Below are positions 1 to 47,691 of a stretch of 47,691 nt of DNA, piece after piece. The position numbers and the translations under genes are program-made. How positions within the stretch are numbered: position 1 is the stretch's first letter; every line of letters starts with the position of its first letter. The notes beneath the pieces are model-generated. The model ran no database searches and was not told the origin of the DNA. It saw only the letters and a program-made list of their open reading frames with translations. Origin of the DNA: an uncultured Kiritimatiellota bacterium (GTDB lineage Bacteria > Verrucomicrobiota > Kiritimatiellia > RFP12 > DVOR01); the NCBI GenBank assembly GCA_944389545.1, contig CALXMT010000018.1, forward strand, positions 1-47,691, read 5' to 3'.

Positions 1-76
1 GGCGAGGTAGCTCAGTTGGTAGAGCAGCGGACTGAAAATTCGCGTGTCGTCGGTTCGATCCCGACCCTTGCCACCA
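1..76 (+). tRNA. tRNA-Phe (anticodon GAA)
   Basis: A complete cloverleaf can be folded. The acceptor arms are GGCGAGG and CCTTGCC with one G-T pair. The D-arm begins GCTC. The anticodon stem GCGGA/TTCGC encloses the loop CTGAAAA, which gives anticodon GAA. The T-arm is GTCGG/CCGAC around TTCGATC. The 3' CCA is encoded, unlike in the tRNA-Leu of this window. The gene starts at the first base of the window, so its promoter is not visible. Confidence 0.95.
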
Positions 77-94
77 CTTCCCTACCTCTTTGAT

Positions 95-119
95 GAAGCC
101 CGCCGGGCTTCTTTTTTTT
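95..119 (+). terminator. Intrinsic terminator of tRNA-Phe
   Basis: A 7-bp stem GAAGCCC/GGGCTTC with a GCC loop is followed by eight T. It lies 18 nt after the tRNA, in the correct orientation to end its transcript. Confidence 0.9.
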
Positions 120-120
120 A

Positions 121-450
121 CCTTGAAACTGTGCAGTGAACCGCAAAGACGCAAGGGGGGCGCGAACCGCTTCGGGCTCCATCGGGCGCTCTGCGGCTTC
201 GCCGCTGACCGCGCCCGCCGCCCATCGTCTTCGCGCTTGGGCCGTCTTTCAAGTGTACTTGGCGCAGGAAAGTGGGGCGCGGGAGGGCGCACGACCGTGC
301 GCCCGGCGTTAGCGCCCCACCTTTCCTGCAAGCGTTGCGTCTTTGCGGTTTTATTTTGCACGGAGCCTCACCCGTCGCCCGCTTGCCGGGCGCTCCGTTC
401 TCCGTTCTCTGTTCTCTGTTCTCCGTTCTCCGGGGCGGCATAAGCCGCCC
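121..450 (+). repeat. Intergenic module mosaic with two structured hairpins
   Basis: No gene is seen here. In order it holds: the word CGCAAAGACGCAAGG; a nested hairpin (outer arms 183-189/211-217, inner GCGGC/GCCGC at 193-197/201-205); a large hairpin (GCAGGAAAG 264-272 with CTTTCCTGC 321-329, TGGGGCGC 273-280 with GCGCCCCA 312-319, inner GGGCGCAC/GTGCGCCC); the word TTGCGTCTTTGCGG; a run of TTCTCCG/TTCTCTG heptamers; and the palindrome GGGGCGGC-ATAA-GCCGCCCC. The large hairpin recurs at 38218-38283, and the first one recurs inverted at 23437-23471. Confidence 0.85.
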
Positions 451-476
451 CTAGTGTCTTCGTGGATCCTCCCTGC

Positions 477-505
477 TTGACATCCCGGGCCGGGTGTGCG
501 AAACT
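477..505 (+). promoter_or_regulatory. Candidate promoter of the beta-CASP nuclease gene
   Basis: A perfect TTGACA (477-482) is followed 17 bp later by a weak -10, GAAACT (500-505). Transcription would start near 512, just before the ribosome-binding site. The poor -10 keeps confidence low. Confidence 0.35.
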
Positions 506-530
506 GTCTCCAAGAAAGGAGACTGCCGCC

Positions 531-1937
531 ATGTTCACCGTCACCTTCCAAGGGGCCGCCCGCACCACCACGGGCTCCATGCACATCGTTGATGTCAATG
601 GTCTGCGCATCCTGCTCGATTGCGGCCTTTACCAGGGCCACCGCAAGGAGGCCTTCGAGCGCAACCGCAAACTGATGGTCGACCCCAAGACCGTCGATTG
701 CGTGTTGCTCTCCCACGCGCATATCGACCACAGCGGCAACCTCCCCTCGCTCATCCGGGCGGGGTGGCGCGGCCCCATCCACACCACCGAGGCCACGCGC
801 GACCTTTGCGACCCCATGCTCCGCGACTGCGCCTTCATCACCAAGCACGACGTCGAGATCGTCAACCGCCGCCGCATCGCCGAGGGCCGCACCCCCTTCG
901 AGCCGCTCTACGAAGAGCCGGACGTGGAGCAGACCCTCTCGCTCATGCAAGGTTGGCCCTACAAACGCGCCATCGACCTCGGCAACGGGGTGGGGGCCGT
1001 CTTCCACAACGCCGGCCACATCCTCGGCTCCGCCCACGTGGAGCTCATCGCCCGCCAGCCCAACGGCACCTACCGCCGCCTCCTCTTCTCCGGCGACATC
1101 GGCCAGCCCGGCGCGCCCATCCTCCCGCCGCCCGACCCGCCCATCGGCGTGCACACCCTCCTGGTGGAATCCACCTACGCCGACCGCGACCACCCCCCGC
1201 GCGCCAACGTCTCCGGCCGCCTCCGCGACTACATCGACGACATCGTCCAGCAGCGCGCCAAGCTCATCATCCCCGCCTTCAGCGTCGGCCGCACCCAGCA
1301 GATTCTCTTCTTCCTCAACGGCCTCATCCGCGACAAGAAGATCCCGCAGGTGCCCATCTACGTCGATTCCCCCCTCTCCCTCAAGGCCACCAAGATCTAC
1401 GCTCGCCACACCGATTGCTACGGCCAGGCCGCCAGCGACCTCCTCCGCCAAGGCATCGAGCTCTTCAAGATGCCCGGCCTCCAATTTCTCGAGACCGCCG
1501 ACCAATCCAAGGCCCTCAACCACGCCGAAGGCCCCATGGTCATCATCGCCGCCAGCGGCATGTGCGAAGGCGGCCGCATCCTTCACCACCTCCAAAACGG
1601 CGTCGAAGACCCCCGCAACATCATCCTCATCGTCGGCTACCAGGCCGAAGGCACGTTGGGCCGCCGCATCGTTGAACACCAAACCCCGCTCAAAATCCTG
1701 GGCGACACCTTCGAGCTCCGCGCCCGCGTCCACACCATCAACGCCCTCTCCGCCCACGCCGACCGCACCGCCCTCCGCGATTGGGTCCGCGCCGTCAACG
1801 CCAAAGGCACCATCACCAAAGCCTTCGCCGTCCACGGCGAAGACGACAAAGTCGCCGCCATGTGCCAAATCCTCCGTGAAGAAGGCTACAAAGACCCCGT
1901 CGCCCCTGTGCAGGGTGCGGTGTATAAAGGGCTGTAG
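531..1937 (+). CDS. MBL-fold beta-CASP RNA-processing nuclease
   Basis: A 468-residue cytoplasmic metallo-beta-lactamase/beta-CASP protein of the Ysh1/CPSF73-like group, which cleaves or trims RNA using two zinc ions. Visible motifs, in order, are: SHAHIDHSG (the HxHxDH zinc site), an NAGHILGSAHV histidine motif, FSGDIG (metal-ligand Asp), VESTYADRDH (start of the beta-CASP insert), PAFSVGRTQQ, ASGMCEGGRI, and a C-terminal SAHADR followed by FAVHGE. All catalytic signatures are intact and the length is normal for the family. I chose ATG 531 over an upstream in-frame ATG at 462 because AAAGGAG sits 9 nt before it and the protein then begins with the family's first strand (MFTVTFQGAART). It is monocistronic, with module mosaics on both sides. 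The exact RNA substrate cannot be inferred. Confidence 0.92.
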   Translation: MFTVTFQGAARTTTGSMHIVDVNGLRILLDCGLYQGHRKEAFERNRKLMVDPKTVDCVLLSHAHIDHSGNLPSLIRAGWRGPIHTTEATRDLCDPMLRDCAFITKHDVEIVNRRRIAEGRTPFEPLYEEPDVEQTLSLMQGWPYKRAIDLGNGVGAVFHNAGHILGSAHVELIARQPNGTYRRLLFSGDIGQPGAPILPPPDPPIGVHTLLVESTYADRDHPPRANVSGRLRDYIDDIVQQRAKLIIPAFSVGRTQQILFFLNGLIRDKKIPQVPIYVDSPLSLKATKIYARHTDCYGQAASDLLRQGIELFKMPGLQFLETADQSKALNHAEGPMVIIAASGMCEGGRILHHLQNGVEDPRNIILIVGYQAEGTLGRRIVEHQTPLKILGDTFELRARVHTINALSAHADRTALRDWVRAVNAKGTITKAFAVHGEDDKVAAMCQILREEGYKDPVAPVQGAVYKGL

Positions 1938-2510
1938 GCAGAACTGTGAGGCCTCCGCGTTCTAAAAGGGAGAACGGAGAACGGAAAATGGAGAACGGAC
2001 GCCCCTGCGGGGCGACGGGTGAGGCGCTGTGTAAAAAGGGCGGCTCACCGCCCCGTCCTATTGGTCCTATACGTCCTATTGGTCCTACTACGCTGCCTCG
2101 GTGCGCATTTCACGAAAGCCACAGAAACGCAAGGGACTGGGCACTTCACCGTTCGGCCCTGCGGGCCTCTCTACCGTGCCCATCCCTTGCGTTTCTAGTG
2201 TTTCGAGGGAAGCGCCCATAGGCGACGCGGTAGGACAGGGGTCGGCGTTGCCGCCCGGCTGATTGGCTGGATTGGCTGATTGGCTGATTGGCTGATTGGT
2301 TGATTGGCTGATTGGCTGATTGGCTGATTGGCTGATTAGAATCTTGGTGGGGCGTTGTCCCACGCCCGTGCCTTCTCCGTCGCGCGCTTGCCGCGCGCTC
2401 TGTTTCCTGTGGTCGTGGAAGGTTTGTCCCTTCGGGCCTGCACGCTCCGTTCTCTGTTCTCTGGGGCGGCGCCGCCGCCCCTCTTGTTCTTCGGGCGCGC
2501 CAGCGCCCCT
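1938..2510. repeat. Intergenic module mosaic with the longest CTGATTGG array
   Basis: A gene-free gap of about 600 bp. In order it contains GGAGAAC heptamers; the palindrome GCCCC-TGC-GGGGC; a TCCTATTGG-type 9-mer run (about 2066-2094); a nested palindrome with a perfect 13-bp outer stem (AGAAACGCAAGGG 2123-2135, CCCTTGCGTTTCT 2184-2196) and inner GGGCAC/GTGCCC and GGCCC/GGGCC arms; about ten CTGATTGG 8-mers (2263-2336); a GTGGGGCG/TGTCCCAC hairpin; GCGCGC palindromes; the conserved GTGGAAGGTTTG module; TTCTCTG heptamers; and two GC palindromes ending at the T-run before the next promoter. Confidence 0.85.
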
Positions 2511-2513
2511 TTT

Positions 2514-2522
2514 TGCTATACT
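2514..2522 (+). promoter_or_regulatory. Extended -10 promoter TGCTATACT
   Basis: TGC plus TATACT lies directly after a GC palindrome and a T-run, with no recognisable -35. The predicted start near 2529 leaves a short leader carrying AAAGGAG, 6 nt before ATG 2542. The same box precedes most genes in the window. Confidence 0.7.
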
Positions 2523-2541
2523 GACGGCAAAGGAGCGTGAC

Positions 2542-3888
2542 ATGGAACAGAAAATCGCACAGAGTGTCTATGACTTCCGTAAATTACGGGAGGATGGTTG
2601 TATCTATGTGGACAAGACCGCGTTGCTCTATTCCCTCGTCACGCGATATGGCGATGCCTTCTACTTCATCTCGCGGCCGGAGCATTTCGGTAAAACGCTC
2701 ATGCTCTCGACCTTGGAGTGTCTCTTTCGCGGCGAGCGCGAACTCTTCAAAGGCCTTGCCATCGACAAGATGGACTATGTTTGGGAGTCCTATCCTATAC
2801 TCCATTTCAACTTCTCGGGCCTCAATGTGGAGACCCTGGAGGTATTCGAGATTGATTTCCGTAACTACGTCAAGAAGGTTTTGATTGAGGCTGGTTGCAA
2901 GTGGGATGACACAATTTCTTCCCATGCCAACTTTGATAGAGCCATTTACTTCCTTAAGCAGAACCGCGGCAAAAGTGTCGTCATTCTTATCGACGACTAC
3001 GATGCGCCGACCAATGCCGCGTTGAATGATGTTGCCAAGGCCAAGGCAATCCGTTCTGAGGTCATTAATTTCTGTGGCGAAATTAAGAACAACGTCAGCG
3101 ATATCCACTTCTCAATGATGACCGGCGTCACGCGTTACGTGCCAGACTCTATCTTTTCAACGTTGAACAATCTCATCGACCTGACAATGGCCAGCCGCTA
3201 CGCCACGCTGTTGGGTTACACGGAAGAGGAGCTGGAGTCCAACTTTGACGAGGATATGCGTGAGCACGCCCAGGTGATGGGCCTTCCCTATGAGGATTAC
3301 CGCGCGGAACTCCGCCGGTGGTACAACGGTTATCGTTTCTCTCCGGATAGCGAGACGTGCGTCTACAACCCCGTTGCCATTGCCAAGACCCTTGGGCCGA
3401 AGGAGCCAACCTTTGCGCCCACGTGGTCGAAGACCGGCCGCCCCTCCGCGTTGATCAACTACCTCACCATGCACGATATTGAAACGCGCGACTACGAGAA
3501 TGTTTGCGGCATCTCGGAGAGCGCCCTCGACGTCTGCGATTTGGAGGCCATTAAGCCGGTCTCGATGCTCTATCAAAACGGCTACCTTACCATCAAAGAC
3601 TTCAAGTACTCCTTCTTTACTTTGGGCATTCCCAACGAAGAGGTGCGCCTCGACCTCAACTCTCTCCTCCTCCAATATGCAGCTAGGAGGGGCGGCTGAC
3701 GCCACCCCAGAGAATGGAGAACGGAGAAGAGAGAACGGAACGCCCCTGCGGGGCGATGGGCGAAGCCTAAGGCCAACGGCTACGCCGAGCCCTATCGCGC
3801 CTCCGGCAAGCCGATTCACCTCATCGGACTCAACTTCAAGTCCGCGAATCACTCCCTCTCCGACACCGTGGTCGAAACCTTGGTGTAA
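2542..3888 (+). pseudogene. Broken AAA-ATPase-like/PD-(D/E)XK gene (copy 1 of 3)
   Basis: The first 385 codons (2542-3699) align closely with the intact copy at 5102-6673, starting from the same MEQKIAQ start and an almost identical promoter and ribosome-binding site. The reading frame then runs into an intergenic-type module (3689-3768) and stops. Beyond it, 3769-3888 encodes the last 39 residues of the same protein in frame (KANGYAEPYR to VVETLV, then stop). About 100 residues, including the nuclease core with its GRAD and ELK motifs, are missing. The ATPase signatures have also drifted: RPEHFGKT instead of RPRRFGKS, and IDDYD instead of IDEYD. The family pairs an AAA-like domain (PF09820 type) with a C-terminal nuclease-like domain (PF08011 type) and its function is unknown. 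A truncated ATPase-only product may still be made. Confidence 0.85.
3689..3768 (+). repeat. Module mosaic replacing the middle of the AAA/PD-(D/E)XK gene
   Basis: This segment has the standard gene-end architecture: palindrome GGGGCGGC-TGAC-GCCACCCC, GGAGAACGG heptamers, then GCCCC-TGC-GGGGC and GCGATGGGCGAAGCC. It joins codon GCA-GC of the upstream half to AAG-GCC-AAC of the downstream half. It is the only intergenic-type module in the window that clearly interrupts a recognisable gene. Confidence 0.85.
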
Positions 3889-4037
3889 CTTTTCCACGAA
3901 GACACAGGCGCCCCATCGGAGCGCCTGGCTGATTCGCTGATTGGCTGATTGGAAAATGAGGCGCACCGTTCGGCGCGTTGCGCCTCACTACCGCGCCCAT
4001 CCCTTGCGTTTCTCCTGTTTTCTTGGAAGCTCGTAAC
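3889..4037. repeat. Short module mosaic in a convergent gap
   Basis: It contains TTCCACGAAGACAC just after the old stop codon, two CTGATTGG words, and a partial nested palindrome module (GGCGC-GTT-GCGCC, then CCCTTGCGTTTCT). No gene is seen. Confidence 0.75.
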
Positions 4038-4070
4038 AAAAAAGCCCCCGAGACATTCGGGGGCTTTTTT
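4038..4070 (-). terminator. Intrinsic terminator of the PEP-CTERM gene
   Basis: A long stem, AAAAAAGCCCCCGA with TCGGGGGCTTTTTT, surrounds a 5-nt loop. On the minus strand it ends in a T-run 18 nt after the stop codon. The symmetry could also make it work on plus-strand transcripts. Confidence 0.9.
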
Positions 4071-4087
4071 GTGGCTTGGGGACGCAC

Positions 4088-4717
4088 TTAGGCGACCTTG
4101 CGGCGGAGGGCCAGGCCGGCCACGCCGAGGGCCAAGAGGGCGAGGGCCGTCGGCTCGGGGACCGAGGGATCGGGCTCGTCAGTAGAGGTGTACGACACCG
4201 TGATGGAGGAGTCTGTCACCGTGTTTGGCGCGAAGGTCGAGACCCAGAGCGAGTTCGCCGTCGGGTAATCCTTCAAGGATAGAGTGGCGGTTTGGAGGTC
4301 CATGTTGGCATCCTGATAGGTGATGGTGCAAGTCTGGCTCTCGACGTTAATCACCATCGTGAGTGTCCGCTCTACCCCCGTGCTACCAAGCGCCCCGGTA
4401 AGGTCCGCAGTGGAGTAATTACTGCTGGTGGCGAATGAAATCATGGTCGCGGTGGCTTGATCGGCATTAAACGCGGGCGCATGGCGAAACTCCAACGCGT
4501 TGGTCTCAGTGTAATCGCTCGAGCCATTGAACCCCAACCAGAAGAAGTTCTGACGCGAGCCGCTTTGCGAACCAAGCGTGTACTTATAGGTGACGGTGAT
4601 GTCCTTCGAGTAATCGATACTTGTGAGTTCTCGGGTTCCCGCACCGGTCCACGAGACCTCTGCGGCGGCGGCGAGGCCCGCGCAGAGGAACGAGAGCATA
4701 AACAAAAGCCGTTTCAT
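4088..4717 (-). CDS. Secreted PEP-CTERM protein
   Basis: A 209-residue exported protein. It starts with a Sec signal (MKRLLFMLSFLCAGLAAAA), continues as a beta-rich, Thr/Ser-rich domain of about 160 residues, and ends with a linker EPDPSVPEP, a hydrophobic helix and an Arg-rich tail (LRRKVA). This is the PEP-CTERM anchor recognised by exosortase in Gram-negative bacteria. No exosortase gene lies in the window. I chose the ATG at 4717 rather than an upstream in-frame ATG because the signal peptide begins there and an AAAGGA site precedes it. The ectodomain matches no family I recognise; it may be a lectin-like or matrix protein. The anchor is nearly identical to that of the protein at 32268-32960. 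Confidence 0.85.
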   Translation of the reverse strand: MKRLLFMLSFLCAGLAAAAEVSWTGAGTRELTSIDYSKDITVTYKYTLGSQSGSRQNFFWLGFNGSSDYTETNALEFRHAPAFNADQATATMISFATSSNYSTADLTGALGSTGVERTLTMVINVESQTCTITYQDANMDLQTATLSLKDYPTANSLWVSTFAPNTVTDSSITVSYTSTDEPDPSVPEPTALALLALGVAGLALRRKVA

Positions 4718-4766
4718 GAAAAGCCTATCCTTTCTTTTTCCTCGGAATCCCCCAAGGACACCATCA

Positions 4767-4775
4767 AAGATAGCA
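4767..4775 (-). promoter_or_regulatory. Extended -10 promoter TGCTATCTT
   Basis: On the minus strand, TGC plus TATCTT lies 50 nt before ATG 4717. It matches the TGCTATACT box seen before other genes and gives a leader of about 43 nt. Confidence 0.6.
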
Positions 4776-5072
4776 TAATAATCGGGGGGGGGCAAGCTTT
4801 ATTTGGCGCGGGCGGGGTGGACCATTTCCACGAAGACGGGGCGCTCTGCCGGAGCGCTCGGTTGATTGGCTGATTAGCTGATTAGAATCTTGGTGGGGCT
4901 CCGCCCCACGCCCCGACGAGGACTGCACAGGAGATTTAGGAGATTCAGGAGGCGCCCCTGTGGGGCGACGGATAAGACGTTTTGCACAACGGCACCGCCC
5001 GTCGCCCCGCAGGGGCGCTCTGTTCTCCGTTCTCCGTTCTCCGTTCTCCGGGGCGCGCTTGCGCGCCCCTTT
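4776..5072. repeat. Intergenic module mosaic, duplicated at 6865-7077
   Basis: No gene. It contains CTGATTGG/CTGATTAG words, the hairpin GTGGGGC-TCC-GCCCCAC, GGAGATTCA 9-mers, palindrome GCGCCCC-TGT-GGGGCG, the phrase ATAAGACGTTTTGCACAACGG, four TTCTCCG heptamers and palindrome GGGGCGCGC-TT-GCGCGCCCC followed by TTTT. From 4885 onward it is nearly the same as the region upstream of the channel gene at 7100. Confidence 0.85.
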
Positions 5073-5081
5073 TGCTATACT
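5073..5081 (+). promoter_or_regulatory. Extended -10 promoter TGCTATACT
   Basis: It directly follows a palindrome and T-run. The sequence from the -10 box through AAAGGAG to the start codon is almost identical to that of copy 1 at 2514-2542. Confidence 0.7.
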
Positions 5082-5101
5082 GACGGCAAAGGAGCAAGGC
5101 C

Positions 5102-6673
5102 ATGGAACAGAAAATCGCACAGGGTGTCTATGACTTCCGCATCATGCGGGAGGATGGCTACGTCTATGTGGACAAGACGGACTTGCTGGGCGGCTTGGTC
5201 ACCGGCGGGCGCGACGCCTTCTATTTTATCTCCCGCCCGCGGCGTTTCGGCAAATCATTGATGCTCTCCACGCTGGAGTATATCTTCCGTGGCAAGCGCG
5301 AGCTCTTTAAGGGTCTCGCCATCGATAAGCTGGACTACGACTGGGCGGAGTATCCCATCCTGCACTTCTCCTTCGGCGGCATCAAGGCCAAAACATTGGA
5401 GGCCTTTGAGAGAAATTTCTGCCTCCGTGTCAAGAAAGTGTTGACTGAGGCAAAATGTACCTGGGACGAGGCGGCGCCCCCCGATGCGAACTTTAATCAA
5501 GCCATCACAGACCTTGCCAAACAGGCAGGCAAGCCCGTGGTCATCCTAATCGATGAGTATGACGCGCCGGTGGGTCACGCGTTGTCCGACATCAAGCTTG
5601 CCTCGGACATCAGGCAGGAACTCTCTGATTTCTATATCCAAATCAAGGAATGTGCCTCGGACGTCCGGTTCTTGATGATGACAGGGGTGACGCGCTTCAC
5701 GCAACTCTCCGTCTTCTCGGCGCTCAACAACCTCAACGATCTGACGATGGATTCGCGCTACGCCACGCTGTTGGGTTACACGGAGGAGGAATTGGAGGCC
5801 AACTTCAGTCCCTCCCTGCACGCGCACGCCGACATCATGGGACTTGCTTACGAGGACTATCGCGCGGAGCTCCGCCGGTGGTACAACGGCTACCGTTTCG
5901 CCAGAAACAGTGCGGTGCGGGTCTACAACCCCGTTGCCATCGCCAAGACCATTGGGCCGAAGGAGCCCACCTTTGTGCCCACGTGGTCGAAAACCGGTCG
6001 CTCCTCCGCGTTGATCAACTACCTCACCATGCACGATATTGAAACGCGCGACTACGAGAATGTTTGCGGCGTCTCGGAGAGCGCCCTCGATGTCTGCGCT
6101 TTGGAGGCCATTAAGCCGGTTTCGATGCTTTATCAAAGCGGCTACCTCACCATCAAGGACTTTAAGAATCCTTACTTCACGCTTGGTGTGCCCAACGAAG
6201 AGGTGCGCATCGACCTCAACTCCCTCCTCCTCCAATATGCAGCCAAAGAAGTGGACGGCGAGACCCTCCGCGATGCCGCCGGTTTCGCGTTGCAGAAAGC
6301 AGACTTCGAGGCCTTCTTCGCCCAGGTCCGCGCGCTCTTCGCCCACTTGCCTTACGGCTCGACTGAGAACCGCGTGCCGGAGGCCGCCTACCAGCGCATC
6401 CTCTATGTGCTTCTCTCCGCGTGTCCTTTTCGCGTGACGGCGGAAGACCGCCAAGCCCAGGGCCGCGCGGATATCGTGGTCGAAAGCGACGAGCGCGTCT
6501 TCGTCCTCGAGCTCAAGGTCGACAAGACCGCCGCCGAGGCCCTCGCCCAAATCAAAGCCAACGGCTATGCCGAGCCCTATCGCGCCCTGGGCAAGCCCAT
6601 TCACCTCATCGGCCTCAATTTCAAGTCCGAGAACCATTCGCTTGACGACGCCGTGGTCGAAACTTTGCCCTGA
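5102..6673 (+). CDS. AAA-ATPase-like/PD-(D/E)XK protein (copy 2, intact)
   Basis: A 523-residue soluble protein with an N-terminal AAA-ATPase-like domain and a C-terminal PD-(D/E)XK nuclease-like domain. The P-loop-like RPRRFGKS is at residues 45-52 and a Walker B-like LIDEYD ends at 154. The nuclease core has Asp457 (GRAD) and Glu470-x-Lys472 (ELK). A helical middle part holds conserved FTLGVPNEEVR-type sequence. Start ATG 5102 has GGAG 7 nt upstream. Known family members are abundant in Bacteroidota and related gut bacteria, often in many paralogues; their role is unestablished, and defence or mobile-element functions have been suggested only by domain logic. It is monocistronic, bounded by module mosaics, and the intact counterpart of the broken gene at 2542. 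Confidence 0.85.
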   Translation: MEQKIAQGVYDFRIMREDGYVYVDKTDLLGGLVTGGRDAFYFISRPRRFGKSLMLSTLEYIFRGKRELFKGLAIDKLDYDWAEYPILHFSFGGIKAKTLEAFERNFCLRVKKVLTEAKCTWDEAAPPDANFNQAITDLAKQAGKPVVILIDEYDAPVGHALSDIKLASDIRQELSDFYIQIKECASDVRFLMMTGVTRFTQLSVFSALNNLNDLTMDSRYATLLGYTEEELEANFSPSLHAHADIMGLAYEDYRAELRRWYNGYRFARNSAVRVYNPVAIAKTIGPKEPTFVPTWSKTGRSSALINYLTMHDIETRDYENVCGVSESALDVCALEAIKPVSMLYQSGYLTIKDFKNPYFTLGVPNEEVRIDLNSLLLQYAAKEVDGETLRDAAGFALQKADFEAFFAQVRALFAHLPYGSTENRVPEAAYQRILYVLLSACPFRVTAEDRQAQGRADIVVESDERVFVLELKVDKTAAEALAQIKANGYAEPYRALGKPIHLIGLNFKSENHSLDDAVVETLP

Positions 6674-7081
6674 GTTTCCACGAAGACACGAAGGAACGCA
6701 AGGGCCTGGGCACTTCACCGTTCGGCGCGTTGCGCCTCACTACCGTGCCCATCCCTTGCGTTTCTGTGTTTTCGAGGGAAGCGCCCAGAGGCGATACGGT
6801 AGGACAGGGGGTGGCGTTACCGCTCGGCTGATTGGCTGGATTAGCTGATTAGCTGATTGGCTGATTAGAATCTTGGTGGGGCTTCGCCCCACGCCCCGAC
6901 GAGGACAGCACAGGAGATTCAGGAGATTCAGGAGATTCAGGAGATTCAGGAGGCGCCCCTGTGGGGCGACGGATAAGACGTTTTGCACAACGGCACCGCC
7001 CGTCGCCCCGCAGGGGCGCTCTGTTCACTGTTCACTGTTCTCCGTTCTCCGTTCTCCGGGGCGCGCTTGCGCGCCCCATTA
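6674..7081. repeat. Intergenic module mosaic with nested palindrome
   Basis: No gene. After the stop codon it shows TTTCCACGAAGACACGAAGG, a nested palindrome (AACGCAAGGG 6695-6704 with CCCTTGCGTT 6753-6762, inner GGCGC-GTT-GCGCC), CTGATTGG/CTGATTAG words, the hairpin GTGGGGC-TTC-GCCCCAC, four GGAGATTCA 9-mers, TTCACTG then TTCTCCG heptamers, and palindrome GGGGCGCGC-TT-GCGCGCCCC at 7058-7077. Confidence 0.85.
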
Positions 7082-7090
7082 TGGTATACT
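7082..7090 (+). promoter_or_regulatory. Extended -10 promoter TGGTATACT
   Basis: TGG plus TATACT ends only 9 nt before ATG 7100. Transcription would start about 2-3 nt before the start codon, and no Shine-Dalgarno fits, so the operon mRNA may be leaderless. Confidence 0.6.
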
Positions 7091-7099
7091 GTTGGCGTT

Positions 7100-8380
7100 A
7101 TGTGGCAAGCTATTCTTAATGCGTTGTATTCGGTGCGCGAGGCAGTGAATGGGATTGATTCCCTGTTGCTGCAGGCGCTGGTGCGTGTGGCTTTGGTCTT
7201 CGCAGGGACGTGGGTCTCCTATGTGTTTGTGAAGTTTGTTTATAAGCTGCTGCGGCGATGGTTGCTGCGCGGGGGCCGGCTGGCAGGGGTTTGGTCGATT
7301 GTGCTGAACTCGAAGCTGATCCCGCGGGCGCTGCAGGTGGTGCCGTTGATCGTGATGGGGGTGCTGACGGGGACGTTGTTCCCGGAGGACCGGCCGTTGC
7401 GGACGGGGCTGTTGGTGCTGAATAAGGCCTACTTCTACTTCATCTGCGCGAATGTCTTCGCCTCGGTGCTGAATGTGACCTACATGGTGGGGAACTGGCG
7501 GCGGGGCGTGAGCGCGTCGCCGCAGAAGGGCATCTTCCAGGTGCTGAAGTTGCTGGGCTACCTCTTCGCGGCGGTGGCGGTGGTGGCGACGCTTTCGGGG
7601 CGCGACCCGACGTATATCCTCTCGGGCATGACGGCGCTCTCCGCGGTGCTGATGTTGGTCTTCAAGGATTCGATCCTGGGCCTCACGGCGGGGGTGACGC
7701 TCTCGGGCAACGGGATGATCCATATCGGCGATTGGATTGTGGTGCCGGGCGCGAACGCCGACGGCGAGGTGATCGACATCGCGTTGACGACGGTGCGCGT
7801 GCGCAACTGGGACAACACCATCACCACCATCCCGGCCTATGACCTCATCTCCAAGCCCTTCACCAACTGGCGGGGCATGAGCGAGAGCGGTGGCCGGCGC
7901 ATCAAGCGCGCCATCCTCATTGACGTCGATTCCATCCGTTTCGCCGACGAGGAGATGGCCAAGCGGTGGTCGGAGATCGACCTGTTGCGGGATTACCTGG
8001 CCGAGCGCATCCGCGAGGTGCGCGCCTACAACGCGGAGCATCCCTCCTCCAAGGTCTCCGTGGCCAACGCCCGCAAGCTCACCAACATCGGCACCTTCCG
8101 CGCCTACTGCGTGGCCTACCTCCGCGCCAACGCGAAGATCCACCAGAAGATGACGTTGATCGTGCGCCAGATGGCCCCGACCGACCGTGGCCTGCCGCTG
8201 GAAATCTATTGCTTCACGAACGACACGGCGTGGGAGCGCTACGAGGCCATCCAGAGCGACATCTTCGACCACCTGCTGGCCATCATGCCGGAATTCGGCC
8301 TCTCCTGCTTCCAGGTGACCTCGGCCACGGCGATGCGCCAGGGCATTGCCGCCCTGCCCGCCGCGCCCAAGGAGGCGTGA
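7100..8380 (+). CDS. MscS-family mechanosensitive channel, YbdG-like
   Basis: A 426-residue inner-membrane protein close in length to E. coli YbdG (MscM). The first 200 residues hold about five membrane segments. The MscS core follows (LMLVFKDSILGLTAGVTLSGN) with the beta-domain IHIGDWIVVPG, then the highly characteristic TIPAYDLISKPFTNWRGMSESGGRRIKR region of the YbdG branch and a soluble C-terminal domain. Family members open under membrane tension to release solutes. ATG 7100 is the first codon where the membrane protein begins; sequence upstream is module DNA. It is the first gene of a five-gene operon, with one base separating it from the VWA gene. Expression depends on the extended -10 at 7082-7090. 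A link between channel, VWA protein and the nuclease-like proteins downstream is inferred only from this tight coupling. Confidence 0.9.
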   Translation: MWQAILNALYSVREAVNGIDSLLLQALVRVALVFAGTWVSYVFVKFVYKLLRRWLLRGGRLAGVWSIVLNSKLIPRALQVVPLIVMGVLTGTLFPEDRPLRTGLLVLNKAYFYFICANVFASVLNVTYMVGNWRRGVSASPQKGIFQVLKLLGYLFAAVAVVATLSGRDPTYILSGMTALSAVLMLVFKDSILGLTAGVTLSGNGMIHIGDWIVVPGANADGEVIDIALTTVRVRNWDNTITTIPAYDLISKPFTNWRGMSESGGRRIKRAILIDVDSIRFADEEMAKRWSEIDLLRDYLAERIREVRAYNAEHPSSKVSVANARKLTNIGTFRAYCVAYLRANAKIHQKMTLIVRQMAPTDRGLPLEIYCFTNDTAWERYEAIQSDIFDHLLAIMPEFGLSCFQVTSATAMRQGIAALPAAPKEA

Positions 8381-8381
8381 G

Positions 8382-9389
8382 TTGGGCTTTGCCTGCCCGT
8401 GGGCCTTCTTGCTCTTCCTGCCGTGGCTCGCGGCGGCGTGGCGGATGTTGCGCCGGGCGCGGACGCGGGGGGCGCCCTTTGCGGGGGCCTCGGCGCGCTT
8501 CGCGGGGGAACGGCCCACGTGGCGGCAACGGCTCTGCGCGGTGCTGCCCTTCGTCTTTCTGCTGGGGGCGGCGGCGCTCATCGTGGGGGCCGCCGGGCCG
8601 CGCACCTCGCTGGGCCGCCAGACGCGCACGGCGGACGCGCTCGCCGTCATGATGGCGGTGGACGTCTCCGGCTCGATGGAGGGGCTGGACCTGAGCGAGG
8701 GGCGGCTGGACCGCACGCGCCTGGACGTGGTGAAGGAGCAATTTCGCGACTTTGTGCAGGCGCGCCCGGACGACCTGATCGGGCTGGTGGCCTTCGGCGG
8801 CTATGCCTCCGTGCGGGCGCCGTTGACCGCCGACCACGCCGCGCTCCTGCACGTGCTCGAGGGGCTTGAGATTCCCCGCGAGACGGAGGACGAGGCGCTC
8901 ACCGCCATCGGCGACGGCCTCTCCGTGGCCTTGCGCCGGCTGAAAGACGCCGAGCCCACCACCAAGCTCGTCATCCTCCTCTCCGACGGCGTGAACAACG
9001 TGGGCGCCGTCTCTCCCACCCAGGCCGCCGAGGCCGCGAAGGCCATGGGCGTGCGCGTCTACACCATCGGCGTGGGCTCCACCGGCCCCGTCCCCGTCCG
9101 CGTGCGGGACGCCTTTGGCCGCGAGCGGGTCCTCACCGCGCACATGGAGCTCGACGAGGTGACCCTCCGCGCCATCGCCGAGGCCACCGGCGGCCGCTAC
9201 GCCAACGTCGGCTCGCCCGAGGCCCTGCGCGCCGCCCTCGACGAAATCTCCGCCCTCGAGACCACCCGCGTGGTGCGCCAGACCTACCTGCGCCACGAGA
9301 GCCACGCGTGGCCCTTCCTGCTCGGCGGCGGCACCCTCTGCCTCCTCTCCGCCTTGGCCCTTGTCATCTTCCTTCGGAGGCCCCTATGA
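8382..9389 (+). CDS. BatA-like von Willebrand factor A membrane protein
   Basis: A 335-residue protein with an N-terminal membrane hairpin (about residues 1-75, ending before GRQTRTADALAVMMAVD), a VWA domain, and a C-terminal membrane helix (WPFLLGGGTLCLLSALALVIFL). The VWA metal site (MIDAS) is intact: DVSGSM, then the threonine-bearing segment, then SDGVNN. This layout is that of BatA in Bacteroides aerotolerance (Bat) operons, which act in the periplasm in an undefined stress role. The start is TTG 8382, because AAGGAGG lies 6 nt before it, the previous gene ends at 8380, and no ATG or GTG is in frame nearby. It overlaps the next gene by 4 nt (ATGA), suggesting translational coupling. The other Bat genes are not adjacent, but a BatD-like gene occurs at 36204. 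Confidence 0.88.
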   Translation: MGFACPWAFLLFLPWLAAAWRMLRRARTRGAPFAGASARFAGERPTWRQRLCAVLPFVFLLGAAALIVGAAGPRTSLGRQTRTADALAVMMAVDVSGSMEGLDLSEGRLDRTRLDVVKEQFRDFVQARPDDLIGLVAFGGYASVRAPLTADHAALLHVLEGLEIPRETEDEALTAIGDGLSVALRRLKDAEPTTKLVILLSDGVNNVGAVSPTQAAEAAKAMGVRVYTIGVGSTGPVPVRVRDAFGRERVLTAHMELDEVTLRAIAEATGGRYANVGSPEALRAALDEISALETTRVVRQTYLRHESHAWPFLLGGGTLCLLSALALVIFLRRPL

Positions 9390-11110
9390 GCGACCCCGCC
9401 CCCGTCACCGCCATCCCCGAGCAGGTCGTGCGCGAGGCCTTCGAGGCCTGGATCGACCAAGTGGACCCCTCGCGACTCATCGACTTGGTTCCCATCAATC
9501 GTCCGGCGAAGGTCGTGCGGTCCGATGCCAAACAGCGCTTCAGCCACAAATTGACGAACTTCAATCGGGAGCTGTTCGAGTGCTTGGGCGAATCGTTCCC
9601 GATGTCGCGGTTGGTGCGCGCGCTCACCCGGGAACAGGCGCAGGACCTCTGCGCCCCCCTCATGGTCGCCTGCGGCCGCGGCGAGACGCTCCTGGCCTAT
9701 CTGCAGGACGAACGCCCCGGCGTGCAGGCGCGGGCCAAAGCGTGGCTGGAGGGGCGCGCCCCGGAACCCTTCCCGGACGAAGACGCCGCCGCCAAGACCC
9801 TCAAGAAGATCTTCGGCCCTTTGATGGGCAAGGGTGGGGGCTCCGCCTCCGCCGACCGCCTGACGCGTGAAAACAAGGCGTTCAAGGAGCGGATCGAAAC
9901 GCTGGAGCGTGACCTCAAGGAGACCCGCCGCGCACTGACCGAGGCCAAGGAGAAGGCTGAACAGGCCGCCAAGAAGTCCGCGCAAGACCACGCTCAGGAA
10001 CTGCGCGAGCGCGACAAGCGCCTCGAGGCCCTCGCCAAGGCCGTGGAGGATGCCGCCAAGCGTCTGGACGAACGCGCCGAAGCCGAGGCCCAGCGCCGTT
10101 TGGACAACGCCCTCGACGGCTGGCTCCGTCCGCGCCTCCAGGCCGAGGAGCTCCTGCAAGGTATGGCCAAGGAGGGCGCCGACCTCTTCACCCGCGCCAA
10201 GGCCGCCATCGCCGCCCAGCAAGTCGCCGACCGCCCGGCCGAGCAGCACGCCAAGCTTCGCGCCGAGCTCAATCAAGTGGAGTTGCAACTCAACGAGGTG
10301 GACGCTGTCCTCCGGCAGGCCCACAACAAGCTCCCCGCCTTGCGGCAGGTCCGCCGTGAACTCGCCGAGCGGGGCATCGCCCTCCGCAACGCCCTCCGCG
10401 CCCAGGATGAGACGCTGGGCGACTTCGCGGCTATGCTCCGCGATGCCTTCATGGCTGCCGAGGCGGCCCCGCCCGAGACCTTCGAGCCCCTCCTCTCCTT
10501 GGCGCGCCGCCTGGACCTTATCGGCAAGCCCGAGGAGGCCGCGCTGCGTACCCAGTTGGCACACTTGGACGCGGCCCGCAAGCACGACCTCTTCGACGAC
10601 ACCCTCTCCGCGGCCAAGCCGGTCGACCCGCTCGCCGCCGAAGAGCCTTTTGCCCGGCGCAATCCCGTCCTTGCCGCCGCCCTCCGCGGTGAAGCGGAGT
10701 TGCACCTCTATCTTGACGGCCACAACCTGCTCAACTGCATGGCTCGCTACCAGGGGCCCAATGAAGGCCGCCACGACAACCACGAGGCCGCCCGTGAGAT
10801 GTTGGAGCGCGACGTCGAGGTCCTCGCCGCCCACTTGCCGCGACTCTACGTCGTCCTCGTCTGGGACGGCGAGGAGCGCACCGACCATAACCTGGGGCGC
10901 AACGCCATCGTCCACTATTCCGGCGGACGCGGTGAGCATCGTGCCGACAACTACATCCTCAACGAGATGGGCTACCACGCCCGCAAGAGCCCCTTGGCGC
11001 TCATCTCCAATGACCGCGACTTCCGCTCCCAGGCCGCCGAATTCGGCGCCGAGTGCTGCTATACCAACGCCTTCGAGCCCATCTTTGTCTATTTGCTGAG
11101 CCATGTCTGA
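9386..11110 (+). CDS. Coiled-coil protein with YacP/Rae1-like NYN nuclease domain (paralogue 1)
   Basis: A 574-residue soluble protein. Residues 1-130 form a helical domain, about 150-235 a Lys/Glu/Ala-rich coiled coil, 235-430 a further helical region, and about 438-574 a NYN (PIN-like) domain. The NYN acidic residues are in place: Asp444 (YLDGHN), Asp494 (WDGEE), Asp521 (HRADN), Asp543 and Asp545 (SNDRDF). In the best-known relative, B. subtilis YacP/Rae1, this domain is a ribosome-associated endoribonuclease; here it is fused to a long helical stalk, which I have not seen described. GGAGG lies 5 nt before ATG 9386. The gene overlaps its neighbours on both sides and shares its whole domain order with the next gene. 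RNA cleavage is inferred from the motifs; the target is unknown. Confidence 0.8.
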   Translation: MSDPAPVTAIPEQVVREAFEAWIDQVDPSRLIDLVPINRPAKVVRSDAKQRFSHKLTNFNRELFECLGESFPMSRLVRALTREQAQDLCAPLMVACGRGETLLAYLQDERPGVQARAKAWLEGRAPEPFPDEDAAAKTLKKIFGPLMGKGGGSASADRLTRENKAFKERIETLERDLKETRRALTEAKEKAEQAAKKSAQDHAQELRERDKRLEALAKAVEDAAKRLDERAEAEAQRRLDNALDGWLRPRLQAEELLQGMAKEGADLFTRAKAAIAAQQVADRPAEQHAKLRAELNQVELQLNEVDAVLRQAHNKLPALRQVRRELAERGIALRNALRAQDETLGDFAAMLRDAFMAAEAAPPETFEPLLSLARRLDLIGKPEEAALRTQLAHLDAARKHDLFDDTLSAAKPVDPLAAEEPFARRNPVLAAALRGEAELHLYLDGHNLLNCMARYQGPNEGRHDNHEAAREMLERDVEVLAAHLPRLYVVLVWDGEERTDHNLGRNAIVHYSGGRGEHRADNYILNEMGYHARKSPLALISNDRDFRSQAAEFGAECCYTNAFEPIFVYLLSHV

Positions 11111-12830
11111 CGCGCCCACCACCCTCTCCGAGCACGATTTGCGGGAGGCCTTCGAGGCCTTCCTGGCGCAACTCCGCGGCCCGGCGTTGACCGACTTCGC
11201 CACGGCCTCCAAGGCCTTGGGCACCGGCTTCCGCAAGAACCCCGAGGAGCGGGTCGTCCGCGCCGCGCTTTCCACGCACTATGGCGCCCGCCTCAAGACC
11301 TACCATCGGGCCCTGGCCGAGAGCCTGGGGCGGTGCTCCGCCCCCGCCGCCCTGCTCCGCGCCCTCACGCCCGAGGCCATCGAAGCCAACGGTCCCGCGT
11401 TGATGGCCCGCCTTGGCCGCGGCGAGGTCGCCCTGGCCGCGTTGCAGGACGACCGCGAGCCCGTCCGCAAGGCCGCCGAGGCCTGGCTGGCCGAGCCCGC
11501 CCCCCTGCCTTCGCCCGAGGAGGCCGAGGCCGCGCTCAAGGAAAAACTCGGCCTCTGTCTCGGGACCGCAGGCGACTCCCCCGCCGGGCAACGCGGCGAA
11601 ATCGCCCGACTGCGCCAGGAACTCAAAGACGAGCGTGCCGCACACAAGCAGTCGCGCGCCGAGGCCAAGGCCGCCCAAGACAAGGCCGCCCTCCAGGCCA
11701 AGGCCGACCGCGCCACGGCGGACTTCAACCTCGCCGAACTCTCCCGCAAGGTGACGGAACTCGAGGCCAAGCTCCGCAAGGCCGAGGAGGAGCGCGAGGG
11801 CCTGGTGGCCAACGAGCTCGCCCGTCGTCTGCCCCAGGCTTTCCACGGTTGGCTCGCCCCCTGCCTCAAGGCCGAGGCCGCCGTCCAGGCGGACACCGCC
11901 GCCCCGCTCCTTGAGCGTGCCGAGCAGGCCCTCGCCGACCAAGCCCGTCACGACCGCGCCGCCGCCCTCCACGCCACCCTGTTGGAGCGCCTGGGCGCCG
12001 TCCAAGCGATGCTTCGGCGCGTGGATGACGCGCTGGCCTTCTCCCAGGCCCGTCTGCCGGCCCTGGTGGACATCCGCGAACAGTTGGTCGCCGAGCGCGA
12101 GAGCCTGCGTCAGAGCCTCCGCGCTGAGGGTTCCGAGCCGCCCATCAGCCTCGTGGCCGCGCAGCTCCGCACCGCCATCCACGCCTCCCGCGAACGTCAG
12201 CAGCCCGACCTGGAGCAACTCTTGCGTCTGGCCCTCCGCTTCCACCTCATCGACCGCCCCGAGCGCGACGCCCTCCTGCGCGACCTCGCCCGCCGTCAGG
12301 CCCTCTGGGGCATCGAGGTCCCGGACAAGGACGCGCCCCCCGAGGCCGCCCCCGCCGACGCCTCCACCACCATCGCCCGCCGCAACCCCGCCCTCGCCGC
12401 CGCCCTCCGCGGCACCGCCCGCGCCTACCTCTTCTTCGACGGCCACAACATCCTCAACGGCATTGGCCGATACCGCGTCCCACGCGGCGTCCCCGGCAAC
12501 CACGAGTGCGCCCGCAAACACTTGGAAGACGACCTCGCCATCCTCCTCGCCGACCTCCCCCTCGTCGTCGGCATGCTCGTCTGGGACGGCGAAATCTCCG
12601 GCGACTACACCAAGACCGACAATCTCTCCATCCGCTTCTCCGGCGGCACCGGCGAACACCGCGCCGACAACTTCATCCTCCACCAGCTCGACTACTTCCG
12701 CAACGACGGCGTCCCCATGGTCGTCGTCACCAACGACAACGACTTCCGCGGAAAGGCCGCCAAAATCGGCGCCGTCGCCTGCTCCATCCCCGACTTCGAC
12801 GCCTTCCTCGCCTATGCCATCAACCGCTGA
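11103..12830 (+). CDS. Coiled-coil protein with YacP/Rae1-like NYN nuclease domain (paralogue 2)
   Basis: A 575-residue paralogue of the preceding gene, similar from end to end: an N-terminal helical domain (LREAFEAFLAQL against VREAFEAWIDQV in the first), a shared RGE-x-x-LAxLQDxR motif near residues 110-120, a coiled coil at about 165-245, and a C-terminal NYN domain. Acidic residues are Asp446 (FFDGHN), Asp495 (WDGEI), Asp522 (HRADN), Asp545 and Asp547 (TNDNDF). The pair has diverged greatly while keeping both active sites, which suggests two non-redundant subunits, perhaps a heteromer. Its ATG lies inside the last codons of the first gene (8-nt overlap), and its own end overlaps the radical SAM gene by 17 nt. 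Function in RNA turnover or stress is inferred only. Confidence 0.8.
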   Translation: MSDAPTTLSEHDLREAFEAFLAQLRGPALTDFATASKALGTGFRKNPEERVVRAALSTHYGARLKTYHRALAESLGRCSAPAALLRALTPEAIEANGPALMARLGRGEVALAALQDDREPVRKAAEAWLAEPAPLPSPEEAEAALKEKLGLCLGTAGDSPAGQRGEIARLRQELKDERAAHKQSRAEAKAAQDKAALQAKADRATADFNLAELSRKVTELEAKLRKAEEEREGLVANELARRLPQAFHGWLAPCLKAEAAVQADTAAPLLERAEQALADQARHDRAAALHATLLERLGAVQAMLRRVDDALAFSQARLPALVDIREQLVAERESLRQSLRAEGSEPPISLVAAQLRTAIHASRERQQPDLEQLLRLALRFHLIDRPERDALLRDLARRQALWGIEVPDKDAPPEAAPADASTTIARRNPALAAALRGTARAYLFFDGHNILNGIGRYRVPRGVPGNHECARKHLEDDLAILLADLPLVVGMLVWDGEISGDYTKTDNLSIRFSGGTGEHRADNFILHQLDYFRNDGVPMVVVTNDNDFRGKAAKIGAVACSIPDFDAFLAYAINR

Positions 12831-13791
12831 CCTCCCCCCCAACCCCCGCCGCGCCGACTGGCGCTGGCAGCTCCGCCACCGCCTCACCGCGCGCGACCTC
12901 GGCCGCGACGAACTCCCCGCCTGGCCCTGCCTCGTCACCCCCTACTACGCCTCCCTCGCCGACCTCTCCGACCCCGCCGACCCCATCGCCCGCCAGTTCC
13001 TCCCCGACCCCCGCGAGCTCCTCCCCGACGGCTTCGGCCCCGACCCCTTCGGCGAAGACGGCCCCGCCGCCATCGCACCCGGCATCAAGCAGCGTTTCCC
13101 CGACCGCATCCTCGCCCAGGTCAACCTCACCTGCGCCGCCAACTGCCGCCACTGCACCCGCCGCGGACTCCTCGGCCGCGCCCACGCCGCCGCCCTCCCC
13201 GACCTCCTCGCCGCCCTCAAAGCCCGCCCCCGCGTCCGCGAAGTCCTCCTCTCCGGCGGCGACCCCCTCCTCCTCCCCGACGACGCCCTCCTCGCCTGGG
13301 TCGACGCCCTCGCCGACCTCCCCCAGCTCGACGCCATCCGCCTCTGCACTCGCACCCCCGTCACCCTCCCCATGCGCTGGACCCTCCCCCTCGTCCGCCG
13401 CCTCGCCCGCTCCAAACGCCTCTGGGTCCAGACCCAATTCAACCACCCTCGCGAGCTCACCTCCCAATCCATCGCCGCCTGCGCCCGCCTCATCGACCAT
13501 GGCATCCCCGTCTCCAACCAAAGCGTCCTCCTCAAAGGCATCAACGACGACCCCGCCGTCATGGCCGAACTCTGCGCCAAACTCCAACGCGCCCGCGTCC
13601 GCCCCTACTACATCTTCCTCTGCGACCCCATCGCCGGCATCGGCCACTTCCGCACCGATCCCGCCGCCGCCCCCGCCCTCCGCGAAAGCCTCCTCTCCAA
13701 CCTCGGCGGCCTCGCCTGCCCCCGCCTCGTCGCCGACCTCCCTGGGGCCCCCCACAAACAAGACATCTTGGGGCGCAACGCGCCCCGCTGA
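12814..13791 (+). CDS. KamA/EpmB-family radical SAM lysine aminomutase
   Basis: A 325-residue enzyme of the lysine 2,3-aminomutase family. The iron-sulfur cluster cysteines are Cys107, Cys111 and Cys114 (CAANCRHC). The SAM-binding GGD is at 148-150, followed by RTPVTLPMR, QFNHPREL, SNQSVLLKGIND and RPYYIFLCDP. Lys315 in PGAPHK is the likely PLP lysine. The length and ending resemble EpmB, which converts lysine for modification of elongation factor P, but no epmA or efp is in the window, so lysine aminomutase is equally possible. The start ATG 12814 lies within the previous gene (17-nt overlap), tying it to the NYN operon. The last residues LGRNAPR and the stop codon come from intergenic module sequence (a GGGGCGC palindrome followed by CTGATTGG). 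Confidence 0.85.
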   Translation: MPSTADLPPNPRRADWRWQLRHRLTARDLGRDELPAWPCLVTPYYASLADLSDPADPIARQFLPDPRELLPDGFGPDPFGEDGPAAIAPGIKQRFPDRILAQVNLTCAANCRHCTRRGLLGRAHAAALPDLLAALKARPRVREVLLSGGDPLLLPDDALLAWVDALADLPQLDAIRLCTRTPVTLPMRWTLPLVRRLARSKRLWVQTQFNHPRELTSQSIAACARLIDHGIPVSNQSVLLKGINDDPAVMAELCAKLQRARVRPYYIFLCDPIAGIGHFRTDPAAAPALRESLLSNLGGLACPRLVADLPGAPHKQDILGRNAPR

Positions 13792-14121
13792 TTGGCTGAT
13801 TAGCTGATTGGCTGATTGGTGTTCTTGGTGGGGCTCCGCCCCACGTCCCCGCTGTTCTCCATCGCCCGTAGGGGCGCTCCTGTATCTCCTGAATCTCCTG
13901 CATCTCCTGTGGAGCGTGCTCATGGCACGTCGCAGACGTGCCGGGGGTGCAGGGGTAAGTGGAAGCTTGGAAGTTTAGGGGCTTGGAGGCTTGGCTTTTT
14001 TCAGTGCGCTTCACCCGTCGCCCGCTTGTCGGGCGTTCTGTTCTCCGTGGCCGTGGAAGGTTTGCGGCTTCGCCGCTGCACGCTCTGTTCTCCGTTCTCC
14101 GGGGCACCGCAGGTGCCCTTT
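13770..14121. repeat. Intergenic module mosaic
   Basis: It begins inside the end of the KamA-like gene with palindrome GGGGCGC-AAC-GCGCCCC and runs through CTGATTGG/CTGATTAG words, hairpin GTGGGGC-TCC-GCCCCAC, CCTGAATCT 9-mers, palindrome GGCACGTC-GCA-GACGTGCC, CTTGGAAG/TTTAGGGG 8-mers, the GTGGAAGGTTTG module with hairpin GCGGC-TTC-GCCGC, TTCTCCG heptamers and palindrome GGGCACC-GCA-GGTGCCC. No gene is seen. Confidence 0.85.
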
Positions 14122-14130
14122 TGCTATACT
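14122..14130 (+). promoter_or_regulatory. Extended -10 promoter TGCTATACT
   Basis: It follows the GGGCACC/GGTGCCC palindrome and a T-run. The predicted start near 14137 coincides with the AAGGAG site 7 nt before ATG 14150, leaving a very short leader. Confidence 0.65.
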
Positions 14131-14149
14131 ATGGGCAAGGAGTTCGGCT

Positions 14150-15724
14150 ATGGAAGAAGAGAAAATCGCGCAGGGGACTTACGACTTCCGCGTCATGCGG
14201 GAGGATGGTTATCGCTACGTGGACAAAACTGCGTTGCTCTATCCGCTTGTCACGCGCGGGAGAGATTCCTTCTTCTTCATCTCGCGTCCTCGGCGTTTCG
14301 GCAAGTCGCTGATGCTCTCCACGCTGGAGTGTCTCTTCCGCGGCGAGCGCGAACTCTTCAAGGGCCTCGCCATTGACCAGATGGACTACGACTGGGAATC
14401 TTATCCCATCCTGCAATTTTCTTTCGCTGGCATCAAATCCAAAACGATTGAGGCTTTTGAGGAGGACTTCAAGACGTGCCTTGAGGATGCCTTCACGGTC
14501 GCGAAAGCTCCTTGGAACCCAGACATCTCCCCGGGCGCGAACTTCCGTCGGGCCATTAGGGCCCTTGTAAAGGACACCGGCAAACCCGTGGTCATTCTCA
14601 TTGACGAGTACGACGCGCCGGTGGGGCACGCGCTGGCCGACATCAAGCTTGCCTCTGCCATCCGGCAAGAACTGTCGGACTTCTACATCCAAATCAAGAA
14701 CAATGTCGGTGCCATCCGATTCATGATGATGACGGGCGTCACGCGCTTCACTCAGCTCTCCGTCTTCTCGGCGCTCAACAACCTCACCGACCTGACGATG
14801 GATGAGCGCTACGCCACGCTCCTTGGTTACACCGATGAGGAGCTGGGCGCCAACTTCAGCAAGACGTTGCACCGCCATGCCGAAGTTATGGGCCTTTCCT
14901 ACGAGGATTACCGCGAAAAGCTTCGCTGGTGGTACAACGGTTACCGTTTCTCTCCGGATTGCGAGGAGAAAGTCTACAATCCCTTTGCCATTGGGCAAAC
15001 CCTCGGCGCATTGAAGCGTCGCTTCATCGGCACCTGGATTTCCACCGGCCAGACTTCCACCGTCATCAACTACTTCACAAACAACCAACTCGTCGAGCAA
15101 GACTATGAGAACGTTGAGGATATCTCCGAGGAGGATTTGAACGTTTGTGGGCTGGAGAACATCCGTCCCATCGCTATGCTCTACCAAGGCGGTTACCTCA
15201 CTATCAAAGATTGCCAAGACGGCGTCTTCACCCTCGGCATTCCGGACGAGGAGGTTCGCCGCGCCCTCAACTCCCAGCTCGTTCAGAAATTCGCCGAGAA
15301 AAATGGTGACCAGTACCGCAACGCTACTTGCCGTGCCTTGAAGCAAGCCGACTTCGCCACCTTCTTTGGCAACCTCTCCGACCTCTACGCACATCTCACT
15401 TACGGCCCCAAAGAAGAACGCGTGCAGGAATTCTCCTTCCAGCGCATCCTCTACGTCCTGCTGACCTCCAGTGGCTTCTTCCGCGTGACCGCCGAGGACC
15501 GCCAGTCCCACGGCCGCGCGGACCTCGTCGCCGAGACCCCCGAACGCGTCTTTGTCTTCGAGTTGAAGGTTGACGGTACGCCCCAGGAGGCCCTTGCTCA
15601 AATCAAGGAAAAGGGTTACGCCGAGCCCTATCGGCACAGCGGCAAGGAGGTCCATCTTATTGGTCTCTCCTTCGACGGCGAAACCCGCCGCCTCACCGGC
15701 ACCGCAACCGAGCCTTTGGAATAA
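14150..15724 (+). CDS. AAA-ATPase-like/PD-(D/E)XK protein (copy 3)
   Basis: A 524-residue paralogue of the protein at 5102, with the same start region (KIAQGTYDFRVMREDGY), P-loop-like RPRRFGKS, Walker B-like LIDEYDAPVGHA and a nuclease core ending in GRADLVAETPERVFVFELK, so both domains look intact. It is more diverged in the middle (TSTVINYFTNNQLVEQDYENV) than copies 1 and 2 are from each other, which indicates an older duplication. ATG 14150 has AAGGAG at 14137-14142. It is monocistronic and ends in a convergent gap that holds an array of short palindromes. Function is unknown; see the copy at 5102. Confidence 0.85.
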   Translation: MEEEKIAQGTYDFRVMREDGYRYVDKTALLYPLVTRGRDSFFFISRPRRFGKSLMLSTLECLFRGERELFKGLAIDQMDYDWESYPILQFSFAGIKSKTIEAFEEDFKTCLEDAFTVAKAPWNPDISPGANFRRAIRALVKDTGKPVVILIDEYDAPVGHALADIKLASAIRQELSDFYIQIKNNVGAIRFMMMTGVTRFTQLSVFSALNNLTDLTMDERYATLLGYTDEELGANFSKTLHRHAEVMGLSYEDYREKLRWWYNGYRFSPDCEEKVYNPFAIGQTLGALKRRFIGTWISTGQTSTVINYFTNNQLVEQDYENVEDISEEDLNVCGLENIRPIAMLYQGGYLTIKDCQDGVFTLGIPDEEVRRALNSQLVQKFAEKNGDQYRNATCRALKQADFATFFGNLSDLYAHLTYGPKEERVQEFSFQRILYVLLTSSGFFRVTAEDRQSHGRADLVAETPERVFVFELKVDGTPQEALAQIKEKGYAEPYRHSGKEVHLIGLSFDGETRRLTGTATEPLE

Positions 15725-15796
15725 TCTCCACGAAGACACAGGGGCGGCGTTGCCGCCTCGTCCCCCCTCTTCGGGGTGCCTCAGACACTCCTTTCT
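15725..15796. repeat. Module remnant after the AAA gene
   Basis: TCTCCACGAAGACACAGG follows the stop codon directly, then the GGGGCGGC-GTT-GCCGCC palindrome. The phrase TCCACGAAGACAC stands at the end of several genes in this window. Confidence 0.6.
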
Positions 15797-15913
15797 GGAC
15801 CCTTAAGGGTTTCGACCTGGACCACTATAGGGTCTCGCCCCCGACCACTATAGTGGTTGACCTCGGACCACTATAGGGTCTCACCGCGGACCCTTAAGGG
15901 TTTCGCCAGACCC
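15797..15913. repeat. Array of 10-14 bp palindromes (CTATAG/TTAAGG element)
   Basis: It contains ACCCTTAAGGGT twice, ACCACTATAGTGGT once, and ACCACTATAGGGTCTC twice, spaced by short GC linkers. A copy in inverted orientation, about 90 bp and clearly homologous, lies at 32086-32190. Both sit between convergent genes. There is no T-run, so they are not ordinary terminators. Confidence 0.85.
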
Positions 15914-15965
15914 CCTGTAAGAGGCCCCAATTACCGTACGAATCTGCGTGCCGATCAGCACTCCG

Positions 15966-16928
15966 TTAGTCTTTTTTCACAGGCCTAGTAGGGGTTTCGA
16001 CGGAGGAGATGAAGAGGGTGAAGGTGAGGCTTTCGCCGGGGGCGAGGGTGCAATTGAGGTCTTTGACGCCTTCGATGGCGTAGATGGGGGTGCGCTTCTC
16101 GATTTTGCGGGGGGAGATGAGCCAGCCGGTTTCGGGGGTGTTGGGGGCGGCCTTGAAGCACAGCTCGAGGGGCATCATGGTCGGGACGCCCTCGGAGAAG
16201 TAGAGGTCCACCCACCCGGAGGCGGGTTTGATGGGCTGGCTGGCGAAGGGTTTTCCGCCGCCCAGGGGACGGAGGAAGGCCTCGGCGCCGGGGGCGGCGA
16301 AGACGGACTCGAAGGAGATGTCCACGCCTTGATCGGGGTCCGTGCGCATGGTGGGGAGCGGTTGGACCAGGATGTCGCCTTCGAGGTGCCAGGGCTGGGC
16401 CATCAGGATGAGGCGGTAATTGAAACCGGGCTCTTCGGCGCGGACGACGTTGTAACGGGTGTTGTCAATGACGATGCCGCTGAAACCGCGCTCGGGGTCA
16501 CAGACGGCGGGGTCCTCCCATTTCGGGGCCAGCGCGTCAAGGAGCTCGGGTTGTTCCTTGCGGGTGGCGGGCAGGTGGCCATAGGCGAGGAAGCGCTTGA
16601 GGGCGATGGGCTTGTCGGAGACGTTGGTGAGACGGAAGGTCCGGATGAAGGTTTTGTGCAGGTCGCCCTTGTCGTCGGGGTACTCACTGGTGCGCACGAC
16701 GACTTCGCCGGCCAGGCCCACCTCTCGTGTGGTCTCGCAGGTCAGCTGGGCGACGCGGACGGTGCGGCCTTCGGCATCCTTCTCGTTGGGGAGCATTGTG
16801 GCGCCCTTCGTGGGCTGGATGAAGGAGACAAGCGTGCCATCGGCCAGCTCCACGTGGGCGACGGGGAGGCACCCCACACAGGCGAGGGCAAGCGCGGCAC
16901 AGACAACAAAAGCAGACTGAATCTTCAT
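15966..16928 (-). CDS. Probable lipoprotein of unknown function
   Basis: A 320-residue exported protein. It has a Lys-containing N-terminus, a hydrophobic segment ending in ACVGC (Cys20 the likely lipid-bearing cysteine, although Cys at -3 is atypical), and then a beta-rich soluble domain with an immunoglobulin-like stretch (RTFRLTNVSDKPIALKRFL). AAAGGAA precedes ATG 16928. I do not recognise a family. Near the end, LAPGESLTFTLFIS resembles the last strand of a beta-sandwich, so a carbohydrate-related or adhesive role is possible but unsupported. It is monocistronic, with a module mosaic upstream and a palindrome array downstream. Confidence 0.7.
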   Translation of the reverse strand: MKIQSAFVVCAALALACVGCLPVAHVELADGTLVSFIQPTKGATMLPNEKDAEGRTVRVAQLTCETTREVGLAGEVVVRTSEYPDDKGDLHKTFIRTFRLTNVSDKPIALKRFLAYGHLPATRKEQPELLDALAPKWEDPAVCDPERGFSGIVIDNTRYNVVRAEEPGFNYRLILMAQPWHLEGDILVQPLPTMRTDPDQGVDISFESVFAAPGAEAFLRPLGGGKPFASQPIKPASGWVDLYFSEGVPTMMPLELCFKAAPNTPETGWLISPRKIEKRTPIYAIEGVKDLNCTLAPGESLTFTLFISSVETPTRPVKKD

Positions 16929-16949
16929 GGCGGCGTTCCTTTCGTCTCT

Positions 16950-16958
16950 ATTTTAGCA
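16950..16958 (-). promoter_or_regulatory. Extended -10 promoter TGCTAAAAT
   Basis: TGC plus TAAAAT on the minus strand ends 21 nt before ATG 16928. It directly borders a CTTGGAAG-type module. Confidence 0.6.
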
Positions 16959-17817
16959 GATTGGAAGTTTGGAAGCTTGGATGTTTGGAGGCTTGGAGGA
17001 GCCCCAGAGGTTCGGGCCCGAGCTGTCGCCTCCGGCGACGATGTAACCGGACGCTGCGCGGCTATCACAAAGGACACGAAGAACCAAGGGGCGGCGTTGC
17101 CGCCCCGGAGAACGGAGCGTGCAGGCGCGAAGCGCCAAACCTTCCACGGCCACGGAAAACGGAGAACGGAGCGCCCCTGCGGGGCGACGGATGAGGCGCT
17201 GGAAAAGTGTGGGAGGTTTGCCCTGCGGGGCTGACACGAAGAACCACGAAGATAAACAAAGGATTGTCAGAATGGGGAAACGCAGATTGTTCCGTCGCTT
17301 CGCTAGGAAGACCTTCGGTGACACAGATTGATGCAGATTTTGGGCGTGCTGGCGCACGCCTATTGATTAGGAAGGGGAAAGGAAAGGAGAATTGGAAGGT
17401 GTGGGGCGCTGCCCCACGCCCTGCAAGGGGCGCTGCCCCTTGACCCCGGCAGGGGAGGGGCGGCTAATGCCGCCCCGGAGAACGGAGAACAGAGCGTGCA
17501 GCGGCGAAGCCGCAAACCTTCCACGGCCACGGAGAACAGAACGCCCGACAAGCGGGCGACGGGTGGGGCGCACTGGGGAAAGCCAAGCTTCCAAGCCTCT
17601 AAACTTCCAAACTTCCAATTGCCCCTGCACCCCCGGCACGTCTGCGACGTGCAGGGGCGTCGCGGTAGGACATATAGGACCTATAGGACGACTAGGACGG
17701 CGGCTGACGCCACTTTGGGCAACGGCCTATTTGTCGCGCGCTTGGCGCGCGTTCTGTGGCCGTGGAAGGTTTGGCCCTTCGGGCCTGCACGCTCCGTTCT
17801 CCGTTCTCCGGGGTGCG
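16959..17817. repeat. Long intergenic module mosaic (about 860 bp)
   Basis: No gene is seen. Modules include TTGGAAGC 8-mers; hairpin TCGCC-TCC-GGCGA; CACGAAGAA words; palindrome GGGGCGGC-GTT-GCCGCCCC; GGAGAACGG heptamers; GGCGCGAAGCGCC within the CCTTCCACGGCCACGG module; GCCCC-TGC-GGGGC; CAGATT words with GGGCGTGC-TG-GCGCACGCC; GTGGGGCGC-TGC-CCCAC; GGGGCGGC-TAAT-GCCGCCCC; GGCACGTC-TGC-GACGTGCA-like arms; TAGGACCTA-type 9-mers; and TTCTCCG heptamers up to the stop codon of the ABC-F gene. Several appear twice within this gap. Confidence 0.85.
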
Positions 17818-19758
17818 TCAGCACCCCTCCAACGCTTCGAGGGCGGTGGCGGCTTCTTCCCAGTCGAGGGAGCGCTTGCCGAGGTCGAACTGGATGGCGC
17901 GGAGGCGCTTGCCGGCTTCGGCGAGGCCTTGGGCGTCGAGGGAGCCGTCGCCGAGGGCGGCGGTGAGTTCGGCCTGTTCGGCTTCGAGGCGGGCGATGTC
18001 GGCCTCGGCTTCGGCGACGCGGCGCTTGAGGCGCTTGATCTCGGGGGCCTTGGCGGCGCGTTCTTGGGCGCGCTGGCGGCGGAGGTCTTTGGAGGTGACC
18101 TTGGCCTCTTGGGGCTTCTGGGGGGCGTCTTCGGGGTGGGGGGCCTCGGCGGCGAGTTTTTCCTGGTAGTAGTCGTAGCCGCCGTGGAAGCGGCGGATGC
18201 CGTGGCGGGTGATCTCGAGGATGTTCTGGGCGGTGCCGCGGACGAACTCGACGTCGTGCGAGACGAGGACGACGGTGCCGTCGTAGTCCTGCACGGCTTG
18301 CTGGAGGCGCTGGCGGCCTTCGAGGTCGAGGTGGGTGGTGGGCTCGTCGAGCAGGAGGAAGTTGGGCGGGTTGAGGAAGAGGCGGAGGAAGGCGAGGCGG
18401 ATCTTCTCGCCGCCGGAGAGGACCTTGACGGGCTTGGCGCAGTCGTCGGCGTCGAAGCCGAAGCCGCCGAGGCGGTTGCGGAGCTCCTTTTCGGGGAGGG
18501 CGCCGGCGGCGGCCTTGGCGACGGCGAAGACGGTGGAGTCGGGGTCCATGGTCTCGGCGAGGTCTTGGCTCTGGTAGCCGGGGACGACGTGGTAGCCGAA
18601 GACGGCCTTGCCCTCGGTGGGCTGGCGGACGCCGGCGAGGACGCGCAGGAGGGTGGTCTTGCCCATGCCGTTGTAGCCGACGATGGCGATTTTGTCGCCG
18701 TTCATCACGCGCAGGTCCAGGCCGCTGAAGATGGGGTGCGTGCCGCCGGGGTAGGTGTAGGCGGCGCCCTCGAGGCGGACGATTTCGGCCCCGGCGTGGG
18801 GGGCCTTGGGCAGGCGGAGGGCGCCGGCGGTGCGGCTGCGGGCGGGGAGCTTGATCTCCTCGAGCTTCTCGAGCTGCTTCTCGCGGGACTGCGCCTGGGC
18901 GGCCTTGGTGGCCTTGGCGCGGAAACGCTCGATGAAGCGCTCGAGCTGCTCGCGTTTGCGGTCTTGGTTGGCCTTGGCCGCGAGGAGCTGCTGGTAACGC
19001 GTCTCGCGCTCGGAGAGGTAGTAGTCCAGCGGGCCGTTGTAGCGGGTGACGGTGCCGCCGTCGACCTCGACGGTGATCTTGGTGATGGCGCGGAGGAGGT
19101 AGCGGTCGTGCGAGATGAGGGCCAGCGTGCCCTCGAAGCCGCGCAGGAAGCGCTGGAGCCACTCCACGGCGGGGAGGTCGAGGTAGTTGGAGGGTTCGTC
19201 GAGGAGGAGGAGCTCGGGTTTGGAGGCCAGCACGCGGGAGAGCTCGGCGCGCATGCGCCAGCCGCCGGAGAAGGCCGCGAAGGGGCGGTCGAAGTCTTCC
19301 GTGGCGTAGCCCAGGCCGCCGAGGGATTCCTTCACGCGGGCCTCGAGGGAGTAGCCGCCCATCTGCTCAAAACGCGTGTGCGCCTCGCCCAGTTCGCGGA
19401 GGAGGCGGTCCTTGGCCGTGGGGTCGCGTTCGGTGGCGAGGGCCTCTTCCAGACGCGCGATGTCGCGCTCGGTCTGCTCGAAGCCCGGGATGCCGTCCAG
19501 ACAGTACTGCAGGAGCGTCTGCTCGGGGGTGGCGGGTTGGAGGTGCTGGCGCACAAAGCCGATGCGCGGGTTGCCTTCGTGGAGCACCTCGCCCGCGTCG
19601 GGGGTCATGTCCCCGAGGATGAGTTTGAAGAGGGTGGACTTCCCCGAGCCGTTCGGCCCGACGATGCCCACGCGTTCCCCGGCATTGATCTTGAAGGAGG
19701 CATGCTCAAAGAGCGCCTCCGGCCCATATCTCACGCTGACGTCACGAAACTCAATCAT
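17818..19758 (-). CDS. ABC-F family ATPase
   Basis: A 646-residue soluble ATPase with two ABC domains and no membrane part, the ABC-F layout; these proteins bind the ribosome and help translation or protect against antibiotics. Domain 1 has GPNGSGKST, signature FSGGW and LLLDEPSNYLD. The ABC-F linker is helical and basic (residues about 230-300). Domain 2 has GYNGMGKTT, signature LSGGEK and LLLDEPTTHLDLEG. A C-terminal coiled coil (APEIKRLKRRVAEAEADI) resembles the Uup/YheS-type extension. The start is ATG 19758, which begins the first ABC strand (MIEFRDVSVRYG); it has no Shine-Dalgarno and lies 6 nt after TATAAT, so the mRNA may be leaderless. Its TGA stop is in the loop of the palindrome GGGGTGC-TGAC-GCACCCC. 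Confidence 0.92.
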   Translation of the reverse strand: MIEFRDVSVRYGPEALFEHASFKINAGERVGIVGPNGSGKSTLFKLILGDMTPDAGEVLHEGNPRIGFVRQHLQPATPEQTLLQYCLDGIPGFEQTERDIARLEEALATERDPTAKDRLLRELGEAHTRFEQMGGYSLEARVKESLGGLGYATEDFDRPFAAFSGGWRMRAELSRVLASKPELLLLDEPSNYLDLPAVEWLQRFLRGFEGTLALISHDRYLLRAITKITVEVDGGTVTRYNGPLDYYLSERETRYQQLLAAKANQDRKREQLERFIERFRAKATKAAQAQSREKQLEKLEEIKLPARSRTAGALRLPKAPHAGAEIVRLEGAAYTYPGGTHPIFSGLDLRVMNGDKIAIVGYNGMGKTTLLRVLAGVRQPTEGKAVFGYHVVPGYQSQDLAETMDPDSTVFAVAKAAAGALPEKELRNRLGGFGFDADDCAKPVKVLSGGEKIRLAFLRLFLNPPNFLLLDEPTTHLDLEGRQRLQQAVQDYDGTVVLVSHDVEFVRGTAQNILEITRHGIRRFHGGYDYYQEKLAAEAPHPEDAPQKPQEAKVTSKDLRRQRAQERAAKAPEIKRLKRRVAEAEADIARLEAEQAELTAALGDGSLDAQGLAEAGKRLRAIQFDLGKRSLDWEEAATALEALEGC

Positions 19759-19764
19759 GCGTGC

Positions 19765-19773
19765 ATTATAGCA
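19765..19773 (-). promoter_or_regulatory. Extended -10 promoter TGCTATAAT
   Basis: A perfect TATAAT preceded by TGC on the minus strand, next to palindrome GGGGCGGCGG/CCGCCGCCCC. Only six bases separate it from ATG 19758, so transcription should begin at or beside the start codon. Confidence 0.75.
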
Positions 19774-20465
19774 AAGGGGCGGCGATACCGCCGCCCCAGA
19801 GAACAGAGAACAGAGAACGGAGCGTGCAGGCGCGAAGCGCCAAACCTTCCACGGCCACAGAGCGCCCGGCAAGCGGGCGACGGAGGGAGCGAGGGGGAAA
19901 CCGTGGGATGTTTTGGGGAGAACACGAAGGACACGAAGGACCACGAAGATACACGAAGGACTGCCAGAGTGAAGGGAACCGCAGATTGCACAGATTTGGA
20001 GCAGATTAAGGGCGTGCTAGCGCACGCAGGACTGCCAGAATGTCTTGGAAATCACCGTGCAGGCCCAAAGGGCCAAACCTTCCACGGCTAAGGACACAAA
20101 GGACACAAGGGGCGGCGGAGCCGCCGCCCCGGAAAACGGAAAACGGAGAACGGAGCGTGCAGGCCCGAAGGGCCAAACCTTCCACGGCCACAGAACGCCC
20201 CTGCGGGGCGACGGGTGAGGCTGTTGTCCAAAGCGGCGACAGCCGCCGTCCTATATGTCCTATTGGTCCTATATGTCTTACCGCGTTGTGTAAGATGGTT
20301 TTGCAGGAAACAACAGAAGCGCAAGGGATGGGGATAGGGAGTGAGGCCCGAAGGGCCGAACGGTGCTTTGCATTTTCCAATCAGCTAATCAGCCAATCAG
20401 CTAATCAGCGGGCGCTCCAATGGAGCACCCGTGTCTTCGTGGAGAACGGGGCGCGTCAGCGCCCC
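19774..20465. repeat. Intergenic module mosaic (about 690 bp)
   Basis: No gene is seen. From left to right: GC palindrome, GAGAACAGA/GGAGAACGG heptamers, GGCGCGAAGCGCC in the CCTTCCACGGCC module, CACGAAGGA 9-mers, CAGATT words with GGGCGTGC-TA-GCGCACGC, a second CCTTCCACGG module, CACAAAGGA words, GGGGCGGCGG/CCGCCGCCCC, a third CCTTCCACGG module, GCCCC-TGC-GGGGC, TCCTATATG/TCCTATTGG 9-mers, an inverted copy of the nested palindrome (about 20300-20372, inner GGCCC-TTC-GGGCC on the minus strand), CCAATCAG words and palindrome GGGGCGC-GTCA-GCGCCCC touching the stop codon of the next gene. Confidence 0.85.
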
Positions 20466-23219
20466 TCACCGGAGGCGGAGGCGATAGCCGGGGCCAAGCA
20501 ACGGAGCAACGGTCTCCAGCCAGTAGGGATTCCACTTCTCGCGGAAGGCCGACCGTTGTTCGCGCGGCACGGAGACGGAGCCGGAGAGAGTTGCCGCGGA
20601 GGTGTCGATTCCGTAGTAAGCGTTGAGCCAGGGCTGGGCGGAGTTGCCGGTGGGGGCGTTGCCGGCGACGCTGGTGACGGAATCGGCCGAGGCCAGGGAG
20701 ACGGTGAGGTTTTGGATGGTCGGACCGGTCGTGGCGAGGTGGCCGATGGCACCTGCGGCGGCGACGGCGGCGGAACCGGTCTCGTTGGCGATGCGGCCTT
20801 GGGCGCCGATACGGACGCTACAATCCTCCAGGCGCACGCCCGTGACGCCGTCCCCTTCGCCCAATTTGGCGAGGAGGCCGCCGGCGCAAACGCCGTTGGG
20901 GTTGAAGGTCGTCCCGCCGGAGTTGTCCGCCAGGTTGCGCACGATGCCGTCGATCTCCACGCGGACACCCTTCATGGCGAGCCAGTCGCTGTTGCTTCCG
21001 TGCCAGACATCGGCGACGACGGCGGCGGCCTGCTTGGCGCCCTGCACTTCCGCCCCCTCGGCGACACGGACCGTGACGTTTTCCAGTTTGCCGGGATTGC
21101 TGAGCGAGGCGGTGAGCACGGCGGCGCGCCCATCCCCGGCGACCGACGAGGTGTACACGGAGGAGTCGTTCTTGCGATCGGCGCGGCAGACAACACGACC
21201 TTCGAGGACAATGGTGAGGTCTTTCACAGTGCCGGTGATGGATTGGAAGAGGGCGGTGTTGTCGAAGGTGCAGAGCCAGACATCCTTGGGCAGGGTGATG
21301 GTGTGGCCGTTGCCGTCAAGCGTGTGGGAGAAGGTGGGGATGGGGAGCGGGTCGTGCGTGAAGATGATGTCCCCCGCCAAGCGGACGTTGTTGTCCGGGT
21401 TGTCCCGGAACCAGAACCAGTCGTCTTCGCTGTCGAGCAGGTAGTAGTCCTCGGAGTCCTGCTCGGGGGCCTGCCAGAAATCGTGCGGCCAGATGGCCTG
21501 CCACTGATTGCGCCCGAGCGAGAGCAGGTCGGCGTCTCCCCAAGAAGAGTCCGAGTAGTAGCCCCAGCTCATGACGCCGCCATAACCGTCTAGCCGTGCA
21601 CGATTACACTTCGCGCGATAAGTGCTGGGGCCGGTCGAGTTGACGTAGGCCCCCGTCTTCCCATTGACCGACCAATTTCTCCATACCGTGTCGCAGTCCT
21701 GCCGGGTGAAGCGGTCGGAGTGTGCCTGGCGGATGAAGTTGGCAACTTCGCCCCAACCATACTGCCAGTATGCGTTGGAATACATGGCTTGCCCCACAAT
21801 GATTCGCCGCTTGGGGATGCTGCGTGCGGTGCAGACATTGATGCCTTGGGTCATCACGGAGTTGCCCAAGAAGGTCGGCCAAGGTCCGTAGGCCATCGAG
21901 TTGACGAAATCAGCCGCGGCGAGCTTCGGACCGTCCGGAATCTGCCAGCCAGTTTGGTTTGTGCACATGGCCAACTCCCACCCGTGGTTGAAGAAGGCCT
22001 CCGAGAGGTCACGCAACAGCAGGCCGTATTTCTCGTACTCCTTGTTTTCGTCATTGACGCCGTCGCGGACTTGGTTGGGATACTCCCAGTCGATGTCCAG
22101 ACCGTCCAGATTGTATTCCTTCATCATCGTGACGATGTCGTCCACCAATTTGGCACGATAACGGCTGCCCGCCGCGTGGCCCAAGGGATAGGCCGCGTGC
22201 GCACCATCGCCATTGGAGTCTATCTTTTCCCAAACCGGCTTGGTGATTTCTTTCCCGTTCGCATCGTACCCCACAACCTCTGTCTTCCCGGTTCCATCCG
22301 CATTCAGCGCCTGGATGAAGGGGCCCTTGTCAAGGCTGGCGAAGACACGCAGATGCGGGGCGGCGTGGAAGTTTGGATTGCCGTCACCCTTGTTCGTGCC
22401 GTCGCGCAGGTCGGTCAGGCGCCGCAGACCACCTCCATAGGTGGCACTGCGCCCTTGATGCCAATAGGTCTCGTTCAAATTGAGATAAAAAGACTTTTGC
22501 CCCCTATTGTAGGTCACCTTCAGGGAGGAAAGCATCACGTCGGTCAACCCCGCCAACCGCACCGCCGTCGCGTTGTCCAAGATATCCGAGGCGTACACGC
22601 CCCGCATCCGGTCTGCCCGCAAGTACGCATTGATACGATACTGGAAGGGATAGACCCGGTGCGGGGCCACCGTGCCGTCGGAGAGCAGGTTGTTGTCCAC
22701 CGCGTAGAGATTGTAGCCCAGGCGCACCTCTGGGGAAGAGACGCGTACACGGATTTCCGCGTCGCTGGAGATAGTCGAATCGATTGTCGCCGTGAGCCAT
22801 ACGCGGTCACCCTTGTAGACCCACCCTTGGGTGCGGTTCTGTGCGACGTTTAGGTAGTTCTCGTTCGCAAAGGTGACGGTGAAAGACGTGTCGCCCCCGT
22901 CTTCCGTCTTCGTCATGATACCGGGGTCCAAGCGCACCGCAGTGGTCTTGTAGAAGCCATAGGCCGGGTCAGGCTGAATCCACAGCGCCAGCTCGCCAAG
23001 CTCTTCGCGCGTGCAGTTCTTCAGCTCGAAGGCAAAGGTGACAGCGTTCAGAGCGCCGCCGTAGACGCCATCGCCCCCGAACTTGAGCCCCGCAAGGCTC
23101 TCTATCTCCACCCCACGGGTGAGCCATGGGTGGGCGCGGACAACGGTGGCAGTCCCGGCGGCTTGCGCCGCGGCGGCCAAGAGGAGGCAGGAGAGGGTAA
23201 CAATCAATCGCATCTTCAT
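20466..23219 (-). CDS. Secreted glycoside hydrolase family 18 (chitinase-like) protein
   Basis: A 917-residue exported protein with a Sec signal (MRLIVTLSCLLLAAAAQAAG). Residues about 25-250 form a beta-rich N-terminal domain, about 250-600 a GH18 barrel, and about 600-917 a repetitive domain that looks like a right-handed beta-helix (HTLDGNGHTITLPKDVW). The GH18 active site is DGLDIDWEYP at 372-381, with Glu379 as catalytic acid and Asp375/Asp377 supporting it. GH18 enzymes cleave beta-1,4 linkages next to N-acetylglucosamine in chitin, peptidoglycan fragments or N-glycans; for a gut organism host glycans are plausible, but the substrate is not visible. No PEP-CTERM anchor is present. ATG 23219 is followed two codons later by another ATG, and either could start it. 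A palindrome abuts the stop codon. Confidence 0.88.
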   Translation of the reverse strand: MKMRLIVTLSCLLLAAAAQAAGTATVVRAHPWLTRGVEIESLAGLKFGGDGVYGGALNAVTFAFELKNCTREELGELALWIQPDPAYGFYKTTAVRLDPGIMTKTEDGGDTSFTVTFANENYLNVAQNRTQGWVYKGDRVWLTATIDSTISSDAEIRVRVSSPEVRLGYNLYAVDNNLLSDGTVAPHRVYPFQYRINAYLRADRMRGVYASDILDNATAVRLAGLTDVMLSSLKVTYNRGQKSFYLNLNETYWHQGRSATYGGGLRRLTDLRDGTNKGDGNPNFHAAPHLRVFASLDKGPFIQALNADGTGKTEVVGYDANGKEITKPVWEKIDSNGDGAHAAYPLGHAAGSRYRAKLVDDIVTMMKEYNLDGLDIDWEYPNQVRDGVNDENKEYEKYGLLLRDLSEAFFNHGWELAMCTNQTGWQIPDGPKLAAADFVNSMAYGPWPTFLGNSVMTQGINVCTARSIPKRRIIVGQAMYSNAYWQYGWGEVANFIRQAHSDRFTRQDCDTVWRNWSVNGKTGAYVNSTGPSTYRAKCNRARLDGYGGVMSWGYYSDSSWGDADLLSLGRNQWQAIWPHDFWQAPEQDSEDYYLLDSEDDWFWFRDNPDNNVRLAGDIIFTHDPLPIPTFSHTLDGNGHTITLPKDVWLCTFDNTALFQSITGTVKDLTIVLEGRVVCRADRKNDSSVYTSSVAGDGRAAVLTASLSNPGKLENVTVRVAEGAEVQGAKQAAAVVADVWHGSNSDWLAMKGVRVEIDGIVRNLADNSGGTTFNPNGVCAGGLLAKLGEGDGVTGVRLEDCSVRIGAQGRIANETGSAAVAAAGAIGHLATTGPTIQNLTVSLASADSVTSVAGNAPTGNSAQPWLNAYYGIDTSAATLSGSVSVPREQRSAFREKWNPYWLETVAPLLGPGYRLRLR

Positions 23220-23237
23220 AGTGTTACTTTATCACAC

Positions 23238-23243
23238 TTTATA
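23238..23243 (-). promoter_or_regulatory. Candidate -10 (TATAAA) of the GH18 gene
   Basis: TATAAA on the minus strand lies 18 nt before ATG 23219. It lacks the TGC extension seen at other genes. Confidence 0.4.
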
Positions 23244-23261
23244 CCCTTGCGTGCAAGCAAA

Positions 23262-23530
23262 AAGTGCTGCTGATTGGCTGAATTGGCTGATTAGCTGATT
23301 GGTGCTCTTGGTGGGGCTTTGCCCCACACCCCTGCTCTGGAAGTTTGGAAGCTTGAAGGCTTGGAAGTTTGGTTCTCTCGGTGGGGCTCCGCCCCACACC
23401 CCTGCTCATATATATAAAGTGCGAAACGGAGGGCGGCGGTCGCGGTCTGCGGCGTAGCCGCAGAGCGACCGATGGAGCCCGAAGCGGTTCGCGCCTCTCC
23501 TTGCGTCTTTGCGGTTTAATTTCCCCCGGA
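23262..23530. repeat. Intergenic module mosaic with inverted hairpin copy
   Basis: No gene is seen. It contains CTGATTGG words, two GTGGGGC-TTT-GCCCCAC / GTGGGGC-TCC-GCCCCAC hairpins, CTTGGAAG 8-mers, and at 23437-23471 an inverted copy of the 183-217 hairpin (CGGTCGC/GCGACCG arms, inner CTGCGGC/GCCGCAG), followed by CCTTGCGTCTTTGCGG. Confidence 0.85.
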
Positions 23531-23573
23531 CAGTATGGGGACATTGCCCTGCTTGCGGGGGGCGCAACGGATT

Positions 23574-23582
23574 TGGTAGACT
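23574..23582 (+). promoter_or_regulatory. Extended -10 promoter TGGTAGACT
   Basis: TGG plus TAGACT matches the window's promoter type. A possible -35, TTGCGG, lies 18 bp upstream. The leader to GTG 23662 is about 75 nt. Confidence 0.5.
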
Positions 23583-23661
23583 AGAGACCGTTGAAGGGGA
23601 ATGCGCGCCGGACGACCCGGGGCGGCCATTCCCGTCCCACAGTGACCGAAAGGAGCGACTC

Positions 23662-23898
23662 GTGGACGAGCAATTTGAGAAGCCCTATCCGTCGATTGAG
23701 GCGGACGCCTGCAAGAGTTGTGGGCGGTGTGTGGCGGCATGCCCGAAGGGGTGCCTGGCGATTTCCGAGACTTATAACCGCTACGGCGTGAAGGCGGTGG
23801 CGTATAAGGGGTCAGGGTGCATCGGGTGCGGCATTTGCTTCTACAATTGCCCGGAGCCTTACGCAATCCGCATTGTGCGGAAGGGGGGTGCGCAATGA
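23662..23898 (+). CDS. 2-oxoacid:ferredoxin oxidoreductase delta subunit (ferredoxin)
   Basis: A 78-residue protein with two [4Fe-4S] motifs, CKSCGRCVAACP and CIGCGICFYNCP, the layout of the ferredoxin-like subunit of Vor/Kor-type oxidoreductases. It passes electrons from the TPP-bound intermediate to ferredoxin. The start is GTG 23662, with AAAGGAG at 23649-23655; no ATG is available in frame. It overlaps the alpha subunit by 4 nt (ATGA), so translation of the complex is likely coupled. Confidence 0.9.
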   Translation: MDEQFEKPYPSIEADACKSCGRCVAACPKGCLAISETYNRYGVKAVAYKGSGCIGCGICFYNCPEPYAIRIVRKGGAQ

Positions 23899-24941
23899 CG
23901 AAGTTCGTGAAAGGCAACGAGGCGGTGGTGATCGGCGCGCTCTATGCGGGCGCGGAGGGTTATTTTGGCTATCCGATCACGCCGGCGAGCGAGGTGGCGC
24001 ACAAGGCCGCGGAGTATTTCCCCGCCACGGGGCGCGTCTTTGTGCAGGGTGAGAGCGAAGACGCGGTGGCGTATATGCTCTATGGCGCGGCGGCGGCGGG
24101 GTGCCGGGCGCTGACGGCGACCTCGGGCCCGGGCTTCTCGCTGATGCAGGAGGCCATCTCCTACATGTCGGCGACGGACATCCCGACGGTGATCGTGGAC
24201 GTGATGCGCGCGGGCCCCGGTCTGGGCAACGTCTACCCCGAGCAGGCGGACTATGGCCAGGTGGTGCACGGCGGCGGGCATGGTTCCTACCGTTGCATCG
24301 TGTTGGCGCCGGGCAGCGTGCAGGAGATGTGCGACCTGACGATGTTGGCTTTCGAGAAGGCCTTTGAGTACCGCACGCCGGCGATTGTGTTGGCGGATGG
24401 GCAGCTGGGCCAGATGATGGAGCCGTTGCACCTGCCGAAGGAGGAGTCCAAGCCGGTGGACACCTCGGCCTGGGCCACGCAGGGCACCGCGGAGACGCGG
24501 CGTAACCTGCTCACCTCCATTTACTTGGATGCGCCGGCGCAGGAGGCGATGAACGTCCACCTGCAGGAGAAGTACGCCAAGATGGACCGCGAGTTCCAGC
24601 GGGCCGAGCTCTACCGGTGCGACGACGCCGAGGCTGTGCTCCTGGCCTTCGGGTCGAGCGCGCGCACGGCGCGGAGCGCGGTGGACACGTTGCGTGAGCA
24701 GGGGGTGAAAGCGGGGCTCTTCCGGCCCATCACGCTGTCGCCCTTCCCGATCGACGCGCTGTTGCCGTTGGCCGACAAGAAGTTGTGGACGGTGGAGATG
24801 AGCGCGGGACAGTTCCGCGACGATGCCGTGCTCCATCTGGCGAAGGCCGGCAAGCTGGCCAAGGTGGGCCTCATCAACCGCATGGGCGGCATGCTCATCC
24901 CCGTGGCCGACATCGTGCGCACGGTGAAGGAGGCGATGTGA
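23895..24941 (+). CDS. vorB: 2-oxoacid:ferredoxin oxidoreductase alpha subunit (VorB-like)
   Basis: A 348-residue subunit with the pyrimidine-binding transketolase-like domain (YPITPASE, ESEDAVAYMLYGAAAAG, TSGPGFSLMQEA) and a C-terminal domain II (AVLLAFGSSARTARSAV). It is typical of the alpha chain of 2-oxoisovalerate or 2-oxoglutarate:ferredoxin oxidoreductase. These oxygen-sensitive enzymes oxidatively decarboxylate 2-oxoacids to acyl-CoA in anaerobes, or run in reverse for carboxylation. The Vor assignment follows the delta-alpha-beta-gamma order and the short alpha chain; Kor remains possible. It shares one base with the start of the next gene. Confidence 0.87.
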   Translation: MTKFVKGNEAVVIGALYAGAEGYFGYPITPASEVAHKAAEYFPATGRVFVQGESEDAVAYMLYGAAAAGCRALTATSGPGFSLMQEAISYMSATDIPTVIVDVMRAGPGLGNVYPEQADYGQVVHGGGHGSYRCIVLAPGSVQEMCDLTMLAFEKAFEYRTPAIVLADGQLGQMMEPLHLPKEESKPVDTSAWATQGTAETRRNLLTSIYLDAPAQEAMNVHLQEKYAKMDREFQRAELYRCDDAEAVLLAFGSSARTARSAVDTLREQGVKAGLFRPITLSPFPIDALLPLADKKLWTVEMSAGQFRDDAVLHLAKAGKLAKVGLINRMGGMLIPVADIVRTVKEAM

Positions 24942-26368
24942 TGGACAACGTGCTTGAGACCAAAGGAATGTTCCCAGTCTTCCGCCGCTCCGGCTCGGAG
25001 ACGCGGGCGACCCACTACTGCGCCGGGTGCGGCCACGGCATCGTGCACAAACTCCTCTCCGAGGCCTACACCGAGCTGGGCCTGCAGGATCGCACGGTCA
25101 TCGTGAACCCCATCGGCTGCGCCGTCTTCGGCTACTACTATTGGGACGTGGGCGGCGTGAGCGCGGGCCACGGTCAGGCGCCCAGCATGGCCACCGCTAT
25201 CAGCCGTCTGCGCGACAAAGCCATCGTCATCTCCTACCAGGGCGACGGCGACCTGGCGGCCATCGGCCTGGGCCACACCCTGCAGGCGGCGGCCCGCGGC
25301 GAGCACATGGCCGTCTTCTTCGTCAACAACTCCATCTACGGCATGACCGGCGGCCAGATGGCCCCCACCACCCTCATCGGCCAGAAGACCACCACCTCGC
25401 CCCTCGGCCGCAACCCCGCGACCGACGGCATGCCCCTGCACCTCTGCGAGCTCGTCAACGCCCTGCGCCTGCCCGTCTACATCGAGCGCGTCTCCGTGGC
25501 CGACACGCCCCGCATCATGCAGGCCCGCAAGGCCATCCGCAAGGCCCTCGAGATCCAGCGCGACCGCAAGGGCTACGCCTTCGTCGAGATCCTCTCGCCC
25601 TGCCCCACCAGCGTGGGCCTCAAGCCTCTCGACGCCGCCAAGTTCGTCATCGAGCAGATGGAGAAGGAATATCCTCTCGGCTGCCTGCGCGACCGCACCG
25701 CCGAGGCACCCGTCCGCCCCGAGCCCAAGCCGTGGGTCAAGCTCGCCGAGTTCTTCGGCGACGATGGCCGCGAGGAGCCCCATCCCGAGGCCTCCGAGGT
25801 CAAGGAACGCCACTTCAAGTTCACCGGCTTCGGCGGCCAGGGCATCCTCTCGCTCGGCCTCGTGGTGGCCGACGCCGCCCGCGCCCTCGGCCTCCAGACC
25901 ACCTGGCTCCCCAGCTACGGCCCCGAACAACGCGGCGGCGACGCCCAGTGCACCGTCGTCACCTCCACCCACCTCATCGGCGCCCCCGCCGTGGAGCACC
26001 CCGAGCTCCTGGTGGTGATGAACCAGGCCGCCTGCGGCAAGCACCTGCACACCGTCCGCCCCGGCGGCCTCGCCCTCGTCGACGCCACCGTGCGCGTCGA
26101 CCCCGCCGAGATTCCCGAAGGCGTCCGCGTCGTCCAGATTCCGGCCATCGACATCGCGACCGCCGCCGGCGTCCCCAAGGCCGCCAACGTCGCCATGCTC
26201 GGCGGCCTCATCGCCCTCGACGCCCTGGGCATCCCCCAGCAGCTCCTCTTCGAGGCCCTCGAGCGCTCCTTCGCCAAGAAGCCCGCCCTCATCCCCGCCA
26301 ACAAGACCGTCCTCCAAAACGCCATCGACCACTGCCGCCACCACGGCCTCACCGGCGAACTGCCCTGA
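24941..26368 (+). CDS. Fused beta-gamma subunit of 2-oxoacid:ferredoxin oxidoreductase
   Basis: A 475-residue fusion. Residues 1 to about 285 are the beta subunit that binds TPP pyrophosphate (CAGCGHG near residue 27, GDGDLAAIG, VNNSIYGMTGGQ). Residues about 290-475 are the gamma subunit (FTGFGGQGILSLG, SYGPEQRGG). The two are separate genes in most Vor/Kor operons; the linker here is a charged stretch (DDGREEPHPEASEVKER). ATG 24941 overlaps the alpha stop by one base and AAGGAGG lies just upstream. With the preceding two genes it makes a complete enzyme from three polypeptides. Confidence 0.88.
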   Translation: MDNVLETKGMFPVFRRSGSETRATHYCAGCGHGIVHKLLSEAYTELGLQDRTVIVNPIGCAVFGYYYWDVGGVSAGHGQAPSMATAISRLRDKAIVISYQGDGDLAAIGLGHTLQAAARGEHMAVFFVNNSIYGMTGGQMAPTTLIGQKTTTSPLGRNPATDGMPLHLCELVNALRLPVYIERVSVADTPRIMQARKAIRKALEIQRDRKGYAFVEILSPCPTSVGLKPLDAAKFVIEQMEKEYPLGCLRDRTAEAPVRPEPKPWVKLAEFFGDDGREEPHPEASEVKERHFKFTGFGGQGILSLGLVVADAARALGLQTTWLPSYGPEQRGGDAQCTVVTSTHLIGAPAVEHPELLVVMNQAACGKHLHTVRPGGLALVDATVRVDPAEIPEGVRVVQIPAIDIATAAGVPKAANVAMLGGLIALDALGIPQQLLFEALERSFAKKPALIPANKTVLQNAIDHCRHHGLTGELP

Positions 26369-26384
26369 CCGAAAGGAGTCCCCC

Positions 26385-27062
26385 ATGCTCAACATCGTCC
26401 AAGACATCGACAACCGCGTCGCCATCCGCCGCGCCCTCATCTCCGTCTCCGACAAGACCGGGCTCGACGCCTTTGTCCCCGCCCTCCTCGAGTCGTGCCC
26501 CGAGCTCGTCATCCTCTCGACCGGCGGCACCTACGCCGCCATCAAGGCCCTCCTCAAGCCCGGCCAGGAAGACCGCCTCCAGGCCGTCTCCGACTACACC
26601 GGCCAGCCCGAGATGCAGGGCGGCCTCGTCAAGACCCTCGACTTCAAGATCTACATGGGCCTCCTCTCCGAGACCTACAACGACGCCCACCAGGCCGACA
26701 TGCGCCGCCTCGACGCCGACCCCATCGACCTCGTCGTCGTCAACCTCTACCCCTTCAAGAACACCGTCGCCGTCCCCGGCGTCACCCCCGAGCAGGCCCG
26801 CACCAACATCGACATCGGCGGCCCCTGCATGGTCCGCGCCTCCGCCAAAAACTACCTCCGCGTCGCCTCCGTCACCGACCCCGCCGACTACCCCCGCCTC
26901 GCCAAGGAGCTCGCCGAGCACAACGGCACCCTCGGCCTCGACACCCGCTTCTACCTCATGAAGAAGGCCTTCGCACACACCGCCGACTACGACACCGCCA
27001 TCGCCTCCTTCTTCGCCAAGACCGCCCCCGAGGCCGTCAACGCCACCTACTGCCTCCACTAA
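26385..27062 (+). CDS. purH: IMP cyclohydrolase (N-terminal half of PurH only)
   Basis: A 225-residue protein corresponding only to the IMP cyclohydrolase (MGS-like) domain of PurH, which closes FAICAR to IMP in purine synthesis. Visible signatures are LISVSDKTGLDAF, ILSTGGTYAAI, DFKIYMGLL (the place of the usual HPKIHGGLL), VVVNLYPF and NIDIGGPCMVRASAKN. The family's AICAR formyltransferase half (another 300 residues) is absent and the stop codon is clean, so it is a stand-alone enzyme, not a truncation by frameshift. A separate formyltransferase must exist elsewhere if the pathway is complete. AAAGGAG precedes ATG 26385. It lies 16 nt after the oxidoreductase and 15 nt before a restriction gene. 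Confidence 0.85.
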   Translation: MLNIVQDIDNRVAIRRALISVSDKTGLDAFVPALLESCPELVILSTGGTYAAIKALLKPGQEDRLQAVSDYTGQPEMQGGLVKTLDFKIYMGLLSETYNDAHQADMRRLDADPIDLVVVNLYPFKNTVAVPGVTPEQARTNIDIGGPCMVRASAKNYLRVASVTDPADYPRLAKELAEHNGTLGLDTRFYLMKKAFAHTADYDTAIASFFAKTAPEAVNATYCLH

Positions 27063-27077
27063 GGGAGGAATTGGGCA

Positions 27078-27833
27078 ATGCTGGAACGTGATTTCGAGCA
27101 AACACTGGAAAGAAAAGTCTTTGACTATTGGAAACGCCAACTGGCGGATTCTGACTTCCACGCGGACGTCTACAAAAGGGCGACCGCCAAAGAAGGCGGC
27201 CACCAGTTGGCGGATATGGTCGATGAACTGACGACTAGCGTTTTGCGTGCGGAATTTCCCTCCAAGACAGGTGCCCAATATGGCAAGACAGGGAAACGAT
27301 CCCGCAGCATGGGTGATATTTGGGTGCGAAACAACGCAAAAGTCTGGCATCCTCTCAATGTAAAGACAGGCCTCGTCGGCTCCGAAAGCCAACCCAACCT
27401 TGTCTCGCTTAAAAAGCTGCTTAAGGCGTTGTTGAATCGTCAGATCGACGCTTACTATCTGCTCTTTGTCAAATTCGCTGTTGATGCCTCCCGCCACACT
27501 GTGGCTCCTTTTGTGTTCCTGACGGATTTGTTGGATTGGCTTGCCTTTGGTGACAAAAAGTTCATTACGTTTGCCGCCGGGACAGGGCAATTGATGCTTA
27601 ATGCGAAAAAATTCTTCCCGGCCGTATCCGAGGGTAACCTCCCGCCGAAAAATCAACCCATGCAGACTAAGTTGGAAGCCCTTTTCGCGCTCTACGAGTA
27701 CGGCGAACGTTGCTTGCGCGAGAATCGGGAGGAAGATTTGCGCGCTTATCGTGAACGCTTCGCGCAGTTCCGGCAAGTGTCGGCGCCGTTTGCCGTTGAT
27801 CCTCAGGCTCAAGCACTTTTGGGCGTTCAATGA
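27078..27833 (+). CDS. Putative type II restriction endonuclease
   Basis: A 251-residue protein directly before, and overlapping by 4 nt, an N6-adenine methyltransferase; this pairing is the main evidence. A PD-(D/E)XK-like core is visible as Asp80 (SMGDIWV) and Asn94-Val-Lys96 (HPLNVKTG), with Asn in the place of the usual acidic residue. I do not recognise its specificity family. GGGAGGAA precedes ATG 27078. Both R-M genes have clearly lower GC and different codon use from purH upstream and the acetyltransferase downstream, which suggests they were inserted together into an existing gene string. Confidence 0.7.
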   Translation: MLERDFEQTLERKVFDYWKRQLADSDFHADVYKRATAKEGGHQLADMVDELTTSVLRAEFPSKTGAQYGKTGKRSRSMGDIWVRNNAKVWHPLNVKTGLVGSESQPNLVSLKKLLKALLNRQIDAYYLLFVKFAVDASRHTVAPFVFLTDLLDWLAFGDKKFITFAAGTGQLMLNAKKFFPAVSEGNLPPKNQPMQTKLEALFALYEYGERCLRENREEDLRAYRERFAQFRQVSAPFAVDPQAQALLGVQ

Positions 27834-29518
27834 GCCAAGCCAAGACCCAACGCGAAGCCAAGCGACAATTAGGGCAATTCCTGACGCCTCCAGATGTCGC
27901 AAAGGCAATCGTTGCCAAACTCCCCATCAGAATCGACGAGATGGTGTTGGAGCCGTCTTTCGGGACGGGAGCCTTTCTCTTTGCCCTTCGAGACAAGTTG
28001 GCGCAAACCCATTCGGCGGAGGAGATGGCGCTTTGGACGAAGACTCGGGTGGAGGGCTGTGAGCTTGACGAGAAAGCCTATGCGCTGTTCCGTGCACAGT
28101 GGGGCGAGGCCGGGCAATGCATCCAGGGCGACTTCTTCCGATTCTGGATGCCGACCTACGACAAACGGCGCTACTTCAGTGAAATAACGCCGCGCTATGA
28201 TTGGGTCATCGGCAACCCGCCCTTTGGCGGAACCATCGAGCCTGAACTCCAAGATCGCTTGGATGGCCTGTACGGCTTTCGGCATGGACGGAAAATCAAA
28301 AAGGAAACCTACGCCTTTTTCATCATCAAGTCACTGGATCTGCTCAAGCCTGGCGGGCGGTTGGTCTTCATCTGTAGCGACACCTTGCTCTCCATCAACA
28401 CGATGCGCGGCTTGCGCGACTATCTGTTGGATACTTGCGCAGTCTCTGTGGAGCGACTCCCCGGCCTCTTTGATGAAACGCAACAGCCGATGGTCGTCCT
28501 TTCCCTTACAAAAGGGGGCGCGGGGCTGACCGTATTCGGCAATGTGCTTGCCCGTGAATTGGTTGATTCCACGCCAAACGCCAGTTGGCTTATTACGCCC
28601 ACGCTCTCCCGTTACTTCACTGGGCCTGTCTTGGGAGACTTTGTCGTCGCGACTTCGGGAATGACGGTCGGACGCAATGAACTGTTTCTGCGCGAACTCC
28701 GAAACGGCCAGATTGAGGAACCCTATGCGTTCTCGTTTGCCGAACGCCCCATTACCTTGGCGCTTCGCCAATCTCAAGCCAGATTGGGAGTTCTCTCTTC
28801 TGCTCAAGTCCGCAAGATACAAGCGCAAGAGCAAGCAGGTGAAACGGAAGCTTGTCTCACCGTTGTGAAACGTGAAGTCCCGCTCTCCCTACCTTTCCCA
28901 CACCCCGACTACGCCCTGTACAACAAAGCCGTCTCCGCCCTTGTCTATGCGCCCCCCACGCATGTCATCTATTGGAAGGACGATGGGCGTGCCGTTTACA
29001 CCTTTAAGAAGACCGGCCCGTGGTACCTGCACGGTGTCGGAGGCAAGCCCTATTTCGGTCGCGAGGGAATCACCTGGCAGCTCATCTCCTCTCGCCTCAA
29101 TGTCCGTTACCTTCCGCCCGGCTACATCTTGGATTCCGGAGCTCCCTGTGCGTTCCTGCGCCCTGGCGTACACCCTGACGAACTCTTTTTCATCATGGGA
29201 TGGTGCCTTACGGATATCTGCAATGTTATCCTTAAGACCGTTATCAACCACACCCGCAACATCCAGTCCAAAGACTTTGAGCGCCTGCCTTATCCCACTT
29301 GGGTCTCACCGGAAAGCAAGCGCGACATCATCGCTTTCGTCAAACGCCTGCTTGTCCGGGCAAGAGATGGGGTTCGCTTCCATCACGATTCCCCGGAGCT
29401 TCGTATGCTTGACGACTGGTTCGCTTGCGAATCAGAATCACCGGGCAATGCCATTTTGTCTCAGAGTCATACTCCCAAGCACGCACAACAGTTGACGCTT
29501 GCGCTTGAATGCGTATGA
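27830..29518 (+). CDS. N6-adenine DNA methyltransferase of a type II R-M system
   Basis: A 562-residue gamma-class methyltransferase. AdoMet motif I is EPSFGTGAF (residues 41-49), preceded by the GQFLTPPDVA segment typical of this class; the catalytic motif IV is NPPF (129-132). The second half is the target-recognition region. It methylates adenine to protect sites from the partner nuclease encoded just upstream. ATG 27830 overlaps the nuclease stop (ATGA). Specificity cannot be read from the sequence. Confidence 0.88.
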   Translation: MSQAKTQREAKRQLGQFLTPPDVAKAIVAKLPIRIDEMVLEPSFGTGAFLFALRDKLAQTHSAEEMALWTKTRVEGCELDEKAYALFRAQWGEAGQCIQGDFFRFWMPTYDKRRYFSEITPRYDWVIGNPPFGGTIEPELQDRLDGLYGFRHGRKIKKETYAFFIIKSLDLLKPGGRLVFICSDTLLSINTMRGLRDYLLDTCAVSVERLPGLFDETQQPMVVLSLTKGGAGLTVFGNVLARELVDSTPNASWLITPTLSRYFTGPVLGDFVVATSGMTVGRNELFLRELRNGQIEEPYAFSFAERPITLALRQSQARLGVLSSAQVRKIQAQEQAGETEACLTVVKREVPLSLPFPHPDYALYNKAVSALVYAPPTHVIYWKDDGRAVYTFKKTGPWYLHGVGGKPYFGREGITWQLISSRLNVRYLPPGYILDSGAPCAFLRPGVHPDELFFIMGWCLTDICNVILKTVINHTRNIQSKDFERLPYPTWVSPESKRDIIAFVKRLLVRARDGVRFHHDSPELRMLDDWFACESESPGNAILSQSHTPKHAQQLTLALECV

Positions 29519-29556
29519 CGACTGTTCTAAAGTACACGTTGCCATAGGAGACCGCC

Positions 29557-30120
29557 ATGCGCTACACAGCGGATGACTTTCTGGAGACGGCCGGCCCGAA
29601 GGAGCTGGACGAAATCGCCCGCGCCCGGGAGCTGACCCGCGCCTACGCCGCCACGGACTACCGCGACGCCGCAGGCCGCCGCGCCCTCCTCGAGGAGCTC
29701 CTCGGCGCCATCGGCGAGAACGTCGCCATCGACACCCCCTTCCACTGCGACCACGGCAAGAACATCTTCCTGGGCAACGATATCGTCATCGGCATGGACT
29801 GCATCTTCATCGACAACGCCCCCATCCGCGTGGGCGACCGCGCGATGATTGCCTCCGGCGTCCAGCTCTGCACCGCCAGCCACCCCATCCGCCCCGCCGA
29901 ACGCCTCCTCGACGCCCGCCCCACCTTCTTCCGCACCTACGCCCAGCCCATCGTCGTCGGCCCCGGCGCCTGGATCGGCGCACGCGCCGTCGTCCTCCCC
30001 GGCGTCACCATCGGCGAGAACGCGGTCGTCGGCCCCGGCAGCGTCGTCACCAAAGACGTCCCGCCCAACACCGTCGTCGTCGGCAACCCCGCCCGCGTCA
30101 TCCGCACCTTCGAGCCATGA
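29557..30120 (+). CDS. Maa/LacA-type sugar O-acetyltransferase
   Basis: A 187-residue left-handed beta-helix acetyltransferase. It has the N-terminal helical cap of the maltose/galactoside acetyltransferase family (ELTRAYAATDYRD), then hexapeptide-repeat strands (NIFLGNDIVIGMDCIFIDNAPIRVG) and the catalytic His in TASHPI. The C-terminal coils VVVGPGAWIGARAVVLPGVTIG and the end VVVGNPARVIR are standard. It transfers acetyl from acetyl-CoA to a sugar hydroxyl, possibly as detoxification. AGGAG lies 6 nt before ATG 29557. It overlaps the PHP gene by 4 nt. Confidence 0.9.
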   Translation: MRYTADDFLETAGPKELDEIARARELTRAYAATDYRDAAGRRALLEELLGAIGENVAIDTPFHCDHGKNIFLGNDIVIGMDCIFIDNAPIRVGDRAMIASGVQLCTASHPIRPAERLLDARPTFFRTYAQPIVVGPGAWIGARAVVLPGVTIGENAVVGPGSVVTKDVPPNTVVVGNPARVIRTFEP

Positions 30121-30947
30121 TCGACCTGCACACCCACTCCACCTCCAGCGACGGCAGCCTGTCGCCCCGCGAACTCGCCCGCGCCGGCAAGGCCGCCGGG
30201 CTCGACGTCATGGCCCTCACCGACCACGACTGCGCCAAAGGCGTCGACGACTTCCTCGACGAGTGCGCCGCCATCGGCCTCACCGGCGTGCCCGGCATCG
30301 AGCTCTCCGCCGAGGTCCCCAACGGACAGCTCCACCTCGTCGGCCTCGCCTTTGACCCGCACGACCTCGCCCTCACCGCCAAGTTCGCCGCTCTCCTTGA
30401 TGGCCGCGCCGCCCGCAACCGCGCCATCCTCCAAGCCTTCCAAGACAACGCCATCCCCCTCTCCTGGGACGAGGTCCGCGCCTTCGCCGGCGACGAACTC
30501 GTCAGCCGCGTCCACTTCGCACAGGCCCTCGTCGCCAAAGGCCTCGCCGCCGACGTGAAGGACGCCTTCGCCCGTTTCCTCGGCAAGGGCGCCCTCTGCT
30601 ATCGCAACCGCTTCCGCTACGCCCCCGCCGACTGCATCGCCATGGTTCATGCCGCCGGCGGCGTCGCCGTCATGGCCCACCCCCTCAGCCTCGAACCCGA
30701 CCTCGCGGCCCTCGAGCCCAAAATCGCCGCCCTCCGCGACCTCGGCCTCGACGCGATGGAGTGCTTCTACTCCACCTATGATGTCGAGACCACCGTCGCT
30801 CTCCTGCGCATCGCCAAACGCCTTGGCCTCGTCCCCTCCGTCGCCAGCGACTTCCACGGCGCCCCCAAGCCCGACATCTTCCTCGGCCGCCTCCCCGTCT
30901 CCCCCGACACCGAATCCCGCCTCCGCACCCTCCTCCGCCTCCGCTAA
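30117..30947 (+). CDS. PHP-domain phosphoesterase (RNase AM/YciV-like)
   Basis: A 276-residue PHP protein with the metal motifs DLHTHSTSSDG, ALTDHDCAKG, PGIELSAE, AHPLSL and SDFHG. This is the arrangement of the YciV/TrpH group, which hydrolyses nucleoside 3',5'-bisphosphates and 5' ends of short RNAs. It is coupled by ATGA to the acetyltransferase. After its stop codon the phrase CCTCCACGAAGACAC starts the next module mosaic. Confidence 0.88.
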   Translation: MIDLHTHSTSSDGSLSPRELARAGKAAGLDVMALTDHDCAKGVDDFLDECAAIGLTGVPGIELSAEVPNGQLHLVGLAFDPHDLALTAKFAALLDGRAARNRAILQAFQDNAIPLSWDEVRAFAGDELVSRVHFAQALVAKGLAADVKDAFARFLGKGALCYRNRFRYAPADCIAMVHAAGGVAVMAHPLSLEPDLAALEPKIAALRDLGLDAMECFYSTYDVETTVALLRIAKRLGLVPSVASDFHGAPKPDIFLGRLPVSPDTESRLRTLLRLR

Positions 30948-31294
30948 TCGTCCTCCACGAAGACACAAAGGAACGCAAGGGCCTGGGCACTTCACCGTTC
31001 GGCCCTGCGGGCCTCACTACCGTGCCCATCCCTTGCGTTTCTAGTGTTTTCGGGAAGCAGCATCCGTCGCCTTGGGCACGTCGCAGACGTGCCTGCGGGT
31101 GCAGGGGAGATTGGAAGCTTGGAAGTTTAGAGGTTTGGAGGCTTGGCTTTCTCGGTGGGGCTCCGCCCCACACCCCTACAATTCCTCCGTCGCCCGTTTA
31201 CCGGGCGCTCTGTTCTCCGTGGCCGTGGAAGGTTTGCGGCTTCGCCGCTGCACGCTCTGTTCTCCGTTCTCCGGGGCGGCTTTGCCGCCCCTTT
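30948..31294. repeat. Intergenic module mosaic with nested palindrome
   Basis: No gene is seen. It holds the CCACGAAGACACAAAGG words, nested palindrome (AACGCAAGGG 30972-30981, CCCTTGCGTT 31030-31039, inner GGCCC-TGC-GGGCC), GGCACGTC-GCA-GACGTGCC, CTTGGAAG 8-mers, GTGGGGC-TCC-GCCCCAC, GCCCG-TTTAC-CGGGC, GTGGAAGGTTTG with GCGGC-TTC-GCCGC, TTCTCCG heptamers and GGGGCGGC-TTT-GCCGCCCC. Confidence 0.85.
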
Positions 31295-31303
31295 TGCTAT
31301 ACT
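31295..31303 (+). promoter_or_regulatory. Extended -10 promoter TGCTATACT at a leaderless start
   Basis: TATACT is followed by only six bases (GAAGTC) before ATG 31310, so the predicted first transcribed base is the A of the start codon. Confidence 0.7.
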
Positions 31304-31309
31304 GAAGTC

Positions 31310-32026
31310 ATGAAGGCTTATCTCATCAATCTGGGACGATCGCCGGGGCGGCTGGCCGCGGCGGACGCGGCGCTCCGTACGGCAGGGGTGGCCTATGAAC
31401 GCGTGGAGGGCGTGGATGGACGCGCGCTCGACGCACAGGCCTTGCGGGCGGCGGCGAACCGCGTGCGTTTCCGGTTGATCTATGGCGCCTGGCCGAGCGC
31501 GGGGACCGTCGGCTGTGCGCTGTCGCACCAAGCGGTCTACCGGCGGATGCTCGCGAAGGACGTGCCCCTGGCCTTGGTCTTTGAGGACGACATCGCCATC
31601 CCCGACCCGGAGGCCTTTCGGCGGACGCTGGCGGCCATCGCACAGGACAACGACCCCGCGGTGCCGACGGCGTGGCGCTTGGAGCACCGTCCCACGGATC
31701 CGCCCATGGCGGGGGAAGGCTTTTGGCCCGCGAAGCCGGGCGTCTGCGGGGCGTGCGCCTACGCGGTGAACCTGGCCGGGGCGCGCCTCTTGGCACGCGC
31801 GAATCGGGCCCCGATTGTGGCCTTGGCGGACGATTGGCCGCGTTTTGGGCGGTTGGGGCTGCGGGCGCTGACGGTTTGGCCGGCGCCCTGCCGGGAGAGC
31901 GGGGCCGATTCCACCATCGGCAAAGCGGCACGCCCGCGTCCGCCGTGGCGGGTGGCCCTCTGGCGCCTCATCCGCGCCCTGGGCCGCGCCATCGATGCCT
32001 GCCTCATCCCCCTCACCGGTCGCTGA
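31310..32026 (+). CDS. Glycosyltransferase family 25 protein
   Basis: A 238-residue protein of the LPS glycosyltransferase family GT25. It begins with YLINLGRSPGRL, contains GTVGCALSHQAVYRRML and the metal-binding LVFEDDIAIPD, and ends with a basic amphipathic segment (RPPWRVALWRLIRALGRA) that could bind the inner face of the membrane. GT25 enzymes add galactose or a similar sugar to LPS or glycoproteins. It is monocistronic, with no Shine-Dalgarno. Confidence 0.85.
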   Translation: MKAYLINLGRSPGRLAAADAALRTAGVAYERVEGVDGRALDAQALRAAANRVRFRLIYGAWPSAGTVGCALSHQAVYRRMLAKDVPLALVFEDDIAIPDPEAFRRTLAAIAQDNDPAVPTAWRLEHRPTDPPMAGEGFWPAKPGVCGACAYAVNLAGARLLARANRAPIVALADDWPRFGRLGLRALTVWPAPCRESGADSTIGKAARPRPPWRVALWRLIRALGRAIDACLIPLTGR

Positions 32027-32085
32027 GGCACCATCAAAAGACGCCTTCGATACCCCTCCAAAACGGACCCCAGAAGGGGGCCTTT

Positions 32086-32190
32086 TGAGACCCTATAGTG
32101 GTCCGAGGTCAACCACTATAGGGGTCGGGGTCGAGACCCTATAGTGGTCCGACCCGAAACCCTTAAGGGTCCGCGAAAGACCTTTTAGGG
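32086..32190. repeat. Inverted copy of the CTATAG/TTAAGG palindrome array
   Basis: GAGACCCTATAGTGGTC occurs twice, with AACCACTATAGGGGTCG between and ACCCTTAAGGGTCCGCG at the end. Read on the minus strand it follows 15797-15880 module by module. It lies between the convergent ends of the GT25 and PEP-CTERM genes. Confidence 0.85.
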
Positions 32191-32218
32191 AGGGAAACCG
32201 GAACGCCCGGCCATAAAC

Positions 32219-32248
32219 AAAAAAGCCCCGACCGGTGAGGTCGGAGCT
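32219..32248 (-). terminator. Intrinsic terminator of the second PEP-CTERM gene
   Basis: On the minus strand AGCTCCGACC pairs with GGTCGGGGCT (one G-U pair) around a 5-nt loop and is followed by a T-run, 20 nt after the stop codon. Confidence 0.85.
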
Positions 32249-32267
32249 CTTTGAGTCTGAACGACTT

Positions 32268-32960
32268 TTAGGCCACGCGGCGGCGGAGCGCCACACCGGC
32301 CACACCCAGCGCCAACAGCGCCAGCGCCGTCGGCTCAGGGAGAATGGTCGTCCCATTATCGCTCAGCCACGCAATCTGATCCGCGGTGAGAGCCCCGTTG
32401 TAACCGGACATCTGCTCCAACTTGAAGAAGTCCGAAACGTCTGTGCCAGCACCATAGGAGTGAACATCTGTGATGTTGAAGCTCGCCGGAGCTTCCGTCT
32501 TCGTACCCGTGAAGGTCCCGATCACCGTGTTGTCGATGTAGCAGGTGGCGGTCAACGTATCCGTAGCGTCATCGTAGTTGTAAACGATGGCAAGCAGATA
32601 CTGCTGGCTTGCCTCCGTGGTGACCGTGGAGGTTCCGGTTTCAAACGAAGTGTCGCCTTGTCCAGCCGTAACACCAAGGGCCTTGCCGTCGGAAGAGCCA
32701 TTCTCATCTGCCATACGGAAGGTCGTCCCGGGTGCGTTTCCCGTGTAAGAGGTGTGCAACCCATCCTGAACCGTGAAGATGGAGGAACGGTTGTTGTTAA
32801 ACGTGGCGGGCGTGGAGACAACAGCAACGACGCTACCGCACCCATTGGTGAGGTTAAGCGTCTTGTCGCTGGTGTCGGTCGACGTCCACTGAACGGAGAC
32901 CGCCTGGGCGGCGCCCAGAGCGAGTGCGGCGAAGGCCGCGGTGAGGAATGTACGTTTCAT
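32268..32960 (-). CDS. Secreted PEP-CTERM protein (LamG-like?)
   Basis: A 230-residue exported protein with a Sec signal (MKRTFLTAAFAALALGAAQA), a beta-rich domain, and a C-terminal PEP-CTERM anchor (PEPTALALLALGVAGVAL, then RRRVA). The segment YLLAIVYNYDDATDTLTATCY, followed by a DQIAWLSDNG stretch just before the anchor, resembles concanavalin-like/LamG domains in which a buried strand precedes the end; this is a weak resemblance. Its anchor differs from that at 4088 by only a few residues although the ectodomains are unrelated. An exosortase elsewhere in the genome is expected to process it. Confidence 0.83.
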   Translation of the reverse strand: MKRTFLTAAFAALALGAAQAVSVQWTSTDTSDKTLNLTNGCGSVVAVVSTPATFNNNRSSIFTVQDGLHTSYTGNAPGTTFRMADENGSSDGKALGVTAGQGDTSFETGTSTVTTEASQQYLLAIVYNYDDATDTLTATCYIDNTVIGTFTGTKTEAPASFNITDVHSYGAGTDVSDFFKLEQMSGYNGALTADQIAWLSDNGTTILPEPTALALLALGVAGVALRRRVA

Positions 32961-33204
32961 GTGGAGGAGGTTCTCCTATCGCCCGGGGGTTACGGCGGTG
33001 GGCATGGGGCGAAAAGACGTGCCCGTCGTCGATGCCTCGTACGTGGTCGTAGGATACCTGCCCAATGACACCGACACGGGCACGCGATAGCGCGTGCACG
33101 CGCTTGGACAGTTGGGCGAAAGTTCCTACGTTTCGTACGATGTCCTTTGTGCGTTTGCACAAACCGTTGCATTGGCTCACCCAATGCGTGACAATAGAAT
33201 AGCA
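32961..33204 (-). promoter_or_regulatory. Long structured 5' leader and -10 box TGCTATTCT
   Basis: The extended -10 (33196-33204, minus strand) lies about 235 nt upstream of the PEP-CTERM start, much farther than at other genes here. The intervening sequence is not one of the common modules and is rich in perfect stems: GCATTGG/CCAATGC, TTTGTGC/GCACAAA, TACG/CGTA and the palindrome GCGCGTGCACGCGC. A regulatory leader or small RNA is possible; no known riboswitch was recognised. Confidence 0.4.
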
Positions 33205-33234
33205 ACATATTCCTCCCAGGTGCAAGTGTTTTCT

Positions 33235-34010
33235 GAGCGCCCGGCTGATTGGAAGGGGGAGGGGCGGCTAATGCCGCCCCGGAGAACGGAGAACAGAGCG
33301 TGCAGCGGCGAAGCCGCAAACCTTCCACGGCCACGGAGAACAGAGAGCGCCCCTGCGGGGCGACGGGTGGGGCGCTGGGAGGGTGTGGGATGTTTTGGGG
33401 AAAACACGAAGGACACGAAGGACCACGAAGGACGCTCCAGAGAAGCTTGGAAGTTTAGAAGTTTGGAGGCTTGGAGGAGCCACAGAGGGTGAAGCCCGGG
33501 CTACCGCCTTTGGCGGCGATGAGACCCCACGCTGCGCGGCACCCACAAAGGCACTGAAGAACCGCAAAGAACACAAAGGAATTGGCTGATTAGCTGATTG
33601 GAGGGTGTGGGGCGCTGCCCCACGCCCCGGCAGGGGAGGGGCGGCTAATGCCGCCCCGGAGAACGGAGAACAGAGCGTGCAGGCCCGGAGGGCCAAACCT
33701 TCCACGGCCACGGAGAACAGAACGCGCGACAAGTGCGCGACGGAGAAGTTGTAGGGTGTGGGGCGGAGCCCCACCGAGAAAGCCAAGCCTCCAAGCCTCT
33801 AAACTTCCAAGCTTCCAATTGCCCCTGCACCCGCAGGCACGTCTGCGACGTGCCAAAGGACACCCGATAGGACGAATAGGACATATAGGACGAATAGGAC
33901 GGCGACTGACGCCACTTTGCACAACGGCCTTATCCGTCGCCCCGCAGGGGCGTTCTGTTCACTGTTTTCTGTTCACTGTTCTCTAGGGCGCGTCAGCGCC
34001 CTTTTTGCCA
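33235..34010. repeat. Long intergenic module mosaic (about 780 bp)
   Basis: No gene is seen. It includes two GGGGCGGC-TAAT-GCCGCCCC palindromes, GGAGAAC heptamers, the CCTTCCACGGCCACGG module in two variants (GCGGCGAAGCCGC and GGCCCGGAGGGCC), CACGAAGGA 9-mers, CTTGGAAG 8-mers, hairpin CCGCC-TTT-GGCGG, CTGATTAG words, GTGGGGCGC-TGC-CCCAC, TAGGACGAA 9-mers and TTCTCTA/TTCACTG heptamers. The stretch 33568-33819 is repeated almost exactly at 37471-37724. Confidence 0.85.
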
Positions 34011-34024
34011 TCTGGGCGAGAATG

Positions 34025-34033
34025 TGGTTAAAT
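34025..34033 (+). promoter_or_regulatory. Candidate extended -10 (TGGTTAAAT) of serS
   Basis: TGG plus TTAAAT lies 26 nt before ATG 34060, after a GGGCGC-GTCA-GCGCCC palindrome with T-run. Confidence 0.5.
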
Positions 34034-34059
34034 AGTGGGGTTTTATCAGAGAGGTTCCT

Positions 34060-35337
34060 ATGCTGGATATCAAGCGGATTCGTGAACGGCCCGATGAAGT
34101 TCGGGAGGGGCTCAAGCGGCGGTGGATGGACACCGCGCTGGTGGATAAGGTTTTGGAATTGGATGCCAAGCGCCGCGCGTTGGTGACTGAGACTGATGCG
34201 TTGAAGGCGAAGCGCAACGATGTCTCCAAGAGCATTGGGGCGCGGGTGAAGGCGGGCGAGGACGTCGAGGCCGTGAAGGCTGAGATGCGCGCGCTGGGCG
34301 ATGCCATCGCCGCGAAGGATGTGGAGATCCGTGAGACGGAGGTGGCGTTCCGTGAGGCGATGCTGCGCATCCCGAACGTGCCGAACAAGGACATCGCGAC
34401 GGGTCCGGACAGCTCTGGCAACCGCGATGTGCGCCATGTGGGCACGATGCCGACCTTTGATTTCAAGCCGTTGGACCATATCGCGCTGGGCGAGAAGCTG
34501 GGAATCTTTGATTTCCCGCGCGGCGTGAAGCTGACGGGCACCGGTTTCCCCATCCTCTTGGGGCCGGGGGCGCGGTTGCAGCGCGCGCTCATTCAGTTTA
34601 TGCTGGATCTGCACACGCGTTTCCAGGGGTACACGGAGATGTTGCCGCCCTTCGTGGTGAACACGGCGTCCATGATCGGCACGGGTCAGCTGCCGAAGAT
34701 GAAGGACGATATGTACCACTGCGAGGTGGATGACTTCTGGCTGATCCCGACGGCCGAGGTGCCGGTGACGAACTATTACCGCGATGACGTGCTCGACGCC
34801 GCGCAGTTGCCCATCAAGCTGACGGCTTACACGCCCTGTTTCCGTCGCGAGGCGGGGAGCGCGGGCAAGGATACGCGCGGCATCCTGCGCGTCCACCAGT
34901 TCGACAAGGTGGAGATGGTGAAGTTCGTCGAGCCCGAGACCTCTTACGACGAGTTGGAGAAGTTGGTGAAGGACGCCGAGGACGTGCTCACCGGGCTGGG
35001 CCTGCACTTCCGTGTGCTCGAGCTTTGCTCCGGCGACATTTCCTTCTCCGCGGCGAAGTGCTACGACCTGGAGCTGTGGGCGCCGGGTCAGCAGGCGTGG
35101 CTGGAGGTGTCCAGCTGCTCCAACTTCGAGAGCTTCCAGGCGCGCCGCGCGAACATCCGTTACCGCAAGGCCGATGGCAAGCTGGACTTTGTGCATACGC
35201 TCAATGGCTCCGGCGTGGCCCTGCCGCGCTTGATGATCGCCATCCTGGAGCAGTGCCAGCAGGCCGATGGCTCCGTGCTGTTGCCCGAGGCGATCCGGCC
35301 TTACTTCGGCGCCGACCGTCTCTCTCCCGTGAGGTAA
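34060..35337 (+). CDS. serS: Seryl-tRNA synthetase
   Basis: A 425-residue class II synthetase of normal length. The N-terminal arm (MLDIKRIRERPDEVREGLKRR to about residue 105) forms the long antiparallel coiled coil that grips the tRNA-Ser variable arm. The catalytic core has motif 2 FRREAGSAGKDTRGILRVHQF and motif 3 LNGSGVALPRLMIAILE. It charges tRNA-Ser and tRNA-Sec with serine. It is followed after 3 nt by def, so both are probably one transcript. Confidence 0.97.
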   Translation: MLDIKRIRERPDEVREGLKRRWMDTALVDKVLELDAKRRALVTETDALKAKRNDVSKSIGARVKAGEDVEAVKAEMRALGDAIAAKDVEIRETEVAFREAMLRIPNVPNKDIATGPDSSGNRDVRHVGTMPTFDFKPLDHIALGEKLGIFDFPRGVKLTGTGFPILLGPGARLQRALIQFMLDLHTRFQGYTEMLPPFVVNTASMIGTGQLPKMKDDMYHCEVDDFWLIPTAEVPVTNYYRDDVLDAAQLPIKLTAYTPCFRREAGSAGKDTRGILRVHQFDKVEMVKFVEPETSYDELEKLVKDAEDVLTGLGLHFRVLELCSGDISFSAAKCYDLELWAPGQQAWLEVSSCSNFESFQARRANIRYRKADGKLDFVHTLNGSGVALPRLMIAILEQCQQADGSVLLPEAIRPYFGADRLSPVR

Positions 35338-35340
35338 GCC

Positions 35341-35904
35341 ATGGCCAAACGCATCGCCGGTCCGCTTGAAATGCGCCTGTGGGGCGACCCCGTGTTGCGC
35401 CGCCCCTGCGTTCCCGTCGCGGTGGTCGACGACGCGCTCCGCGCCGTGGCCCTGCAGATGTTGCAGACGATGTACAACGCCAACGGCGTGGGGCTCGCCG
35501 CGCCGCAGGTCGGCCGCAACGACCGCCTCTGCGTGATCGACGTGCCCTCCGACGCCGAGAAGGAGGAGTACGTCGAGGCCAACGCCGCCATCCCGATGCC
35601 GATGGTGATGGTGAACCCCGAGATTCTGACCCGCGAGGGCGAGCAGACCGACGAGGAGGGGTGCCTTTCCTTCCCCTCCATCCACGCGCCCGTCACCCGC
35701 GCCGACAAGGTCTCCTTCACCTTCCTGGATGAGCACGGCGAACGCCGCACCTACACCGCCTACGGACTCCTCGCCCGCGCCGTTCAGCACGAGCTTGAGC
35801 ACCTTGATGGACACGTCTTCATCGACAACATCGCCGACAAGACGACCATCGCCTCGAAGCTCGATAAGCTGGAAGCGAAGACCAAAAGACGCCTCGGGCT
35901 CTGA
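35341..35904 (+). CDS. def: Peptide deformylase
   Basis: A 187-residue iron-dependent deformylase with all three motifs: GVGLAAPQVG, EEGCLSFP and QHELEHLDG. It removes the formyl group from the N-terminal methionine of new proteins. An unusual feature is a small insert after VIDVPSDAEKEEYVEANAAI. ATG 35341 follows the serS stop by 3 nt. Confidence 0.96.
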   Translation: MAKRIAGPLEMRLWGDPVLRRPCVPVAVVDDALRAVALQMLQTMYNANGVGLAAPQVGRNDRLCVIDVPSDAEKEEYVEANAAIPMPMVMVNPEILTREGEQTDEEGCLSFPSIHAPVTRADKVSFTFLDEHGERRTYTAYGLLARAVQHELEHLDGHVFIDNIADKTTIASKLDKLEAKTKRRLGL

Positions 35905-35924
35905 GGTGAGCCGCCGGTTTAAAG

Positions 35925-36280
35925 CAGGGAGAACAGAGAACAGAGAACAGAGAACAGAACGCCCGCCAAGCGGGCGACAAAGAGGCCGAATGCCGTTCTG
36001 TTTTGGGCTTCTCCTTCATTCAGGCAGTCTTGCCGGCGGAAGCCGGCCCCTAATCGGCTCCAATCGGCGTTCTCGGCGGTTTCCTCATTCTGGCAGTCCT
36101 TCGTGTAGCTTCGTGGTCCTTTGTGCTCTTCGTGATGTCTCAAAAAACTTCCACAGTTTCACACCGCCCTATCCGTCGCGCGCTTGTCGCGCGCTCTGTA
36201 GCCGTGGAAGGTTTGGCCCTCCGGGCCTGCACGCTCTGTTTTCTGTTCTCTGTTCTCTGCGGGCGTGTAGCGCCCGCGTT
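35925..36280. repeat. Module mosaic running into the BatD-like gene
   Basis: It contains GAGAACA heptamers, a GCCCGC-CAAG-GCGGGC hairpin, the CCGGC-GGAA-GCCGG / GGCAGTCC module (inverted), CTTCGTGGT words, GCGCGC arms, the GTGGAAGGTTTGGCCC module, TTCTCTG heptamers and palindrome GCGGGCG-TGTA-GCGCCCGC. The last third is open in frame with the following coding region. Confidence 0.8.
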
Positions 36281-37175
36281 CACACTGCCGTTGCTGGACG
36301 AAGGGGGCGTTCGGGCGGGGATTGAGAGCCCTGCGGAGGGGGTCAGCCGCGAGGCGCCCATCGAGGCCACGATTTGGGTCGAGACGCCCGCCGACCGCGA
36401 GGCATCCCTGCCTGCGGACTTGCGGGGACGCTTCCGCGGTTTTGCCGAGATTGAGGATTTCCCCGAGGGACGTACCGAGCAGGAGGGGCGCGCCCGCGCC
36501 GCGTGGCGGTTTCGTCTCACGCCCGGCGCCGAGGGGCCTTGGCGGCTCATGCCCTTTGTGCTCACGGTGCGCGATCCGGCCACCGGCAAGATGCAGGATT
36601 ACGCCACGCAGGTTGCGCCCTTCCCCGAGCCGCCGCCGCTCCCCGCCGCCGAGGGCGCGCCCGAGGTCAACTGGGAGCCGTTGCCGGTTCGTCCGCCGTG
36701 GCAGGTGATTGCCAAATGGGTCGCCATCGGCCTGGGCGGGGTGGCGCTGGGGGTGGCGCTGGTCTTGCTTGCGCGACCGTTGGTCAAGCGTCTGATTCGG
36801 GCCATCCGCGAACACACGGCCAGCCCCGAGGAACGCGCCCGTCTGGAACTGGAGCGTCTGCTGGCCCAGCGGCTCGTCGAGCAGGGGCAGATCAAACCTT
36901 TCTATTACGCGCTCATCGACGTCGTGCGGCGTTACTTCGAGCGCGCCCATGCTCTCCGCGCCACGCGGCAAACGACGCAGGAATTCCTCGCCGGCCTGGC
37001 CCAGCGGTCTGAAATCCCGCAATTTGTGCAAGCGCCGCTCGCCGAGTTTATGGCCGCCGCGGACCGCGTGAAGTATGCCGGTCTGCAGGCCACCCCGGCC
37101 CAAGCCAACGCCGCCACCCAATCCGCCCGCGACCTGGTCCGCGCCGATGTCGAGGCAAGGGGCGAGGGGCGCTGA
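36204..37175 (+). CDS. BatD-like membrane protein, signal peptide from module DNA
   Basis: About 323 residues if started at GTG 36204. The mature part has a beta-rich periplasmic domain (residues about 30-165: APIEATIWVETPADREASL, ending in a Pro-rich stretch), one membrane helix (VIAKWVAIGLGGVALGVALVLLA), and a helical cytoplasmic domain (GQIKPFYYALIDVVRRYFERAHALRATRQTTQEFL) typical of BatD/DUF4381-type Bat proteins. The start is uncertain. No Shine-Dalgarno or ATG occurs near the domain, and the frame extends upstream through intergenic modules; the segment RACTLCFLFSVLCGRVAPA, encoded by the GTGGAAGGTTTG and TTCTCTG modules, reads as a signal peptide. An in-frame ATG at 36135 is the alternative. 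The TGA stop lies in the loop of GGGGCGC-TGAC-GCGCCCC. Confidence 0.65.
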   Translation: MEGLALRACTLCFLFSVLCGRVAPAFTLPLLDEGGVRAGIESPAEGVSREAPIEATIWVETPADREASLPADLRGRFRGFAEIEDFPEGRTEQEGRARAAWRFRLTPGAEGPWRLMPFVLTVRDPATGKMQDYATQVAPFPEPPPLPAAEGAPEVNWEPLPVRPPWQVIAKWVAIGLGGVALGVALVLLARPLVKRLIRAIREHTASPEERARLELERLLAQRLVEQGQIKPFYYALIDVVRRYFERAHALRATRQTTQEFLAGLAQRSEIPQFVQAPLAEFMAAADRVKYAGLQATPAQANAATQSARDLVRADVEARGEGR

Positions 37176-37730
37176 CGCGCCCCGGAGAACGGAGGGGCGC
37201 TAATGCGCCCCAGAGAACAGAGAACAGAAAACAGTGAACAGAGCGCCCCTGCGGGGCGACAGGCGGAGCGCTGGGAGTATGTGGAGGTTTGCCCTGCGGG
37301 GCTGACACGAAGGCGCACGAAGGACCACGAAGAGACACGAAGGATGAAAGACACACAAAGGTTGCCAGAATAGGAACCGCAGATTTCGCAGATTTTGAGC
37401 AGATTAAGGGCGTGCTAGCGCACGCAGGACTGCCAGAATATCTTTACCACAAAGGTCACAAAGAACCACAAAGAACACAAAGGGAATTGGCTGATTAGCT
37501 GATTGGAGGGTGTGGGGCGCTGCCCCACGCCCCGGCAGGGGAGGGGCGGCTAATGCCGCCCCGGAGAACGGAGAACAGAGCGTGCAGGCCCGGAGGGCCA
37601 AACCTTCCACGGCCACGGAGAACAGAACGCGCGACAAGCGCGCGACGGAGAAGTTGTAGGGTGTGGGGCGGAGCCCCACCGAGAAAACCAAGCCTCTAAG
37701 CTTCTAAACTTCCAAGCTTCCAATCATTAA
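37166..37730. repeat. Intergenic module mosaic
   Basis: No gene is seen. It starts with two palindromes (GGGGCGC-TGAC-GCGCCCC, GGGGCGC-TAAT-GCGCCCC), then GAGAACA heptamers, GCCCC-TGC-GGGGC, CACGAAGGA words, CAGATTT words, GGGCGTGC-TA-GCGCACGC with AGGACTGCCAGAAT, CACAAAGAA words and the 254-bp block (37471-37724) shared with 33568-33819. Confidence 0.85.
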
Positions 37731-37812
37731 TGGGCCCGGAGGGGGTCGAACCCTCACGCCGTGAAGCACAGGAACCTAAATCCTGCGTGTCTGCCAATTC
37801 CACCACGAGCCC
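37731..37812 (-). tRNA. tRNA-Leu (anticodon TAG)
   Basis: Class II cloverleaf on the minus strand. Acceptor GGGCTCG pairs with CGGGCCC, the D-arm carries GGAATTGGCAGAC, anticodon stem CAGGA/TCCTG encloses TTTAGGT (anticodon TAG), there is a long variable arm, and the T-arm is GAGGG/CCCTC around TTCGACC. Discriminator A is at 37731 and CCA is not encoded. Confidence 0.95.
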
Positions 37813-37824
37813 GAATTGCCGCAC

Positions 37825-37833
37825 AGTGTACCA
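37825..37833 (-). promoter_or_regulatory. Extended -10 promoter (TGGTACACT) of tRNA-Leu
   Basis: TGG plus TACACT on the minus strand ends 12 nt before the tRNA. It lies just past the palindrome GGGCGCC-GCA-GGCGCCC and heptamer module. Confidence 0.6.
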
Positions 37834-37849
37834 TATCTTGCCCCCCACC

Positions 37850-38310
37850 GCAAAAGGGCGCCTGCGGCGCCCCGGAGAACGGAAAACGGAAAACGGAGAA
37901 CGGACGCCCCTGCGGGGCGACGGATGGAGCGGTGTGTAAGTGTAAAAAGGGCGGCCACGCCGCCCCGTCCTATTGGTCCTATACGTCCTATTGGTCCTAC
38001 CGCGTAGCTTGGGGATGTTTTCCGCGAAGACGCCAGTGCGCGCGAAGTCAGATGGGCTAACGCCGGTCGCTTTGCGGGCTAAACGCCCGCTGATCGCTCC
38101 CTCCCGCCCATCGGCTTCGCGCTTGAAGAAGAGAAGTAGGGGTGTGGGGCGAAGCCCCTCCCCGAAAACCAAACTTCCAAACCTCCAAGCTTCCAAACTT
38201 CCTCATCTCCTTTTGGCGCAGGAAAGTGGGGCACGGGAGGGCGTACGGACGTGCGCCCGGCGTTAGTGCCCCATCTTTCCTGCAAGCGTTGCGTCTTTGC
38301 GGTCCTTTCT
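37850..38310. repeat. Intergenic module mosaic with structured hairpins
   Basis: No gene is seen. It holds palindrome GGGCGCC-TGC-GGCGCCC, GGAAAAC/GGAGAAC heptamers, GCCCC-TGC-GGGGC, TCCTATTGG 9-mers, a variant of the 183-217 hairpin (GCGGGC-TAAAC-GCCCGC, about 38075-38092), GTGGGGC-GAA-GCCCC, CCAAACTTC 8-mers, and the second copy of the large hairpin at 38218-38283 followed by GTTGCGTCTTTGCGG. Confidence 0.85.
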
Positions 38311-38338
38311 CCGGGCACTATGGGGCGTAAACGGAATA

Positions 38339-38390
38339 CTAACTTTTTTCTTACATCCTAACAAAACGCTAACAGAAAGCTGATACAGTA
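38339..38390 (+). promoter_or_regulatory. Pho-box-like direct repeats before the Na/Pi cotransporter
   Basis: Three 11-bp units stand in tandem: CTAACAAAACG (38358-38368), CTAACAGAAAG (38369-38379) and CTGATACAGTA (38380-38390), with degenerate CTAACTTTTTT and CTTACATC before them. PhoB boxes are 7-bp CTGTCAT-like repeats at 11-bp spacing replacing the -35. A -10 (TACAGT) overlaps the last unit. The gene downstream is a phosphate transporter, which fits. Confidence 0.55.
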
Positions 38391-38418
38391 CGGCGCGAAT
38401 CCAAAGGAACAAACACCC

Positions 38419-39882
38419 ATGGACGACCGACAACTCTCCCTCGAAAGCCGACTGCTTCAGTTGCGCGACGAGATCAAAGCCCTTGAGAAGTCCGACGCCG
38501 ATCCGGCGACGCTCAAGGCCACGCTCCGCAGGCTCTGCGATGAGCGCTCCCGCCTGGAAGATGAACTCATCAACCTGGTGGTCTCCCCCGACAATGACAC
38601 CCGCGCCGGCGCACGAGACGGTTTGCGCGAAGGTTTGCTTGCCGCCGTCCAGGCGCTTGCCGAAACGATGCGACAGACTTCCGAGCGCAAAGCCGCCGAA
38701 GCAAAGCCCGCGAAACAGGAGGGTCTCCTGGCGCGGGCTTTTTCGTGGGTGACGCAGCGTTCCTGGGCCTCTTGGGGCACTTGCCTGCTGCTGGTCTACT
38801 TCCTGTTGGTGGCGATGTCCGCGCTGGGGTCCGGCTTCGAGGGGCTCTTTGGCGGTCCTGAGCGCGCGAAGGAATTCTTCGAGACTTACGCGGGCAATCC
38901 CTTTGTGGGCCTGGTGGCCGGCCTGTTGGTGACGGCCATCATCCAGAGCAGCTCGGTGACGACCTCGGTCATCGTGGGTCTCTGCGTGGGCGGTCTGCCC
39001 ATCACGGTGGCCATCCCGATGATCATGGGCGCGAACATCGGCACCTCGGTGACGAACACGTTGGTCTCGCTGGGCCACATCGGTCACCGCCGCGAGTTCC
39101 GTCGTGCCTTCGCCGCCGCCACGATCCACGACTTCTTCAACATCACGGCGGTCTGCCTCTTCCTGCCTACGGAGATGGCCTTCGGTTGGCTGGAGAAGCT
39201 CTCCGGGGCGATTTCGGGCGTGCTCTACGGCTCGGCCGGCTTCAACATGGATAGCATCAACTTCGTCGCGGCGGCCACGAAGCCCGTCGAAGGTCTGCTC
39301 TATGGCCTCTTCATGAAGATTCCCGGCACGACGATGGCCAACGTGATCTACGTCATCTTCGGTCTGGTGGTGATCTTCGCGGCCATCCTCCTGTTGGGGC
39401 AACTGCTGCGTCTGCTCTTCACGGGGCGCGCGGAGCGCGTCTTCCGCACGGCGGTGGGCAAGAACCCCGTGGCGGCCATCGGCAGCGGCTTCGCCATCAC
39501 CGCGTTGGTCCAGAGCAGCAGCACGACGACCTCGCTCATCGTGCCGTTGGCCGGCGCGGGTCTGATGAAGTTGAAGCAGGCCTTCCCCTTCACGCTCGGC
39601 GCGAACATCGGCACGTGCGTGACGGCGCTCCTGGCCGCGTTGGCCTTCACCGGCAACGGCGCGCAGTTTGGTCTGCAGATTGCCTTGGTGCACCTGCTCT
39701 TCAACACCTGCGGCGTCATCCTGATCTACGGCCTGCCGCCTCTGCGGCGTATTCCGCTGGTCTGCGCTTCGTCGTTGGCGAAGCTGGCCGCGGATTGCCG
39801 TCCGATGGCGATTGTCTACATCGTGGGGGTCTTCTTCCTGCTCCCCATCGTCTGCCTCTGCGTCTACTCTTGGCTGAGGTAA
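38419..39882 (+). CDS. Na/phosphate cotransporter (NptA-like)
   Basis: A 487-residue membrane protein. An N-terminal cytoplasmic coiled coil (residues 1-100, LLQLRDEIKALEKSDAD) precedes about eight membrane segments. Two inverted repeats carry the family's QSSS motif: IIQSSSVTTSVIVGL and LVQSSSTTTSLIVPL, each followed by an ANIGT motif (GANIGTSVTN, GANIGTCVTA). This is the SLC34/NptA fold that imports phosphate with sodium. The usual C-terminal PhoU-like domain is absent and the coiled coil lies at the other end, which is unusual. AAAGGAA precedes ATG 38419. The direct repeats upstream suggest control by phosphate starvation. Confidence 0.9.
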   Translation: MDDRQLSLESRLLQLRDEIKALEKSDADPATLKATLRRLCDERSRLEDELINLVVSPDNDTRAGARDGLREGLLAAVQALAETMRQTSERKAAEAKPAKQEGLLARAFSWVTQRSWASWGTCLLLVYFLLVAMSALGSGFEGLFGGPERAKEFFETYAGNPFVGLVAGLLVTAIIQSSSVTTSVIVGLCVGGLPITVAIPMIMGANIGTSVTNTLVSLGHIGHRREFRRAFAAATIHDFFNITAVCLFLPTEMAFGWLEKLSGAISGVLYGSAGFNMDSINFVAAATKPVEGLLYGLFMKIPGTTMANVIYVIFGLVVIFAAILLLGQLLRLLFTGRAERVFRTAVGKNPVAAIGSGFAITALVQSSSTTTSLIVPLAGAGLMKLKQAFPFTLGANIGTCVTALLAALAFTGNGAQFGLQIALVHLLFNTCGVILIYGLPPLRRIPLVCASSLAKLAADCRPMAIVYIVGVFFLLPIVCLCVYSWLR

Positions 39883-40175
39883 TCGGCTGATAGGCCTGAT
39901 TGAAGGGGCGTGGGGCGCTGTCCCACGCCCCTTTGTTTGGCGACTCGGAGGAGAATGAAAGAGGGAAAACGACGCAAGGGGAACCGCCGATTGCGCCGAT
40001 TGGAGCCGATTAGGGGCCGGCTACCGCCGGCAGGACTGCCAGAATGTCTTTACCACAAAGGACACAAAGGACCACAAAGTACACAAAGGGAATTGACTGA
40101 TTGGCGGATTAGCTGATTGGAAGGTGTGGGGCGCTGTCCCACGCCCCGGCAGGGGAGGGGCGGCGTATGCCGCCC
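39883..40175. repeat. Module mosaic in a convergent gap
   Basis: No gene is seen. It contains CTGAT words, GTGGGGCGC-TGT-CCCACGCCCC, CGATT words (CGATTGCGCCGATTGGAG), GGCCGGC-TA-CCGCCGGC with AGGACTGCCAGAAT, CACAAAGGA 9-mers, CTGATTGG words and GGGGCGGC-GTAT-GCCGCCC beside the stop codon of the dihydrouridine synthase gene. Confidence 0.85.
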
Positions 40176-40181
40176 TTGTGA

Positions 40182-41597
40182 TTACCGGAAGGTGGCGATG
40201 GCGGCGCGGAGGTCGGCGATGGTGTGGAGATCCATGAGGCGGCCGCGGAGGGCGTTGGCGCCGGGGAGGCCCTTGAAGTAGCGGAAGAGGTGTTTGCGGA
40301 AGGTGAGGACGGTGGCCTCTTCGGGCGTGAGGCGGGAGAAGGCTTGGGCGAGGGCGCGGTAGCGGAGCTCGAGGTCGAGGTGGCGTTCGGCCAGGTCGCA
40401 GGGGTTACCTTTGGAGAAGGTGAAGACGCAGGGATTTTCGAGGGCGGCGCGGGCGATGAGGAGGGCGCGGACGCCGGTGGCGGCCATGGCTTCGGCGCTC
40501 GGGCGGTCGACGATGGAGCCGTTGCCGAAGACGGGCAGGTCGTCGGCGGCCTCGACGGCCTGGCGGAGGAGGTCGAGGTGGACGGTGCCGGCGTGGCCCT
40601 GCGAGGTGAAGCGGGCGTGGAGGGAGACCGCGGCCACGCCGCTTTCGCGGGCGATGTGGATGACCTCGCGCCAGACGGGGGCGCCGGGGTGGGGGCCCAG
40701 ACGCGTCTTGAAGGTGACGGGCAGGCGGACGGCGCGGACGACGGCCTCGAGGATTTTGCCCAGGCGCGGGAGGTCTTTGAGGAGGGCGGAACCGGCGCCT
40801 TGGGCGGTGATGCGGGGGACGGGACAGCCGGCGTTGAGGTCGATGCCTTGGAAGCGGCCGAGGGCCTCGACGCGTTGGGCGGCCTCGGCGAGGCGGTCGG
40901 GTTCGGGGCCGTAGAGGTGCGCCCAGACGTTGCGCTCCTCGGGGAAGGTCTCCAGCAGGAAGAGGGTCTTGGGCGAGGCGCGGCAGATGCCCTCGGCGTT
41001 GACCATCTCGGTGTAGGTGCGGGCGGCGCCGCAGGCCTCGCAAAGCACACGCATGGGGGGTGTGGTGAACTCGGCCATGGGCGCGAGGAAGAGGGGCGGC
41101 GTTGCCGCCCCAGAGAACGGAGGGGGCGGCGTTGCCGCCCCAGAGAACGGAGGGGGCGGCGTTGCCGCCCCAGAGAACGGAGAACAGTGAACAGAGAACA
41201 GATGCGCCCCTACGGGCGACGGAGTGGTCGCCGCCTCGGAAGGGACATGACTCACGCTCTCGACAGGACCGTTTCCAGTTTCAGAATCGGGAGGCTCACC
41301 TTCCCGCTTATTAAGCGGCACGTGTGGAAGGGGTGGGGCGGCCGAGCCCGCCCTAGAGAATAGATGCGCCCCTACGGGCGACGGAGTGGCCGCCGCCTCG
41401 GTGGGAACAGCGCTCGGATTCTCTGTTGGACTGCCCTCAGCAAAACCGCCAGGCACACCACTCTGCCCAGCAAGCGTTTCTTGTGGGAGGGGTGGGGCGG
41501 CCGAGCCCGCCCTGGAGAATAGATGCGCCCCTACGGGCGACGGAGTGGTCGCCGCTTCGGGGTGGACAGTGCTCGGGTTCTCGGCGGGGTCCGTCAT
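40182..41597 (-). CDS. tRNA-dihydrouridine synthase with repeat-derived N-terminal extension
   Basis: A 471-residue protein if started at ATG 41597. Residues 168-471 are a complete Dus domain: LFLAPMAEFTTPPMR at the start, DLNAGCP with catalytic Cys258, KTRLG, SLHARF, GNGSI and a C-terminal helical domain. Dus uses FMN to reduce uridine in tRNA. Residues 1-167 are Pro/Ala-rich and built from intergenic modules: a PSPVGAHLFS unit three times and FSGAATPPPP three times. No ATG, GTG or TTG lies near the Dus domain; the nearest in-frame starts are themselves inside the module array. ATG 41597 overlaps the upstream stop as ATGA, which supports a start there. Alternatively the original start was lost and translation begins at a rare codon. 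Confidence 0.8.
   Translation of the reverse strand: MTDPAENPSTVHPEAATTPSPVGAHLFSRAGSAAPPLPQETLAGQSGVPGGFAEGSPTENPSAVPTEAAATPSPVGAHLFSRAGSAAPPLPHVPLNKREGEPPDSETGNGPVESVSHVPSEAATTPSPVGAHLFSVHCSPFSGAATPPPPFSGAATPPPPFSGAATPPLFLAPMAEFTTPPMRVLCEACGAARTYTEMVNAEGICRASPKTLFLLETFPEERNVWAHLYGPEPDRLAEAAQRVEALGRFQGIDLNAGCPVPRITAQGAGSALLKDLPRLGKILEAVVRAVRLPVTFKTRLGPHPGAPVWREVIHIARESGVAAVSLHARFTSQGHAGTVHLDLLRQAVEAADDLPVFGNGSIVDRPSAEAMAATGVRALLIARAALENPCVFTFSKGNPCDLAERHLDLELRYRALAQAFSRLTPEEATVLTFRKHLFRYFKGLPGANALRGRLMDLHTIADLRAAIATFR
41093..41570 (-). repeat. In-frame module array within the dus gene
   Basis: Three exact 30-bp units (palindrome GGGGCGGC-GTT-GCCGCCCC plus AGAGAACGGA) lie at 41093-41182. A larger unit with GATGCGCCCCTACGGGCGAC recurs at 41201, 41363 and 41522, spaced 162 and 159 bp. 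All spacings are multiples of three, and the frame is open on the minus strand throughout. Confidence 0.85.
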
Positions 41598-42877
41598 CGG
41601 CGGCGGAGCCAGTCGAAGGTGCCGCGCGAGGGACGTTCGGGCTCGGGTTCCGGCTCGGGTTCGGGTTCCGGCGGCATTTGCGCGGAGAGGGCGGGGATGG
41701 TGCGCTCGAGTTCCTCGATGCGGCGGAGAAGCTGCTCTTGGATGCGGGCGTTTTCGCCGTGTTCCTCCTCGCGGGCGGCGCGTTCGCGGGCCAGGGCTTG
41801 GACGGTCTCGCGCAGCTTTTCGTCGAGTTTGAGGGAGTCGAGGGTCTGCCGTTGGGCCTGGGTGAGCTGGGCGCGGAGCTGAATCTCGCTACCTTCGAGC
41901 GCGACCAGGCGTTTCTGCAGGTCGGTCTCGCGGGCGCGGCCCTCCTCCAAGGCCTTTTCGAGCGCGGCGACGCGGGCCTCGTGCTCCCGGCGCGCGGAGG
42001 GACTCTGGGGCGGGGCCACGGTGGCACGGGCGGCGCCGGGGGCCTCGCCGACAATACGACGGATCTCGGCGATACGCTCGGCGAAGGCGGCGGCGCGGCG
42101 GCGGGAGAGCGACCGGAGTTGCTCCAGGAAACGCTCCTCTTCCTCCTGCGCGCGGCGGAGGGTGTCGGCCTCGCGGTCGAGGAGTTCGGCCAGGGCGCCG
42201 GTGGGGGGCGCGGGCTCTTGGGCGGCCGCGTCCTGCGCGGTCTCCAGGGCCTTCTCCAGGGTCTCGATACGCTGCTTGAGCGTCTGCTCACGGTCGGCGG
42301 CGGCCTCGGCGGCCTCCTGCGCGGCGGCCTGCAGGTGGTCGCGTTCCAGGCGGATGGCGGCGAGTTCCTGCGCCAGGGCCTGGGCGTTGGGCTTGTCGCC
42401 GATTTCGAGCTCGCCTTGTCGGGCCTCGGCCTCGCGGCGGAGCTCCTCGATGCGGCGATCCTTCTGGCGCAACTCACGCTCCAGGAGCACCAACCGCTGG
42501 CGGGTCTCCTCGAGTTCCTGCGACGGCTGGGGCTGCTCCACGGCGAGGGGCAACTCCGTGGAGACGGGCGCCTCGCCGGGATCCTGCGTCACCGCGGCGC
42601 CCTGCGGGAAACGTCCCTCGGCCACGAGCCGCTCGGCGGCGGCCTTCGCCACGGGCCCATAGGGCGCATGATTCGGCGCGACGACATACCACGTCATCGC
42701 CAGCTCCGGCAACGTCTCGGCGGGGGCCCAGGTCTCGCCGTCGGCAGAGAGGTCGAAACCCGGCAAGATGAGACCCTGCGCCGCCCACTGCACCAGGAGC
42801 GCGGTGGGGACGTTCGCGTTGCGCACCGCCCCCGAAGGGTCGCGCAGGGACCAACGCCGCGTGTCGCCGTCGGCCAT
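41594..42877 (-). CDS. Coiled-coil protein with GYF_2-like domains
   Basis: A 427-residue soluble protein. Residues about 5-60 (RRWSLRDPSGAVRNANVPTALLVQWAAQG) and 62-95 (WYVVAPNHAPYGPVAKAAAERLVAEGRF) resemble GYF_2/DUF4339-type modules, which often bind Pro-rich peptides. About 120-390 is a long coiled coil, then a PEPEPEPE stretch and an end rich in Arg (FDWLRRR). It is the third gene of a minus-strand operon and overlaps dus by ATGA. Function is not known; the Pro-rich Dus extension next door could be a ligand, which is speculation. Confidence 0.7.
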   Translation of the reverse strand: MADGDTRRWSLRDPSGAVRNANVPTALLVQWAAQGLILPGFDLSADGETWAPAETLPELAMTWYVVAPNHAPYGPVAKAAAERLVAEGRFPQGAAVTQDPGEAPVSTELPLAVEQPQPSQELEETRQRLVLLERELRQKDRRIEELRREAEARQGELEIGDKPNAQALAQELAAIRLERDHLQAAAQEAAEAAADREQTLKQRIETLEKALETAQDAAAQEPAPPTGALAELLDREADTLRRAQEEEERFLEQLRSLSRRRAAAFAERIAEIRRIVGEAPGAARATVAPPQSPSARREHEARVAALEKALEEGRARETDLQKRLVALEGSEIQLRAQLTQAQRQTLDSLKLDEKLRETVQALARERAAREEEHGENARIQEQLLRRIEELERTIPALSAQMPPEPEPEPEPEPERPSRGTFDWLRRR

Positions 42878-43125
42878 CAGCGGGCGCCTCCCGCGCGGCG
42901 GACGGCCTCGGCGGCCTCCTCGCGCACGCCGAAGACCTCGTCGTCGGCCTCCAGGGTGCGGAGCATGGCGGCGCGGAGGCGCTCACGCATCAATTCCAGA
43001 TCGGCCTGCGCGTTGACCAGGGCGGCCTTGGCCACCACCAGCTCGCGTTCCCAGCGTTGCTTCACCTCGGCCAGCTCGGCCTTCAGGCGTGCATTCTCTT
43101 CCCGCAATGCGGTCACTTCGTCCAT
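42877..43125 (-). CDS. Small coiled-coil protein
   Basis: An 82-residue, almost wholly helical protein (MDEVTALREENARLKAELAEVKQRW with heptad spacing). AGGAGAG precedes ATG 43125, and its stop codon overlaps the next start (TGATG). It probably pairs with the coiled-coil protein encoded directly after it. No family is recognised. Confidence 0.7.
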   Translation of the reverse strand: MDEVTALREENARLKAELAEVKQRWERELVVAKAALVNAQADLELMRERLRAAMLRTLEADDEVFGVREEAAEAVRRAGGAR

Positions 43126-43140
43126 GTCTCTCTCCTGTTG

Positions 43141-43875
43141 TCAAAAAGCGCTCTTCTCGCCGAGCGGCGCGGTCCGGACCAGACCGATTTCCTGTTGCAT
43201 GGAGGCGTCGCCCTTGGCCAGGGCCTCCGCCAACGTAAGGGCCTGCCCCTTGCGCTTGGCGTCGCCCGCCTCGTTGTAAAGTTTCGCGGCCATGAGGGCG
43301 GCCTCGGCGTTGTGCGTCTCGTTGGCGCAACGCGCCGCCTCGTTTGCGGCCGCGAGCAGACGCCCGGAATCGTAAAGGCCGCGCACGCCCAGGCGCCAAC
43401 GCGCCACCGTGTCGTCATGCAGCGCCGCCTGCCCCTGCTGGAGGCCGGCGCGCAACAGATTGTAGCGCGTGCGCAGAGGCTGCGGCCAATCCGCCGTCTC
43501 CATGTCATAGAGCCAATCCGCGGCAAACGCCGGCGACAACGCCTCGGCCAACGCCAGCTCCGCGTCCGCGCGCGTCGCCACGTCCCATTCCTCATGCTGC
43601 TCGGCCCACGCCATCAAGAAACGGCGCAGTTCGCCGTGGCGCGCGTTCTCCGCCAACGCCATCCGCAACTCCAGCGTCCGCTTCCACAGCTTGCCCTGCG
43701 GCACATAGAGCGTATCCGCCCGCTCAATGATCGCCCGCGTCTGCCGGAAATCGCCCGCCGCGAAGGCCGTCATCGCCTGCCCCCGCAACCGCGCATCCTC
43801 ACGGACATCGGAGTTCTGCACGCATCCGCACAGCGCCAACGCGCCGCACGCCATCAGCAAAAGACTTCTCTTCAT
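43141..43875 (-). CDS. TPR-like lipoprotein
   Basis: A 244-residue exported protein with a lipobox LCGC (Cys near residue 18 from MKRSLLL) and a helical body with repeats resembling tetratricopeptide motifs (AMTAFAAGDFRQTRAIIERADTL, EAALMAAKLYNEAGDAKRKGQAL). ATG 43875 is chosen over an in-frame TTG at 43884 because AAAGG then has 9-nt spacing. It is the first gene of a four-gene operon ending in dus. It probably acts as an envelope scaffold, but the partner is unknown. Confidence 0.75.
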   Translation of the reverse strand: MKRSLLLMACGALALCGCVQNSDVREDARLRGQAMTAFAAGDFRQTRAIIERADTLYVPQGKLWKRTLELRMALAENARHGELRRFLMAWAEQHEEWDVATRADAELALAEALSPAFAADWLYDMETADWPQPLRTRYNLLRAGLQQGQAALHDDTVARWRLGVRGLYDSGRLLAAANEAARCANETHNAEAALMAAKLYNEAGDAKRKGQALTLAEALAKGDASMQQEIGLVRTAPLGEKSAF

Positions 43876-43897
43876 CGTTCTCAACCTTTCTTATAAT

Positions 43898-43906
43898 AGT
43901 ATAGCA
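43898..43906 (-). promoter_or_regulatory. Extended -10 promoter TGCTATACT
   Basis: Minus strand, 22 nt before ATG 43875, next to TTCTCCG heptamers (43932-43947). It drives the lipoprotein/coiled-coil/dus operon. Confidence 0.7.
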
Positions 43907-43960
43907 TAAGATACGGCGCATGCGCCCTTCCGTTCTCCGTTCTCCCCGCTTCTGACGTGG
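43907..43960. repeat. Last module remnant before the AT-rich island
   Basis: GGCGCATGCGCC palindrome and TTCTCCG heptamers. After about 43955 the base composition falls sharply and no common modules are seen until about 47500. Confidence 0.6.
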
Positions 43961-44021
43961 CTTTCAAGCGAGGAGTTTGTGGCAAATTAAAAAATACTGT
44001 CGTGGTAATCTCAAAACTGGG

Positions 44022-44152
44022 GACAGTTGTATAAGATAAAACTGAATGTTTAGAGTTACTTGAGATGCTAAAAGGGAAGGATGCTGGCGTTTTTCATTTC
44101 TATACATTATGCATTATGCCATTCAACAGCCCAGTTTTGTCTTATACACGAC
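44022..44152. repeat. Imperfect inverted repeat at the island edge
   Basis: GACAGTTGTATAAGATAAAACTG (44022-44044, given here in two parts: GACAGTTGTATAAG and ATAAAACTG) matches the reverse complement of 44132-44152 with few differences. The arms are 87 bp apart and enclose no gene. It could be a MITE-like remnant or operator structure. Confidence 0.55.
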
Positions 44153-44171
44153 AAAAGCGGTGAAATAGTTC

Positions 44172-44200
44172 TTGGTGGAGTTTTCGTGATTTGTTACAAT
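44172..44200 (+). promoter_or_regulatory. Promoter of the R-M operon
   Basis: TTGGTG (44172-44177), a 17-bp spacer and TACAAT (44195-44200). It has a conventional -35/-10 form, unlike the extended -10 boxes elsewhere, which fits a transferred operon. Confidence 0.6.
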
Positions 44201-44234
44201 GAAGTAGTCAGAAGTAATCAGAAGTAGTCAGTAG
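44201..44234 (+). promoter_or_regulatory. 10-bp direct repeats over the transcription start
   Basis: GAAGTAGTCA, GAAGTAATCA and GAAGTAGTCA in tandem, plus GTAG, directly after the -10. One unit per helical turn suits a repressor-binding operator; restriction operons are often controlled this way. No controller gene is visible. Confidence 0.5.
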
Positions 44235-44258
44235 TTTTTTACTCGAAAGGATTTCACC

Positions 44259-45068
44259 ATGATGGTTGATAATGAGCGTGCCATTCGTGCATTGGTGTCG
44301 TTGGCGGTTCGTAATTATGCACAGACGTTTGCCGAACGTCACATTTCTGAACTTGAGAATCCAGAAGGCACAATCAACATGAAGATTAACAATATCTTCA
44401 TTGCCACATTGGGGCCTGAAATTCAGTATTATTCTGCTTTGGTGCGTTCGCTCGATAGTAGCCTGGGAAATATGTTGGAAACCATGGCGATTAATATTGC
44501 GAAATTACATTATAAAGTTTCGCGTGAGGTGGCAGGAGAACTGTATCTGAGCCAAACCAAAGAAATAGCACTTCTGTTGGAGCAATACAAGCGACACGAG
44601 CGTCATCCACAATGTGCCGATTATGCAACATTGGCGGATTTGACAGAAGGTACCGTTGCGGTTCGTCGACACGATGCTGATTATTACTTGTATGATGAGG
44701 AGACAGGTGAGCATCATCTGATTGAACTTAAGATCGGAGGCGATTTGGACAATAAGAAAGCTCGTTCAGAAAAAGAAGCGTTGTTGGAACAATATTGCAT
44801 TCTTTCCAACTCCTTAAGTGATGACGCGACCGTCAAAATTCATTTCGCCACGGCGTATAATCGGTATGGAGAGGGAAATCCATGGATGCAAAGTAGAGTG
44901 TTGCAATTTTTTGCAAAGGATGAATTGCTGATAAGCAGTGCGTTCTGGAACTTCATTTGCAAAACGGAGCAAGGTTATACAATTGTTCTTGATGAGTACC
45001 GTCGAAATGCGCATTATATTATCAATGCGCTGAATAAGATTAAGAACGCATATTTACCGGAAGAATAA
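44259..45068 (+). CDS. Type II restriction endonuclease, TdeIII/MjaII-like
   Basis: A 269-residue protein. The PD-(D/E)XK core is Asp141 (ADYYLYD) and Glu156-Leu-Lys158 (HLIELKIGGDLDNKKARSEK). The phrase ELKxGGDLDNKKA and the overall length match my recollection of the TdeIII-type family; members I recall cut GGNCC, but this cannot be confirmed here. AAAGG lies 8 nt before ATG 44259. It is followed, with a one-base overlap, by two methyltransferases. Low GC and AT-rich codon use set the operon apart from the host genes. Confidence 0.75.
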   Translation: MMVDNERAIRALVSLAVRNYAQTFAERHISELENPEGTINMKINNIFIATLGPEIQYYSALVRSLDSSLGNMLETMAINIAKLHYKVSREVAGELYLSQTKEIALLLEQYKRHERHPQCADYATLADLTEGTVAVRRHDADYYLYDEETGEHHLIELKIGGDLDNKKARSEKEALLEQYCILSNSLSDDATVKIHFATAYNRYGEGNPWMQSRVLQFFAKDELLISSAFWNFICKTEQGYTIVLDEYRRNAHYIINALNKIKNAYLPEE

Positions 45069-45793
45069 TGAATTTCTCTCATCGATGTGCGCTTCGACTT
45101 GGGGATAGTCATGAGTTAATCAGGAAGATACCTGATAATTATGTGGACTTTATTTTAACGGATCCCCCTTATAATCTTGGGCGACATTCTACTGGGAATA
45201 TTCCACTCCCAGGGCGTACGCCCATGAATAATGATGTTGCTCTTTGGGATTTAGAGCCATTTGTCCCTGCTGAATGGGTGGACGAGTTTATCCGCATTCT
45301 CAAACCCTCTGGGAATCTTTTTGTTTTCACTTCTTACAACATGATTGGAAAGTGGTACGACAATCTGGATCACCGATTTTCCACAACCCAATTTATGGTT
45401 TGGCATAAAAAAAACCCTGCGCCTAAGATTTTCAAGGCCGGATTTTTGAATAGTTGTGAAATCATCTTTTGTTGTTGGAATAAAGGGCATACGTGGAACT
45501 TCATTTCTCAAGCGGAGATGCACAATTTTGTGGAAAGTACAATTTGTATGCGGCCCGAACGACTAAGCAACCCAAAACATCCGACTCAAAAACCTGTTTC
45601 TATTCTCAAGAAAATGATTTCCATTGCGTCTAACGAAAACGATGTTGTCTTTGATCCTTTCATGGGCGTTGGGTCCACGGGGGTCGCTGCATTATCGTTG
45701 AATCGCCGATTTATTGGATTTGAACGTGATGAGGCTTATTTTAAGGCTGCTCAGTGCCGTCTTGAAAAGGAGTATGCGCGTGATATCCTCTAA
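45068..45793 (+). CDS. Beta-class DNA methyltransferase (DpnA-like)
   Basis: A 241-residue amino-methyltransferase. The catalytic DPPYNLG comes first (about residue 32), then the target region, then KHPTQKP and the AdoMet motif [11 protein letters not shown] (about 195-205); this order defines the beta class, which makes N6-methyladenine or N4-methylcytosine. It probably protects the sites cut by the nuclease encoded upstream. It overlaps the next methyltransferase gene. Confidence 0.88.
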
Positions 45794-46913
45794 GGCATTC
45801 TTGAAATGGGCAGGTGGAAAAGAACGAGAACTACCCTATATTTTGCCTGCGTTGCCCGCTTTTCAAAACTATTATGAGCCGTTCGTTGGCGGAGGATCTG
45901 TATATGCTTCCGTATCTGCAGACAACTGGTTTATCAATGATGTAGCGAGAGAATTGATAGGTTTATATCAGGCCATCAAGAGAAATGATACGGACTTTTT
46001 CCTCTGGAGTAACCGTATTTGTGAGTTGTGGGAGCGCACCTATCACTTCGCGCAACACACAGATTTTCTCTTAGAGATTTATCAAGATAGTAAAGCTCAA
46101 GGGTTCGATAAAGAGTATATCGTTCGGCGAGCCGAGCTATTTCTTCAGGCATGTTCATTCGTGCATATCGCACTTGAGAGTTTCCCTTGGCCTTCTGAAG
46201 TCTTCCTGCGAGAGCTTCGCGCCTGTTTCATTCGCAAACTACGTCGCATTGGGCAATTGGAGCGTGAGCACGGATGTCTGTCTTACGAAGATATTAAAGA
46301 GTCTCTAATCACTGTTTTCATGGGGGCATTGTACACCTATTTTCGCGATTGTTCCAATCATATTCATGAATTCAATGTGCCGGGCCTGGAAATCGCGCTT
46401 TTCCTTTTTATTAGGAATTATGCGTACAGTGGGATGTTTCGCTATAACGCAAAAGGCGATTTCAATGTCCCTTATGGCGGCATGGGCTACAACGCCAAAA
46501 GCCTTCGGCCGAAATTAAAGTACTATCAGTCCGAATTCGTGCAGCAACGTATGGCGCGAACAAAATTTTTTAACCTTGATTTCGCCGAATTCTTGCATGA
46601 GACGTTGCCGACGAAGGACGATTTCATTTTTCTCGATCCCCCTTATGATACAGATTTCTGCACATACGCGAAAAACGCATTCACGCAGGATGATCACCGT
46701 CGTCTGGCAGATGTACTGATGCATCATTGTCGAGCGAAGTGGTTATTGGTAATCAAAGAAACGCCTTTTATTCGAGGGTTATATTGTAACATGGGATTGT
46801 GCATTAGGCATTTCGATAAGACTTATCAGGTTAGCTTCATGAATCGCAATTCCAGACAAGCCAGGCATCTCATGATTGCCAATTATCAGCTTCCTCCTAT
46901 GCCAGAAGCATAA
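45780..46913 (+). CDS. Dam/D12-class adenine methyltransferase
   Basis: About 377 residues. KWAGGK near the start and EPFVGGGSV form the AdoMet site; DPPYDTDF (about residue 280) is the catalytic motif. This is the alpha/D12 class containing Dam and DpnM. A 100-residue insert between the motifs makes it longer than Dam. I favour GTG 45780 because AAGGAG then has 7-nt spacing; ATG 45774 is in frame but only one base from AAGGAG. It overlaps the preceding gene by 14 nt. Confidence 0.85.
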
Positions 46914-47321
46914 TCAGATGTTGCCGCTTTACGTCTCTTCCTGGGCCCTCGGAACTTCGATAGTGCCTTTGAATGTTGTTTGTCAAATAGAATGTGTGCC
47001 AAGCTGTTTTAGAGCTTTTAGTGGGCAACCGTGTTTTGGCTCAGCCGAGATGCAATTCCCTGAGAGGGCGGCATCCTCGGACTCCCCGATTCTTACAACA
47101 GACACTACTACTGTCCTATTGAAATAACAGGGAAAATAGACACGTGAAACGTGTCGTGATTAATTGTGGGTCCGGAAGGTTGAGGAGTCAAGTTGGTAGC
47201 ATATTGGACCTTGCCCACAAAAACTCTAAAGAGTCTTGCATAACCTTGAGTGACGGGCATTTTGTCCACTCTATTTTCGTTTTGTAACGCATTCCTGTTA
47301 TATCGGTTTTGAAGCACTCTG
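46914..47321. other. AT-richer intergenic region without a clear gene
   Basis: No recognisable gene, repeat module or RNA was found. Short open frames occur on both strands (the longest is 120 codons on the minus strand, 47108-47470) without ribosome sites or family resemblance. Confidence 0.5.
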
Positions 47322-47495
47322 ATGAGAGATGAAACACCTGAATTTATTTTTATAGATAAGGAACCTAACTGTTCTCCTCTCAGAGAGGCTTTAAAAAGCG
47401 ATGAGTGGATAGTTTCTCGGGAGTCAAAAATGCGATTATTAGAGGTATCCAAAAATGCTACCTTGTACAAGCGTGGAAAATATTATTCAGACTAA
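47322..47495 (+). CDS. Possible small or truncated hypothetical protein
   Basis: 57 codons (MRDETPEFIF to KRGKYYSD) with protein-like composition, opened by ATG and closed by TAA just before intergenic modules resume. There is no clear Shine-Dalgarno. It may be the leftover of a gene cut by module DNA; the opposite strand also has an open frame, so coding is uncertain. Confidence 0.25.
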   Translation: MRDETPEFIFIDKEPNCSPLREALKSDEWIVSRESKMRLLEVSKNATLYKRGKYYSD

Positions 47496-47691
47496 TCTAT
47501 AGGATCACTAGGACGGCGGCTTGCGCTGCTCCGCACAACGGCTTCGCCCGTCGCGCGCTTGCCGCGTGCTTCGCTTTCCCGCTTTGGGCCGGCGCTCACG
47601 CAGAAATGACCGATTGGTCAAATCTAGAAGTAATTGCAACAAAAGACGGGTAAATACGCGGGGGTGCGCGATTAGGTGTCCGGAAAATGCT
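47496..47691. repeat. Module mosaic closing the AT-rich island
   Basis: CTATAGGATCACTAGGACGG-type 9-mers, then hairpin-rich CGGCTTGCGCTGC, a CACAACGGCTTCGCCCGTCG phrase and GCGCGC-TTG-CCGCG arms, as in other gaps. A short frame to 47653 is not convincing as a gene. The window ends here. Confidence 0.6.

Follow-up and report, generated by a model that had tools for sequence, protein, structure and literature searches.

Hairpins on a Candidatus Spyradenecus contig as end modules of a MITE whose arms bear signs of templated correction

The window analyzed here, a stretch of 47,691 nucleotides from an uncultured Kiritimatiellota bacterium (draft genome G000), begins with a tRNA-Phe gene (1-76) and carries a tRNA-Leu gene at 37731-37812, both identified with ARAGORN. 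Each tRNA gene is followed by a 66-nt hairpin and then by a plus-strand gene, encoding a beta-CASP nuclease at 531 and a Na/Pi cotransporter at 38419. A first-pass annotation of this DNA had described the hairpins as two copies in which a base pair was exchanged by matching changes in both arms, and direct reading of the sequence bears this out. Copy 2 reads TGGGGCAC / GTGCCCCA and GGGCGTAC / GTGCGCCC, as stated there, and differs from copy 1 further in its loop (GGAC instead of GACC) and in a bulged nucleotide on the 3' side (T instead of C). The predicted folding energies are -50.5 kcal/mol for copy 1 and -47.0 kcal/mol for copy 2, with z scores of -6.7 and -6.8, and none of 200 shuffled sequences equaled either. 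The conserved unit exceeds the hairpin as first described: in copy 1 it spans approximately 259-348, or 141-348 if the left module is included (Table 1).

Table 1. Positions of the hairpin elements and their parts in the window.
Feature	Position	Strand	Remarks
Copy 1, left subterminal block CCGCAAAGACGCAA	141-154	+	Inverted copy of 335-348
Copy 1, left hairpin module	160-236	+	Hybrid of type C (5' part) and type A (3' end); z -3.5
Copy 1, hairpin, module type B	264-329	+	Oriented inward from the right end of the element (minus strand)
Copy 1 hairpin, outer 5' part: GCAGGAAAG, then TGGGGCGC	264-272, 273-280	+	
Copy 1 hairpin, 5' middle: GGGA, then GGGCGCAC	281-284, 285-292	+	
Copy 1 hairpin, apex: loop GACC, then GTGCGCCC	293-296, 297-304	+	
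Copy 1 hairpin, 3' part: GGCGTTA, GCGCCCCA, C, CTTTCCTGC	305-311, 312-319, 320, 321-329	+	
Copy 1, right subterminal block TTGCGTCTTTGCGG	335-348	+	Outer TIR no longer recognizable
Copy 2, left subterminal block CCGCGAAGACGCC	38022-38034	+	
Copy 2, left hairpin module, type A	38040-38122	+	z -5.7
Copy 2, variable filler between both hairpin modules	38123-38213	+	Short heptamer-type repeats
Copy 2, hairpin, module type B with compensated pair	38218-38283	+	
Copy 2, right subterminal block TTGCGTCTTTGCGG	38289-38302	+	
Copy 2, degenerate right TIR TTTCTCCGGGCACTATGG	38306-38323	+	2 mismatches; identified by position, alone not significant
Type G hairpin	2124-2195	+	Same architecture; strong covariation across copies
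Type G hairpin	6693-6764	+	Same-strand gene ends at 6673; its stop codon lies about 20 bp before the hairpin
Type G hairpin	30970-31041	+	Same-strand gene ends at 30947; its stop codon lies about 22 bp before the hairpin

The hairpin of type B is a highly repeated sequence. BLAST detected at least 40 scored copies of the unit in the 2.53 Mb of G000, nearly all of them over approximately 259-345, and pattern searches of the same genome recovered additional full and partial copies. Elsewhere in the genus, the hairpin unit gave 26 matches in the sister genome G010, one in G001 and none in 14 other members, and when GTDB-species contigs were scanned for an exact pattern, only CALXOF01 (uncultured Kiritimatiellaeota) and Candidatus Spyradenecus faecavium DVOR01 matched. 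The terminal repeat CAATACTGTCCGGGGAAA that delimits the intact elements follows a similar distribution, with 142 matches in G000, 82 in G010 and 0-9 in the remaining genus members. Across the order its pattern is present in seven of 162 genomes, and six of these seven belong to Candidatus Spyradenecus; outside the genus it was found in one of 145 genomes of the order, as a lone match without a visible element that we judge to be due to chance. Two copies in G000 (contig C1, at ~5.5 and ~7.9 kb) lie ~2.5 kb apart and are identical in element and flank, which suggests a local duplication.

The flanks of the copies revealed a larger element with a common layout. A full element consists of the TIR CAATACTGTCCGGGGAAA, the inner block CCGCAAAGACGC, a hairpin, a variable filler, an inverted second hairpin and the same blocks in reverse, so that intact copies bear CAATACTGTCCGGGGAAA at both termini. 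Intact copies measure ~274 bp and most elements ~250-460 bp; they are non-coding and contain no transposase gene. As read from the metagenome assemblies, 9-bp target duplications matching in at least eight of nine positions flank 11 of 59 two-ended elements, compared with 0.26 expected, and neighboring widths have no such excess. This excess of 9-bp flanking repeats indicates that the elements arose by transposition. G010 lacks both window copies: at the orthologous sites the neighboring tRNA and gene have been conserved (96% and 98% identity for the genes), and other repeats occupy the gap; both copies are dispensable at their sites. These absences emerged from targeted orthologue searches, whereas a general search for empty sites among the copy loci yielded no clean junction. 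The distribution among genus members is patchy, with many copies in the carriers. Overall, there is strong support for the hairpin family of Candidatus Spyradenecus being a MITE with hairpin end-modules, even though the loss of clear outer TIRs from the window copies counts against this assignment. One element of 49 bp (L126, 1398-1446) comprises scarcely more than both terminal repeats.

The hairpins at the element ends come in at least seven module types, A, B, C, D (G000), E, F (G016) and G, which share one architecture of an outer stem, an asymmetric internal loop and an inner stem. Each end carries one hairpin and the two modules stand in inverted orientation. On its 5' side the internal loop reads TAACGCC or TCCACC/TCCAT, and on its 3' side CTCCC or CTACC in most types. 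In a hand alignment of the six types A-F the distance between the starts of the inner block and of the internal loop is 35-38 nt, and conservation within a type ends at the base of the hairpin. The modules are paired in varying ways, as A+B, C+B and D+C, and the left end of copy 1 is a hybrid. The GTTA in the loop resembles the core of integron attC sites by eye only.

A candidate for the enzyme that mobilizes these elements was found in G010, which harbors a truncated IS4-family transposase (L195; DDE_Tnp_1 4.7e-14, NF033592 3.6e-25). This remnant ends in the same TIR as the MITE. In G011 and G001, contigs break off at the same IS end, and a sibling IS is present in G015. A target duplication of 9 bp also agrees with IS4-type elements. 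Against the assignment, the draft genome G000 yielded no DDE_Tnp_1 transposase, and no autonomous element was recovered that is intact and has both ends. Most likely, an IS4-family transposase moves the MITEs in trans. The IS ends that we observed carry no hairpin; transposition by the IS4-family IS therefore need not involve the hairpin. A contig-end sequence (L131) had also been considered as the autonomous IS and was rejected as part of a different dispersed repeat of ~700 bp. That second repeat (L147, 940-1643) has several TAATCGCG motifs near its ends and lies at many contig breaks of G000.

The position of both hairpins upstream of plus-strand genes, to which the first-pass annotation had drawn attention, is confirmed for the window and does not hold for the family, since the ~60 copies are randomly oriented. 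According to a home-made gene caller, type B copies are nearly all intergenic with random orientation to the neighboring genes. A cis-regulatory leader RNA, for which a fixed orientation upstream of genes would be expected, was rejected because of this random orientation. Rfam at the gathering score reported only the two tRNAs in the window; E-value searches with an A+B element returned no match and with a G016 element a single one, to a plant miRNA family and far below the gathering score. Several type G copies lie close to a same-strand stop codon, two of them in the window (Table 1), and from this position a role of type G in the 3' UTR is possible.

Comparison of the arms across copies supports the claim that compensatory change is in excess. 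In 63 copies of type B the stem and the internal loop are almost fixed, the loop being the most conserved stretch, and the tetraloop and the linkers vary. Seven Watson-Crick pairs were doubly changed, a modest excess over the 2.1 obtained by shuffling, and four of 2000 shuffles reached seven, although such tests overstate significance because the copies are related. In the more diverged type G the signal is very strong and compensation prevails: both sides were changed in 27 cells, compared with 6.6 after shuffling (0 of 500 shuffles, with the same overstatement), double changes affected 10 of 23 pairs, and 96.0% of cells were paired, compared with 91.3% in shuffled data. This signal is also far above the slid controls; covariation was scored by shuffle and slide controls, and arm correction can mimic it. 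From type G and the conserved internal loop we infer that the fold is probably under selection. On the other hand, arm changes that are independent of each other, which the first-pass annotation had regarded as evidence against its interpretation, predominate in type B, where 98 of ~105 changed cells are one-sided and seven double. Single changes of the G-U type and of the A-C type are balanced in type B (~14 and 17 sites), and thus no sense strand of an RNA is indicated.

Direct evidence for a second source of matched changes comes from one insertion shared by G000 (L015) and G010 (L095) within ~3 kb of 96.7% identity. Over 443 aligned columns the two differ at nine positions inside the hairpin and at two elsewhere, and all nine hairpin differences make the usually imperfect hairpin perfectly palindromic, its arms being 30 nt long as read from the sequence. 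The G010 form is the derived one because the G000 form matches the family. In its outer patch the sequence follows the 3' arm and in its inner patch the 5' arm, and patches taken from different arms require either that the template was switched twice or that an extruded hairpin was repaired. A second perfect palindrome is present in G000 (L061); as both were read from metagenome assemblies, palindrome misassembly is possible. One arm would thus serve as template for the correction of the other, by template switching or by repair of the extruded hairpin, and selection for the fold would probably act in addition. With moderate confidence, we propose that templated correction together with probable structural selection keeps the arms complementary. 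Matched changes in two arms are often taken to prove that an RNA structure is under selection. The orthologous copy, with both arms rewritten to match in one cluster, implies that such changes by themselves are no proof of a functional RNA. The many hairpin copies and orthologous pairs of this family allow templated correction to be measured against selection as a source of compensation.

Taken together, we consider it probable (roughly 0.8) that type B is the right-end module of a MITE, that a DDE transposase of the IS4 family mobilizes this MITE in trans and that the hairpin arms are shaped by templated correction and probable selection on the fold. The first-pass annotation had offered a structured RNA or the correction of one palindrome arm by the other as explanations, and the correction part is the one that the L015/L095 pair upholds. 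An independent structured RNA is not supported, as the hairpin belongs to a transposon that has TIRs and is flanked by 9-bp TSDs, is missing in G010 at both window sites, keeps no fixed gene orientation, has balanced G-U and A-C changes and has no Rfam match at the gathering score. A version in which the hairpins act within transcripts as 3' UTR stabilizers, terminators or leaders, the compensation reflects selection on the RNA fold and the transposon merely spread them, is possible but rather unlikely. The double changes and the pairing level of type G, the type G copies abutting same-strand stop codons and the strongly conserved internal loops agree with it, whereas the lack of any gene-orientation or G-U strand preference in type B, the two inverted modules of each intact element, the Rfam result and the absence of the window copies from G010 do not.

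Alternatively, the family could be a young functionless repeat in ordinary decay, whose apparent compensation stems from recombined diverged sub-copies or from shared ancestry. The common mixing of modules, of which the left end of copy 1 is an example, and the prevalence of one-sided changes in type B would be expected in this case. We find this explanation doubtful, given that the internal loop is the most conserved part, that shuffling so rarely reproduced the compensation in type B (a test weakened by the relatedness of the copies) and that the type G signal far exceeds both kinds of control. The scattering of the hairpins between genes, their conserved 5' block and their frequent pairing in inverted orientation are also reminiscent of REP/BIME palindromes, which have a conserved head motif and are mobilized by a RAYT (Y1 transposase). 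This origin is very improbable and was rejected: Y1_Tnp (PF01797) was not found in the drafts of the carriers G000, G010 and G001, with a carrier draft being 96% complete, and TIRs with 9-bp TSDs are what DDE transposition leaves behind. Returning to the MITE with hairpin end-modules, a more general idea is that ends with interchangeable structured hairpins, each with a conserved asymmetric internal loop and set at a nearly constant distance from the terminal repeat, define a transposon superfamily, in which a transposase or host factor would recognize folded ssDNA or RNA and arm correction would preserve the folding; we put this forward very tentatively.

Among the repeats of pneumococci, RUP is mobilized in trans, and BOX is built from modules and forms stem-loops. 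The pneumococcal BOX/RUP repeats (PMC3049150) are likewise small interspersed bacterial repeats, from which the Spyradenecus MITE differs in sequence, host and the inverted two-hairpin layout. Bacterial MITEs derived from insertion sequences are short, non-coding, intergenic elements with TIRs, target duplications and stem-loops that an IS mobilizes in trans (PMC10969869). The Spyradenecus family resembles them in size, TIRs, target duplications, intergenic sites and stem-loops and differs in that its ends bear swappable hairpins of one architecture and differing sequence at a near-fixed distance from the inner block; the terms 'hairpin', 'IS4' and 'modular' are absent from that review. With an IS4-family remnant of the genus it has the terminal repeat in common; it differs from IS4-family insertion sequences in lacking a transposase gene and in carrying hairpins, which are absent from the observed IS ends. 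REP/BIME elements (PMC3733652) are also palindromes that are scattered and flanked by a conserved tag, in contrast to which the Spyradenecus MITE has TIRs and 9-bp TSDs and no RAYT was found in its carrier drafts. Template-switch mutations at hairpins produce multi-base changes in one event that make or restore a perfect stem (PMC8794818). The L015/L095 difference fits this mechanism, the present case being a bacterial transposon hairpin in which both arms were changed in different patches. Non-exhaustive literature searches on MITEs and the genus name returned no description of a Spyradenecus hairpin MITE family. It appears to be a modular MITE family that has not been described before, from a gut lineage that has received little study.

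Further repeats were noted in the window. Tandem octamer-type arrays of the GCTGATTG, GAGAACGG, CTTCCAAG and TCCTATTG families, at 2259-2339, 13779-13835 and elsewhere, occupy many intergenic regions and the middles of elements. Three paralogous AAA-ATPase_like genes at 2320-3699, 5102-6673 and 13991-15724, two of which also contain PDDEXK_9, form the long repeat families D4-D6.
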